This document shows positions 1 to 44,796 of a stretch of DNA of 44,796 nucleotides, in pieces. Position numbers and translations under genes: made by a program. Position 1 is the first letter of the stretch, and each line of letters begins with the position of its first letter. Below the pieces are notes generated by a model. It worked only from the letters and a program-made list of their open reading frames with translations. It was not told the DNA's origin and did no database searches. The stretch spans positions 1 to 44,796 of the forward strand of contig JAEUWD010000061.1 in assembly GCA_016786485.1 (NCBI GenBank). Direction: 5' to 3'. Source of the stretch: Bacteriovoracaceae bacterium. GTDB lineage: Bacteria > Bdellovibrionota > Bacteriovoracia > Bacteriovoracales > Bacteriovoracaceae.

Positions 1-65
1 GGCAGGAGGTGTAAGTGTTGTAAGACATTAAGCTGACCTGTACTAAATACCCATTTGCTTTTTTT
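1..65 (+). rRNA. 23S rRNA, 3' end only
   Basis: The first bases match the conserved 3' end of bacterial 23S rRNA: a GTGTAAG stretch, then TTAAGCTGACC and GTACTAA, as in the last helix region of E. coli 23S. The gene runs in from the left edge. The 3' end near base 65 is estimated from where the terminal helix strand (TTTGCTT) finishes. A 5S gene follows 85 bases later, the usual rrn order. Confidence 0.85.
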
Positions 66-149
66 AATCTCTGCTTTATGAAACTCTAAAAATAAATTTA
101 TTGGCTCGTCTTCCTTCTGGACCTGTTATTTGATTGTAAAATACGAATT

Positions 150-265
150 GAGTGTGTCGATAGCGCTGAGGAAACACCTGGTCCCATCTCGAACCCAGAA
201 GTTAAGCTCAGTTGCGGCGAAGGTAGTGCCAGGGAAACTTGGTGTTAGAATAGCAGGGTGCACTT
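150..265 (+). rRNA. rrf: 5S rRNA
   Basis: The internal segment CCCATCTCGAACCCAGAAGTT is the hallmark of bacterial 5S rRNA, and GGTAGTG plus AGAATAGCAGGG follow in the right order. The ends pair as helix I: bases 151-158 are complementary to 257-264, including G-T wobbles, which sets the boundaries to within a few bases. The length of about 116 is normal. It lies just after the 23S end and before a strong terminator. Confidence 0.93.
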
Positions 266-273
266 TTAATATT

Positions 274-304
274 AAAACCTCAGTGAAAACTGAGGTTTTT
301 TTTT
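274..304 (+). terminator. Rho-independent terminator of the rrn operon
   Basis: Bases 274-284 and 289-299 form an 11-pair stem (core CCTCAGT/ACTGAGG) around a GAAA tetraloop, followed by a T run. It lies nine bases after the 5S gene and is the clearest plus-strand terminator in the window. Confidence 0.9.
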
Positions 305-394
305 GCCTTTTTTGAGGGCAAATACTACCAAGCTGATTATTCCATTTAAAAGTTTCTTGTGTTTTGACGATCAGTTATCCATAGAGAGACTAGC

Positions 395-1096
395 GTGGAT
401 AATTTTTTAGAATTTAAATACATATTTGATGTCGATGGAAAGGGACGAGTTAACTATACAGTTAAAATTCACCCAACCACTTTAAATTTGGCGTCAGATA
501 GTCCTGAAGCTAAAGCTGCGAAGTGGACTGACCTTGATTATAATAAGTGTGAAAATTGTCCGCTAAATTCTAAAACTTCGCCTAAGTGCCCAGTTGCGAT
601 GGGTGTTCACCATTTGGTAGAATTTTTTAGCAATGATATTTCTTTTACTAAAACGAAAGTGACGGTAGCAACACCGGAACGGGCCTACTATAAAGAAACA
701 TCGCTACAGCAAACATTATCTACGATTTTAGGTTTGATTATTGCGACTAGTGGCTGTCCACATACTGAATTTTTAAAGCCGATGGCGAGGTTTCATCTAC
801 CATTTGCGAGCACCGAAGAAACACTTTATCGAACTCTATCAACCTATCTTTTGTCACAATTATTTCGATATAAGGAAACCAAGAAGTTTGATGTCGAGCT
901 GAAAGAGCTGAACTTAAAATATGATGCCTTATCTGTGATGAATAAGGGGTTGATTGAGAGAATTCGTAGTATTTCTAAAGGCGATGCGGACCGAAATGCT
1001 TTAATTGTTCTTAATTGCTTCACATCACAAGTTCAATCTGGAATAAGTGAGAATTTGCAGGATTTAAAATACCTATTCGAGCCGACTAAAAAATAA
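395..1096 (+). CDS. Conserved-looking protein of unknown function with a Cys cluster
   Basis: The protein has 233 residues and starts at GTG 395, with a purine-rich AGAGAGAC a few bases upstream. I do not recognise the family with confidence. It has no signal peptide or membrane segment, so it is probably cytoplasmic. The N-terminal third carries CENCPL and KCPVA (residues about 53-68), a CxxC plus a third Cys that could bind a metal or act in redox chemistry, and SGCPH occurs near residue 127. The C-terminal third is predicted helical. Its stop overlaps the end of the convergent downstream gene by 11 bases. No operon partner is visible. Confidence 0.75.
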   Translation: MDNFLEFKYIFDVDGKGRVNYTVKIHPTTLNLASDSPEAKAAKWTDLDYNKCENCPLNSKTSPKCPVAMGVHHLVEFFSNDISFTKTKVTVATPERAYYKETSLQQTLSTILGLIIATSGCPHTEFLKPMARFHLPFASTEETLYRTLSTYLLSQLFRYKETKKFDVELKELNLKYDALSVMNKGLIERIRSISKGDADRNALIVLNCFTSQVQSGISENLQDLKYLFEPTKK

Positions 1097-1664
1097 TACC
1101 TAAATTTGCCACTAGACCCATTCCAAAATTACTACGTAATCTTAAGAATTCCGGGCCAAGCGCTAGTACCATTGATTTGCTATTTGAATGTAAGAATAAC
1201 CATTTATGAGTGACTGATAAGCTAAGACCTAAAGCTCGTTCTTTTTCACGAAGAGAAACACCATAAAGGCTTGCGTATGAATCGTTCGGTCCAAGATTAT
1301 TATTTGAGCCGGCCATAAAATAAATAGCCGATGGAGAAACGTACCAGCCATCTTCTAACGTTGAATTACTTAGAGTCCATTCAATCCCGGCGCCTACACC
1401 AGTCAGCTCTGGATTGTAGCGCTTACCCGAAAAGACGTAAGCTGTGGCGTAGTTATAGTAGTTGCGGTGATAAGCCACGCCAGCTAAGCCGTGATTGTAT
1501 CCCATATAGATGGCATTTTTTTTATTAATTGTGAGCTGATAGATTTCTTCAGATTCAGAGGTTTCGATGACATGGAATGGGTTGTTAACAGTAATTTCTT
1601 GGGGGTTTTGCGCTAAACTCAGAGCAGAAAATAACGAAACCAGAATGATTGTAAACAATTTCAT
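1086..1664 (-). CDS. Small exported protein, possible outer-membrane beta-barrel
   Basis: The protein has 192 residues. Residues 1-18 are a typical signal peptide ending in SLAQ. The rest alternates polar and hydrophobic residues with many Gly, Tyr and Asn, and it ends in LVANLGIIF. A C-terminal Phe after an amphipathic strand is the usual outer-membrane insertion signal, so a small beta-barrel is plausible. No named family is recognised. The gene is divergent from sixA with only 26 bases between start codons, so the two promoters must overlap each other or the coding ends. Its stop overlaps the upstream convergent gene. Confidence 0.75.
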   Translation of the reverse strand: MKLFTIILVSLFSALSLAQNPQEITVNNPFHVIETSESEEIYQLTINKKNAIYMGYNHGLAGVAYHRNYYNYATAYVFSGKRYNPELTGVGAGIEWTLSNSTLEDGWYVSPSAIYFMAGSNNNLGPNDSYASLYGVSLREKERALGLSLSVTHKWLFLHSNSKSMVLALGPEFLRLRSNFGMGLVANLGIIF

Positions 1665-1690
1665 TGGTTGTCTCCAAGGTGTGGGCTAAG

Positions 1691-2194
1691 ATGCCCAATA
1701 TGAAGACACTATACATCATAAGACATGCAAAATCCAGTTGGAAATTTTTGAAAATTTTCGATTTCGAAAGATCTTTAAGTAAGCGTGGCAAAGCGGATGT
1801 TTTCATGATGGGTAAAAGATTGAAGGAGCAAAAAATTATACCTGATCTGATCATCACTTCTGCGGCAAAACGAACACTTAAAACGGCTAAAAAGTTAGCA
1901 AAAATTTTGAAGGCAAAGAAACACCTGCAAATTGAAAAACAACTCTATAAGGCCAAGCTAGACATGATTTATAAATTTATTCAGAACGTAGATGATAAAC
2001 ACAAGACCGTTTTCTACGTAGGACATAATCCAGAAATAACAGAATTTGTGAATGATTTTGCTCGTGCCAAAATTGAAAATGTACCTACGACCGGGATCGT
2101 TGCCACTAAAATTCATTGTAAAAACTGGAGCGAAGTAAAAGCCGGAATGGGTGAGGTTCTCTTTTTCGATTATCCGAAGAAGCCTAAGCTATAA
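1691..2194 (+). CDS. sixA: SixA-type phosphohistidine phosphatase
   Basis: This is a histidine phosphatase superfamily member of 167 residues, close to the usual SixA length. The catalytic RHAK motif has R11 and H12, R61 lies in SAAKRTLKTA, and the second catalytic His is in VGHNPE (H112). In E. coli, SixA removes phosphate from phosphohistidine of phosphotransfer proteins; the target here is unknown. Start 1691 is chosen because AAGGTG lies about 11 bases upstream. ATG 1700 is possible, while an in-frame ATG at 1664 would overlap the divergent gene. The stop overlaps the convergent diguanylate cyclase gene by 11 bases. Confidence 0.88.
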   Translation: MPNMKTLYIIRHAKSSWKFLKIFDFERSLSKRGKADVFMMGKRLKEQKIIPDLIITSAAKRTLKTAKKLAKILKAKKHLQIEKQLYKAKLDMIYKFIQNVDDKHKTVFYVGHNPEITEFVNDFARAKIENVPTTGIVATKIHCKNWSEVKAGMGEVLFFDYPKKPKL

Positions 2195-3422
2195 TAACGC
2201 AATTTCGACCATTTTCTTTGGCCTTATAAAGGGCGGTATCGGCTTTTTTGATAACCATCGTTGGGTTGGTATTTGCTTTGTCAGGCCCCGCGATCCCAAT
2301 ACTAATCGTGACTTTCACTTTTTTCCCCGCATTTTTTGGTGCTTTGTCTTTTTTTCCATTGGTCGAAGCTCTCGAACGAATAGTAAAAATTTTATCTTCT
2401 AGTTTTCGGCGTGCTTTGTTTGCAAGCATAAAGGATTCTTCAGGATTGGCCCCTCTGAAAAGCACACAAAATTCTTCACCGCCATATCTAAAAACTCTAT
2501 CTCCTAAAACACTTTCAATGGTTTTAGCGACCAATCTCAAAACATTATCCCCTTCATCATGACCGTAATTATCATTAAATTTCTTAAAATGATCGATGTC
2601 CACCATGGCGATCGAATAATCCCCACTCAAATTTTGCATTTTTTCGTCCAAAGCTCGACGATTTGGAATGCTAGTAAGTTCATCAATATAAACTCGTTCC
2701 CAATACATTTGATAAAGAGCGTGGAGAAGAATGAGCGAGATAACCGAAAAACAAAAAATATTATTAGTAATAACAAATTCTAAACTCACGCCATTTTTAA
2801 TACCAATGTATGAAGCGGTATAAAAAGGAATGAGTGAAATCAGTGTGGCATTTAAAAAAGGCTTAATTTTGCTTTCTGTTAAAGTTGAACTAATAATCGA
2901 TAAAACTAAGAGTGAAATATAAGAAATTTGCGGGATCACAAAATCATTAGATGGGATGAATTTAATTTTAGTCAGCTTATCAAACAGATTTGGGCTAACA
3001 ATAAAAAAGATGGAGAAAGCAATGATCGGTAGGATTAAAAGCCCTACGCGAATGGCGGTTTTTCGGCTCCATAATGTCGATTCTTTCATCGCGAAAAGGA
3101 CTGACAATCCGAGCGGAATGCCAAGGCTTAGAATTTGGCGTAAACGAATCTTACCCATGCCCACCACTTTGAGAATGTCGGGGTTAAGCATAAAATGATA
3201 AGTCGCCAATAGTAAGATACCAGTGAAAAGAATTCGTGTTTGATTGAGTTTGTAGCCTAAGTAACCAATGAGAATGAATGAAATGTATGGTATAAAAGTT
3301 AAAAAATTGAGAAATTTTTCACCGACTAATTGATTCGCATCAAGATTGGGTGATAAAAAAATAATAATAGGAACTATCGCCGTTAGAATATAAGCCAGAT
3401 GGTACTTTAATTTTTTTGTCAC
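2184..3422 (-). CDS. Membrane diguanylate cyclase (GGDEF domain)
   Basis: The protein has 412 residues. The N-terminal 240 residues contain about eight hydrophobic segments forming a membrane sensor region of no recognised family. A GGDEF domain follows: DELTSIPNRR near 247, metal-binding DIDHFKKFND near 275, and active-site GGEEF at 314-318, so it should make cyclic di-GMP from two GTP. The inhibitory RxxD site expected at 305-308 reads VLGD, so classical product inhibition is probably absent. A Lys-rich insertion of about 20 residues sits before the VTISIGIA strand. Cyclic di-GMP controls predation and gliding in Bdellovibrio, but any such role here is inference. Confidence 0.93.
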   Translation of the reverse strand: MTKKLKYHLAYILTAIVPIIIFLSPNLDANQLVGEKFLNFLTFIPYISFILIGYLGYKLNQTRILFTGILLLATYHFMLNPDILKVVGMGKIRLRQILSLGIPLGLSVLFAMKESTLWSRKTAIRVGLLILPIIAFSIFFIVSPNLFDKLTKIKFIPSNDFVIPQISYISLLVLSIISSTLTESKIKPFLNATLISLIPFYTASYIGIKNGVSLEFVITNNIFCFSVISLILLHALYQMYWERVYIDELTSIPNRRALDEKMQNLSGDYSIAMVDIDHFKKFNDNYGHDEGDNVLRLVAKTIESVLGDRVFRYGGEEFCVLFRGANPEESFMLANKARRKLEDKIFTIRSRASTNGKKDKAPKNAGKKVKVTISIGIAGPDKANTNPTMVIKKADTALYKAKENGRNCVIIA

Positions 3423-3502
3423 AATAAACCTTTGGAATGATTGCTTATTTCTTCGGCATGCTACAAAAGTTCTTGAATTATTTAGGGTTATAAGGAGTCA
3501 AA

Positions 3503-3955
3503 ATGATTAAAATCGTAAAAGCTGATAAGTCTGGTTGGAAAACTATTGCTGGTTTTCAAATCGCGATGGCCAAAGAATCAGAAAATTTAATACTGGATAA
3601 AAAAACAGTGGAACTCGGGGTAAAAGCAGTTTTTAAAGATTCTGCCCGAGGGCAGTACTATGTGGCGATGGATGGGAAGAAAATTATCGCTTCACTGATG
3701 ATTACTTATGAATGGAGTGATTGGCGTAATCGTGTCGTTTGGTGGATTCAATCGGTTTATGTCATTCCTGAATATCGTAAACAGAAGGTTTTTAGAATGA
3801 TGTATTCTTACCTACAAAATTTGGTGAACAAGAATGCCAAAGTCGGTGGTCTCAGACTTTATGTGGATAAAACAAATCAAAATGCCATTTCGGTTTATCA
3901 GAAAATCCAAATGAATGGTGAGCACTATCAATTATTTGAGTGGATGAAAAGTTAG
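3503..3955 (+). CDS. GNAT family N-acetyltransferase
   Basis: The protein has 150 residues with the GNAT fold pattern. The central strand and acetyl-CoA loop read VYVIPEYRKQKVF (85-97), a variant of the Q/RxxGxG/A motif in which the glycines are replaced. The following helix and the late strand LRLYVDKTNQNAISVYQKIQM are typical of motif B. It should transfer acetyl from acetyl-CoA to an amine; the substrate cannot be told from the sequence. AAGGAG lies seven bases before ATG 3503. The stop codon overlaps the probable start of the next gene by one base, so the two are likely translated together. Confidence 0.87.
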   Translation: MIKIVKADKSGWKTIAGFQIAMAKESENLILDKKTVELGVKAVFKDSARGQYYVAMDGKKIIASLMITYEWSDWRNRVVWWIQSVYVIPEYRKQKVFRMMYSYLQNLVNKNAKVGGLRLYVDKTNQNAISVYQKIQMNGEHYQLFEWMKS

Positions 3956-4278
3956 TGTCAAAAATTAAAGTAGGTAAATATTTTTTCTTAAAAATTAAGC
4001 TTGCTGCTTTTTTAGTTTTTTTGACATTTTTAAGTTTAAAATTCTGGGATTTTTTTGAATATTATAACCAATTTGAAAAAGGGGATTGTTTGGTTTTCAA
4101 AGATGAGTCGATTGCAAAAATTACCCAAATTTCAAAGCATCAAACTACTTTTCAAATGAAAATAATCTATCTCAACTCCCTTTCCATGAAAAAAATTGGG
4201 GAAGAGATTTCTCTAACGCAAGAAGATATAGAACGGGCGCGTGGCACACTAGTAAAATGCCCTCAAAATGAGCCTTAA
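3955..4278 (+). CDS. Small single-pass membrane protein, unknown function
   Basis: The start is probably GTG 3955, which overlaps the TAG stop of the acetyltransferase (TAGTG), giving 107 residues. An upstream in-frame GTG at 3940 is the alternative. One transmembrane segment (about residues 13-33, LAAFLVFLTFLSLKFW) is followed by a hydrophilic domain of about 70 residues containing a single Cys near the C terminus. This fits an N-in membrane protein with a periplasmic beta-rich domain. There is no recognised family. The only context is the coupling to the acetyltransferase. Confidence 0.7.
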   Translation: MSKIKVGKYFFLKIKLAAFLVFLTFLSLKFWDFFEYYNQFEKGDCLVFKDESIAKITQISKHQTTFQMKIIYLNSLSMKKIGEEISLTQEDIERARGTLVKCPQNEP

Positions 4279-4291
4279 GGTCTAGTTTATC

Positions 4292-4321
4292 TTGTCACTT
4301 TCTCCTTCATTATTCTAAAAT
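4292..4321 (+). promoter_or_regulatory. Probable sigma-70 promoter of the leucine-degradation operon
   Basis: TTGTCA (4292-4297), an 18-base spacer and TAAAAT (4316-4321) lie in the 77-base gap before liuB. Transcription would start near 4328, leaving a short leader that contains AGAAGGAG at 4342-4349. No convincing operator palindrome is seen here. Confidence 0.6.
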
Positions 4322-4355
4322 TGTTGTATTCGCATTTGTTTAGAAGGAGCATCCA

Positions 4356-5963
4356 TTGGAAGTTTTCAATTCGTTGATCGACACAACCTCTTCTGAGTTC
4401 AAAGATAATTTCGCTTTTAATAAAAATATTCTTAATGAACTTCAATCAAAAATCGCTACCGCCAAAAAAGGTGGGGATGAAGAGTCTGTTTTAAAACATA
4501 AAAAACGTAATAAATTTTTGCCACGTGAACGGATTGAGAAAGTTCTCGATTCAGGTAGTCCTTTTTTAGAATTATCAACCTTAGCGGCGAATGAAGTTTA
4601 TGAATCGGATGTTCCTGGTGCCGGCATCGTAACTGGGATTGGTAAAGTTCATGGCATATTATGTATGTTTGTCGCCAACGACGCCACTGTTAAGGGGGGG
4701 ACATATTTTCCATTAACGGTTAAAAAACATTTACGCGCCCAAGAAATAGCTCTCGAAAATAAATTACCATGTATCTACTTAGTGGATTCTGGTGGTGCTT
4801 TTTTACCAAAACAAGATGAAGTTTTTCCAGATAAAGAGCATTTTGGCCGAATCTTTTTTAATCAGGCCCAAATGTCTTCACAAGGTATTCCGCAATTAGC
4901 GGCAGTGCTTGGTTCTTGCACGGCGGGTGGCGCTTATGTGCCTGCCATGAGTGATGAATCGATTATTGTGAAAGGCAATGGAACCATCTTCTTAGGTGGA
5001 CCTCCGCTAGTGAAAGCCGCGACTGGCGAAGAAGTAACGGCAGAAGATTTAGGTGGAGCGATGGTACACACAAGTAAATCAGGTGTGGCCGATCATTTTG
5101 CCGAAAATGAAGAAGAAGCATTACTCAAAATTCGTGATGTTGTGGAGAATATTAATTATAAAAAAGCGACTTCCCCAGCATTTGAAGTAAAAAAGCCAGC
5201 TTATGATTCATCAGAAATTTATGGTGTCTTGCCAAAAGATGTACGCAAGCAATACGATGTACGCGAAATTATCGCACGTATCGTAGATGGTTCTGAATTT
5301 CATGAATTCAAAAAGAATTACGGAACAACACTAGTTTGTTGTTTCGCTAAAATCCACGGACAACAAGTTGGGATTATTGCCAATAACGGAATTTTATTTT
5401 CTGAGAGTTCTCTCAAAGGTGCGCACTTTATTGAGTTGTGTGAACAGCGAAGAATTCCAATCGTTTTTCTACAAAACATTACAGGCTTTATGGTTGGAAA
5501 AGAATATGAATCAAAAGGTATCGCTAAAGACGGCGCGAAATTAGTGACCGCTGTTTCAACGGCAACGGTACCAAAAATCACGATTGTTATTGGTGGTTCA
5601 TTTGGCGCTGGCAACTACGGAATGTGCGGAAGAGCTTTCGGTCCACGTTTTATGTTCATGTGGCCTTCATCAAAAATTTCCGTCATGGGTGGTGAGCAAG
5701 CTGCCAATGTTTTAGCTACAGTAAAACAAGATGGTTTAAAAGCTGCGAATAAAAAAATGCTAAGTGAAAAAGAAGTCGCGGAATTTAAACAACCTATTCT
5801 TGATAAATATGAAAAAGAAGGCAGCGCTTATTACAGCACTGCTCGCATTTGGGATGATGGAATTATTGAGCCTCATCAAACTCGAGATATTTTAGGATTA
5901 GTTTTAAATACCGTTGAGAACTCAAACGAAGCCAAAAAGAAATTTGGCATTTTTAGAATGTAA
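4356..5963 (+). CDS. liuB: Methylcrotonyl-CoA carboxylase, carboxyltransferase (beta) subunit
   Basis: The protein has 535 residues, full length for the family. It transfers CO2 from carboxybiotin to 3-methylcrotonyl-CoA in leucine degradation. Motifs typical of the MCC branch rather than propionyl-CoA carboxylase are present: [29 protein letters not shown] and [16 protein letters not shown] in the N-terminal crotonase-like half, and [16 protein letters not shown] in the C-terminal half. The start is TTG 4356, fixed by AGAAGGAG six bases upstream and by the N-terminal match to the family. It is first in a six-gene operon; liuC follows after two bases. Confidence 0.93.
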
Positions 5964-5965
5964 TT

Positions 5966-6751
5966 ATGAATAAAGCATTATTAATTGAAATTAAAAACTT
6001 TGTTGCTACCGTTACCTTGAATCGTCCAGAGGTTCACAATGCTTTTAATGCTGAGTTAATTAAAGAATTATCACAAACTTTTCAAAAGTTGGATAACGAT
6101 AAAAAAGTTAAGGTCATTGTTCTTACTGGCAGTGGCTCAAGTTTTTGTGCGGGTGCTGATGTTAACTGGATGAAGTCGATGGTTAACTTCACTAAAAAAG
6201 AAAACATCGCAGACAGTATGAAAATGGCAAATATGTTTGAAGGCATTAATGCTTGTTCGAAACCCCTCATTGGTGTGGTTAATGGACATGCTTTAGGTGG
6301 TGGTGCTGGACTAGTGAGTGTTTGTGATTATGTTATCGCCGTGCCTGAAGCCAGTTTTGGTTTTACTGAAGTCAGACTAGGTTTAATCCCAGCCGTGATT
6401 TCACCTTATGTTATTGCAAAAATTGGTGAGTCAAATGCTCGAGCTTGGTTTTTGTCGGGTGAACGCTTTAGTGCGAAAACCGCTTATGATATGCACTTAA
6501 TTCATGAAGTCGCAGATAAAAATATTCTCGCTCAACAAACTCAAAAAATAATTGAGAGCTTTTTAAAAGCTGCACCGGAAGCTACACAAGTGGCAAAAGA
6601 ACTTATTCAAGTAGTGACTAAGAATCTTAAGCAAACAAAATTAAAAAAAATAACCTGTGAACAAATTGCGAAACGCAGAGTAAGTAAAGAAGGCCAAGAA
6701 GGAATGAATTCACTCCTTGAAAAACGTAAACCTCAATGGACAGAAAAATGA
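5966..6751 (+). CDS. liuC: Methylglutaconyl-CoA hydratase (crotonase family)
   Basis: The protein has 261 residues. It hydrates 3-methylglutaconyl-CoA to HMG-CoA, the step after MCC. The oxyanion-hole strand reads FCAGADVNWM, the signature that separates methylglutaconyl-CoA hydratases from generic enoyl-CoA hydratases. GHALGGGAG forms the second oxyanion-hole loop, and FGFTEVRLGLIPAVISPYV carries the expected active-site segment. It starts two bases after liuB. Its TGA stop overlaps the ATG of the next gene (ATGA), so translation is coupled. Confidence 0.9.
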   Translation: MNKALLIEIKNFVATVTLNRPEVHNAFNAELIKELSQTFQKLDNDKKVKVIVLTGSGSSFCAGADVNWMKSMVNFTKKENIADSMKMANMFEGINACSKPLIGVVNGHALGGGAGLVSVCDYVIAVPEASFGFTEVRLGLIPAVISPYVIAKIGESNARAWFLSGERFSAKTAYDMHLIHEVADKNILAQQTQKIIESFLKAAPEATQVAKELIQVVTKNLKQTKLKKITCEQIAKRRVSKEGQEGMNSLLEKRKPQWTEK

Positions 6752-8229
6752 TAAAAAAAATATTAATTGCTAATCGTGGTGAAATTGCCTTGAGAGTTAT
6801 TGCGACTTGCAAGGAAATGGGAATTAAAACGGTTACCGTTTATTCACACTATGATCAAAAATTACCTCATGCTTTCATGGCTGATGAATCTTATCTGTTA
6901 GAAGGTGAAACTATTGGGGAAACTTATTTAAATCAAACGGCGATTATAAAAATAGCCAAGCAGACGAAAGCCGATGCCATTCACCCTGGTTATGGTTTCT
7001 TATCTGAAAATTCTGATTTCTCAAATGCAGTAAAAGCAGCCGGTATCATTTTTATTGGTCCGGATGAACGAGCTATTGAAATCATGGGTGATAAGAAAAC
7101 CAGTAAGCAAACGTTAGAAAAAATTAAGATTCCTATGATTCCTGGTTATCACGGTAACGAACAAGACGCGAAGTTTTTGGCCAATGAAGCGAAGAAAATT
7201 GGGTTCCCCGTTTTAATTAAAGCTTCTGCCGGCGGTGGTGGTAAAGGGATGAGAATCGTCAATGCGGAAAGCGAGTTTGCCGATGCTTTGGCAGGAGCAA
7301 AACGCGAGGCCATGAATGCTTTTGGGGATGACCATGTCTTATTGGAAAAATACATTATTGATCCAAGACATATTGAAGTGCAGGTCATGTCAGATAAGCA
7401 TGGTAACCATTTGCACTTTTTTGAAAGAGAATGTTCGATTCAACGTCGTTATCAAAAAATTGTCGAAGAAACGCCCAGTGTTGCTTTAGATGATAAAACC
7501 CGTGCGAATATTTGTAAGACCGCAGTAGAAATCGCAAAAGGGATTGATTATCTCGGTGCAGGAACGGTTGAATTTATTTTGGATCAAAAGAAAAATTTTT
7601 ATTTCTTAGAAATGAATACACGTTTACAAGTTGAACATCCGATCACTGAAATGGTGACGGGATATGATCTGGTGAAATTGCAAATTCAAGTTGCTAATGG
7701 CGAAAAACTTGAAATTAAGCAAAGTGATATTACTCAGACAGGCCACTCATTAGAGTGTCGAATTTATGCCGAAGACCCAAACAATAATTTTCTTCCGACG
7801 AATGGGAAAATTAAATTTATCGGAAAAAGCTTTTTAAAAAATGTTAGACTTGATTGTGGATATAGCGATGGTAATGATGTTTCAACTCAATATGATCCGA
7901 TGTTAGCGAAGCTGATTGTACATGCACAAACTCGAGATGAAGCCATTGCAAAGATGACTCATGCTCTTAACGATTTTGTTTTTACTGGAGTTGTGACGAA
8001 TCGTAGTTATTTGATTAAAGTTTTAGCTCATCGAGATTTTAAAACAGGAAATATCTCAACTGATTTCGTGAAAAAAAATAAAGCGGATTTAGAAAATAAG
8101 AACTTAGAAAAAAGTGCCGCCGCCGATTTGATGGCAGCTTTCTTATTCTCTGAAACTAAAGCGAAATCAACGAGCACTGGAAAATTGGAAAGTACTTGGG
8201 AACAGCTATCAAATTTTAGGAACATCTAA
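6748..8229 (+). CDS. liuD: Biotin carboxylase part of a split methylcrotonyl-CoA carboxylase alpha subunit
   Basis: The protein has 493 residues from ATG 6748, which overlaps the liuC stop as ATGA; ATG 6736 is less likely. It is an ATP-grasp biotin carboxylase: KKILIANRGEIA at the start, HPGYGFLSEN, the glycine-rich ATP loop SAGGGGKGM, ERECSIQRR, and EMNTRLQVEHPITE. It carboxylates biotin with ATP and bicarbonate. Normal MCC alpha chains have about 650 residues and carry the BT and biotinyl domains. Here the chain stops at TWEQLSNFRNI, which resembles the start of the BT domain, and the rest is a separate gene starting at the stop codon (TAATG). Confidence 0.9.
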   Translation: MIKKILIANRGEIALRVIATCKEMGIKTVTVYSHYDQKLPHAFMADESYLLEGETIGETYLNQTAIIKIAKQTKADAIHPGYGFLSENSDFSNAVKAAGIIFIGPDERAIEIMGDKKTSKQTLEKIKIPMIPGYHGNEQDAKFLANEAKKIGFPVLIKASAGGGGKGMRIVNAESEFADALAGAKREAMNAFGDDHVLLEKYIIDPRHIEVQVMSDKHGNHLHFFERECSIQRRYQKIVEETPSVALDDKTRANICKTAVEIAKGIDYLGAGTVEFILDQKKNFYFLEMNTRLQVEHPITEMVTGYDLVKLQIQVANGEKLEIKQSDITQTGHSLECRIYAEDPNNNFLPTNGKIKFIGKSFLKNVRLDCGYSDGNDVSTQYDPMLAKLIVHAQTRDEAIAKMTHALNDFVFTGVVTNRSYLIKVLAHRDFKTGNISTDFVKKNKADLENKNLEKSAAADLMAAFLFSETKAKSTSTGKLESTWEQLSNFRNI

Positions 8230-8711
8230 TGGAAAAGACGATTATTGTTAACGGCCAAGAAAATAAAATAAAGATTATTTCACAAAATGCTGAGCAAATA
8301 GTGTTTGAATTTGCTGGTGCCGAATATTCATATCAGCGCATGGCCGATATTGCCGATTTTATTTTCCTAAAACGTGGCGATAAATTAATCAAGGCAACAA
8401 CTTCAGTTTTAGGTAATGGCGAAACTCGAATTGCCATCAACGAGAATGAAGCGACGGTTGGTCTCAAATCTCGTAAGTCTTCAACCCAAGCAGCAGCAGG
8501 TGAGCTAAAATCACCGATGCCTGGTAAGATTTTCAAAATTATGGCCAAGGTTTCACAAAAAGTAACTGTTGGCGAGCCACTACTGATTGTTGAAGCAATG
8601 AAGATGGAACATACCATTAAAGCTAATCAAGATGGGATCATCAAAAAAATCAATTATAAAGAAGGTGAGCAAGTTGATGCTGGCGCCTTATTAGTTCAGA
8701 TAGAGGAATAA
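8229..8711 (+). CDS. Biotin carboxyl carrier part (BT plus biotinyl domain) of the split MCC alpha subunit
   Basis: The protein has 160 residues. The C-terminal 70 residues are a biotinyl domain: KSPMPGKIF, then EAMKMEHTI with the biotinylated lysine at K125. Residues 1-85 are beta-rich and match the expected position of the BT domain that links alpha and beta subunits in MCC. ATG 8229 overlaps the preceding TAA (TAATG), and AGGA seven bases upstream gives it its own ribosome site. The upstream reading frame is closed by a TAG at 8217-8219, so this is a separate gene and not a simple one-base reading error. Confidence 0.88.
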   Translation: MEKTIIVNGQENKIKIISQNAEQIVFEFAGAEYSYQRMADIADFIFLKRGDKLIKATTSVLGNGETRIAINENEATVGLKSRKSSTQAAAGELKSPMPGKIFKIMAKVSQKVTVGEPLLIVEAMKMEHTIKANQDGIIKKINYKEGEQVDAGALLVQIEE

Positions 8712-8712
8712 A

Positions 8713-9636
8713 ATGCTTGAGAAACAACCTAAGAAAATTAAAATTCTCGAGGTTGGTCCACGCGACGGTTTGCAAAACGAAAAACAAATTGTTTCAACGG
8801 TAGATAAATTTCAATTTATTAAAAAATTAGCGATGTCAGGTTTGCAAAATATTGAAGCATCAAGTTTTGTAAAAGCTCAGTCTATTCCACAGATGTCGGA
8901 CGCAGTTGAACTTTTTAGAATGATTAAAGCTGATGCAACACTAACTAAGGTCCAGTTCTCTGCACTTGTTCCAAATGAGCAAGGTTATCAAAAGGCCCGT
9001 GAATTTAATCTTTCACAAATTGCGCTTTTTACTTCGACGTCTGACACATTCAACAAAAAAAATATCAATAGCACCGTGGATGAAAGTTTTGACAAGATGG
9101 CGGTGGTGGCGAAATTAGCTAAAGCTGATAAAAAACGGCTGCGTGTTTATATTTCGACTGCTTTTGGTTGTCCCTACGAAGGTGAGATTTCTATTAAAAA
9201 AGTCTGTGACGTTTATGAACGTGCTTTGAAATTAAAAGCCGATGAAATCGCGGTGAGTGATACCATTGGTGTGGCGACTCCAAAACAAGTTAAAAAAGTT
9301 ATTCTACAACTGAAAAAAGAATTTGGTCTTAGCAAGGTAGCGCTCCATTTTCATGATACACGGGGAATGGCATTGACCAATATTTTAGTGGCGCTTGAGC
9401 ATGGTATCGTGAGTTTTGATTCGGCCGCAGGTGGTTTAGGTGGCTGTCCATATGCGAAAGGTGCGACAGGCAATGTGGCCACGGAAGATTTACTTTATTT
9501 GCTTACTTCACTTGGTGTTAAACATGGAGTGGAAATGAGTAAATTGGCTGAAGCTTCAGCGTTTATTCATGAAAAAATTCAAAAACAAACAAATTCAAAA
9601 TATCTACAAGCTTACTTAAAATCGCAAAAGGGTTAA
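8713..9636 (+). CDS. liuE: Hydroxymethylglutaryl-CoA lyase
   Basis: The protein has 307 residues, normal for the family. It cleaves HMG-CoA to acetyl-CoA and acetoacetate. The N-terminal VGPRDGLQNE carries the catalytic Arg and metal-binding Asp. SDTIGVATP and LHFHDTRGMA supply substrate and metal contacts. GGLGGCPYAKGATGN contains the active-site Cys of the HMG-CoA lyase signature, which separates it from isopropylmalate and citramalate synthases. It begins one base after the carrier gene's stop. The acetoacetate could be activated by the synthetase at 18958. Confidence 0.93.
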   Translation: MLEKQPKKIKILEVGPRDGLQNEKQIVSTVDKFQFIKKLAMSGLQNIEASSFVKAQSIPQMSDAVELFRMIKADATLTKVQFSALVPNEQGYQKAREFNLSQIALFTSTSDTFNKKNINSTVDESFDKMAVVAKLAKADKKRLRVYISTAFGCPYEGEISIKKVCDVYERALKLKADEIAVSDTIGVATPKQVKKVILQLKKEFGLSKVALHFHDTRGMALTNILVALEHGIVSFDSAAGGLGGCPYAKGATGNVATEDLLYLLTSLGVKHGVEMSKLAEASAFIHEKIQKQTNSKYLQAYLKSQKG

Positions 9637-9639
9637 TCC

Positions 9640-10443
9640 ATGAAAAAATATGCTGATTTAATCACAGAAAAGACTCATTCTATTTTCTGGATAAAATTTA
9701 ATCGTCCACAACAGCGAAATGCTATTTCGAGTGAAATGATTGAATCATTCGTGGCAGCACTTAGTGAAGCAGAAATGGATGATAGTGTACGCGTGATTAT
9801 TTTAGCTGGTGAGGGCGAGAATTTCTCGGCCGGTGGTGATGTGAAGGATATGAAGTCAAAGAGTGGCATGTTTGCTGGTGAAGCAAATGAATTACGTTTA
9901 CGTTATCGAAATGGTATTCAAAAAATTCCCGAAGCAATCAATCGCTTGAATAAACCTTTAATTGGAATGGTTCATGGTGCAGCAGTTGGTGCGGGCTGCG
10001 ATATTGTGTCGATGTGTGATTATGTGGTGGCCGAAGAGAAGGCGACATTTGCTGAAACTTTTTCAAAGATCGCATTGGTCCCAGGTGATGGTGGAACATT
10101 TTTTCTTCAACGGGCCATCGGCTTTCGAAAAGCGATGGAAATGTATCTGACTGGCGATTTTTATTCAGCAACTCAAGCACTAGCAATGGGTTTAATTAAT
10201 AAAGTAACGAGTAAAGAAAATTTAAAAGCTGAAACAATTAAAGTAGCAGACAAGATTTCCCAAAATAGTCCGATTGCCATTCAAATGACTAAACGTGCAT
10301 TAGTTCATGCCTATCGTTCTGACCTCAATTCGAATCTTGATTTACTTTCAGCGTTCCAAGCGATCACACAGAGAACGACTGATCATGCGGAAGGGTTGAA
10401 GGCCTTGCAGCAAAAAGAAAAACCCAACTTTCAAGGCCGTTAA
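9640..10443 (+). CDS. Second enoyl-CoA hydratase/isomerase (crotonase family)
   Basis: The protein has 267 residues and is last in the operon, three bases after liuE. Oxyanion-hole segments are present: NFSAGGDVKDM and GAAVGAGCDIVSMCD. The loop after the second segment reads FSKIALVPGDGGTFFL, closer to the PaaG/isomerase-like crotonases, with an acidic residue late in the loop instead of the usual Glu pair. The substrate is therefore uncertain: another branched or short-chain enoyl-CoA is likely. It differs clearly from LiuC in the operon, so it is probably not a redundant copy. Confidence 0.85.
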   Translation: MKKYADLITEKTHSIFWIKFNRPQQRNAISSEMIESFVAALSEAEMDDSVRVIILAGEGENFSAGGDVKDMKSKSGMFAGEANELRLRYRNGIQKIPEAINRLNKPLIGMVHGAAVGAGCDIVSMCDYVVAEEKATFAETFSKIALVPGDGGTFFLQRAIGFRKAMEMYLTGDFYSATQALAMGLINKVTSKENLKAETIKVADKISQNSPIAIQMTKRALVHAYRSDLNSNLDLLSAFQAITQRTTDHAEGLKALQQKEKPNFQGR

Positions 10444-10451
10444 AATAAATT

Positions 10452-10480
10452 TTGACATACACTTCTTAAACAATCAGAAT
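10452..10480 (+). promoter_or_regulatory. Probable promoter of the small lipoprotein gene
   Basis: A perfect TTGACA (10452-10457) is followed after 17 bases by CAGAAT (10475-10480), with TATAAC overlapping just downstream. It lies between the end of the leucine operon and the lipoprotein start. Confidence 0.5.
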
Positions 10481-10514
10481 ATAACTAGTTGATATTTTAT
10501 TGTTTGGGGTTTTT

Positions 10515-10856
10515 ATGAAAATACTTTTTTCACTATTTTTTGCTTTAATCGTAACTTCATGTTCAAACGTGCATTACCGTTTTAGAGAAAAATCGTCTTA
10601 TCCAGTAAAATTCACTGGTGAGCCTCGTGAAAAAAGAGAAGTTTCATTCGAATTAAAAAGAGAATTTTTACTTTGGGGATTATCACCTAAGCAGCAAGAA
10701 GTTATTGTGGATGAAGAAGTGGAAAAAGCAGGCTACTCTTCATTATCAAGACTTATCATTTATGAAAGAAGAACAACTCAAGATATCGTGTTAAGTATCA
10801 TCACCTTCGGATTCTACAATCCAAGAACGATTGTTATCACTGGTTTCACCGAATAA
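10515..10856 (+). CDS. Small lipoprotein, unknown function
   Basis: The protein has 113 residues from ATG 10515; an in-frame TTG at 10500 would add five residues with no benefit. A lysine-containing n-region and hydrophobic core end in a lipobox IVTSC, so the mature protein begins with lipidated Cys about 18 residues in. The mature part is about 95 residues and basic-acidic mixed. It ends with a hydrophobic segment (QDIVLSIITFGFYNPRTIVITGF) that may be a second membrane contact or buried strands. There is no recognised family. It has its own promoter and is convergent with the next gene. Confidence 0.75.
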   Translation: MKILFSLFFALIVTSCSNVHYRFREKSSYPVKFTGEPREKREVSFELKREFLLWGLSPKQQEVIVDEEVEKAGYSSLSRLIIYERRTTQDIVLSIITFGFYNPRTIVITGFTE

Positions 10857-10870
10857 TAATTCAAATTTGT

Positions 10871-10943
10871 CAGGATGACTCCTTTCTAGGATGGGGAGCA
10901 GGGGAGATGAAGTCGTAACTTGCAAGGCGAGCCATGGATGGCT
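10871..10943 (+). other. GGA-rich convergent spacer ending in a hairpin
   Basis: The spacer between the lipoprotein gene and the convergent secreted-protein gene holds several GGA motifs on the plus strand: CAGGATG at 10871, AGGATG at 10888, GGGGAG at 10893, GGGGAG at 10901, and GGATGG near 10936. It ends in a perfect inverted repeat AGCCAT-GG-ATGGCT (10930-10943) followed by TTTT. The hairpin may terminate the lipoprotein mRNA. The GGA repeats resemble CsrA/RsmA-binding sites, but a regulatory RNA is only a possibility. Confidence 0.4.
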
Positions 10944-10944
10944 T

Positions 10945-11727
10945 TTAGAGTTTTAGTCCACGATTAGCTTTAACTTTTTCTGCAGCAGGTATCGTAACGA
11001 CATGCTTGCTACCATCAAATAGAATCAAATTTTCAATACCGTCTAAAGGTTTATCTTTTATTGCTTGAAGATAGATACCAGTAAATTTATGTTCCTTTAG
11101 ATCGGCATCTATATAATATGTTACAAATTTATTATCAATTTTTTCGACTCTAAAATGTAGTTTTCCAACCTGCATAGTTGTGGTCGCAAATATATTCAGA
11201 AGTTTAGGCTGAAGTAGATCATAGGTAAGGACGAATTCACCACCGATTTCTGGATCATAGTTAAGCGCCTTCACATTAAATTTCATAAGATTAAAATAAT
11301 CTTCATAATCAACAAAGTTAGCACCTTTTGTACTCGTTAGCTCAGCGACGCTGTATTTATTGTGTTCGTAATCACCCGGCTTTTTGTCCTTACATTGAGT
11401 ATCTCGGTAACCAACGACTTCTTGATGTTGTTTATCAGTATAAGCGAACACATTGGCGACAAAGTTTTTATTAAAGTCGACTCCAGGAATGCTGATGTCA
11501 AAATATCCGTAAAGCGTAAATAGGCTTTTGGCATTAAAGTCTCTGGGTGGTGGTGTTACTGAATATCTTTTGAGGAAATCTAAGATAGCTTCAGGTACTT
11601 CTTCATCAACTAAATCGTAGAAATATTCACAGGCGTAATTACTAGCAGGCCCCCGACATCTAGGGTGCTGCTTAATGGTTTCCCCGTGAAATATAAGTGC
11701 CATAAGGAAGAAAAATAAGATTTTCAT
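10945..11727 (-). CDS. Exported protein of unknown function
   Basis: The protein has 260 residues. A short signal peptide (MKILFFFLMALIFHGET) is followed by a mature domain with several Cys (CRGPASNYACEY near 24-34 and one at about 115), suggesting disulphides in the periplasm. The sequence is rich in Tyr, Phe and Asp and looks like a mixed alpha/beta globular protein; no family is recognised. Only a weak GGGT precedes the ATG. A promoter candidate lies at 11795-11822. The final codons sit against the hairpin of the convergent lipoprotein gene. Confidence 0.72.
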   Translation of the reverse strand: MKILFFFLMALIFHGETIKQHPRCRGPASNYACEYFYDLVDEEVPEAILDFLKRYSVTPPPRDFNAKSLFTLYGYFDISIPGVDFNKNFVANVFAYTDKQHQEVVGYRDTQCKDKKPGDYEHNKYSVAELTSTKGANFVDYEDYFNLMKFNVKALNYDPEIGGEFVLTYDLLQPKLLNIFATTTMQVGKLHFRVEKIDNKFVTYYIDADLKEHKFTGIYLQAIKDKPLDGIENLILFDGSKHVVTIPAAEKVKANRGLKL

Positions 11728-11794
11728 ACCCGTTTTAAAGCAAGTTTAGGGCCAGAAAATGGTTTTTTTAGCGGCTTTAAGGCCTTGAAAATAC

Positions 11795-11822
11795 ATTGTA
11801 GAGGAGGTAAGAAGAGTGACAG
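11795..11822 (-). promoter_or_regulatory. Possible promoter of the 260-residue exported protein
   Basis: On the minus strand, CTGTCA (11822-11817) and TACAAT (11800-11795) are separated by 16 bases. The start would be near 11788, giving a leader of about 60 bases. A tandem TTTGCACTCG/TTTGCACACC pair lies just upstream (about 11835-11854). Confidence 0.4.
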
Positions 11823-11850
11823 TTTGTTTAAAAGGTGTGCAAACGAGTGC

Positions 11851-11878
11851 AAAAAAAAGGGGCCGTAAAAACGGCCCC
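11851..11878 (-). terminator. Rho-independent terminator after the Cys-rich lipoprotein
   Basis: Bases 11859-11866 and 11871-11878 form an 8-pair GC-rich stem (GGGGCCGT/ACGGCCCC) with a four-base loop. On the minus strand it is followed by eight T residues, ten bases after the lipoprotein stop codon. It marks the end of the small two-gene unit. Confidence 0.9.
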
Positions 11879-11888
11879 GAAGGTAAAA

Positions 11889-12056
11889 TTAAGACTTTTT
11901 CTTTTCTTCTACTTTTTTAGCATCTTTTTTACACTTACCATCTTTGCATTCACTTGATTTGCAACAAGCGTCTTTCGAGCATGACTTTTTGCAAAGCATG
12001 CCACAACTACTAAACATAAGTGCAGAACCAATTAACATCATACTTACTAATTTCAT
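11889..12056 (-). CDS. 55-residue Cys/Lys-rich lipoprotein, probable metal binder
   Basis: This small gene encodes 55 residues. ATG 12056 is preceded by AAAGGAG at ideal spacing, and a strong terminator follows the stop, so it is very likely real. The signal peptide ends in lipobox MFSSC (Cys18). The mature part is short and packed with Cys and Lys: CGMLCKKSC, then DACC, SECKDGKCKK, giving seven Cys in all, and a Lys/Glu-rich tail. Closely spaced CxxxC and CC pairs suggest metal or disulphide chemistry at the membrane surface. It lies 55 bases after the His/Cys-rich exported protein on the same strand. The function is inference; no family is recognised. Confidence 0.8.
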   Translation of the reverse strand: MKLVSMMLIGSALMFSSCGMLCKKSCSKDACCKSSECKDGKCKKDAKKVEEKKKS

Positions 12057-12111
12057 ACATTCTCCTTTGAAGAATACTGTTATTTTTCGTGAACGAACAT
12101 GAATAGATTAT

Positions 12112-12420
12112 TTAAGCAATGGGTGGACGGAGCAGATTAATTTGATAATTTTGTGGGCTTTCAGTAATAAAGTGAAATTGTGCAGTACCTATTAAATTTA
12201 TTTCATAAGAAATACTTGGAGCTTGAGCTGTTTGGAAATAGTGATTGAAACAGCATCCGATACAACTGCTATTGTGTTGATTACTAGAAGTTTCATGTTC
12301 TTGATGTTCGGTGCAAAGACTGCTTTCGTTCTCAGCCACTTCTTGCCCATGTTCGCAAATATGCACCGAAGAATTAATGAAATAAAAGGTGAATACGGAC
12401 AACAGTAACAACAACTTCAT
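12112..12420 (-). CDS. Small exported His/Cys-rich protein, possible metal-handling role
   Basis: The protein has 102 residues. A signal peptide (MKLLLLLSVFTFYFINSS) is followed by a His/Cys/Glu-rich stretch: HICEHG, LCTEHQEHE, NQHNSSCIGCCFNH. The C-terminal 40 residues are uncharged and end in INLLRPPIA. The layout (signal, His/Cys cluster, Pro-containing tail) resembles small proteins found next to heavy-metal efflux genes in other bacteria, but no efflux pump is nearby. The start has no ribosome site; a TATAAT box ends six bases before the ATG, so the message may be leaderless. It is probably cotranscribed with the Cys-rich lipoprotein. Confidence 0.75.
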   Translation of the reverse strand: MKLLLLLSVFTFYFINSSVHICEHGQEVAENESSLCTEHQEHETSSNQHNSSCIGCCFNHYFQTAQAPSISYEINLIGTAQFHFITESPQNYQINLLRPPIA

Positions 12421-12426
12421 ACTACT

Positions 12427-12432
12427 ATTATA
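12427..12432 (-). promoter_or_regulatory. TATAAT box immediately upstream of the His/Cys-rich protein gene
   Basis: A perfect TATAAT on the minus strand ends six bases before ATG 12420, so transcription would begin at or next to the start codon. No clear -35 hexamer is seen at 16-18 bases. Confidence 0.5.
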
Positions 12433-12500
12433 TCGGTATTTCAGAATCCTAGCAGAGGCAAAATTGTCATTTTTAGGTCAAATTTAGGGCAAGTAAGGTG

Positions 12501-14519
12501 TTATATATTCTTTATTAAGTCGCTAAAAAAGTTAGTTTTATACTCTTGGGCCTCTTCGGCGCTCATGTGCCCAAAAGTTGTGCGATCTTGTTCAGTATAG
12601 AGATCTTTAGAGATTTCTACTAAGAAGCGTGAGCGATTTCGAGGGACCGTTTTTCCATAAAGAACCCGTTGCTTGGTGCAGGTCATGATCAAATTATGTT
12701 TGGCCCTAGTGACGCCCACATAACACAGACGTCTTTCTTCATCGACGTCACCATCATCAATAGATTTTTTATGCGGGAGAATTTCTTCTTCCACTCCGAC
12801 CAAATACACACGATTAAACTCGAGGCCTTTGGATGAATGAAGAGTCATCATGGTGATTTCATTTTTTTTCTCTTCTTCGTGTTCATTTTTATTATCTTGT
12901 GAATCGGCCAGGAGGATTTTCTCTAAGAAATTTTCCAATGTCGCATCACTTTGAAAACGGTTCACAAATCTTTCAGCAGAAAGAATTAAGTGCTCGATAT
13001 CAAGCTTTCTAAAACCGGCTTGTTGAGCACTATCGTAACTTTTATCAATGAACGAATAATAATCAATTTCGGCGATCAATTCTTTAAGCGCGGTATGGAG
13101 TGGCTGTGTCTTGAACTGATTTTGATAATGATAGATAAGTTTATCAAAGTTTTTAAATTTCGTATCGTCTTGTTGACCTAACTCATTCATCGCTTTTAGA
13201 AAGGTCACTTTCTTTTGCTGAGTTAAATCAAGAATTTTGGCGAGTGTCGCTGTCCCAATTCCGCGATTCGGAATATTAATAATTCGTCTAAGCGAAATTT
13301 GATCGTTGGGGTTTCGGATGACTGAAAGATAAGAAATAATATCCTTAACTTCTTTTTTATCGTAAAGCTTTTGTCCGCCAATCATGCGATATGGAACCAT
13401 ACTTAAACGCAATTGATCTTCGAGCACTGGTGCTTGCATATTGCTACGATAAAGAATAGCTACCTCGTTTAAGGGGCGACCTTCTTTTTGATAATTAATA
13501 ATATCTTCCACCACAATTTGCGCTTCATGAGTCGAATCGAGTGTTAACCATAGTAAAGGTTTTTCACCAGGTGCTTGTCGACTAAACATCGTTTTATCTT
13601 TTCGATTTCGGCTATTTTTAATAATCGGATTGGCCAGACCTAGAATCGCAGGCGTAGAACGATAGTTTTGCTCTAGCTTGATAATCTTGGTGTTTTGAAA
13701 GATTTTTTCGAAATTTAAAATGTTCGTAATATCAGCGCCACGGAAAGCGTAGATAGATTGATCGTCATCACCAACGACGCAAATATTTTGATGAGCTGAA
13801 GTAAGACCTTTCACAAGCTCGAATTGTAAGCCGTTCGTATCTTGATACTCATCGATCATGAGATAGCGGAAACGTTCTGAATATTTGGTCGCAACTTCAG
13901 GAAATTTTCGGAACAACTTCACCACCAGTAACAGAATATCATCGAAATCGATGGCATTATAAAAATGAAGCCGTTCTTGATAGAATTGATAAATATGTTC
14001 AGTCACTAAGTCATATTCGCTAAGTGGATCAAAAAAACGTGAACGTTTAAAATCTCCAACTTCAATCCCATTATTTTTCAGTAAGGAAATTTTGCTTTGA
14101 ATCGCTTTCTTATCAAATGACTTTTTATCAGTTCGAAGATTTTTTAGTCCTTCTCGGATAATCGCCATTTGATCGTTGGTATCATAAATCGTAAAATTTC
14201 TTTGGTAGCCAAGTTTTACAATGTCTTCTTTGAGAATCTGAATGCCGAGAGAATGGAAAGTGGAAAGTGTTAAGCCGCGAGCAGCATGGCGACCGAGGAT
14301 TTTCTCTGTACGCTCTTTCATTTCTTTTGCGGCCTTATTAGTAAAACTGACCGCTAGAATTTGTTCAGCTGGGATGCCGAGGTTTCGCACCATATGGGCA
14401 ATACGGAATGTTACAGTTTTGGTCTTGCCAGAACCCGCACCAGCAAGGATGAGGACGGGTCCTTCAATCGTTTGTGCAGCAGTACGTTGCTCAGGGTTAA
14501 GTTCGTTCAATGAAAACAT
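12501..14519 (-). CDS. rep: Rep-type UvrD/PcrA superfamily I DNA helicase
   Basis: The protein has 672 residues, almost the length of E. coli Rep. Motifs occur in order: Q motif LNPEQRTAA, Walker A GAGSGKT (27-33), FTNKAAKEMKERT, STFHSLG, Walker B DEYQDTN, VVGDDDQSIYAFRGA, LEQNYRST, and MTLHSSKGLEF near the C-terminal third. VGDDDQS, RGLTLSTFHSLG and the overall length favour Rep over UvrD. It unwinds DNA 3' to 5' with ATP during replication restart and repair. It is divergent from fumC and followed on the same strand by the small His/Cys gene. Confidence 0.93.
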   Translation of the reverse strand: MFSLNELNPEQRTAAQTIEGPVLILAGAGSGKTKTVTFRIAHMVRNLGIPAEQILAVSFTNKAAKEMKERTEKILGRHAARGLTLSTFHSLGIQILKEDIVKLGYQRNFTIYDTNDQMAIIREGLKNLRTDKKSFDKKAIQSKISLLKNNGIEVGDFKRSRFFDPLSEYDLVTEHIYQFYQERLHFYNAIDFDDILLLVVKLFRKFPEVATKYSERFRYLMIDEYQDTNGLQFELVKGLTSAHQNICVVGDDDQSIYAFRGADITNILNFEKIFQNTKIIKLEQNYRSTPAILGLANPIIKNSRNRKDKTMFSRQAPGEKPLLWLTLDSTHEAQIVVEDIINYQKEGRPLNEVAILYRSNMQAPVLEDQLRLSMVPYRMIGGQKLYDKKEVKDIISYLSVIRNPNDQISLRRIINIPNRGIGTATLAKILDLTQQKKVTFLKAMNELGQQDDTKFKNFDKLIYHYQNQFKTQPLHTALKELIAEIDYYSFIDKSYDSAQQAGFRKLDIEHLILSAERFVNRFQSDATLENFLEKILLADSQDNKNEHEEEKKNEITMMTLHSSKGLEFNRVYLVGVEEEILPHKKSIDDGDVDEERRLCYVGVTRAKHNLIMTCTKQRVLYGKTVPRNRSRFLVEISKDLYTEQDRTTFGHMSAEEAQEYKTNFFSDLIKNI

Positions 14520-14600
14520 GAAAATCAGAGTAGAGAAACTGAGAATTGATGTAAAGGGCCAAGCGACTTTTTTGTGACAATTTTACGACTTAGGTGTAAA

Positions 14601-14621
14601 TTATTTGGGAACTCCAAATAA
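14601..14621 (+). repeat. Inverted repeat upstream of fumC
   Basis: TTATTTGG (14601-14608) and CCAAATAA (14614-14621) are perfect complements around a five-base loop. The repeat lies just after a possible -10 (TGTAAA, 14595-14600, with TTGTGA 17 bases upstream) and 22 bases before the fumC start. It may be a 5' leader hairpin or an operator. Confidence 0.5.
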
Positions 14622-14643
14622 ATATCAGTTAGTCGAGGTGTAT

Positions 14644-16041
14644 ATGTCAGAATTTCGCATAGAGAAAGATTCCATGGGGGAAGTAAAAGTCCCAAAAAAT
14701 GCTTATTATCAGGCCCAAACTCAAAGAGCAGTCGATAATTTTCCTATCAGCGGTATTCGCATGAAGAGAAATGTTATTCGTGCCTTTGGTATCATCAAAA
14801 AATCAGCAGCACTAGCGAACAAAGAACTAGGTTTATTAAACGAAGATGTTGTTCGGTTACTAGTGGCAGCTTCACAAGAAGTTATTGAAGGTAAATTGGA
14901 TGACCATTTTCCAATCGACATTTATCAAACCGGTTCAGGTACATCTTCAAATATGAACGCTAACGAAGTTATCGCTAGTCGCGCTAATGAAATGGTTAAA
15001 GAAAAGAAAATTGATGTAAAAATTCATCCTAACGACCACGTTAACTATGGTCAAAGTTCTAACGATGTTTTTCCAACAGCATTAAGAATTGCCGCGATTT
15101 TAACTTTGAATGAAACTTTTTTTCCAGGTCTTACGGCTTTATCAAAGTCATTAAAGAGTATGGGACAAAAATATGCTCACGTTGCAAAAACTGGAAAGAC
15201 GCACTTAATGGATGCGATGCCAGTGACTTTCAAACAAGTTTTTGATGGTTACGCTCACCAAGTAGATAATGGAATTGCAAGAGTGAAGTCATCGATTGAA
15301 CGTATGAGTGAATTACCACAAGGTGGAACGGCAGTTGGAACAGGAATTAACACTCATGAAAAATTCGGTCAGACTTTTGCTCGCCAAGTAACGATTGAAA
15401 CAGGTCATACTTTCAAAGAAGCGATTAACCACTTTGAAGCGCAAGGAACACTTGATGCTCCGATGGAACTTAGTTCACTTTTAAAAACATATGCAACTGG
15501 CTTAATGAAAATTGCTAACGATTTTCGTTGGATGAACTCAGGTCCAAACTCAGCCATTTCAGAAATTAAAATTGCTCCGATTCAACCAGGTTCTTCAATT
15601 ATGCCAGGAAAAGTAAATCCAGTTATCGAAGAATCAGTTTGTATGGTTTGCGCTCAGGCCATTGGAAATGATGTTACTGTTGCGATTGCTAACCAATCAG
15701 GTAACTTTGAATTAAACGTTATGTACCCAGTTGCTTGTCATAATCTACTTGAATCAATCGAACTACTTGGGAACGCATCTAAGAACTTTGCTGAACGTTC
15801 GGTTAGCGTCCTTACTGTAAATGAGAAAAATGTTAAGGATAAATTATTTAAGAATCCAATTTTAGTTACAGCTTTAAATCCAATCATTGGGTATGACAAA
15901 GCAGCAACCATTGCGAAGAAAGCTTATGCCGAAGATCGTTCATTAATTGATGTAGCGCTAGAAGAAACCAAATTATCGCGTGCGGAACTGGAAAAATATC
16001 TTGATCCAGTCAAGATGACACGTGGGGGATTTACGACATAA
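14644..16041 (+). CDS. fumC: Class II fumarate hydratase
   Basis: The protein has 465 residues from ATG 14644, which has GAGGTG just upstream; an in-frame TTG at 14605 lies inside the upstream hairpin and is rejected. It interconverts fumarate and malate in the TCA cycle without an iron-sulphur cluster. Family motifs are TGSGTSSNMNANEVIA, HPNDHVNYGQSSNDVFPTA, and the signature GSSIMPGKVNP with the catalytic serine loop. No truncation is seen. The stop codon shares one base with the metG start (TAATG), an unusual partnership of TCA cycle and tRNA charging. Confidence 0.95.
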   Translation: MSEFRIEKDSMGEVKVPKNAYYQAQTQRAVDNFPISGIRMKRNVIRAFGIIKKSAALANKELGLLNEDVVRLLVAASQEVIEGKLDDHFPIDIYQTGSGTSSNMNANEVIASRANEMVKEKKIDVKIHPNDHVNYGQSSNDVFPTALRIAAILTLNETFFPGLTALSKSLKSMGQKYAHVAKTGKTHLMDAMPVTFKQVFDGYAHQVDNGIARVKSSIERMSELPQGGTAVGTGINTHEKFGQTFARQVTIETGHTFKEAINHFEAQGTLDAPMELSSLLKTYATGLMKIANDFRWMNSGPNSAISEIKIAPIQPGSSIMPGKVNPVIEESVCMVCAQAIGNDVTVAIANQSGNFELNVMYPVACHNLLESIELLGNASKNFAERSVSVLTVNEKNVKDKLFKNPILVTALNPIIGYDKAATIAKKAYAEDRSLIDVALEETKLSRAELEKYLDPVKMTRGGFTT

Positions 16042-17735
16042 TGACAAAGAAATTTTTAGTCACCTCAGCACTTCCATACGCTAACGGCCCTTTACACTTT
16101 GGTCATATCGCTGGCGTTTATCTTCCTGCTGATATTTATGTTCGTCATAAAAAATTGCAAGGTAACAACGCGATTCATATTTCTGGTTCGGATGAACATG
16201 GCGTCGCTATTATGCTGAACGCGCAAAAAGCCAAAATTCCTTATAAGCAATACGTGGATGAGTGGCATAAGAAACATAAAGAATTATTTGATCGTTATGA
16301 AATTAAATTTGATTTCTTTGGCCAGACTTCTGCTGACTATCATGCGGAAGAAGTTCTGAAGTGGTTTGATGTGCTTTATAAAAAAGGCGCGATTGAAAAA
16401 GAAGATGAACTTCAACTTCAGTGTCAAAGTTGTTCAAATTATCTTCCAGATCGTTACGTGGAAGGCGAGTGTTACGTTTGTAAATATCCTAAGGCCAGAG
16501 GCGACGAGTGTCCTAATTGTGGAACCTGGATTGATCCACTAAAACTGATTAATCCTGAGTGTAAATTCTGTCAGAGTCATGACATTAAGCCGGTGAATAA
16601 TTATCAGTGGTATTTAAAACTTTCTAAATATCACAAAGAATTTACCAAGTGGTTTGCGACCAATACCGATTGGCGTAAGACCGTCACCACTTTTGTTGAA
16701 TCATTATCAAAAGAATCACTCCATGACCGCGCGATCACTCGCGATTTAGATTGGGGTATTCCAGTTCCTTTGGCAGAAGCTAAAGGCAAAAGACTTTATG
16801 TTTGGTTTGATGCCCCGATTGGATACGTTAGTAATACTAAAAAATATCTGGAAACGATTGGTAGCAAAGATGATTATCTAAAAGATTGGTGGAATAATAA
16901 AGATGTGGAAATTTCACATTTTATTGGAAAAGATAATATTATTTTCCACGCGATCATTTTTCCTGTGATGGCAATGGGAACAGGGTTTATCAAGCCACCA
17001 ACGCATTTACCGGCCAATCAATATTTAAATCTCATGGGTAAACAATTTTCGAAATCACAAGGCTGGTATGTGGATTCAGAGGAAGCGATTACGGAATTTG
17101 GTTCAGATAGTTTACGTTATTATTTAACGACTTTAATTCCTGAATCTTCAGATTCAAGTTTCACTTGGACTAACTTTGAAGCACGTATAAATAATGAACT
17201 TGCTAATAACATTGGTAACTTTATTAATCGTTCGATGGCCTTCTTCTACAAAAATTGGCAAGAAGGTTTAGAAGCAGATTATTTCCAAGCTTTCTTTAAA
17301 ACCGAACGTGCCAAGAAGATTGAGGAAACTGTAAAAGCCTTCAATCAAGAATTGGATGGGTTCAATATTAAGCGTGGTTTAGAGATGATTATGGCGCTTG
17401 GTAACGAAGCCAATCTTTATTTCTCAGATGCTGCTCCTTGGGCACAATACAAAGTCGATCAGAAAGCTGCGGCTGAAACCATTGCCTTCTCTGCGGTTTA
17501 TACTGCCGTTCTGGGTGTTATGTTTGAACCTTATCTACCGAAACTTTCGGCCAAAATCATTGAATACTTTGGGGAAGATTTAAAGCTTCAGAAAGCTAAA
17601 ATCTATCAAGGCGATTTCAAAGCTCTTGCTAAGGTATTTAGTAAACCAATCAAACTGCCATTTAAGCCAGAAGGATTGGTTCCTAAAATTGATCCTAAGC
17701 GTATCGAAGAACTAAAGAAAGCGTTTCAAGAGTAG
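16041..17735 (+). CDS. metG: Methionyl-tRNA synthetase
   Basis: The protein has 564 residues. The class I signature HIGH appears as HFGH (19-22) and KMSKS appears as QFSKS in MGKQFSKSQGW, the form seen in archaeal-like MetRS. Four CxxC pairs (C128/131, 144/147, 157/160, 174/177) predict two zinc sites in the connective peptide. The chain ends shortly after the anticodon-binding helical domain, so it lacks the EMAP/Trbp111-like dimerisation domain of E. coli MetRS. It charges tRNA-Met for initiation and elongation. It is translationally coupled to fumC, and its end lies 13 bases from the convergent FecR-domain gene. Confidence 0.94.
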   Translation: MTKKFLVTSALPYANGPLHFGHIAGVYLPADIYVRHKKLQGNNAIHISGSDEHGVAIMLNAQKAKIPYKQYVDEWHKKHKELFDRYEIKFDFFGQTSADYHAEEVLKWFDVLYKKGAIEKEDELQLQCQSCSNYLPDRYVEGECYVCKYPKARGDECPNCGTWIDPLKLINPECKFCQSHDIKPVNNYQWYLKLSKYHKEFTKWFATNTDWRKTVTTFVESLSKESLHDRAITRDLDWGIPVPLAEAKGKRLYVWFDAPIGYVSNTKKYLETIGSKDDYLKDWWNNKDVEISHFIGKDNIIFHAIIFPVMAMGTGFIKPPTHLPANQYLNLMGKQFSKSQGWYVDSEEAITEFGSDSLRYYLTTLIPESSDSSFTWTNFEARINNELANNIGNFINRSMAFFYKNWQEGLEADYFQAFFKTERAKKIEETVKAFNQELDGFNIKRGLEMIMALGNEANLYFSDAAPWAQYKVDQKAAAETIAFSAVYTAVLGVMFEPYLPKLSAKIIEYFGEDLKLQKAKIYQGDFKALAKVFSKPIKLPFKPEGLVPKIDPKRIEELKKAFQE

Positions 17736-17748
17736 ACACTTCTAACTT

Positions 17749-18729
17749 TTAGTAACAGTTAACACCTGCTTCACATCCAGCAGTACTACCGCCTGTCGTA
17801 GTTGTTTGGCCATTCGGGTAATCTGGATTAGTGATAGTTGTATCAGTTGGAGGCTTGTAGCCTTCTTGATTGGTTTCAATTTGCTTAATTTGTTCAATAA
17901 ATTGATTACGCATTAATTGGCTTCTTCTCGGATCTTGCTTCATCTCTTTGAAGTCGGAGTCTTTCTGATCTTGTTTTTTATCCAATACAGCAGGTGCTGC
18001 AGGTTTATCCTTTAAAGATTCTTTCATTTCATTATTTACAGGGAATTTTTCTTTCGGAGAAATAACGGACTGAATGAAATTCGATTTGTCGGTCATCTTG
18101 TTCATTTTAAATTCTTTTAATTGTATGTTATCGACTTTGGAAATCGAAACATTCAAGTCTTTGAGAGAGGCAGAGATTTTAGATGAATCAAATAAACTAC
18201 CAGGTTCCATCGCAATAGATTTATCTGCACCGATGCTGCGTAAGTTAATCTTACCTTCAAGGAGTACAACTTTGGTTGTATCAGTTCTTTGTGTTAAAAA
18301 TTCCGTCCCGCGAATACCCATAACAACGTCAGGTGTTTTTACCTGAAGGGCATCATCTTTTTTCGCCTTCACAGTGAAGATTGAACGCATTTGACCATAT
18401 TTCAAATCATACTTCGCTGTTCGATCTTCTTTATTATTCATTTTAAATTCTTCAAAAATAAAATTCGAAGCGCCACCAAGATCGAAAATAGTATCGTCGT
18501 TCATGAGAATTTTAATATAACCATTCTCGCTAGTGATAATTTGGTCTTTTTCAAAAATTTCAGAATTGTTATTAATAAACTCTTTTTTACCTTTCCCACC
18601 ATCGGCGACTTTCCAAACCTCACCGTCGACGATCGCTACCACACCGATATTTTTAGGTTGGTTTGCGGCAAAAGCAAAAAGACAGATATAAATCGAAGCT
18701 AGTAATAAACTCATTTTCTTTTTAGTCAT
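17749..18729 (-). CDS. Periplasmic FecR-domain protein
   Basis: The protein has 326 residues. The signal peptide (about 1-22) is followed by a FecR-type beta-helical domain (about 30-190) with the family motif VMGIRGTEF. The C-terminal 130 residues are Lys/Gln/Pro rich and probably disordered, ending in a Thr/Gly stretch and two Cys. Unlike classical FecR it has no cytoplasmic anti-sigma segment, and no sigma factor or TonB receptor is near. A periplasmic scaffold or polymer-binding role is plausible but unproven. AAGGA lies seven bases before the ATG. A promoter candidate with a palindrome lies at 18765-18792. Confidence 0.85.
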   Translation of the reverse strand: MTKKKMSLLLASIYICLFAFAANQPKNIGVVAIVDGEVWKVADGGKGKKEFINNNSEIFEKDQIITSENGYIKILMNDDTIFDLGGASNFIFEEFKMNNKEDRTAKYDLKYGQMRSIFTVKAKKDDALQVKTPDVVMGIRGTEFLTQRTDTTKVVLLEGKINLRSIGADKSIAMEPGSLFDSSKISASLKDLNVSISKVDNIQLKEFKMNKMTDKSNFIQSVISPKEKFPVNNEMKESLKDKPAAPAVLDKKQDQKDSDFKEMKQDPRRSQLMRNQFIEQIKQIETNQEGYKPPTDTTITNPDYPNGQTTTTGGSTAGCEAGVNCY

Positions 18730-18764
18730 AAAAAAATCCTTGTAAGTATTTGAATTGTAACTTC

Positions 18765-18792
18765 ATTTTAAGCCTATACCGATTGAGCTCAA
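18765..18792 (-). promoter_or_regulatory. Probable promoter of the FecR-domain gene with overlapping palindrome
   Basis: On the minus strand TTGAGC (18792-18787), a 16-base spacer and TAAAAT (18770-18765) make a good sigma-70 promoter. The -35 lies in a perfect 10-base palindrome TTGAGCTCAA (18783-18792), a possible operator. Confidence 0.55.
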
Positions 18793-18845
18793 AGCTTCCT
18801 TTTTACGTCGCTATCTTATTGAATTTACTAGTCTTTTTATAGGCT
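18771..18845. repeat. Long-spaced 8-base inverted repeat
   Basis: AGCCTATA (18771-18778) and TATAGGCT (18838-18845) are perfect inverted copies 59 bases apart. The first lies within the FecR-gene promoter spacer. They could be paired operator half-sites, but chance is possible in an AT-rich spacer. Confidence 0.4.
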
Positions 18846-18879
18846 GATTTTGCAGTCATGCGCCTTCGAATTGACGGGG

Positions 18880-18904
18880 TGCCAGACTTTTGGGCCGCCT
18901 GGCA
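18880..18904. repeat. Inverted repeat upstream of acetoacetyl-CoA synthetase
   Basis: TGCCAG (18880-18885) and CTGGCA (18899-18904) flank a 13-base GC-rich centre. The repeat lies 54 bases before the synthetase start and just upstream of a weak promoter (TTACTT 18905, TATATT 18927). A regulator site is plausible. Confidence 0.45.
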
Positions 18905-18957
18905 TTACTTTCACATTTAGCTTCGATATATTAGACTAATTTAAATCGAGGATAAAG

Positions 18958-20850
18958 ATGTTGTGGCAACCTAGTACTGAACGAGCACACTCTTCAGTCA
19001 TGTACAAATATTTACAAAAAAATGGTTTCAAAAACTATGATGATTTATATCAATGGTCAGTGACCAAGAATGCTGATTTTTGGCGTTCGTTATTTGATTA
19101 TTTTTCGATCGTTTATGAAGGCAAGTTAACCCAAACCAATCACCATCCTGATTTTTTAAATTATGATTGGTTTAAAGAAGTGAAGTTAAATTTTGCGGAA
19201 AATTTATTACGTTTTAAAAATTCACCAAAAGTAGCTTTAAATTTTTGTCACGAGTCTGGTTTAAAAGAAAAAATTTCTTATCAAGAATTGTACCGTCAGG
19301 TGGCATGCCTTCAGCATGAAATTTCAGCCGATATTCAAGCCGGTGACGTGGTTGCGGCTTATATGCCGAATATTCCTCAAACGGTTGTTTCGATGCTCGC
19401 GACTTCTTCCCTAGGGGGAATTTTCACATCCACCAGTTGTGACTTTGGTGTGGTTGGTGTGACAGATCGTTTTGGGCAAACCAAACCTAAAATTCTAGTG
19501 ACGGTGAATGGCTATGAGTACAACGGTAAATTTATTGATCTCACAGAAAATATCAAACAAATTCGTAAAGAAATTCCATCGATAAAAAAAATTATTGTAG
19601 TGGATTTTCTAAATAAGAAAAATAAAGTTGAAGATACCACATTGTGGGACGATATAATGAAAGGTAAAGCTGGAACTATCAATTTTTATCGTCAGAAATT
19701 TTCAGCTCCGCTATATATTATGTACTCTTCTGGTACTACAGGAAAACCAAAGTGTATTGTTCATTCTCAAGGTGGGACCCTTCTTCAGCACATCAAAGAA
19801 TTAGGACTACATTCCAATTTAACCGAAGATAAAACCATAATATACTTCACCACTTGTGGATGGATGATGTGGAATTGGCTGGTAAGTAGTCTTTATTTTG
19901 GAAGTGAAGTGGTGCTTTATGAAGGCTCACCAGCGTATCCAACTTTTGATCATTTTATGAAATTACTTAGCAGTGAGAAAATTCATATTTGGGGAACTTC
20001 ACCAAAGTTTTTGAAGGCCTTAGAAGATCACTATGGTGAGTACAAGCATCCGCTGCCAAATTTGGAAACAATTTTATCAACCGGCTCACCTTTATTACCG
20101 GAACAATTTGATTACGTTTATAAGAAAATAAAAAAAGATGTACAGCTTTCGAGTATTAGTGGCGGGACAGATATTTTAGGTTGTTTTATGTTAGGTAATC
20201 CTTTGCTGCCTGTTGTGCGTGGTGAAATCCAGTGCAAAGGCCTTGGCATGAATATTAAGGCGCTGGATGAAAATGGCAAAGAAGTTATTGATAGTGAAGG
20301 AGAGTTGGTTTGTTTAAATAGTTTTCCAAGTCAGCCTTTAGGTTTTTTGAATGATAAAAATCATGAAAAGTTTAAACAAGCTTATTTTGAAAAATATCCA
20401 GGTATTTGGCATCACGGAGATTATATTACGCTTACTAAGCGTGGCACTGTTATGGTTTACGGTCGCTCGGATGCAACTTTAAATCCAGGTGGTGTGAGAA
20501 TTGGAACAGCTGAAATTTATCGTCAGACTGAAAAATTAGCCTTCATTGAAGATAGTCTCTGTGTCGGAAAACAAGTTGATGGTGATGTGGAAGTTATACT
20601 TTTTGTGAAACTTAAGACGGGCGAAGAATTAACAACGGAAAGGATTAAAAGTATCAAGTCATCGATTAAAAGTAATACAACTCCTAGACACGTTCCTGCT
20701 AAAATTTTTGCGGTTAAGGAAATCCCATACACTCGTAGTGGAAAGAAAATGGAGTTGGCAGTAAGTCGTATCATTAATGGCAAGAAAGTAGAAAATCTAG
20801 AAGCGATGTCAAATCCTCAGGCAATTGTTGAATATGAAAAATATATTTAA
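18958..20850 (+). CDS. Acetoacetyl-CoA synthetase
   Basis: The protein has 630 residues. It is an ANL-superfamily adenylating enzyme: the AMP/ATP loop YSSGTTGKPK lies at about 256-265, GGTDILGCF follows later, and the C-terminal catalytic lysine is in TRSGKKMEL (K596/K597). The N-terminal sequence (LWQPS, NYDWF, LNFAENLL) is characteristic of acetoacetyl-CoA synthetase rather than acetyl-CoA synthetase. It activates acetoacetate with ATP and CoA, so it would recover the acetoacetate produced by LiuE. GAGGAT lies four bases before ATG 18958. A small open frame overlaps its 3' end. Confidence 0.92.
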   Translation: MLWQPSTERAHSSVMYKYLQKNGFKNYDDLYQWSVTKNADFWRSLFDYFSIVYEGKLTQTNHHPDFLNYDWFKEVKLNFAENLLRFKNSPKVALNFCHESGLKEKISYQELYRQVACLQHEISADIQAGDVVAAYMPNIPQTVVSMLATSSLGGIFTSTSCDFGVVGVTDRFGQTKPKILVTVNGYEYNGKFIDLTENIKQIRKEIPSIKKIIVVDFLNKKNKVEDTTLWDDIMKGKAGTINFYRQKFSAPLYIMYSSGTTGKPKCIVHSQGGTLLQHIKELGLHSNLTEDKTIIYFTTCGWMMWNWLVSSLYFGSEVVLYEGSPAYPTFDHFMKLLSSEKIHIWGTSPKFLKALEDHYGEYKHPLPNLETILSTGSPLLPEQFDYVYKKIKKDVQLSSISGGTDILGCFMLGNPLLPVVRGEIQCKGLGMNIKALDENGKEVIDSEGELVCLNSFPSQPLGFLNDKNHEKFKQAYFEKYPGIWHHGDYITLTKRGTVMVYGRSDATLNPGGVRIGTAEIYRQTEKLAFIEDSLCVGKQVDGDVEVILFVKLKTGEELTTERIKSIKSSIKSNTTPRHVPAKIFAVKEIPYTRSGKKMELAVSRIINGKKVENLEAMSNPQAIVEYEKYI

Positions 20851-20980
20851 AAACCAAACCTTTTATTTTTTTCTTGCGCTAGTTGTTCTATGTGGGATTA
20901 CTTTCTTTAGAGTGAAACATCGATATGATGATGCCTTCAAGGGGACTAAGTTACAACGTCAGCGCTATATTCTGCCTTAG
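20834..20980 (+). CDS. Candidate 48-residue single-pass membrane protein
   Basis: An open frame of 48 codons starts at ATG 20834 inside the last 17 bases of the synthetase gene, in another frame. It fills almost the whole spacer up to the convergent gene, which it overlaps by four bases. Residues 10-25 (FYFFLALVVLCGITFF) form one transmembrane helix; the tail is hydrophilic and basic (RVKHRYDDAFKGTKLQRQRY). The ribosome site is poor, so translation would depend on coupling to the synthetase. No family is recognised. Filling the spacer and a clear membrane segment support it; homologues would be decisive. Confidence 0.5.
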   Translation: MKNIFKNQTFYFFLALVVLCGITFFRVKHRYDDAFKGTKLQRQRYILP

Positions 20981-21483
20981 TTTGAACCTTTCCAAACAAG
21001 TTTTGTATCACCTTGTCCGTTGAAGTCTTCGTAGATAGGACGGTCCCAAGTTTTCACAATGGCACCGGTTTTAGAATCAACCAGCGCACGATATGAAGAA
21101 GTTGAATAACCAGGTTTTTGAATTTGGACAATCACCTGTTGGAAAGTATAAGGCTTCCCGTCTTTGTTAATCTTTACGACTTTTTCTGGCACCATCTTTA
21201 TATCAGCGTTTTTGATAATCGTTTGTAGTTTTGCAATGGCCTTTTTTTGCCATTTTCTTAAAGGCTTTTCCGCCTTCATTTCTTCTTCTGTTTTTTTGAG
21301 AGGTGTTTGGATTTCGAGGGCCGGAACATTCGAAGCTAGGCTTCGGAAATTTTTTGGAGTTTCTATTTTGACTAGTTTCTCGTTCTGTTCATGTCTAGGG
21401 TTTGAAATAAAAAATTGGAAACAGATTTTTCCTAGTACGATAGCAATTGAAAAAATAAGAATGAGATTTATATATTTTTTCAT
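20977..21483 (-). CDS. Membrane-anchored periplasmic protein, unknown function
   Basis: The protein has 168 residues. One N-terminal membrane segment (about 5-25, with two lysines before it) has no signal cleavage site, so the protein is probably anchored with a periplasmic domain. A charged helical linker (about 65-95) precedes a small beta-rich domain with SSYRALVDSKTGAIVKTWDRPI, somewhat like PepSY-type strands; this is only a resemblance. The ATG shares one base with the stop of the metallopeptidase lipoprotein gene (TAATG), so the two are translationally coupled. It is last of a three-gene operon. Confidence 0.75.
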   Translation of the reverse strand: MKKYINLILIFSIAIVLGKICFQFFISNPRHEQNEKLVKIETPKNFRSLASNVPALEIQTPLKKTEEEMKAEKPLRKWQKKAIAKLQTIIKNADIKMVPEKVVKINKDGKPYTFQQVIVQIQKPGYSTSSYRALVDSKTGAIVKTWDRPIYEDFNGQGDTKLVWKGSN

Positions 21484-24080
21484 TAATCAATCACCGTAAA
21501 TTTAAAATTAATTATTTTAAATGGAGTCGGTCCTAAAAATTCGTGTTCGATAAAATTGTCGTTACTATTTGCAGTATCATGATAGCAATCATCGCAATTA
21601 GTAAAACGAGCACGAAAGCGACAATTGAATGTTGTCCCCGGTGGAATCCATTTGTTAACTTCCATTAAGACCGCATTACTTGAATTAAAAGTTGGCTCGA
21701 TATTTGAATTGGTTTGAATTGTTTCGGCCCAGGTTTTTTTTGCATTGATTTTAGAAAAATAAGCATGACGTGCTCCGGGCATAAGTCTTAGCAAGCACTC
21801 GTTGGGATTAAAATTGAGTGAATCTTCGTGTCCTAAGCAGTCGGAGTCAGAGAGGGCCATATCTTTTCTATATTCATTTTGTGAAACCCATGTTGTTTCG
21901 TTTTCTTCACGCTTTTCGATGAAACAAACAGGTTGGGCCCGATCGATATATCCGGCTGTTTCAGCTGCCGCTCCGTTAGTGCCAACTAAATTTCCATCCT
22001 TATCCATAAAGTTCATTTCGCTGGCGGCTATTGTGCCATTACCATTTAAGTCAGCATCAAAAATTCCGTTTGAATCGGTATCAACATAATCTTGCCCCGG
22101 ATATTTGCCACAACTTCCTAAATATTGAGGATTTGAAGTTGAAGCCGCGCCTTGGCTTGAAAGTGGAAAATCATTAAAACTACAAGGTTTATAATATGTT
22201 CCTTCCTTGCGCATGTGATCCCATGGTGTCCCTAAAACTTGAACCCCTCCCATGGTTGAGTTGGATTCGTTAACAATATTAAGTACGACAGCAACGATTT
22301 CTCCCGGACTAATTTTATTATTGTCGTTGTTATACTCGACACCAGCGAGGTCATTACTTGGTGTTACAATCGATCCTTTGAAGGCCAGATTTTCTAAAAT
22401 ATTTGGAATGCTAAACTGATCATCGAAGACATAAGCAGTTTGTTTTCCGTCAATATCACCAGGAAGTGGGAGTCGAATGAAATCTTTTGTTACCAAAGTT
22501 GATTTGATTCGGTTGTTGATATCAACTGAGGTGAGACCATTCAAACTGTTATTCGCGGCATTCGTCTTGTCGTAATCATCATTATAGGTTCTGAAAATAA
22601 GGAGACCGTAATCATCTAAAAGTCGCTCGAAGTCTGATTTTGAAATATTGAATAAGCACTTCTGGTTAACAATTTTCTTATTAAAGTAGCGAGCAAAAGT
22701 TTGAACAAATCGATAATAATTTCCGACGTGATGCTCAGTCGACATCTCATAGGCAAGGTAAGGTGCCAAGTTATTGGCATAGCTTGGAGAGTTGCGACCG
22801 GTAACTGGAGCATAGATGTCATTAAAAAAATCAGATTGAGTTGAGCTTAAATCACCAATTTCACCTAAAGTTTCCGAGACAAAATAAATAATATTATTTT
22901 GAGCGACTTTAGTTGTCATATTACAACGATTAATGAGCATTTGGGTTGAAGCAAAAAGGAAGTGACTTATTATTTGACCAGCGTAGTGTTTCGTTTCAAT
23001 AGGTTCAGTCGGCTCATTCGGATTATATTGAAGATAAGTTAAGTAATCGAGACGACCTTGGCTAGTATTTGTCACGTTACTAACATGCAAATCACCAATT
23101 GGGTGATTGGGTAAATATGCATCTAAGTTTTCAGTTAGCTGGCGAGCTGATTTATATATTTTATGCATGGCCCACTCGCCGAGAAATGGACGCCCCGTCA
23201 TCAGATAAGAGAAGTAATCAGCGATACCTTCGTTGATAGCACCAGCTTCATCATAAAAAATACTACCCATGCTGCTTCGAATGTTGGAAAAAACATTTTC
23301 GTTGCGTTGGTTAAGTGCGAGATGAACAAAGGCATGGCCAAGTTCATGGTAAAAAACTGATGGGTCTTGCGCGAAGGCAAATTTGGGATATTGATCATCA
23401 ACGCCTAAACAAATGGAAGGACCAAGGCTAGAAGCTGCAGGAGCAGGTCTAAATACAGCATTTTGTTGTAGTTCATTACAGCGTGAATAAACCGTCAGCG
23501 TTTCATAGTTATCTCGATAAAACCAAAACATATTAAAATTTAGGGGAATGACAGGGAGAATATCATTCGGAAAGGAACTAAAAGGTGAGAGTTGTGCAAA
23601 TGCCATCATAGAATCATTCCAAGCAAATTCAAAAATTTCGCTCATACGTTCAGCGGCTAGTCTTGAATGATAATAGGCGTTCACTTGTAAAAACTCTGGT
23701 GAATTTCCATCATAACCCCAGTGGCCAAATTCATTTTTCGTTAATCTTTGTCCTGGAAAATCATTCTCATCATTACTTATTTGAATACAATCGCTGGCAG
23801 TCGCCGAAAAATAGCTACAATCCAGATCTAGAAAATTATTAGAGGTTATAAAAACGCCTTGACCACTTTGAAAACTATTGAGGTTAATATTCAAGCTTAC
23901 ATTAACCGAGTCAGCGAGTATAACAGGATTATCCGTCAGAACTTTGCCTTGCAAAGAATTGATATTCGAAAAATTTGAAGATTGTGACCCGCCGGTCGGC
24001 GTAGTCAGTTGATTACAAGATACTAATGTCAGTATCAAGAATCCTTTCAGTAATTTTTTTTCGTCAGTGAAAAAAAACAT
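21483..24080 (-). CDS. Large lipoprotein with zinc-metallopeptidase (HELGH) motif
   Basis: The protein has 865 residues. The signal peptide ends in lipobox LTLVSC (Cys22). A gluzincin-type site is present: HELGH at 245-249 supplies two zinc ligands and the catalytic Glu, and E284 in NEGIADYF, 35 residues later, is the probable third ligand, with D288 nearby as in thermolysin-like enzymes. An Ig-like region follows at about 590-640 (GEIVAVVLNIVN), then an Asp-rich segment at 667-697 (DTDSNGIFDAD, DLNGNG) resembling calcium-binding repeats, then Cys-rich strands. It is probably a surface or periplasm-facing protease. AGGA precedes the ATG, and 18 bases separate it from the upstream gene. Confidence 0.85.
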   Translation of the reverse strand: MFFFTDEKKLLKGFLILTLVSCNQLTTPTGGSQSSNFSNINSLQGKVLTDNPVILADSVNVSLNINLNSFQSGQGVFITSNNFLDLDCSYFSATASDCIQISNDENDFPGQRLTKNEFGHWGYDGNSPEFLQVNAYYHSRLAAERMSEIFEFAWNDSMMAFAQLSPFSSFPNDILPVIPLNFNMFWFYRDNYETLTVYSRCNELQQNAVFRPAPAASSLGPSICLGVDDQYPKFAFAQDPSVFYHELGHAFVHLALNQRNENVFSNIRSSMGSIFYDEAGAINEGIADYFSYLMTGRPFLGEWAMHKIYKSARQLTENLDAYLPNHPIGDLHVSNVTNTSQGRLDYLTYLQYNPNEPTEPIETKHYAGQIISHFLFASTQMLINRCNMTTKVAQNNIIYFVSETLGEIGDLSSTQSDFFNDIYAPVTGRNSPSYANNLAPYLAYEMSTEHHVGNYYRFVQTFARYFNKKIVNQKCLFNISKSDFERLLDDYGLLIFRTYNDDYDKTNAANNSLNGLTSVDINNRIKSTLVTKDFIRLPLPGDIDGKQTAYVFDDQFSIPNILENLAFKGSIVTPSNDLAGVEYNNDNNKISPGEIVAVVLNIVNESNSTMGGVQVLGTPWDHMRKEGTYYKPCSFNDFPLSSQGAASTSNPQYLGSCGKYPGQDYVDTDSNGIFDADLNGNGTIAASEMNFMDKDGNLVGTNGAAAETAGYIDRAQPVCFIEKREENETTWVSQNEYRKDMALSDSDCLGHEDSLNFNPNECLLRLMPGARHAYFSKINAKKTWAETIQTNSNIEPTFNSSNAVLMEVNKWIPPGTTFNCRFRARFTNCDDCYHDTANSNDNFIEHEFLGPTPFKIINFKFTVID

Positions 24081-24098
24081 GGCTAATTCCTACTTTAT

Positions 24099-27074
24099 TT
24101 AGAAAGATTGGCTAAATGAACCGATATCAAAAATATCAGAACTTCCTTGCTGACCAACTTTATTCATCCCATTTCCATTTTCGCTTGCGCAAATCGAATC
24201 TACTTGTTCTCCAAATTTACGAAACTTTTCGTTAACTTCTTCTTTGGTTTTATTCGAACCACCGAGCGCAAATGTTTCAGATGCAATTTGTCTTGAGGTT
24301 CTGCTGTACTTAGCAGCAGTATCAAAAAACTTCTCAACTTTGCTTTCGCATGCCATTCGCGCTGCTGATTCTTCTTTGTCTTTGTATTGACTCTTGCATT
24401 GATTAATTAAGTCTTCAACACGATCGTTATCTTCAGGAGAAAGTGCGGTCAATCGACCACATTCATTATTCATATTTTCTTCGCAAAATCTTGTAGCTCC
24501 CGCATAAGTTGTAACATCTATTGCTTTTGATTTTTCTTTGTCACGAAGTTCTGCGAGGAAAATTTCTGTAAAATCAGAATCTCTTCTATTTTGACCTTCT
24601 GCCATAAAATTTGAACAATAGTCACTCCACTGTCCAATATTTTGTAACGAAGATTCGTTGATATTAATTTTTCCTGCAATAATTTCGAGCTCGCTTACAA
24701 GGCCTTCTGTCTGGTCATTGCATCCAGCTCCGAAACGAGAAACAGTTCTGCGACACTTATTTACATCTTTTAAGTAATCCCCATATTGTTCAGTGCTTTT
24801 TGCATAGCCTTGGTTCGCATTAGTATTATAACTTGCGACCGCACCTTTACAGCTCTGAGCTAAGTCTTGCCAATAAGCTTTTTCGGTATTTAGGTTTTTT
24901 GCGATTTGTTCTTTACGTTCAGCAGCTAGGGCTTTCATTGCATCATTGTGGCCAAGAATACCGTCGCCATTTTTGCCAGGCTTACCAATAAGAGTTGTAA
25001 TATTCTTTTTGAAAGCATCCATTAATTTTTTCTGTTCATTAGCGGAGATAATATCGACACCAAGCGCTTGATCAAATTGTGGAACAGGTAAATTCGTTGA
25101 TTCATAACCAACTGGCAACTTGAAAGCTGGTGGAGAAACAAAGTAACTCGCATAAACTTGTGAGAATGCTTTGGTTTTCTCTTCGGCCATTCGAAAAAGT
25201 TTAAATTGATTTTCTTGGAAATTTGCAACGTTTCTATTGATTTGATTCGCGATGGCTATTTTTCCATCGGTTGTCTTCTTAATAATATCTTGAACTTTGT
25301 TTTCGCAACCATTCATGCTACTTGCACATTTAACAGCATTATTAACACAAAAATTTGCACTGTCGCTTTGCAAATTAGATTTACTACAAGTGTCACCAGT
25401 TGGTACGCCTTCGCAGTTAACCATTGTTTTCACGATATCATTTTGTACGTTTTGATTATAGTTCTGACTTACTTTTGAATATTCATTACGAAGCGTTGTG
25501 GCTTGTGCCAAGATGTCAGCATTCGTTAAGCCATCTTTGTTTTTACGAGTTTTAAACATCTGCTTACAATAACAGTCATAACCTTCAAGTAAGCTAGAAG
25601 CATTAATTAACTGAGTTGATTTCTGTGGGCAACCACTGATAGTAGGTAGTTCATTTTTAGTTGAACCTGAGTTGTAAACGAAATCTCTTTGAGCTGCTGC
25701 GCTCTTAATAAGAGTTTGCATTCTTTGTTGGAAATCAATTGTATTATCTGGAAGAATACGTTTGATATCATTAATCACGTTATCAGCACTGGTTGAGTTT
25801 TTACTAACACGATTATTGTTCGTTTTAAAATTTTTAGTCCATGCGTCCATTTTATCTGGTGAAATATCTTTGCTATCACTACCAAATAGGACTCGGTTCA
25901 TACATGATGAATACTGTTCATTTTCCCAAGACTTTAAAGCTTGCGCGGTATTTTTATCTGGATCTAAAATGGAAGCACGAGTGGCTGAATCTGTAATACC
26001 TAGCTGACTAATTTTTCTATCAATTTCTCGTGTTTTAGAAATGAGGTCGGTGTTATTTCTCGCAAGGATGCGTTGATATGTATCATCCATCGCTGCACCG
26101 TAAGTTGATGAACGAACAACATTCATTTGTTCAGCAACTGGATCACCATTTGGGTTTAAAGGTTTTAGACCAGATTCTTTAATATACTTCCCAAGCTTAG
26201 ATGCTACGTTGGCAATATCTTGTCTCATGGCCGATTGATTTTTAATAACTTCTGAAGCTAAATCGCGGCCGGTTTGCGGATCTGTTTTTTGAGTTCGAAT
26301 CTCATCTCGAATACCTTGCAAGCCATTGTTAGCGGCACCGGTCAACTGACCTTTTGTGAAAGCTTGCTTACAGTTATTATCAGTAAATGTATCATTGAAA
26401 AGAGTATCAAGTTGATTCTTATCAATGCCTTTACCAGTTAAAAGCGAGTTCAATTTTTCTAAATTCTTACGGTCTAGATCAGCTTGTTTGCTAAATTCTC
26501 TCTCAGCATTTTCAATATCGCGAAGAATTTGTTTCATTTCGTTTACACGAGCTTCAAGTTTGTTTTCCATGTCTTTCATAGCTTCATCTACACACTGTAT
26601 GCCAAGTGAAGCCCCTGGTTGCCCCATAACGATGTAGTTATCAGCTAGGTTATAATTTTGTTCAGCGATGGCTTGGATTTGTTTGAACATCGCAGCGGTG
26701 CCTGGATCAGTTGCCATGGAAGCATCACAAACATCAAGCGAAGGTCTATCAGTACGGCTTTTCAAAACTTCACAATCACGGCCAAGAAAGTTTTCAGTGT
26801 GAGTTGAAATCACCATTTGTGAAGCATATTGCTGCATTTGCTGTTGTTGTTGAACCGATTGCATTTGTTGTTGCACTTGATTGGCCAGTGGTGCGATAGT
26901 GTTTGAAACATTTCTGTATGTAGTTCCAAAATCTTTCACTTTTTGATTAAAAGTTTTTGATGGCCTTGTATCAACATCAGATGGTTCTGAGTCGCCTTGG
27001 GACCAAGCAAAACTTGGCGAAAAAACCAAAGAGTAATTAAGCACCAGACATAAAAACTGTTTTAAGATTTTCAT
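24099..27074 (-). CDS. Large secreted Gln/Cys-rich coiled-coil protein, unknown function
   Basis: The protein has 991 residues from ATG 27074, chosen because GGAAG lies five bases upstream and a clean signal peptide follows (MKILKQFLCLVLNYSLVF to SFAWS). An in-frame ATG at 27116 adds 14 residues ahead of the signal and is less likely. Residues 65-86 are Gln/Met rich (QVQQQMQ, QQQQQMQQ). The rest is mostly helical, with long charged stretches and over 20 Cys scattered as pairs, suggesting a disulphide-stabilised helical bundle. No domain is recognised. It is first gene of the operon with the metallopeptidase lipoprotein, so the two may act together. Confidence 0.8.
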   Translation of the reverse strand: MKILKQFLCLVLNYSLVFSPSFAWSQGDSEPSDVDTRPSKTFNQKVKDFGTTYRNVSNTIAPLANQVQQQMQSVQQQQQMQQYASQMVISTHTENFLGRDCEVLKSRTDRPSLDVCDASMATDPGTAAMFKQIQAIAEQNYNLADNYIVMGQPGASLGIQCVDEAMKDMENKLEARVNEMKQILRDIENAEREFSKQADLDRKNLEKLNSLLTGKGIDKNQLDTLFNDTFTDNNCKQAFTKGQLTGAANNGLQGIRDEIRTQKTDPQTGRDLASEVIKNQSAMRQDIANVASKLGKYIKESGLKPLNPNGDPVAEQMNVVRSSTYGAAMDDTYQRILARNNTDLISKTREIDRKISQLGITDSATRASILDPDKNTAQALKSWENEQYSSCMNRVLFGSDSKDISPDKMDAWTKNFKTNNNRVSKNSTSADNVINDIKRILPDNTIDFQQRMQTLIKSAAAQRDFVYNSGSTKNELPTISGCPQKSTQLINASSLLEGYDCYCKQMFKTRKNKDGLTNADILAQATTLRNEYSKVSQNYNQNVQNDIVKTMVNCEGVPTGDTCSKSNLQSDSANFCVNNAVKCASSMNGCENKVQDIIKKTTDGKIAIANQINRNVANFQENQFKLFRMAEEKTKAFSQVYASYFVSPPAFKLPVGYESTNLPVPQFDQALGVDIISANEQKKLMDAFKKNITTLIGKPGKNGDGILGHNDAMKALAAERKEQIAKNLNTEKAYWQDLAQSCKGAVASYNTNANQGYAKSTEQYGDYLKDVNKCRRTVSRFGAGCNDQTEGLVSELEIIAGKININESSLQNIGQWSDYCSNFMAEGQNRRDSDFTEIFLAELRDKEKSKAIDVTTYAGATRFCEENMNNECGRLTALSPEDNDRVEDLINQCKSQYKDKEESAARMACESKVEKFFDTAAKYSRTSRQIASETFALGGSNKTKEEVNEKFRKFGEQVDSICASENGNGMNKVGQQGSSDIFDIGSFSQSF

Positions 27075-27211
27075 AGTTACTTCCATACTTTTTAGAGGAT
27101 GTAATTCCTCAATCATTTATCGGTTAAAAGTCCGAATTTATTTACTTTTTAACTATCACTAAGTTTTATTGTAAAACCTGACGGCTTTTGTCCCTAATTG
27201 TTTGTCTTTTC

Positions 27212-27239
27212 TTGGCAATTTTGAAATTTAAGCTACACT
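27212..27239 (+). promoter_or_regulatory. Probable promoter of the FHA-RDD/uppP unit
   Basis: TTGGCA (27212-27217), a 16-base spacer and TACACT (27234-27239) place transcription start near 27246, about 90 bases before the first conventional start codon at 27338. The rest of the 221-base spacer is AT rich with no other clear signal. Confidence 0.55.
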
Positions 27240-27337
27240 AAAAGGGAGTAATTATAAGGACTTCCAGCTCGTCTAAACAAAAAACAGCTAGTTGGGGTCA
27301 TATTAAGGCCGTTGCCTTAAAAAGTGGTCAATTTCTC

Positions 27338-29419
27338 GTGACAACAAGGTTTTACCTCTCATTTGAAACTCTGCCTGGGACTCCAAGGCACGCGCTCTCT
27401 CGCGGTGTCATCATTGGTAGTGAAGTTGGGGATATTGTCATTAAAGGCAATAAAACCATCTCACCTCGTCACTGTACCATTAGCGTGCAAGACGACGTCC
27501 TGGCCTTGGTTGATCACGGTTCCGAGTTCGGGACTTTTGTGAATAATAAAAAAGTCACAGCCGGGAAAACTTATTTAATTAACTCGAAAGACTTTTTAGT
27601 TATTGGTGATACGCCTGTCAAAATTGAACGTGAAGGTGACTCGATTACTTTAGAAGAAGCTAAAGTAGTAGTAAAGGAAGCTGAAAAAGTTACCAAGCAA
27701 TATCTCAGAAAAATAGAACATGATCTTCATGTGTTGGAAGAGGTGGAGCCACCGGAACAAGTGAAGCGTGTGGGTGGGGTTTGGGCGATATTCCGTATGC
27801 TTTCAGTTATTATTGATGCTCTCACTGCCTTGATTGTTCACACATTATTAAATCCTTACGTTGATTATAAAAATTTTTTGAAACAGACTGAAATTGCCAT
27901 CAACTTGAAGTTATTACCGTTGATTGAACAATCCGAAGTTTTTGAAGATATTATCACTGAACTAACACCGTATTATCGTTATCTCATTCTCTATGTGATA
28001 ATTCGACTTGCGACAGGCTTTCTGCTCGGTGTGACTTGGGGACAATATCTCATAGGGATGAGAAACTTTAGCTCGTTCTGGTGGGGAAGAATTGCTTCGA
28101 TTATTCAAACTCTTTTAGGTCTTGTTTTGGGTCCATTTATTGTTTTTGATTTACCAAGTTTGTTTATGAAACGAACTTTTAAAGAATGGGTTACCTATTC
28201 TGTCGTTGAGTTGCAAACTAAGTATCACGCGCTTGTAGGTGTTGTGGTCTTTTTACCGTTGATCATTTTTTTGACCCTGGCTTCGCCCTTGTTTCAAGGT
28301 TTTGAAGTTATCAAAAAAGTTCCTTTTATCACTAAAGAAATTCCAGTTTTAACTGAAGTTAAAGTTTTGGGTGAAAATAAAAGTGACTTTTTCAAATTTA
28401 GCTCTAAGATTCATGAGGATTTAGAAATTTTGAGTTTCTTTGAATTAGTTCAAGGCAAAGATTCGAAAAAAATTATTCCTTATCTTCAAATTATCGATAA
28501 ACAAGATTCTTCAAAAATATCTTTTAATCTGTTTAAAAATTTTTCTTTTAATAAATTATTAATTATTGACAATGAAATGAATCCCTTTTTCAGAAAAAGT
28601 TATCCGATTACTAACGAGTTTATTCACGATATTGGTCGCATCAATAAGAACTTTACAAACAAGCGTTGGACAGAAAGCACAAAGCTAAGATTGAATGAAG
28701 AAATTGAAAACGTTTTTAAGAAATCTTTTAGTTTAGACATGAGTACACTTGGTCATTTCATTCAGGAAAATGGGCCATTTATTAAAGGTTATGTTGAGTT
28801 CCGCGAAGCTGTTCTTTATATGTTAGATTATCCAGACATTACTGAAATCAATGTTGTCCGGTTAGGAAATACACGTTTCTTCCGTTTCATAGAAGATAAT
28901 CGCGCTGCAAATCTTCGACATTATTTAATACCAATTAATGCTGAACATGGGGTTATCTATCGTGTAACATTTGATTCGAGAAATTTTGTAAAATCTTTCT
29001 ACGACAAATTCCTAACTTTGACTCAATGGAATTTCAATGAAGATAAGCTCAAGAGCACGAGTTTAAATTCTGGCTTACAGAGTAAGGCGAATAATGTTTA
29101 TGACCAAATTGATTTCACTATGAATAAAAATTTAGGTTATGAAAAACGATTTGCTTTAAATGAATTTACTTTTAATTACCTCTACGAAAAAGCCGTAGGT
29201 TACCTACAAGAAAATAAAACAGATATGTTGACGCTTTTAACCAGCAGTACTCGTTCTTACATTCAAGTTTTAACTTTGTTAAGTGAAGATGATAGTATTG
29301 AAGAGACTCAGAAAAAATTAAATCAAACCCTCCAAAAAAATCTTTCAGACATGTTAGAAGCTTTAGAGAAAAAGAATTTAATGTTTTTTGGTTTGGAGCT
29401 GAGAGAGGGGAAGAAATAA
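27338..29419 (+). CDS. FHA-domain plus RDD-like membrane protein
   Basis: The protein has 693 residues. Residues about 20-97 are an FHA domain (RGVIIGSEVGDIVI, SPRHCTISV, GSEFGTFVNNKKV), a phosphothreonine reader. A charged linker follows, then an RDD-like membrane region (about 147-290) with RMLSVIIDALTA and GVTWGQYLIGMRNF, one more membrane helix (298-317), and about 375 periplasmic residues of unknown fold. Start GTG 27338 is the first conventional codon, but the frame stays open upstream past the predicted transcription start, so the true N terminus is uncertain. It abuts uppP with no gap, implying a role in envelope or lipid-carrier metabolism under Ser/Thr phosphorylation control. Confidence 0.85.
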   Translation: MTTRFYLSFETLPGTPRHALSRGVIIGSEVGDIVIKGNKTISPRHCTISVQDDVLALVDHGSEFGTFVNNKKVTAGKTYLINSKDFLVIGDTPVKIEREGDSITLEEAKVVVKEAEKVTKQYLRKIEHDLHVLEEVEPPEQVKRVGGVWAIFRMLSVIIDALTALIVHTLLNPYVDYKNFLKQTEIAINLKLLPLIEQSEVFEDIITELTPYYRYLILYVIIRLATGFLLGVTWGQYLIGMRNFSSFWWGRIASIIQTLLGLVLGPFIVFDLPSLFMKRTFKEWVTYSVVELQTKYHALVGVVVFLPLIIFLTLASPLFQGFEVIKKVPFITKEIPVLTEVKVLGENKSDFFKFSSKIHEDLEILSFFELVQGKDSKKIIPYLQIIDKQDSSKISFNLFKNFSFNKLLIIDNEMNPFFRKSYPITNEFIHDIGRINKNFTNKRWTESTKLRLNEEIENVFKKSFSLDMSTLGHFIQENGPFIKGYVEFREAVLYMLDYPDITEINVVRLGNTRFFRFIEDNRAANLRHYLIPINAEHGVIYRVTFDSRNFVKSFYDKFLTLTQWNFNEDKLKSTSLNSGLQSKANNVYDQIDFTMNKNLGYEKRFALNEFTFNYLYEKAVGYLQENKTDMLTLLTSSTRSYIQVLTLLSEDDSIEETQKKLNQTLQKNLSDMLEALEKKNLMFFGLELREGKK

Positions 29420-30232
29420 ATGGATTATTTAAGTGCCTTTGTTTATGGATTGATTCAAGGTGTGACCGAGTTTGCACCAGTAAGTAGTAGCGGACATTTG
29501 GCAGTATTACCTTATTTTATGCAAATCAACGACCCGGGTGTTTTCTTTGATCTGATGATGCATTTAGGAACGGCCCTGGCGGTGATGATTTATTTCCGTC
29601 GAGATATTTTTGTTCTCCTGGCCGAGTTAGCACCGGCCTTGATTAATTTTAAGAGTGATAAACCATCTCATCACTATGTTCGTAACTTATTATTTGCCAC
29701 TTTCGTTTCTGTGTTTTTCATTCTTGTTTTAAAAGATTTGGCCGAAGACTATGGTCGTAATCCTTTATTTATTGCTTTCAATTTAATTTTCTTTGGCTTT
29801 ATTCTTTATCTATCTGATTCAAGAGCGAATTCAGATGAAGAAGTTTCTCCGATGTATAAAAAAGCTCAGTGGCTTCGTGCTGGCCTAATGGGTTTTGCGC
29901 AGTCTCTGGCAATCTTTCCCGGCGTTTCACGTTCTGGTATTACGATTAGCGCTGGCCGCTTTAAAGGTTTGAATCGCCACCATGCTAGTTCTTTTTCATT
30001 CCTATTATCGCTACCGATTATTTTGGCGGGAATTGTTTATAAAATCCCAACTTACCTTGCCAGTGGAAATACAGAGAACGTTGCCGTACTCTTTTTTGGT
30101 GTGCTCATCGCTTTTATTTTTGGGATTATCACTATTCATTTTTTCTTGAAATTCATTTCCAAAATCGGCTTGAAGATATTCTTTATCTACCGTTTAGCGC
30201 TCGGTCTTATTTTATTGTATTTTGTTAATTAA
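29420..30232 (+). CDS. uppP: Undecaprenyl-diphosphatase
   Basis: The protein has 270 residues, the usual BacA/UppP length, with about seven to eight membrane helices. It dephosphorylates undecaprenyl diphosphate to recycle the lipid carrier for peptidoglycan and other wall polymers. Family motifs are GLIQGVTEFAPVSSSGH (11-26, with catalytic Glu17 and the SSSGH loop) and FPGVSRSGITIS near 170. ATG follows the TAA of the FHA gene directly, with GAGGGGAAG as ribosome site inside the upstream gene. Its end overlaps the convergent large lipoprotein gene by four bases. Confidence 0.95.
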   Translation: MDYLSAFVYGLIQGVTEFAPVSSSGHLAVLPYFMQINDPGVFFDLMMHLGTALAVMIYFRRDIFVLLAELAPALINFKSDKPSHHYVRNLLFATFVSVFFILVLKDLAEDYGRNPLFIAFNLIFFGFILYLSDSRANSDEEVSPMYKKAQWLRAGLMGFAQSLAIFPGVSRSGITISAGRFKGLNRHHASSFSFLLSLPIILAGIVYKIPTYLASGNTENVAVLFFGVLIAFIFGIITIHFFLKFISKIGLKIFFIYRLALGLILLYFVN

Positions 30233-33200
30233 GGACTAACGTCGATAGTCTCACCTGGAAAATCATCTGGAACACAATAGAGGTGATTGTTCCAACGAAC
30301 ACCAGCTTCAAAGACATCATAAGCGTTGCCAGTTTCACTATTATTATCAATCACGCCTGAGCTATAAACAAAACGTCGGCGTTTAGCATCTGGTACAGCT
30401 TCCGCGCCAGGAATAAACAATTCTGAAATAGCGCGACCGAAAGCGGCTTTCCCTGAGCAACAAATCTTCTTTTGCTTAGCAATCGTCACGGCGTCGTCAG
30501 GACTATTGAGAAAACCGGTCGATGAGTTAAAAAGAGCATCGCTGAGATTATTCGCTTCAGATGAGACATAACGATTGAGGTAAACTGAAATATTTGTGAA
30601 ATCTTCTAAACAGCATTTGCCTTGAAATTTTTTGCCCGTACAGCACTCGTTGTCTGTCGCATTCGCTGGAAGCGCGACACCTGCTTGACGGCAACAACTG
30701 ACTTTTTTCTCAGAGAATACCATCTTGATATCACTCACGAAATTATCTGGATCGGCGGCTGATAAATAGCTAGCACCACCAATGGTGTATTCAGGTACCG
30801 CCGCTGGGAGAATTGTGCCATCGAGTGGTTTATTGGCGACTGCGACTTGGTTATCATCGACGATACATTGAGCGCCGTTAGAGTTAGTGGCCGACTCAAT
30901 CATAATTTGTGGAATACCAGTTAATTCGAGTTTATTTAACCAGCTTAAATATTTTGATTCTTCAGTGCTAGTAAAGTTTTTTGCTTCACACTCGCTGGTA
31001 TTCTGAAAGCCAGGCTGACAAACAAAAGGTGTTAATCCTTGCCCCGAAAAGTTATCGCTGGTATTTGGTGCCCATGAAAGACATCGGAAGGCATCGACTT
31101 TTAAATTATCTTGTAACTTACTTGGTAGCCAATGGTGGCCACCACCTTGGTCTTCATGGAAGTCACGAACCCAGCTACTGCTGCAGCATGTACGTGAAGC
31201 TAAGGTATCAAACGTTTTGTATTGAGCAGTCATACTAAGACTGGTGCTCGCTAAGCCTGAATCATCATTTGGTTTAATTAAGTAAGTTGTCGTAGGTGTT
31301 GTCGAGGGAGGAGTCGTACCGATAATATCTGCGATAGTATTTAAGCGTGAATATCGTGTGTCGCTCTGTAAATCGATACCAATACCTGGGATATTTTTTC
31401 CATCGAAGGCCGAATTACTAAAATCAGCAGTGTAAATAGTGATAGCTTTACCAACTTCTCGGCAGCATTTATTGTTTTTTAAATCGAGACTGGTATTTGG
31501 CATAATACTGTAAGGTTGTCGTTTATCAGCGGAGTTTCCACACACCATCGGTTCTTGCCAGAAGGCCAATTCCGCTTCATTCATCGATGAAGGTGTGAGG
31601 ATACTATCAATTTGTTGTGAGATATAAGTTGAAGGTGCACACTCATAATCAGAGAAGCAAGCGGCACCAGGAGCTCGTAAACAAGTATTTTGACGATATC
31701 CAAAGCTTTCAAATAAATTTGTACTATCACTGAAGAGATCAAGGCCTGCAAACTCTGAATGTCCGAGAGCATTAGATAAAATATTTTGTGAAGCAGCGTA
31801 CTTGCGATAAGCTTCAGCACTTGGAACGGCATCGGCAGTTAACTGATTTATAAAATAATTTCCTGTCGAATCATAAGTTGGACAGACTGAATAAAGCGCA
31901 TTGTTTTGTGTACTATTAAGTGTCGGTGCAATTCCCAATAACTTATCACCGTTACGTGAAGTTGGTGCATTACCACTTAAAGCTGAAAAGCCCATATTGG
32001 CATTGCTTGGGTTACGACCAGGAATGCAAATCGAATTCACATTGCTTGAGTTAAAATGCGAGAGTAGGGTTGTGCCAGCAGCGCTTATACTTTTTGTTCC
32101 GTGAAATTTATAAGGTCGACCAATCACACGGGCACTCACTCCAATTGTATCGGTACAATCATTTTGAGAGGAATCATTTGATGTACAATGTGTTGAGTTC
32201 TGATTGAGTGGTGAACTCGCAAAACGTGAAATATTAATATTAAACTTGCTAGAAGCACTTAGACTTTCGCAATAGTAGTTGCTGGCGCAACTATGGGCCC
32301 CGACTTTATTACTATTTGCATATGAAAGGGAGCTACTTGATATCACACTGTAAATATCATCTTGGCAAACTGAACCACGACCACGATACATACAACGTTT
32401 AGCTTGGCCGTTGAGTCCACCATCAAGTAATGAATGAAGTTTTATGTTTTGACTAACATTAGTTAGTTCAACTGAGCTTGAATCAAACTTCGGCCAGTTA
32501 GTCGATAGACTTGAAACATCCACACAAGCATAATCAAAGCCAACTTGTTTAATACAATCAGCATCAGTACTACAATAGTGATGTTTCTGGCATTGGGCCC
32601 CGTCACTATTTGGATCAAATAAAACATCGGAATCATTTTCATCGAAATCAGTGATTTCAGTAATAACGACTTTGAAGCTATTATTATTGGTTAAATCACC
32701 AAACATGGCATTGGTTGCAAAATAAAGCTTATTCGTCTTAGCAGTGGTCTTGCGTCGGTTACCGACTGAAAACCAATTCGCCCCATCGTATGAAGCGATA
32801 AGTGAACCATAATCAAATCCGTACCAATCACGGCTATATCCGTTTGCAAAAAGAAAGTGTTGTGCTTGCAGACGAGTTCTTCTTTGTTCATTAAGTGTCG
32901 TGTATGCCTTATGCGTCCAAGGAATCATGGTCATCGGAACATAACAAGCTCGTGCGAAAAGAGTATCATCACGACGATCATCGCTAAGTGTGCTGGCCGG
33001 ATTTGTTTCAACCGGATCTGGTTCAAGACCGCCACCTTTTTGTGTAAAGGTTTCCGGGAACAATCGTTTCAAATTTGAATAGTAATCGCTACCGCAAGTG
33101 CTGCATGAACTAAAGCCACCCGAATCGACATATATGTTATAAGACTTGCCTTTTTCAACATCGACTTTGACTGGTGGTTTTGACATCGTATTATCAATAA

Positions 33201-35250
33201 TAGGTGCCGAAGTCGGATTACCAGAAATGGAAGGGCGATTCATATTACCGTAGACTTCGTTTGGTCCAATGTAATTTTCACTCATGTAGGAACCAGAGCT
33301 GCTATCATTAATAATATTGTTAGGTTTCAACTGATTGCCACTGGTGTATTCAAAAGTATTTAGCTCTTGTAAGCTCGTAGTGGCGGTGATGCTATTGTAG
33401 TGAACGCCATTCTTATCATAGAAACGAATAGGAGCTGCTTTCGAAGAAACATAAATCGTTTGTTGTAGGGGAATGTCTCCAGTATCATTACTTGGATAAA
33501 GACATTCATATTCAGTGACCGTTGGAATACCATTCACCGTTTCAGTCACTGGAGTTAAATTACAATTCATGTTCGAACCGCAATTGCAAATAGTATTGAT
33601 TTCAGATTGAGCCGCAGTTTTCGACTTAATCAGATTATTGATACTAGAACCAATTCCTGTCAATTTAGCACTGGTTGTGAAATAGGTGATATCAATTGTT
33701 TGGTTATCATAAATGGTAAAGCCCGGCGCAAAGGTAATGGCTTCGCCAGGGCCTGCTGACCAAGTGGTCGCTGATTGAGGAATAATTTCATCATTCACTT
33801 TAACAATTAAGTTATAACTCGTGTCTGCGTAATCAGGTAATTGGAAAACTTGGCTACCAGAAGTATGATCGCTTGGACGTTGTGGACAACTTTGTTGACC
33901 TTGAACATAGAGTTTTCGACATTGAGCGAAGCCACTATTTAATTTAGTACATGAGCCATCAATACGATATTTAATTTTTAGATAATCATTCGCACTGGTT
34001 GTAGTTTTTTTAAGGTTTACGGTTTGAGCATTAAATAAATTATTGTTATTTGATCCAATCGTACCATTCGCTGCGGTTAGTGGAACTTCACACTCTTTAA
34101 AAATAATTTCACCGTTAAAATCAATCGCTGCAATATTTTTCCTTGCATCCGAACAGGTACCGGAGATCGTCGTACAATCGGTCGTGACTGCTGGATTTAC
34201 TTTCGAGAAAATCTGGTCATCAATATCAGCTTCGAAAATATAACTTCCACCATTCCCTGTAATTAAAGCACTTGGACCATTGATGGTTTTAGTACAGAAG
34301 CTCATTTCATCAATTGAAGGTGTTACACACTCGCGAAGTTCAGCATATTTTTCTAAGAGCAGACGTTTTTGTAGTTCAGCATCGACCACCGGATCAGTGG
34401 GTGGGGTGGTGGGAGTTTGTGTGCCACAAATATAATAGTAACCAGGATAATTTAAATAAGCCGCAGGGTTTGAAGCCACTTCTAATTGAGCCGCGACAAA
34501 TCCTGAATCACTTAGATTTACACCAGACTTTATTGCACCGTCAGTCACACATTGACCGCTAAGACAACAGCTATAGCCTTGAGAAACGCAAGCCGTGTTC
34601 GAGGTACAAGTATTACCATTATTCGTTTGCGAGCTTGGTAAAATTTTAAAACTTAAATGATTAGTTGGCATTTGTGAGATGAAAGCCCCGGCATTGGTGT
34701 AAATTTCAATGGCGTTACTAGAGAGGTTGACACCGCAGTTGGCACAAACGCTATCGAGTTTGTAGCTGATAAGGCTTGTTCCAAATTTAGTATTAAGTGC
34801 AGTATTTAAACTGGTGGTAAGACAATCGTTTTGGTTAATGGTTTGATCTTGTGGTGCCAGTTTTAAGTAATATTCAAGTTGGCCGGTAGAAAAATTATTA
34901 AAATAATTTACTTTGGCGCTTATAACTAGAAGTTTTTTTATAGTTGAGTTTGGAAAATGCATGGCCACACAAAATTTAGTACTGGCCGGAACTTGTTTGG
35001 TGTAATTGTTCACGTGATTACCACGCATGTACAGTGTATCTGTGTAGTTGTAATTCACTTCCAGTAGCGATGTGGTGGTAGTCGAACCCATCTGAAAATA
35101 AATTTTATCGCCGTAATTCGTATCCCCTGGATTGGTAATCTCAGAACCGTCTTGATCAGATAAGGTCGGTGGTGTGGTTGGAACACAAGAAACCAAGAGT
35201 CCAATCAGAACTAAAGTAACAAAGACTAAAATTTTCTTCACAATTGGCAT
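30229..35250 (-). CDS. Giant Cys-rich lipoprotein, unknown function
   Basis: The protein has 1673 residues from ATG 35250, which has GAGGT eight bases upstream and gives an ideal lipoprotein signal (MPIVKKILVFVTLVL then LLVSC). An in-frame ATG at 35277 would add nine residues. The mature protein has no recognised catalytic domain. It contains many Cys modules: SCCLSGQC, CSTDADC, CFSDYEC, CCREVG, CCRQAG and ECCTGKKFQGKCC. They resemble the small disulphide knots of secreted proteins in predatory and myxobacterial genomes. The rest is Ser/Asn/Thr rich and beta-like. A surface adhesin or structural coat role is plausible. At 5 kb it is the largest gene here. Confidence 0.82.
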   Translation of the reverse strand: MPIVKKILVFVTLVLIGLLVSCVPTTPPTLSDQDGSEITNPGDTNYGDKIYFQMGSTTTTSLLEVNYNYTDTLYMRGNHVNNYTKQVPASTKFCVAMHFPNSTIKKLLVISAKVNYFNNFSTGQLEYYLKLAPQDQTINQNDCLTTSLNTALNTKFGTSLISYKLDSVCANCGVNLSSNAIEIYTNAGAFISQMPTNHLSFKILPSSQTNNGNTCTSNTACVSQGYSCCLSGQCVTDGAIKSGVNLSDSGFVAAQLEVASNPAAYLNYPGYYYICGTQTPTTPPTDPVVDAELQKRLLLEKYAELRECVTPSIDEMSFCTKTINGPSALITGNGGSYIFEADIDDQIFSKVNPAVTTDCTTISGTCSDARKNIAAIDFNGEIIFKECEVPLTAANGTIGSNNNNLFNAQTVNLKKTTTSANDYLKIKYRIDGSCTKLNSGFAQCRKLYVQGQQSCPQRPSDHTSGSQVFQLPDYADTSYNLIVKVNDEIIPQSATTWSAGPGEAITFAPGFTIYDNQTIDITYFTTSAKLTGIGSSINNLIKSKTAAQSEINTICNCGSNMNCNLTPVTETVNGIPTVTEYECLYPSNDTGDIPLQQTIYVSSKAAPIRFYDKNGVHYNSITATTSLQELNTFEYTSGNQLKPNNIINDSSSGSYMSENYIGPNEVYGNMNRPSISGNPTSAPIIDNTMSKPPVKVDVEKGKSYNIYVDSGGFSSCSTCGSDYYSNLKRLFPETFTQKGGGLEPDPVETNPASTLSDDRRDDTLFARACYVPMTMIPWTHKAYTTLNEQRRTRLQAQHFLFANGYSRDWYGFDYGSLIASYDGANWFSVGNRRKTTAKTNKLYFATNAMFGDLTNNNSFKVVITEITDFDENDSDVLFDPNSDGAQCQKHHYCSTDADCIKQVGFDYACVDVSSLSTNWPKFDSSSVELTNVSQNIKLHSLLDGGLNGQAKRCMYRGRGSVCQDDIYSVISSSSLSYANSNKVGAHSCASNYYCESLSASSKFNINISRFASSPLNQNSTHCTSNDSSQNDCTDTIGVSARVIGRPYKFHGTKSISAAGTTLLSHFNSSNVNSICIPGRNPSNANMGFSALSGNAPTSRNGDKLLGIAPTLNSTQNNALYSVCPTYDSTGNYFINQLTADAVPSAEAYRKYAASQNILSNALGHSEFAGLDLFSDSTNLFESFGYRQNTCLRAPGAACFSDYECAPSTYISQQIDSILTPSSMNEAELAFWQEPMVCGNSADKRQPYSIMPNTSLDLKNNKCCREVGKAITIYTADFSNSAFDGKNIPGIGIDLQSDTRYSRLNTIADIIGTTPPSTTPTTTYLIKPNDDSGLASTSLSMTAQYKTFDTLASRTCCSSSWVRDFHEDQGGGHHWLPSKLQDNLKVDAFRCLSWAPNTSDNFSGQGLTPFVCQPGFQNTSECEAKNFTSTEESKYLSWLNKLELTGIPQIMIESATNSNGAQCIVDDNQVAVANKPLDGTILPAAVPEYTIGGASYLSAADPDNFVSDIKMVFSEKKVSCCRQAGVALPANATDNECCTGKKFQGKCCLEDFTNISVYLNRYVSSEANNLSDALFNSSTGFLNSPDDAVTIAKQKKICCSGKAAFGRAISELFIPGAEAVPDAKRRRFVYSSGVIDNNSETGNAYDVFEAGVRWNNHLYCVPDDFPGETIDVSP

Positions 35251-35536
35251 GTCTTTCGACCTCTTATAAATTCCCATTACTCTTTCGACACTTTGTCTCC
35301 TCCCGATGAAACAGATCTATCGAGTAGGAAATATTATCCTATAGGTTATTTTCTATAGTTATTTCGTGGGCTTAAAAGGTGCTTTCAGAGGAGAATGAGT
35401 GGGCATAGGCAACTAAAATGGTCACATAAACAAGGATTGTTTTTAAAAAATGTTTGATAAATAGCTTAAATTCCATCAGTGACTGGCCGATTAGAATCAA
35501 GCGCGCACGTGGAGTACACTAGTGCTGGAGTTAATC

Positions 35537-35818
35537 ATGTCATTTCATTTTAAAAAGCTTGGTCTGGTAATGTTATTTGCGATGCTGAGTTTTTCAGTTT
35601 CGGCGAATACTTCAGATGTTCTGGCGCTCGAAAAAATTATCGAACATATGTTAGATTCGGGCGAAATTACGGAAGAGCAAGCGTTGAAAGCGAAGTTGCG
35701 ACTTGAATCAAATGCAGATTATAAGAACGTCGATAAATCAATTCAAAATATTCAAAAATCTTTTAAAGATAAGATCGAACCTGAAAATTTTCGAAATATC
35801 GCAAGCGAAAAAAATTAA
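35537..35818 (+). CDS. Small exported helical protein
   Basis: The protein has 93 residues from ATG 35537, set by GGAG six bases upstream; an in-frame GTG at 35522 is worse. A signal peptide ends at SVSA. The mature 70 residues are helical, with LEKIIEHMLDSGEITEEQALKAKLRLES, a helix-turn-helix pattern similar to SHOCT-like oligomerisation segments; that likeness is weak. The 260-base region upstream holds an AT-rich stretch but no promoter I can place firmly. The gene ends six bases from the convergent MarC-family gene. Confidence 0.7.
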   Translation: MSFHFKKLGLVMLFAMLSFSVSANTSDVLALEKIIEHMLDSGEITEEQALKAKLRLESNADYKNVDKSIQNIQKSFKDKIEPENFRNIASEKN

Positions 35819-35824
35819 TTTAAC

Positions 35825-36457
35825 TTAATTCAAACTGGGGAAAATTTGTTTCACGCCAGAAGCAATAAATTCGACAGAAAGTGCCATCAGCACTAACCCC
35901 ATAATACGAGTCATAACGTTAACACCAACACGACCCATGCGCTGAGAAATTCTTCGGCCCCAAGAAAGAATAAAAAAGATAATAACGACAATAACTAAAA
36001 GAGCGAGCACGATAAATGGCCAGTGAGAAGCATCCTTCACGCGTTCAGAATAAATAATGGAAGTACTGATAGCTCCAGGTCCTGCTAAAAGCGGAATCGC
36101 GAGAGGGACAATACCAATTTCATCAATATTTGAATGAGCATCAATTTCAGCATTATTTAATTTTGATTCGGCGTTTTGTGCTTTTAACATACTGAAGGCC
36201 ATAGTGCTTAAAAGAATACCACCTCCAATACGGAATGAAGCGACTGAAATTCCAAAAAAGTTCAGAATGTCCTTACCTAAAAATAAACTAATGAAGATCG
36301 TCATAAAGATTGCGATGGCACATGAGCGAGCCACACGCGTGATTTCTTCATCCGAGAAATTTTTGGTCAGGGATAAGAAAATCGGAATAGTTCCAATCGG
36401 ATTGATAATGGAAAAGAGAGCGATGGCAAATTGAGAAATTTCTGAAAATGTTTGCAT
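35825..36457 (-). CDS. MarC/YchE-family integral membrane protein
   Basis: The protein has 210 residues and six predicted membrane helices. Family features include FSIINPIGTIPIFLSLT at the N terminus and PLAIPLLAGPGAIST in the middle, the paired NPxG/AGPGA motifs of MarC proteins. The transport substrate of the family is unknown, and the link to multiple antibiotic resistance in E. coli has been withdrawn. The gene lies two bases after cinA on the same strand and is probably cotranscribed with it. Confidence 0.9.
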   Translation of the reverse strand: MQTFSEISQFAIALFSIINPIGTIPIFLSLTKNFSDEEITRVARSCAIAIFMTIFISLFLGKDILNFFGISVASFRIGGGILLSTMAFSMLKAQNAESKLNNAEIDAHSNIDEIGIVPLAIPLLAGPGAISTSIIYSERVKDASHWPFIVLALLVIVVIIFFILSWGRRISQRMGRVGVNVMTRIMGLVLMALSVEFIASGVKQIFPSLN

Positions 36458-36459
36458 AT

Positions 36460-37719
36460 TTAATACCGGTTAATTTGTTCTAATAATTCAAATAAAGCTT
36501 TTTGACTAAAACGTCTTTTCAAACCAACGCGGTCGCCATGGAGATGAAAGGTCTGAGCGTAAGCATTGCCATTTTTCGTGGCGTGCCCAATAACAATTGT
36601 TCCGACGGGCTTAATTTCACTACCACCCGTTGGGCCTGCGATACCAGTCGACGAGATCGCAATATCAATGCCTAATTCTTTGACTGCACCTTGGGCCATT
36701 TCAATTGCTGTTTGTTCACTGACCGCCCCAAAGTTGCGAATGGTTTCTGGATTTACTTTTAAGATATTGGTTTTGATCTCATTTGAGTAGGACACGACAC
36801 TGCCCCAGAAAACGCTCGAAGAGCCTGAGACGTTCGTGATGCGTTCGCTATTAAGTCCGCCGGTGCATGATTCTGCAAAACCAAATTTAATTTTTTTTGC
36901 TTTAGCATTTTCCACAATCAGTTGCTCTAAAGATTCATCACCCCAGTGCCAAATATATTCTTTGAGTTTAGTTCCGTTCACTAATTTTTTTATTTTTTCT
37001 TGTTTTTCTTGAAACTCTGATTCTTTTTCATATTCAATCTGTACGCCGATATCCACATTGAGGATTTGTGGAAGCGAGCTCACATAACCAAATTGCGATA
37101 AGTCTGCCCAAAGATGAGGACAAAGTTGCGAGAAGATTTTTTCTTCAGAAATATCTTTGGTTCGAATGCTTAAGATTTTTTTGATCTTCTTATTCATCTC
37201 AAAGTTTTTTTCAATATACGGATAAATTTCATGTTCAAACATGTGATAGAACTCGCGTGGCACTCCCGGCGTAGCGAGAACTAATTTCCCATCAGCAGTA
37301 ATAAAACGCAGCCCTGGCGCTAAACCCACGTGATTACGAATAGGAAAAAAATCTTCAGGAATTTTTTCGTAATTGGTATTAGCGTCTTCAAAATTACGAC
37401 CAATTCTTTGATAATGTTCTTTCGCTAAATCGAGCGAGTGTTTGGTGACAATCAGTTTTTTACTGAACATGTCGGTCAGGGCCTGTTTAGTTAGATCGTC
37501 TTCAGTGGGACCTAAGCCCCCAGTTAAAAGGACAATTTCCGCACGCTGAAGCGATCTTTTGGTCGCTTCTTGAATCAATTTAGAATCGTCTTTAATGATA
37601 TTTATTCGGGAAAGTTCGATTTTTTTATTGGCCAGAAAACCCGCCAACCAGTGACCATTAATTTCTTGGACTTTACCTTGTAAAAGCTCGTTACCAATAA
37701 TAATAAGCTCTAGTTTCAT
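36460..37719 (-). CDS. cinA: CinA, nicotinamide-nucleotide amidase
   Basis: The protein has 419 residues with the standard two-domain layout. The N-terminal MoCF-like domain (1-170) has IGNELLQGKVQE and LTGGLGPTEDDLT. The C-terminal PncC amidase domain (about 255-419) has FAESCTGG and ISSTGIAGPTGG with the catalytic Ser and Lys region. It converts NMN to nicotinate mononucleotide in NAD recycling and is often linked to competence or DNA damage. AGAGGAAG precedes the ATG. It is divergent from the FAD oxidoreductase with only 48 bases between starts. Confidence 0.94.
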   Translation of the reverse strand: MKLELIIIGNELLQGKVQEINGHWLAGFLANKKIELSRINIIKDDSKLIQEATKRSLQRAEIVLLTGGLGPTEDDLTKQALTDMFSKKLIVTKHSLDLAKEHYQRIGRNFEDANTNYEKIPEDFFPIRNHVGLAPGLRFITADGKLVLATPGVPREFYHMFEHEIYPYIEKNFEMNKKIKKILSIRTKDISEEKIFSQLCPHLWADLSQFGYVSSLPQILNVDIGVQIEYEKESEFQEKQEKIKKLVNGTKLKEYIWHWGDESLEQLIVENAKAKKIKFGFAESCTGGLNSERITNVSGSSSVFWGSVVSYSNEIKTNILKVNPETIRNFGAVSEQTAIEMAQGAVKELGIDIAISSTGIAGPTGGSEIKPVGTIVIGHATKNGNAYAQTFHLHGDRVGLKRRFSQKALFELLEQINRY

Positions 37720-37767
37720 TCCGCTTCCTCTGCTAATATCCCGATAATATATCTTATCAGGAAAAAC

Positions 37768-39312
37768 ATGGCCCAGAAACTAGAGTTTCGATTAAATTTT
37801 GATGATTCGTTGGAAGACTACGTCCGCAAGAATTATCCGAAGGTCAAAAACTACAGAATTCTTACCAAGAGTTTAGATGCTCGTGGTGCGCCAACGGGAA
37901 AGAACCCTACCTATCATTACATTATTGAGATTTTAGACGGTAAAGAGGACGAAGCACCTAGCGTCGATTTCAAGGCCTATCAGTTTAAAGGCCAAAAACC
38001 GCTTATTATTGGCGCCGGTCCTGCGGGTTTATTTGCCGCACTTCGTTTTGCGGAATACGGTGTGGCCTGTCAGATCGTGGAACGTGGGAATGAAGCTACC
38101 AAGCGCATGTTGTCTATCAGTCGTTTTTGGAAACATGGCGATTTAGATTCGGAAACCAATGTTTGTTATGGCGAGGGTGGGGCAGGTTTATTCAGTGATG
38201 GAAAACTCATCAGCCGAGTAAAATCTGATCTTATTGGCTACGTTATGCAAAAGTTTGTGGATTTTGGAGCACCAGAAGAGACGGCTTATATTTCGAATCC
38301 CCATTTAGGTTCCAATAAAATTCGTACCATCATCACCAAGATGACCAATCACTTAAAACAATTGGGTCATGAAATTTATTACAATAATCGCATGGAAAAA
38401 ATTCTAACTGAGGGAAAAAAAGTTATCGGAGTCGAGCTTCTCGATGGAACAAAACTTTATTCGGACTATATTCTGTTAGCGACCGGCCACTCCGCCCACG
38501 AAATTTATTATCATTTAAACGAGCTTGGTGTGACGATGAAGGCCAAAGACTTTGCGGTGGGAGTTCGTATTGAACATCCTCGTAAATGGATTGATCAAAT
38601 TCAACATGGTCGCTTTGCTGAATCTTTAGAATCGGCCCGTTATCGTCTGAGTTATCACGATAAAAAGTCAGACGCTGGAACTTATAGTTTTTGTATGTGC
38701 CCTGGTGGATATGTTTTATCCTCAGGCACCGATCAGGATGGAATTGTAGTGAATGGAATGAGTAACTATGCTCGCAATTCACCATGGTCGAATTCTGCTA
38801 TCGTTGTCACGGTTAAGGCCAATCAAGATTTTGGTTCAGGGCTCTTTGATGGGCTCGAATATCAACGAGAAATTGAACGCAAGGCCTATGAATTATCCAA
38901 AGAAGTGGCGACGGGTAAGGAGCTACCGGCCATGACTTTGGGCGAGTTTATAAAGGGTAAATTAAACACAAACCCTTTACCTAAGAGTTCAAGTCCGTCC
39001 CGATTGGTAAAAGCTGATATTATAAAGCTCTTTCCGCCTAAAATAATTCAGCATTTAAAGCAGGGTTTTGCCCAATTTGATAAAAATATACATGGGTTTG
39101 CCTATGAAGATGCGCTTTTAATTGCTCCAGAGACAAGAACTTCTTCCCCAATCACCATATTGCGTGATAAAAGCAGCTTAGAATCTATTAGTCATTCCGG
39201 TCTCTTTCCCTGTGGGGAAGGTGCAGGTCATGCGGGCGGTATAACGTCTGCTGCGGTTGATGGAGTTAAAGTAGTCGATTCTATTATGAAGAAATATTTG
39301 AGGTTAAAATGA
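37768..39312 (+). CDS. FAD-dependent oxidoreductase (COG2509-like)
   Basis: The protein has 514 residues. An N-terminal region (1-75) typical of this family precedes the dinucleotide-binding motif IIGAGPAGLFAALRFAEYG (about 86-104) and the FAD-contacting GEGGAGLFSDGKL. The C-terminal FPCGEGAGHAGGITSAAVDG is the family signature for FAD binding. It is probably a cytosolic dehydrogenase; the substrate is unknown throughout the family. The ATG is preceded by CAGGAA. Its stop overlaps the start of typA by four bases (ATGA), so the two are translated together. Confidence 0.88.
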   Translation: MAQKLEFRLNFDDSLEDYVRKNYPKVKNYRILTKSLDARGAPTGKNPTYHYIIEILDGKEDEAPSVDFKAYQFKGQKPLIIGAGPAGLFAALRFAEYGVACQIVERGNEATKRMLSISRFWKHGDLDSETNVCYGEGGAGLFSDGKLISRVKSDLIGYVMQKFVDFGAPEETAYISNPHLGSNKIRTIITKMTNHLKQLGHEIYYNNRMEKILTEGKKVIGVELLDGTKLYSDYILLATGHSAHEIYYHLNELGVTMKAKDFAVGVRIEHPRKWIDQIQHGRFAESLESARYRLSYHDKKSDAGTYSFCMCPGGYVLSSGTDQDGIVVNGMSNYARNSPWSNSAIVVTVKANQDFGSGLFDGLEYQREIERKAYELSKEVATGKELPAMTLGEFIKGKLNTNPLPKSSSPSRLVKADIIKLFPPKIIQHLKQGFAQFDKNIHGFAYEDALLIAPETRTSSPITILRDKSSLESISHSGLFPCGEGAGHAGGITSAAVDGVKVVDSIMKKYLRLK

Positions 39313-41120
39313 AATTGAAGAACTTAGCGATCGTAGCTCACGTTGACCATGGTAAAACAACACTTATTGATGAACTGTTAAAACAGTCAGGCGTATATGC
39401 TTCTCACCAAGCTGTTACTGAACGAGTCATGGACTCGGGCGAGTTAGAAAAAGAACGTGGGATCACGATTAAAGCTAAGAACTGTTCAATTACTTGGAAC
39501 GGAGTAAAAATCAATTTATTGGATACTCCAGGACACGCCGACTTTGGTGGAGAAGTTGAACGATCTCTCATGATGGTCGACGGTATTATGTTATTAGTCG
39601 ACGCGGCTGAAGGTCCTCTACCGCAAACGCGTTTTGTTTTACAAAAAGCTATTCAAGCTGGAATTAAAATTGCTGTCTTTATTAATAAAGTCGATCGACA
39701 TGATCAACGTTCAGATGAAGTTTTTAATGAAGTTGAAAATCTTTTATTAGAACTTATCGATCTTGAAGGTGTGGAAGATTACGATTTAGATTTACCAATA
39801 TTCTATGGTTCAGGTCGTGATGGTTATGCTGGAAAAACCGCTGACATTCGTTCGGGAACGTTGTCACCACTTTTAGATTTCATGGTGAGTGATTTTTATC
39901 CAAGTCCTAAAACGGATGTGGATGCACCCTTTCAAATGCTCGTTACCAATTTGGCATATTCACCGTACTTAGGTATGCAGATGATTGGTCGTATTAAGCG
40001 TGGGAAAATTGCCAAAAACCAAATGGCAACGATGATGAAGAAAAATGATTTCAAGAAAAATTTCCGTGTGACTTCAATTTCAATTTTCAGTGGTTTAGGA
40101 CAAGCTTTAGTGGAAGAAGTTGAAGCGGGAGAAATTGCAATTATTTCTGGATTTGAAGAACCGGAAATTGGCGATACAGTTTGTGGGACAGAAAAAGCAG
40201 AAGCTCTTCCACGTTTAAAAGTTGACCCTCCTACCGTTTCAGTCGACGTTTCAGTTAATACTTCACCATTATCTGGTAAAGAAGGTGAGTACTTAACTTC
40301 ACGTGGATTAGAAGATTTCTTAATTGAAGCAACCAAGAAAAACGTTTCGTTAGAATATGCTCCAACTGATGATCCAAAGGTTTTCCGAATGAAAGCTCGA
40401 GGGGAATTACAAGTTGCGATCGTTTTCGAAGAAATTCGCCGCGCAGGATATGAGCTAATGATTGCTCGTCCACAAGTTCTTCTCAAAGAAGAAAATGGCC
40501 AAACGCTTGAACCATTTGAAAGAGTGGTTATCGATATCCCAACGGAATTTACTGGTACGATTACGGAAACATTAAGTAACCGTAAAGGCATGATGGAAAA
40601 CATGGCACCGTTAGGTGAAGGCCGTACTCGTATGGAATTTGTTATGCCATCACGTGGTTTGATTGGTTTCCGTTCAAAATTTTTAACTGATACAAAAGGC
40701 CAAGGCCTTATGTCTTCATACTTTCTTGATTACCGTCCACACGTAGGTAAAATGCTTTCACGCCAGCTTGGCTCATTAATTTGCGACCGAAAAGGTGTTG
40801 CGACTGTTTACGCTCTTTGGAATCTTTTAGATTCTGGCCGTCAGTTCATTTCTCCTCAACAGGAAGTTTATGAAGGAATGGTTATGGGTGAACATACTCG
40901 TAGTAACGAGTTGAACGTAAACCCTGCTCGTGAAAAGCACGTTAACAACGTACGGACTAAGAATAAAGATGAGAACATGATTCTTCCTCCACCAGTTGAA
41001 ATGACACTCGAGTTTGCACTTGATTGGATTGATGACGATGAGTGGGTAGAAGTAACACCACAAAATGTTCGCATCAGAAAGAAAATTCTGGAACAAAATA
41101 AGCGTTCAGTTATTCGTTAA
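39309..41120 (+). CDS. typA: TypA/BipA translational GTPase
   Basis: The protein has 603 residues, full length. G1 is AHVDHGKT (10-17), followed by [14 protein letters not shown] and NKVDR as G2-G4, and the EF-G-like C-terminal domains include [16 protein letters not shown]. It binds ribosomes and supports 50S assembly and growth under stress or cold. The start codon sits in the stop of the preceding oxidoreductase (ATGA). Its TAA directly abuts the stop of the convergent small exported protein gene with zero spacing, and no terminator is visible. Confidence 0.96.
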
Positions 41121-41396
41121 TTACCACTTACTTAAACCCGTAGGGTTTTTGTAATACTTGCGGTATTCGATGACTTGTTGATAGTCGTCTTGTTGAATAT
41201 CGTTATTGGTAGGCGCTTTCCAGTTGAATTCAAGCTTCTCACTCGCAGGGACTCGACCTTCGCGATAGATATAATCATTGTCTTTGGTTTTTTCCAGATC
41301 GTTCATCAGTTCTTGATTAAATTTTTTTACGTCTTTTTGTGCAAAGGTGTTCGGCAACAAACTGAAGATAAAGAAAAGGATAAAGATGATTCTCAT
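41121..41396 (-). CDS. Small exported protein, unknown function
   Basis: The protein has 91 residues. A signal peptide (MRIIFILFFIFSLLPNTFA) is followed by about 70 hydrophilic residues rich in Lys, Asp, Asn and Tyr, with no Cys. No family is recognised. Its ribosome site GAAGAGG lies five bases before the ATG, within the 3' arm of a hairpin, suggesting controlled translation. It is last in a minus-strand group with the TPR-barrel protein and another exported protein. Confidence 0.72.
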   Translation of the reverse strand: MRIIFILFFIFSLLPNTFAQKDVKKFNQELMNDLEKTKDNDYIYREGRVPASEKLEFNWKAPTNNDIQQDDYQQVIEYRKYYKNPTGLSKW

Positions 41397-41401
41397 ATTA
41401 A

Positions 41402-41426
41402 CCTCTTCTGCTTATCGGGGAAGAGG
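41402..41426 (-). promoter_or_regulatory. Hairpin hiding the ribosome binding site of the 91-residue exported protein
   Basis: On the minus strand CCTCTTC (41426-41420) and GAAGAGG (41408-41402) are perfect complements around an 11-base loop. The 3' arm is the ribosome binding site of the downstream gene, five bases before its ATG. A ribosome ending translation of the upstream gene at 41437 could disturb the 5' arm. Confidence 0.55.
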
Positions 41427-41436
41427 GGTCGTAACT

Positions 41437-43110
41437 TTAGAAGAAGAAGTCGAGTGTTCCGAAAAAGACCGTTTTGGTAATGGTCTTACCTGGGTCGAGG
41501 TCTCGTTCCATAAAAGATGAGCTCCAGCCTAATTCAAGTACGCTACCTGGGATAATTTTCTTTAAATCTCTCAGGAGTGAAAAACCAACTGAATCAATCT
41601 TGTATGTATCCTGCGTGTTATCAGCTTCGTCTTGATAGTGAGTCAGGTTGAAATAAAGATTTAATTCATCCGTCAGTTGCGTTTGATTGCTGAAAGAAGC
41701 GCGTAGATTATTGGATTGAGAAATAATCGTACTATTCGAGGTTTCAGTGGTTCCGAATGAGACCGTCATACTTGGTGAGAAAAAACGTGCGCGTGTCCAA
41801 GGAGAGTAGCCGAAGGATGCTAAAAACTCTTGAGTTACGGCAGAGCCGTTACGAATTTTCTGATAAGAAACTCGTCGCATCGGTAAACCAAAAGTGAAGA
41901 TGCCTTTCTTACTATAGACATCGTAGTAAGGTGCAAGTGAAAAGGTGTTCGAGTAAGGTCTCCAATCTTCGATATTTAACTGATGATTTTGTGATAGCAC
42001 AAAACCCATTTGCAGTCTGCGTACAGAATGGGGAAGATTATAAAATTTCATTTCACTGAACACACTAAAAATACGCGAATCCGCAACTCTAAAAATTTCA
42101 TCACTAAATTTTGTTTGATTAAAATTGAAATTCAAGGTGTACATGAAATCATTATCTTGTTTGGAATTATAAAAAGCGTTGGTATGTAGTTCAAAGTAAT
42201 TACTAGGTTGATTAAAAGCTTGAAGCGTGATGTTTCGCGGATCAAGATTAAACGGGTTAGCATCATTACCTAGACTCGTCCCCGCATTAAAACTCCAAAA
42301 ATCCGAAGTTAACGAATCGATATAAAGTCGTGAATAGTTTTTGACTGCATCGTTCTTGGTCGTACTATAAATGGACTTGAAATATTTTGTCGCTAAATCA
42401 CGATGTCCTTCTTTAAGAAGATTATCGCCAATAAAAAACTTCATCGTATCTTTTAAATCTTCGTCTGGTGTTTTTTGTTTTTCTTCTTCTTCCAAGGCTT
42501 GTTCAAAATGTCTGGTGGCCAATTCATGTTCATTTTTCTCTCGAGCAATAAGACCTAGTTGATACTCGACTAGCGTCGGTTCATAACCATGTTGCTTAAG
42601 ATAGAGGAGATACTTATACGCCAGTGCGAGGACCGTATTTCTTCTAGATTCGAGCAGTTTTTTTTCTGTTCCAAATTCTGCTTTTAAAATTTTTTCTTGA
42701 TACTTAATTTGTAATTGCATGAAAAGATCGGAAACTTTGTAAATATAATTCATCACCATTGTGTCAGCTTTAGGAATACGCTGAATGGCAGCTGGTTTAT
42801 TGCTATCAACTTTAAGAATTTCTTCACCGAAATATTTTTTAATTAAAAAATAATAAACTTTTTGTGCCTTTAGTAAGCTGCCTTTTTCCTCGTGGATTTT
42901 GGCCAAAAGTTCGAGTGATTCACGATGAGGCTCTTTGGTTCCTAGGTTTTGATAAATCAGCTTAGCTGCTTGAGCATAGTTTTTATTGTTGTAAGCTACC
43001 AACGCTTTGGTATAGCGAAGTTCATTTAATTCATTATCAGTAATAGCTAAAACGTCGCGAGTCGCGAAGTATGTGATGAGTAAAAATAGAGCGCAAAAAA
43101 TTTTGGACAC
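41437..43110 (-). CDS. TPR plus beta-barrel outer-membrane protein
   Basis: The protein has 557 residues. A GTG start leads into a signal peptide (MSKIFCALFLLITYFATRDVLA). Residues about 28-260 hold TPR-like helix pairs (YNNKNYAQAAKLIYQNLG, LLAKIHEEKGSLLKAQKVYYFLI, HELATRHFEQALEEEEK). Residues about 275-557 are alternating amphipathic strands, ending in TVFFGTLDFFF, a strong outer-membrane barrel signature. N-terminal TPR with a C-terminal barrel resembles Slam (DUF560) lipoprotein exporters and PgaA/AlgK-type exporters; which, if any, is unproven. The flanking genes encode small exported proteins, possible substrates or partners. Confidence 0.8.
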   Translation of the reverse strand: MSKIFCALFLLITYFATRDVLAITDNELNELRYTKALVAYNNKNYAQAAKLIYQNLGTKEPHRESLELLAKIHEEKGSLLKAQKVYYFLIKKYFGEEILKVDSNKPAAIQRIPKADTMVMNYIYKVSDLFMQLQIKYQEKILKAEFGTEKKLLESRRNTVLALAYKYLLYLKQHGYEPTLVEYQLGLIAREKNEHELATRHFEQALEEEEKQKTPDEDLKDTMKFFIGDNLLKEGHRDLATKYFKSIYSTTKNDAVKNYSRLYIDSLTSDFWSFNAGTSLGNDANPFNLDPRNITLQAFNQPSNYFELHTNAFYNSKQDNDFMYTLNFNFNQTKFSDEIFRVADSRIFSVFSEMKFYNLPHSVRRLQMGFVLSQNHQLNIEDWRPYSNTFSLAPYYDVYSKKGIFTFGLPMRRVSYQKIRNGSAVTQEFLASFGYSPWTRARFFSPSMTVSFGTTETSNSTIISQSNNLRASFSNQTQLTDELNLYFNLTHYQDEADNTQDTYKIDSVGFSLLRDLKKIIPGSVLELGWSSSFMERDLDPGKTITKTVFFGTLDFFF

Positions 43111-43147
43111 TCTTTATTTTGAATAACTTTATAGAACAATTCAACAC

Positions 43148-43594
43148 TTAGTTGCTAGGACCTAGTTGAACTTTAAGTTCAAACAGGTTTTTCTCTGTTT
43201 GTTGATAGATGCCTAGATAGGGATGGGGTTGGCGAGCGACTGAGAGAGAGAATTCGATGCCCTGGTATTTAATAAATAAGCTTTTGCCTCGATCCACACC
43301 AATAGAATTATCACCATAAAATAAAGAGGTACCGTGGGCTTTAAGGCCAAGTAGCTCGAGACCACCGGTATTATTGCCACAGGTATATTTAACTATCAGA
43401 TCGAGTTTTTCTTCACTTACTTTGATTAATTTCATCGTCACGCTTTTGCAAAGACCATTGCTGATGGTGCTAGTTTCGAGTACTTCATGAATATAGATTC
43501 CAGGTTTACCTGAAGTTGCAGACCAACTTCCCAAAAAAGGATCGATCATGGCCTGAGCAGGGAGGTTTAAAAAGAATGTAAGCAGTAAGGTCAT
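43148..43594 (-). CDS. Small exported protein, unknown function
   Basis: The protein has 148 residues. The signal peptide (MTLLLTFFLNLPAQA) lacks the usual basic residues at its start; no other start codon lies in frame upstream before a stop, so the ATG stands. The mature domain is beta rich, starting DPFLGSWSA and containing two Cys (about residues 49 and 72) that may form a disulphide. It looks lipocalin-like only in the GSW motif. It is 37 bases upstream of the TPR-barrel gene on the same strand. Confidence 0.7.
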   Translation of the reverse strand: MTLLLTFFLNLPAQAMIDPFLGSWSATSGKPGIYIHEVLETSTISNGLCKSVTMKLIKVSEEKLDLIVKYTCGNNTGGLELLGLKAHGTSLFYGDNSIGVDRGKSLFIKYQGIEFSLSVARQPHPYLGIYQQTEKNLFELKVQLGPSN

Positions 43595-43658
43595 TGCCGC
43601 AACATACCAAATAAGTCTGATATGACAATATATTTAAAGATTATTTTTAGAACTACGA

Positions 43659-43664
43659 TATGCT
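43659..43664 (+). promoter_or_regulatory. Possible -10 box directly upstream of a lipoprotein gene
   Basis: TATGCT (43659-43664) ends six bases before ATG 43671, and no ribosome binding site lies between, so the message could be leaderless. No good -35 is visible. Confidence 0.3.
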
Positions 43665-43670
43665 CTATGT

Positions 43671-44033
43671 ATGAAACGATCGTGCTTGATGATATTTCTA
43701 TTTATTGCGTCATGCGGCAAAATGCCGGAATCTCAATCGACGGCCGATTCTCAGGCCTTGAGTTACGAATTTAGTCTTTGTGGTATCATCGCTCTTTCAC
43801 AGACTGTGGTCGATGGCCAAAAAGTCGTAATGAACGGTGGTCTGAACGCGTTCTTAGTTTTAGAAGGTCAGAAACGAATCAATCTTGAAATTAGCCAGTC
43901 AGCTTCACCAGAGTTAGTGAGCACCATAAAATCCTTAGTGGTTCCAGCGATGGGTTGTGTTTATAGTGCACAAGAAGTTAAGCAAGGCTATGAAGGTGAG
44001 TACTTCCTGGTTGAGGCCATCGATTTAAATTAA
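43671..44033 (+). CDS. Small lipoprotein, unknown function
   Basis: The protein has 120 residues. A signal peptide (MKRSCLMIFLFIASC) ends in lipobox FIASC with the lipidated Cys at 15. The mature domain of about 105 residues is beta rich with two further Cys (near 37 and 95), possibly a disulphide. No family is recognised. The gene is divergent from the exported protein at 43148 with a 76-base gap. It has no clear ribosome site. Its stop overlaps the convergent exonuclease gene by four bases. Confidence 0.75.
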   Translation: MKRSCLMIFLFIASCGKMPESQSTADSQALSYEFSLCGIIALSQTVVDGQKVVMNGGLNAFLVLEGQKRINLEISQSASPELVSTIKSLVVPAMGCVYSAQEVKQGYEGEYFLVEAIDLN

Positions 44034-44796
44034 AGATCAATTTCTAAAATGACCGGACAATGGTCCGAACCTGAGACCTCGGGGGCGATTCGACAGCTTT
44101 TAACTTTTGAAAGTAAGGGTTTTCTTAAAAAGAAATAATCCAGCCTCCAACCAATATTGCGCTCGCGACAGTTGTTTCGATATGTCCACCAAGTATAATG
44201 ACCTTTTTGATTTGGATTAAATTCGCGGAAGACATCGATAAAACCGCTTTTAACTAATTTATCCATCCACTTTCTTTCAATCGGTAAAAAACCCGTACTT
44301 TTTTTATTCGATTCCGGGTTGGCCAAATCGATTTCATGATGGGCAGTATTAAAATCGCCACAAAGGACAACTTCTTTCTTTTTTTCTTTAATGAGCTTTA
44401 ATGCTAATTCGAGAATAGCGTCGCTATATTCCAGTTTAAACGGCACTCGGTTATGATCCCGTTGTCCGTTGGGGTAATAACTATTAATGAGAATAAAATT
44501 TTCATATTCGCAGATGAGGGTGCGGCCTTCATCGTCAAATTTTTTGATGTCAATTTTATTTTTTACGAGTAGCGGTTGCTCTTTTGTCTGCACTAGAACA
44601 CCGGAGTAACCTGCTTTTTTTGCACTGACAGAAAAAATTTGATAATCAGAATTTTCAACTAACGCTGATGGAAATTGTTGAGGGCTGGCCTTCGTTTCTT
44701 GTAACGAGATGATATCAGGTGATTCTTGTAGAATCCAGTCCAGATAACCCTTGTTGATGCATGAGCGAATTCCATTAACGTTCCAAGACGCAAGCT
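44030..44796 (-). CDS. xthA: Exonuclease III family AP endonuclease, N terminus cut by window edge
   Basis: About 255 residues are visible and the frame stays open to the right edge, so only the first few residues are missing; the GTG near 44593 is internal, not the start. The N-terminal segment SWNVNGIRS with LQETKA supplies metal-binding Asn and Glu. GDFNTAH and GSDHCPV contain the other catalytic Asp/Asn and the catalytic His, and RLDYFF fits the family. It nicks DNA at abasic sites in base-excision repair. The family assignment is firm; ExoIII versus ExoA subtype is less certain. Confidence 0.93.
   Translation of the reverse strand, partial: LASWNVNGIRSCINKGYLDWILQESPDIISLQETKASPQQFPSALVENSDYQIFSVSAKKAGYSGVLVQTKEQPLLVKNKIDIKKFDDEGRTLICEYENFILINSYYPNGQRDHNRVPFKLEYSDAILELALKLIKEKKKEVVLCGDFNTAHHEIDLANPESNKKSTGFLPIERKWMDKLVKSGFIDVFREFNPNQKGHYTWWTYRNNCRERNIGWRLDYFFLRKPLLSKVKSCRIAPEVSGSDHCPVILEIDL

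Follow-up and report, generated by a model that had tools for sequence, protein, structure and literature searches.

What could a lipoprotein of 55 residues, rich in Cys and Lys, be doing directly behind the gene for a small exported protein that is itself full of Cys and His? The two genes lie on the minus strand of a 44,796-nt stretch of DNA from a Bacteriovoracaceae bacterium (contig JAEUWD010000061.1, positions 1–44,796; "the window" denotes this whole stretch). Their initial annotation had pointed to a seven-Cys lipoprotein with an AAAGGAG ribosome site and a terminator, separated by 55 nt from a His/Cys-rich exported protein, all of which was confirmed in the sequence. The lipoprotein gene (11889–12056) starts with ATG and encodes the lipobox FSSC, seven Cys and a mature part of 38 aa with 13 Lys; its Shine–Dalgarno sequence AAAGGAG (12062–12068) is placed 5 nt before the start codon. 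On the other side of the gap (12057–12111), the 102-aa open reading frame at 12112–12420 combines a hydrophobic N-terminus, judged by eye, with the clusters HICEHG, EHQEHE and CIGCCFNH. Within the last of these, CIGCC (residues 53–57; 12250–12264) is a putative metal motif, 41 residues before a Pro-Pro pair (residues 99–100). The codons for this pair and the preceding Arg (RPP, residues 98–100; 12121–12129) lie two residues before the end of the protein and form the proposed stall site.

Downstream, an intrinsic terminator spans 11851–11878, with an 8-bp stem (7 GC pairs) in the stem-loop 11859–11878 and a run of eight T at 11851–11858. Terminator-like sites in the surrounding 4.4-kb stretch number three, vs. 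3.2 expected from shuffles, and of the three only this one has 7 GC pairs and 8 T. Upstream, a –10 element TATAAT (12427–12432) ends 6 nt before the ATG of the 102-aa frame, and no Shine–Dalgarno sequence precedes that ATG, so that the transcript probably has no 5' leader or only a very short one. One flank is occupied by a UvrD/Rep-like helicase (12501–14519, assigned by eye) and the other, past the terminator, by a 260-aa exported protein (10945–11727) for which Pfam and NCBIfam gave no credible family match. On the plus strand, a short lipoprotein-like ORF (10500–10856) matches phage lambda Bor (PF06291) with 24.6 bits at a cut-off of 25, and a run of ORFs at 4356–10443 (acyl-CoA carboxylase, enoyl-CoA hydratase, biotin carboxylase, biotin carrier, HMG-CoA-lyase-like) looks by eye like a leucine-degradation cluster.

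As a sole query against 39 genomes, the 55-aa peptide matched only itself, and the 102-aa protein returned two weak relatives, one of which (genome G021) has another Cys/Lys-rich lipoprotein 35 nt downstream. Profiles built from these few sequences and searched in 129 genomes of the family (E ≤ 0.05) matched 19 genomes for the longer protein, hereafter the leader, and 28 for the lipoprotein. Nine genomes had both, adjacent in six (the window's genome G000, G021, G065, G092, G095 and G098) and on different contigs in G047, G070 and G118. With further pairs obtained by reading loci, the total came to 11 pairs, spread over 10 genomes from 8 genera; in all 11 the leader comes first, on the same strand, with a gap of 35–56 nt. 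Across 368 genomes of the phylum, the lipoprotein was detected in 27 (E ≤ 0.001) at 29 places, all within the window's family and 11 of them paired, and the leader profile in 30 genomes at 36 places, again with 11 paired. The other 18 lipoprotein places had no leader next to them among the ORFs that passed a filter for size and position; the lipoprotein can thus work without a leader. Similar Met/His-rich exported proteins are encoded near two unpaired copies (L030, 1782–2264; L069, 2511–3026), and the one that was searched had no Pfam match.

The named homologs stem from metagenome-assembled genomes labeled Bacteriovoracaceae, Bacteriovoracales, Halobacteriovorax, Bdellovibrionales, Oligoflexia, Deltaproteobacteria or simply "bacterium", labels that indicate the Bdellovibrionota. 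A scan of genome contigs led by the window peptide gave no lipoprotein relative; led by a central homolog, it gave 10 loci, eight of which carry lipoprotein genes identical to known ones and therefore add names, not new cases. No relatives of the lipoprotein turned up in viral contigs (scan) or plasmids (tblastn). Between three related genomes, the lipoprotein gene evolves with dN/dS values of 0.05–0.18 and the leader gene with 0.29 and 0.36, the third leader comparison giving 0.92 from only 5 differences. The 45-nt gap between the genes differs at 0 or 4 positions in these genomes, and the 150 nt upstream at 34–63, counted in an ungapped comparison that unaligned indels may inflate. As the pair recurs and both genes look under purifying selection, it is more than a chance arrangement; it also represents a class of tiny genes (55–122 aa) that annotation may miss.

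An alignment of ten paired leaders (all but that of G018, which came to light at a later stage; the starts of the G098, G092 C53 and G060 leaders were shifted to an internal ATG by eye) revealed C36 and C56 as invariant and C57 as nearly so, together with an invariant PP and a nearly invariant preceding R. All 11 end in [RK]PP[IM], with KPP in one of them, and then run on for 1–5 residues (2–6 residues after PP), and in all 11 the last Cys and PP are separated by 38–41 residues. The best family match of the window leader is CopL_fam (NF033807), at 18.3 bits vs. a curated cut-off of 40; eight of the ten aligned leaders matched this family at E ≤ 1, the best at 6.3e-8, and Pfam DUF2946 was absent from the matches of the ten at the same threshold. 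Given the hydrophobic signal, the Cys/His motif, the C-terminal RPPI, the fixed Cys-to-PP spacing, the position as first gene and the short gap, the 102-aa protein is most readily interpreted as a CopL/CutF/CruR-type regulatory leader, with the lipoprotein as its target.

Other leaders in the family and phylum precede genes for outer-membrane efflux proteins, an RND pump or HupE/UreJ. Three more leaders of this kind are encoded in the window's own genome (C30, C5 and C59; L004/L023, L026 and L027) and end in KPPLV or KPPIV. The initial annotation had noted that no efflux pump lies alongside the pair: no efflux gene adjoins it, but in the genome at large one of these paralogs precedes an outer-membrane efflux gene (C30) and another an RND pump gene (C5). 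In G007, an ORF for a small CsoR-like regulator (L094, 1119–1403 on the match strand; by eye) immediately precedes a leader and an efflux-like gene, which fits copper. In a genome from another family of the phylum (G292, L099), a CutF-like leader ending in KPPPRV (1495–1809) is followed by a different Cys-rich protein, exported and not a lipoprotein (1903–2154; CESCECEEGCDCCEEGCGCDCC), for which no relatives were found in 13 other genomes of that family.

The alignment of the lipoproteins likewise covers ten of the 11 paired proteins, without the later-found G018. The initial annotation had named loss of the Cys pattern in relatives as the finding that would speak against it; instead, the lipid-carrying Cys and four others, two of which form a CC pair (C18, C31, C32, C37 and C42), are invariant in the ten, and most of them add SCC, C and C further along. 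Over the 11 pairs, mature parts measure 38–104 residues and contain 7–16 Cys, 8–29 Lys and just 1–7 hydrophobic residues, the window's protein being the shortest and devoid of the SCC segment. All 11 have a lipobox-like stretch by pattern; among 19 lipoproteins, a single one matched the LPAM_1 profile (E ≤ 0.1). In position +2, behind the lipid Cys, the proteins have G, S or A and never D. By the E. coli +2 rule, lipoproteins with a residue other than D in this position go to the outer membrane, where the protein is thus probably anchored. Searches of Pfam, NCBIfam and PDB sequences returned no family for it, and no metallothionein family was among the Pfam matches of the 19 lipoproteins (E ≤ 0.1). 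Weak matches to LSR, keratin and neurophysin-type entries were judged composition artefacts. From composition and context, the lipoprotein is probably metallothionein-like, a putative metal binder outside the cytoplasm.

All RNA folds reported here are thermodynamic predictions on AT-rich RNA, and combined tests comprised nine pairs, as G089 and G090 are near-duplicates of a G092 copy and were left out. In several pairs the last codons of the leader are complementary to the ribosome site of the lipoprotein gene, for instance over 12 nt without mismatch in G021 and over 8 nt in G065, and cognate duplexes of tail and site are predicted to be stronger than non-cognate ones (permutation p = 0.0068, nine pairs). 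Opening the Shine–Dalgarno sequence would cost on average 6.64 kcal/mol in the pairs (n = 9), vs. 2.78 in unpaired lipoprotein genes (n = 17) and 3.30 in other genes (n = 50), with p = 5e-4 for the paired set against each control. From the unpaired set, two of 19 were dropped for want of a ribosome site, and L039, a near-duplicate of L038, and the doubtful L080 were not entered. In three related genomes, no compensatory two-sided change was seen in the stem that would hide the site, both stem differences keeping their pairs.

Placing a ribosome at PP in the model lowers the predicted opening cost in 10 of the 11 pairs. As its leading edge moves along the leader, the mean over nine pairs stays at 6.2–6.7 kcal/mol up to the first Pro codon and drops to 2.3 kcal/mol with the edge at +15 nt and 1.7 at +18; in most pairs the fall occurs at +9 to +18 nt past that codon; it comes earlier in G098 and G018 and is small in G060. 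Compared with synonymous and shuffled controls, the effect of the stalled ribosome with the edge at +15 gave a combined p of 4.0e-4 (nine pairs; 1.5e-4 without the window's), and 5.4e-5 with the footprint edge at +20. Single pairs at +15 range from p = 0.026 to 0.23 (0.85 for the window), so the strength resides in the combined test only. Leaders in front of other genes are predicted to behave alike: 14 of 25 measured were taken because the next start was visible, six of these lacked a ribosome-site core and were dropped, and the eight usable ones, taken together, showed the same fall (combined p = 4.6e-5), with none in L009.

The window's own copy is the exception. Pairing of its leader tail is no better than in synonymous shuffles (p = 0.58), the predicted masking of its ribosome site does not exceed that of controls (p = 0.33), and the modeled stalled ribosome does not release it (4.81 kcal/mol free, 5.11 stalled; p = 0.85). 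The opening cost itself depends on the stretch considered, namely 2.4 kcal/mol with that used in the contrast of paired and unpaired genes and 4.8–5.1 with the GGAG core or AGGAG. A local 8-bp hairpin is predicted over the Shine–Dalgarno sequence (12058–12076; arms 12069–12076 and 12058–12065, loop AAA). It was considered as a CutF-like switch and rejected, being no better than shuffles (z = –0.51) and out of reach for a ribosome stalled at RPP. The RNA step is therefore unsupported, as modeled, for the window's copy: either this copy is regulated differently, e.g. in the manner of CruR, or the switch has been lost, or the model misses something.

A further layer of control may reside upstream. 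In most pairs, an 11-bp direct repeat with TTGACA-like halves is found 61–86 nt before the leader ATG; in the window it spans 12465–12481 on the minus strand (TTGACCTAAAAATGACA) and is a possible activator site. Among spacings of 8–16 bp in nine promoters, that of 11 alone is set apart (best match on average 9.78 of 12 vs. 7.64, z = 10.4; z ≤ 3.4 for the others), the contrast between spacings being all that counts here, since the half-site was picked from the tested sequences. Two of the nine promoters, those of G018 and G092 C53, match the repeat poorly. The strict pattern has a single exact match in the window's genome, at the leader promoter, and a reversed control pattern also occurs once. 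As the repeat resembles the sites bound by response regulators of the OmpR/PhoB type, transcription may respond to metal in addition to leader control.

We lean, with modest confidence, towards a self-contained, two-gene metal-response cassette, in which metal-dependent stalling on the leader gates a metallothionein-like lipoprotein. The gene pair, the conservation, the C-terminal motif and the spacing are observed, and the RNA pairing is computed for most pairs. The leader would be translated first and exported through Sec; upon decoding of RPPI, CIGCC, ~40 residues further towards the N-terminus, would have reached or passed the periplasmic face of the translocon, where a metal, most likely copper, might bind it and alter the length of the pause at RPP. 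A paused ribosome would cover the last leader codons and keep them from pairing with the Shine–Dalgarno region of the lipoprotein gene or from contributing to its concealment, so that in the cassette family the lipoprotein would be switched on. The latter, with 7–16 Cys in a short Lys-rich tail, could then bind periplasmic metal like a metallothionein. Stalling, the identity of the metal, the direction of the switch and metal binding by the lipoprotein are the steps that we infer, and it speaks against the cassette that the motif is RPP rather than the RAPP shown to stall, as do the window copy's deviating RNA, the mostly weak single-pair tests, the lack of DUF2946 matches, the window leader's sub-threshold CopL score and the lipoprotein places without a leader. 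If real, the cassette would offer a minimal two-gene system for testing how metal on a nascent exported chain alters ribosome stalling. More tentatively still, and with real doubt, we put forward a metal buffer that stands alone and is specific to this lineage of Bacteriovoracaceae-like bacteria: the exported nascent chain would sense metal at the translocon and stall on its own last codons, which would at the same time serve as anti-Shine–Dalgarno strand, and would thereby directly gate a membrane-anchored periplasmic metallothionein. If true, sensor, switch and sink would be united in one ~600-nt transcript with no pump or enzyme.

How do other explanations fare against the cassette? The initial annotation's idea of metal capture or sensing in the envelope survives in broad terms, but the two proteins probably do not play equivalent roles. 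Taken at its word, it would make both of them ordinary envelope metal binders sharing an operon, with no leader-type regulation. This requires no mechanism, suits the window's atypical ribosome site and agrees with the many Cys and His in both proteins and a leader dN/dS of about 0.3; we nevertheless hold it to be unlikely, because a soluble chelator would have no obvious use for an RPPI at the extreme C-terminus or for a fixed Cys-to-PP spacing, and because the ribosome site is predicted to be costlier to open in paired genes than in their unpaired relatives. Alternatively, the Cys pairs of the lipoprotein could form disulfides with a redox or structural role rather than a metal site. The periplasm is an oxidising compartment, which would suit them; still, the CC and SCC clusters, the scarcity of hydrophobic residues in the mature part (1–7) and the metal-type leader make this improbable.

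Equally concerned with the leader is the notion of a secretion monitor of the SecM/VemP type, which would report export status, its Cys being incidental. The hydrophobic signal and C-terminal PP motif would suit such a role, which is nonetheless very improbable given that the Cys cluster is conserved and that the genes downstream encode Cys-rich lipoproteins, efflux or HupE proteins and not sec or yidC. The switch might also work with the opposite sign: the ribosome would stall without metal, and metal would relieve the stall and shut off the lipoprotein, e.g. through Rho, leaving it as a scavenger in times of scarcity. CruR itself works this way (PMC9426467), and the window copy fits, as its site is not predicted to be opened by ribosome stalling. 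Yet CruR has RAPP and a 162-nt gap as opposed to RPP and 35–56 nt in the pairs; a stalled ribosome is predicted to open the site in 10 of the 11; and efflux genes, for which one would expect a need under metal excess, follow related leaders of this lineage. The reversed sign thus also appears rather unlikely, and the cassette with lipoprotein synthesis switched on remains our preferred reading.

Each half of the cassette has known counterparts. Metallothioneins of the bacterial SmtA/BmtA type are short, Cys-rich, poor in hydrophobic residues and cytosolic; the lipoprotein shares their shortness, Cys content and few hydrophobic residues and differs from them as a Lys-rich lipoprotein that, in the window, matches neither a metallothionein in Pfam nor a sequence in PDB. 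On the leader side, the CopL family (NF033807; Xanthomonas copLAB) is the nearest, although the window leader falls below its cut-off and has no copA or copB next door. Leader control of this sort has already been published for other metal genes, namely for CutF and CruR, both of which are mentioned in PMC10987492. Searches of open-licence papers revealed no account of a metallothionein-like lipoprotein under such a leader; pairs of this kind may sit among the unlabeled neighbors of PMC9973294. If the cassette holds true, metal control by arrest peptides would extend to the Bdellovibrionota, a phylum including predators of other bacteria.

CruR of Bordetella pertussis relies on a RAPP motif and Rho (PMC9426467), and in toeprinting its two Pro codons were found to occupy the P site and the A site of the ribosome (PMC12992588). 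Like the leaders described here, it is a small exported protein that heads an operon and carries a Cys motif and a C-terminal Arg...Pro-Pro; in contrast to them, it has RAPP and a 162-nt gap, is Rho-dependent and controls a TonB-dependent transporter (PMC9426467), and DUF2946 was absent from the Pfam matches of the ten aligned leaders. In CutF, from the cutFOG operon of Rhodobacter capsulatus, the Cys motif lies 45 residues before the C-terminal motif, is placed by the authors in the periplasmic vestibule of SecY at the ribosome pause, and the leader restores downstream expression in cis and not in trans (PMC9973294). The pairs share with it a small, probably exported leader, a Cys motif ~40–45 residues ahead of a C-terminal Pro-rich motif and a short gap (PMC9973294). 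RNA that masks the downstream ribosome site, as in CutF, and that a stalled ribosome would open is predicted for 10 of 11 pairs, weakly so for G060, and not for the window's own copy. Moreover, the efflux and HupE-type neighbors of related leaders are of the same sort as those listed for CutF (PMC9973294). The systems differ in the hiding arm, which in several pairs includes the leader's own last codons and in the window is only a local hairpin, and in the target, a Tat-exported multicopper oxidase for CutF vs. a Cys-rich lipoprotein here (PMC9973294), whereby metal-binding lipoproteins would, if our reading is correct, join the targets of metal-responsive arrest peptides.
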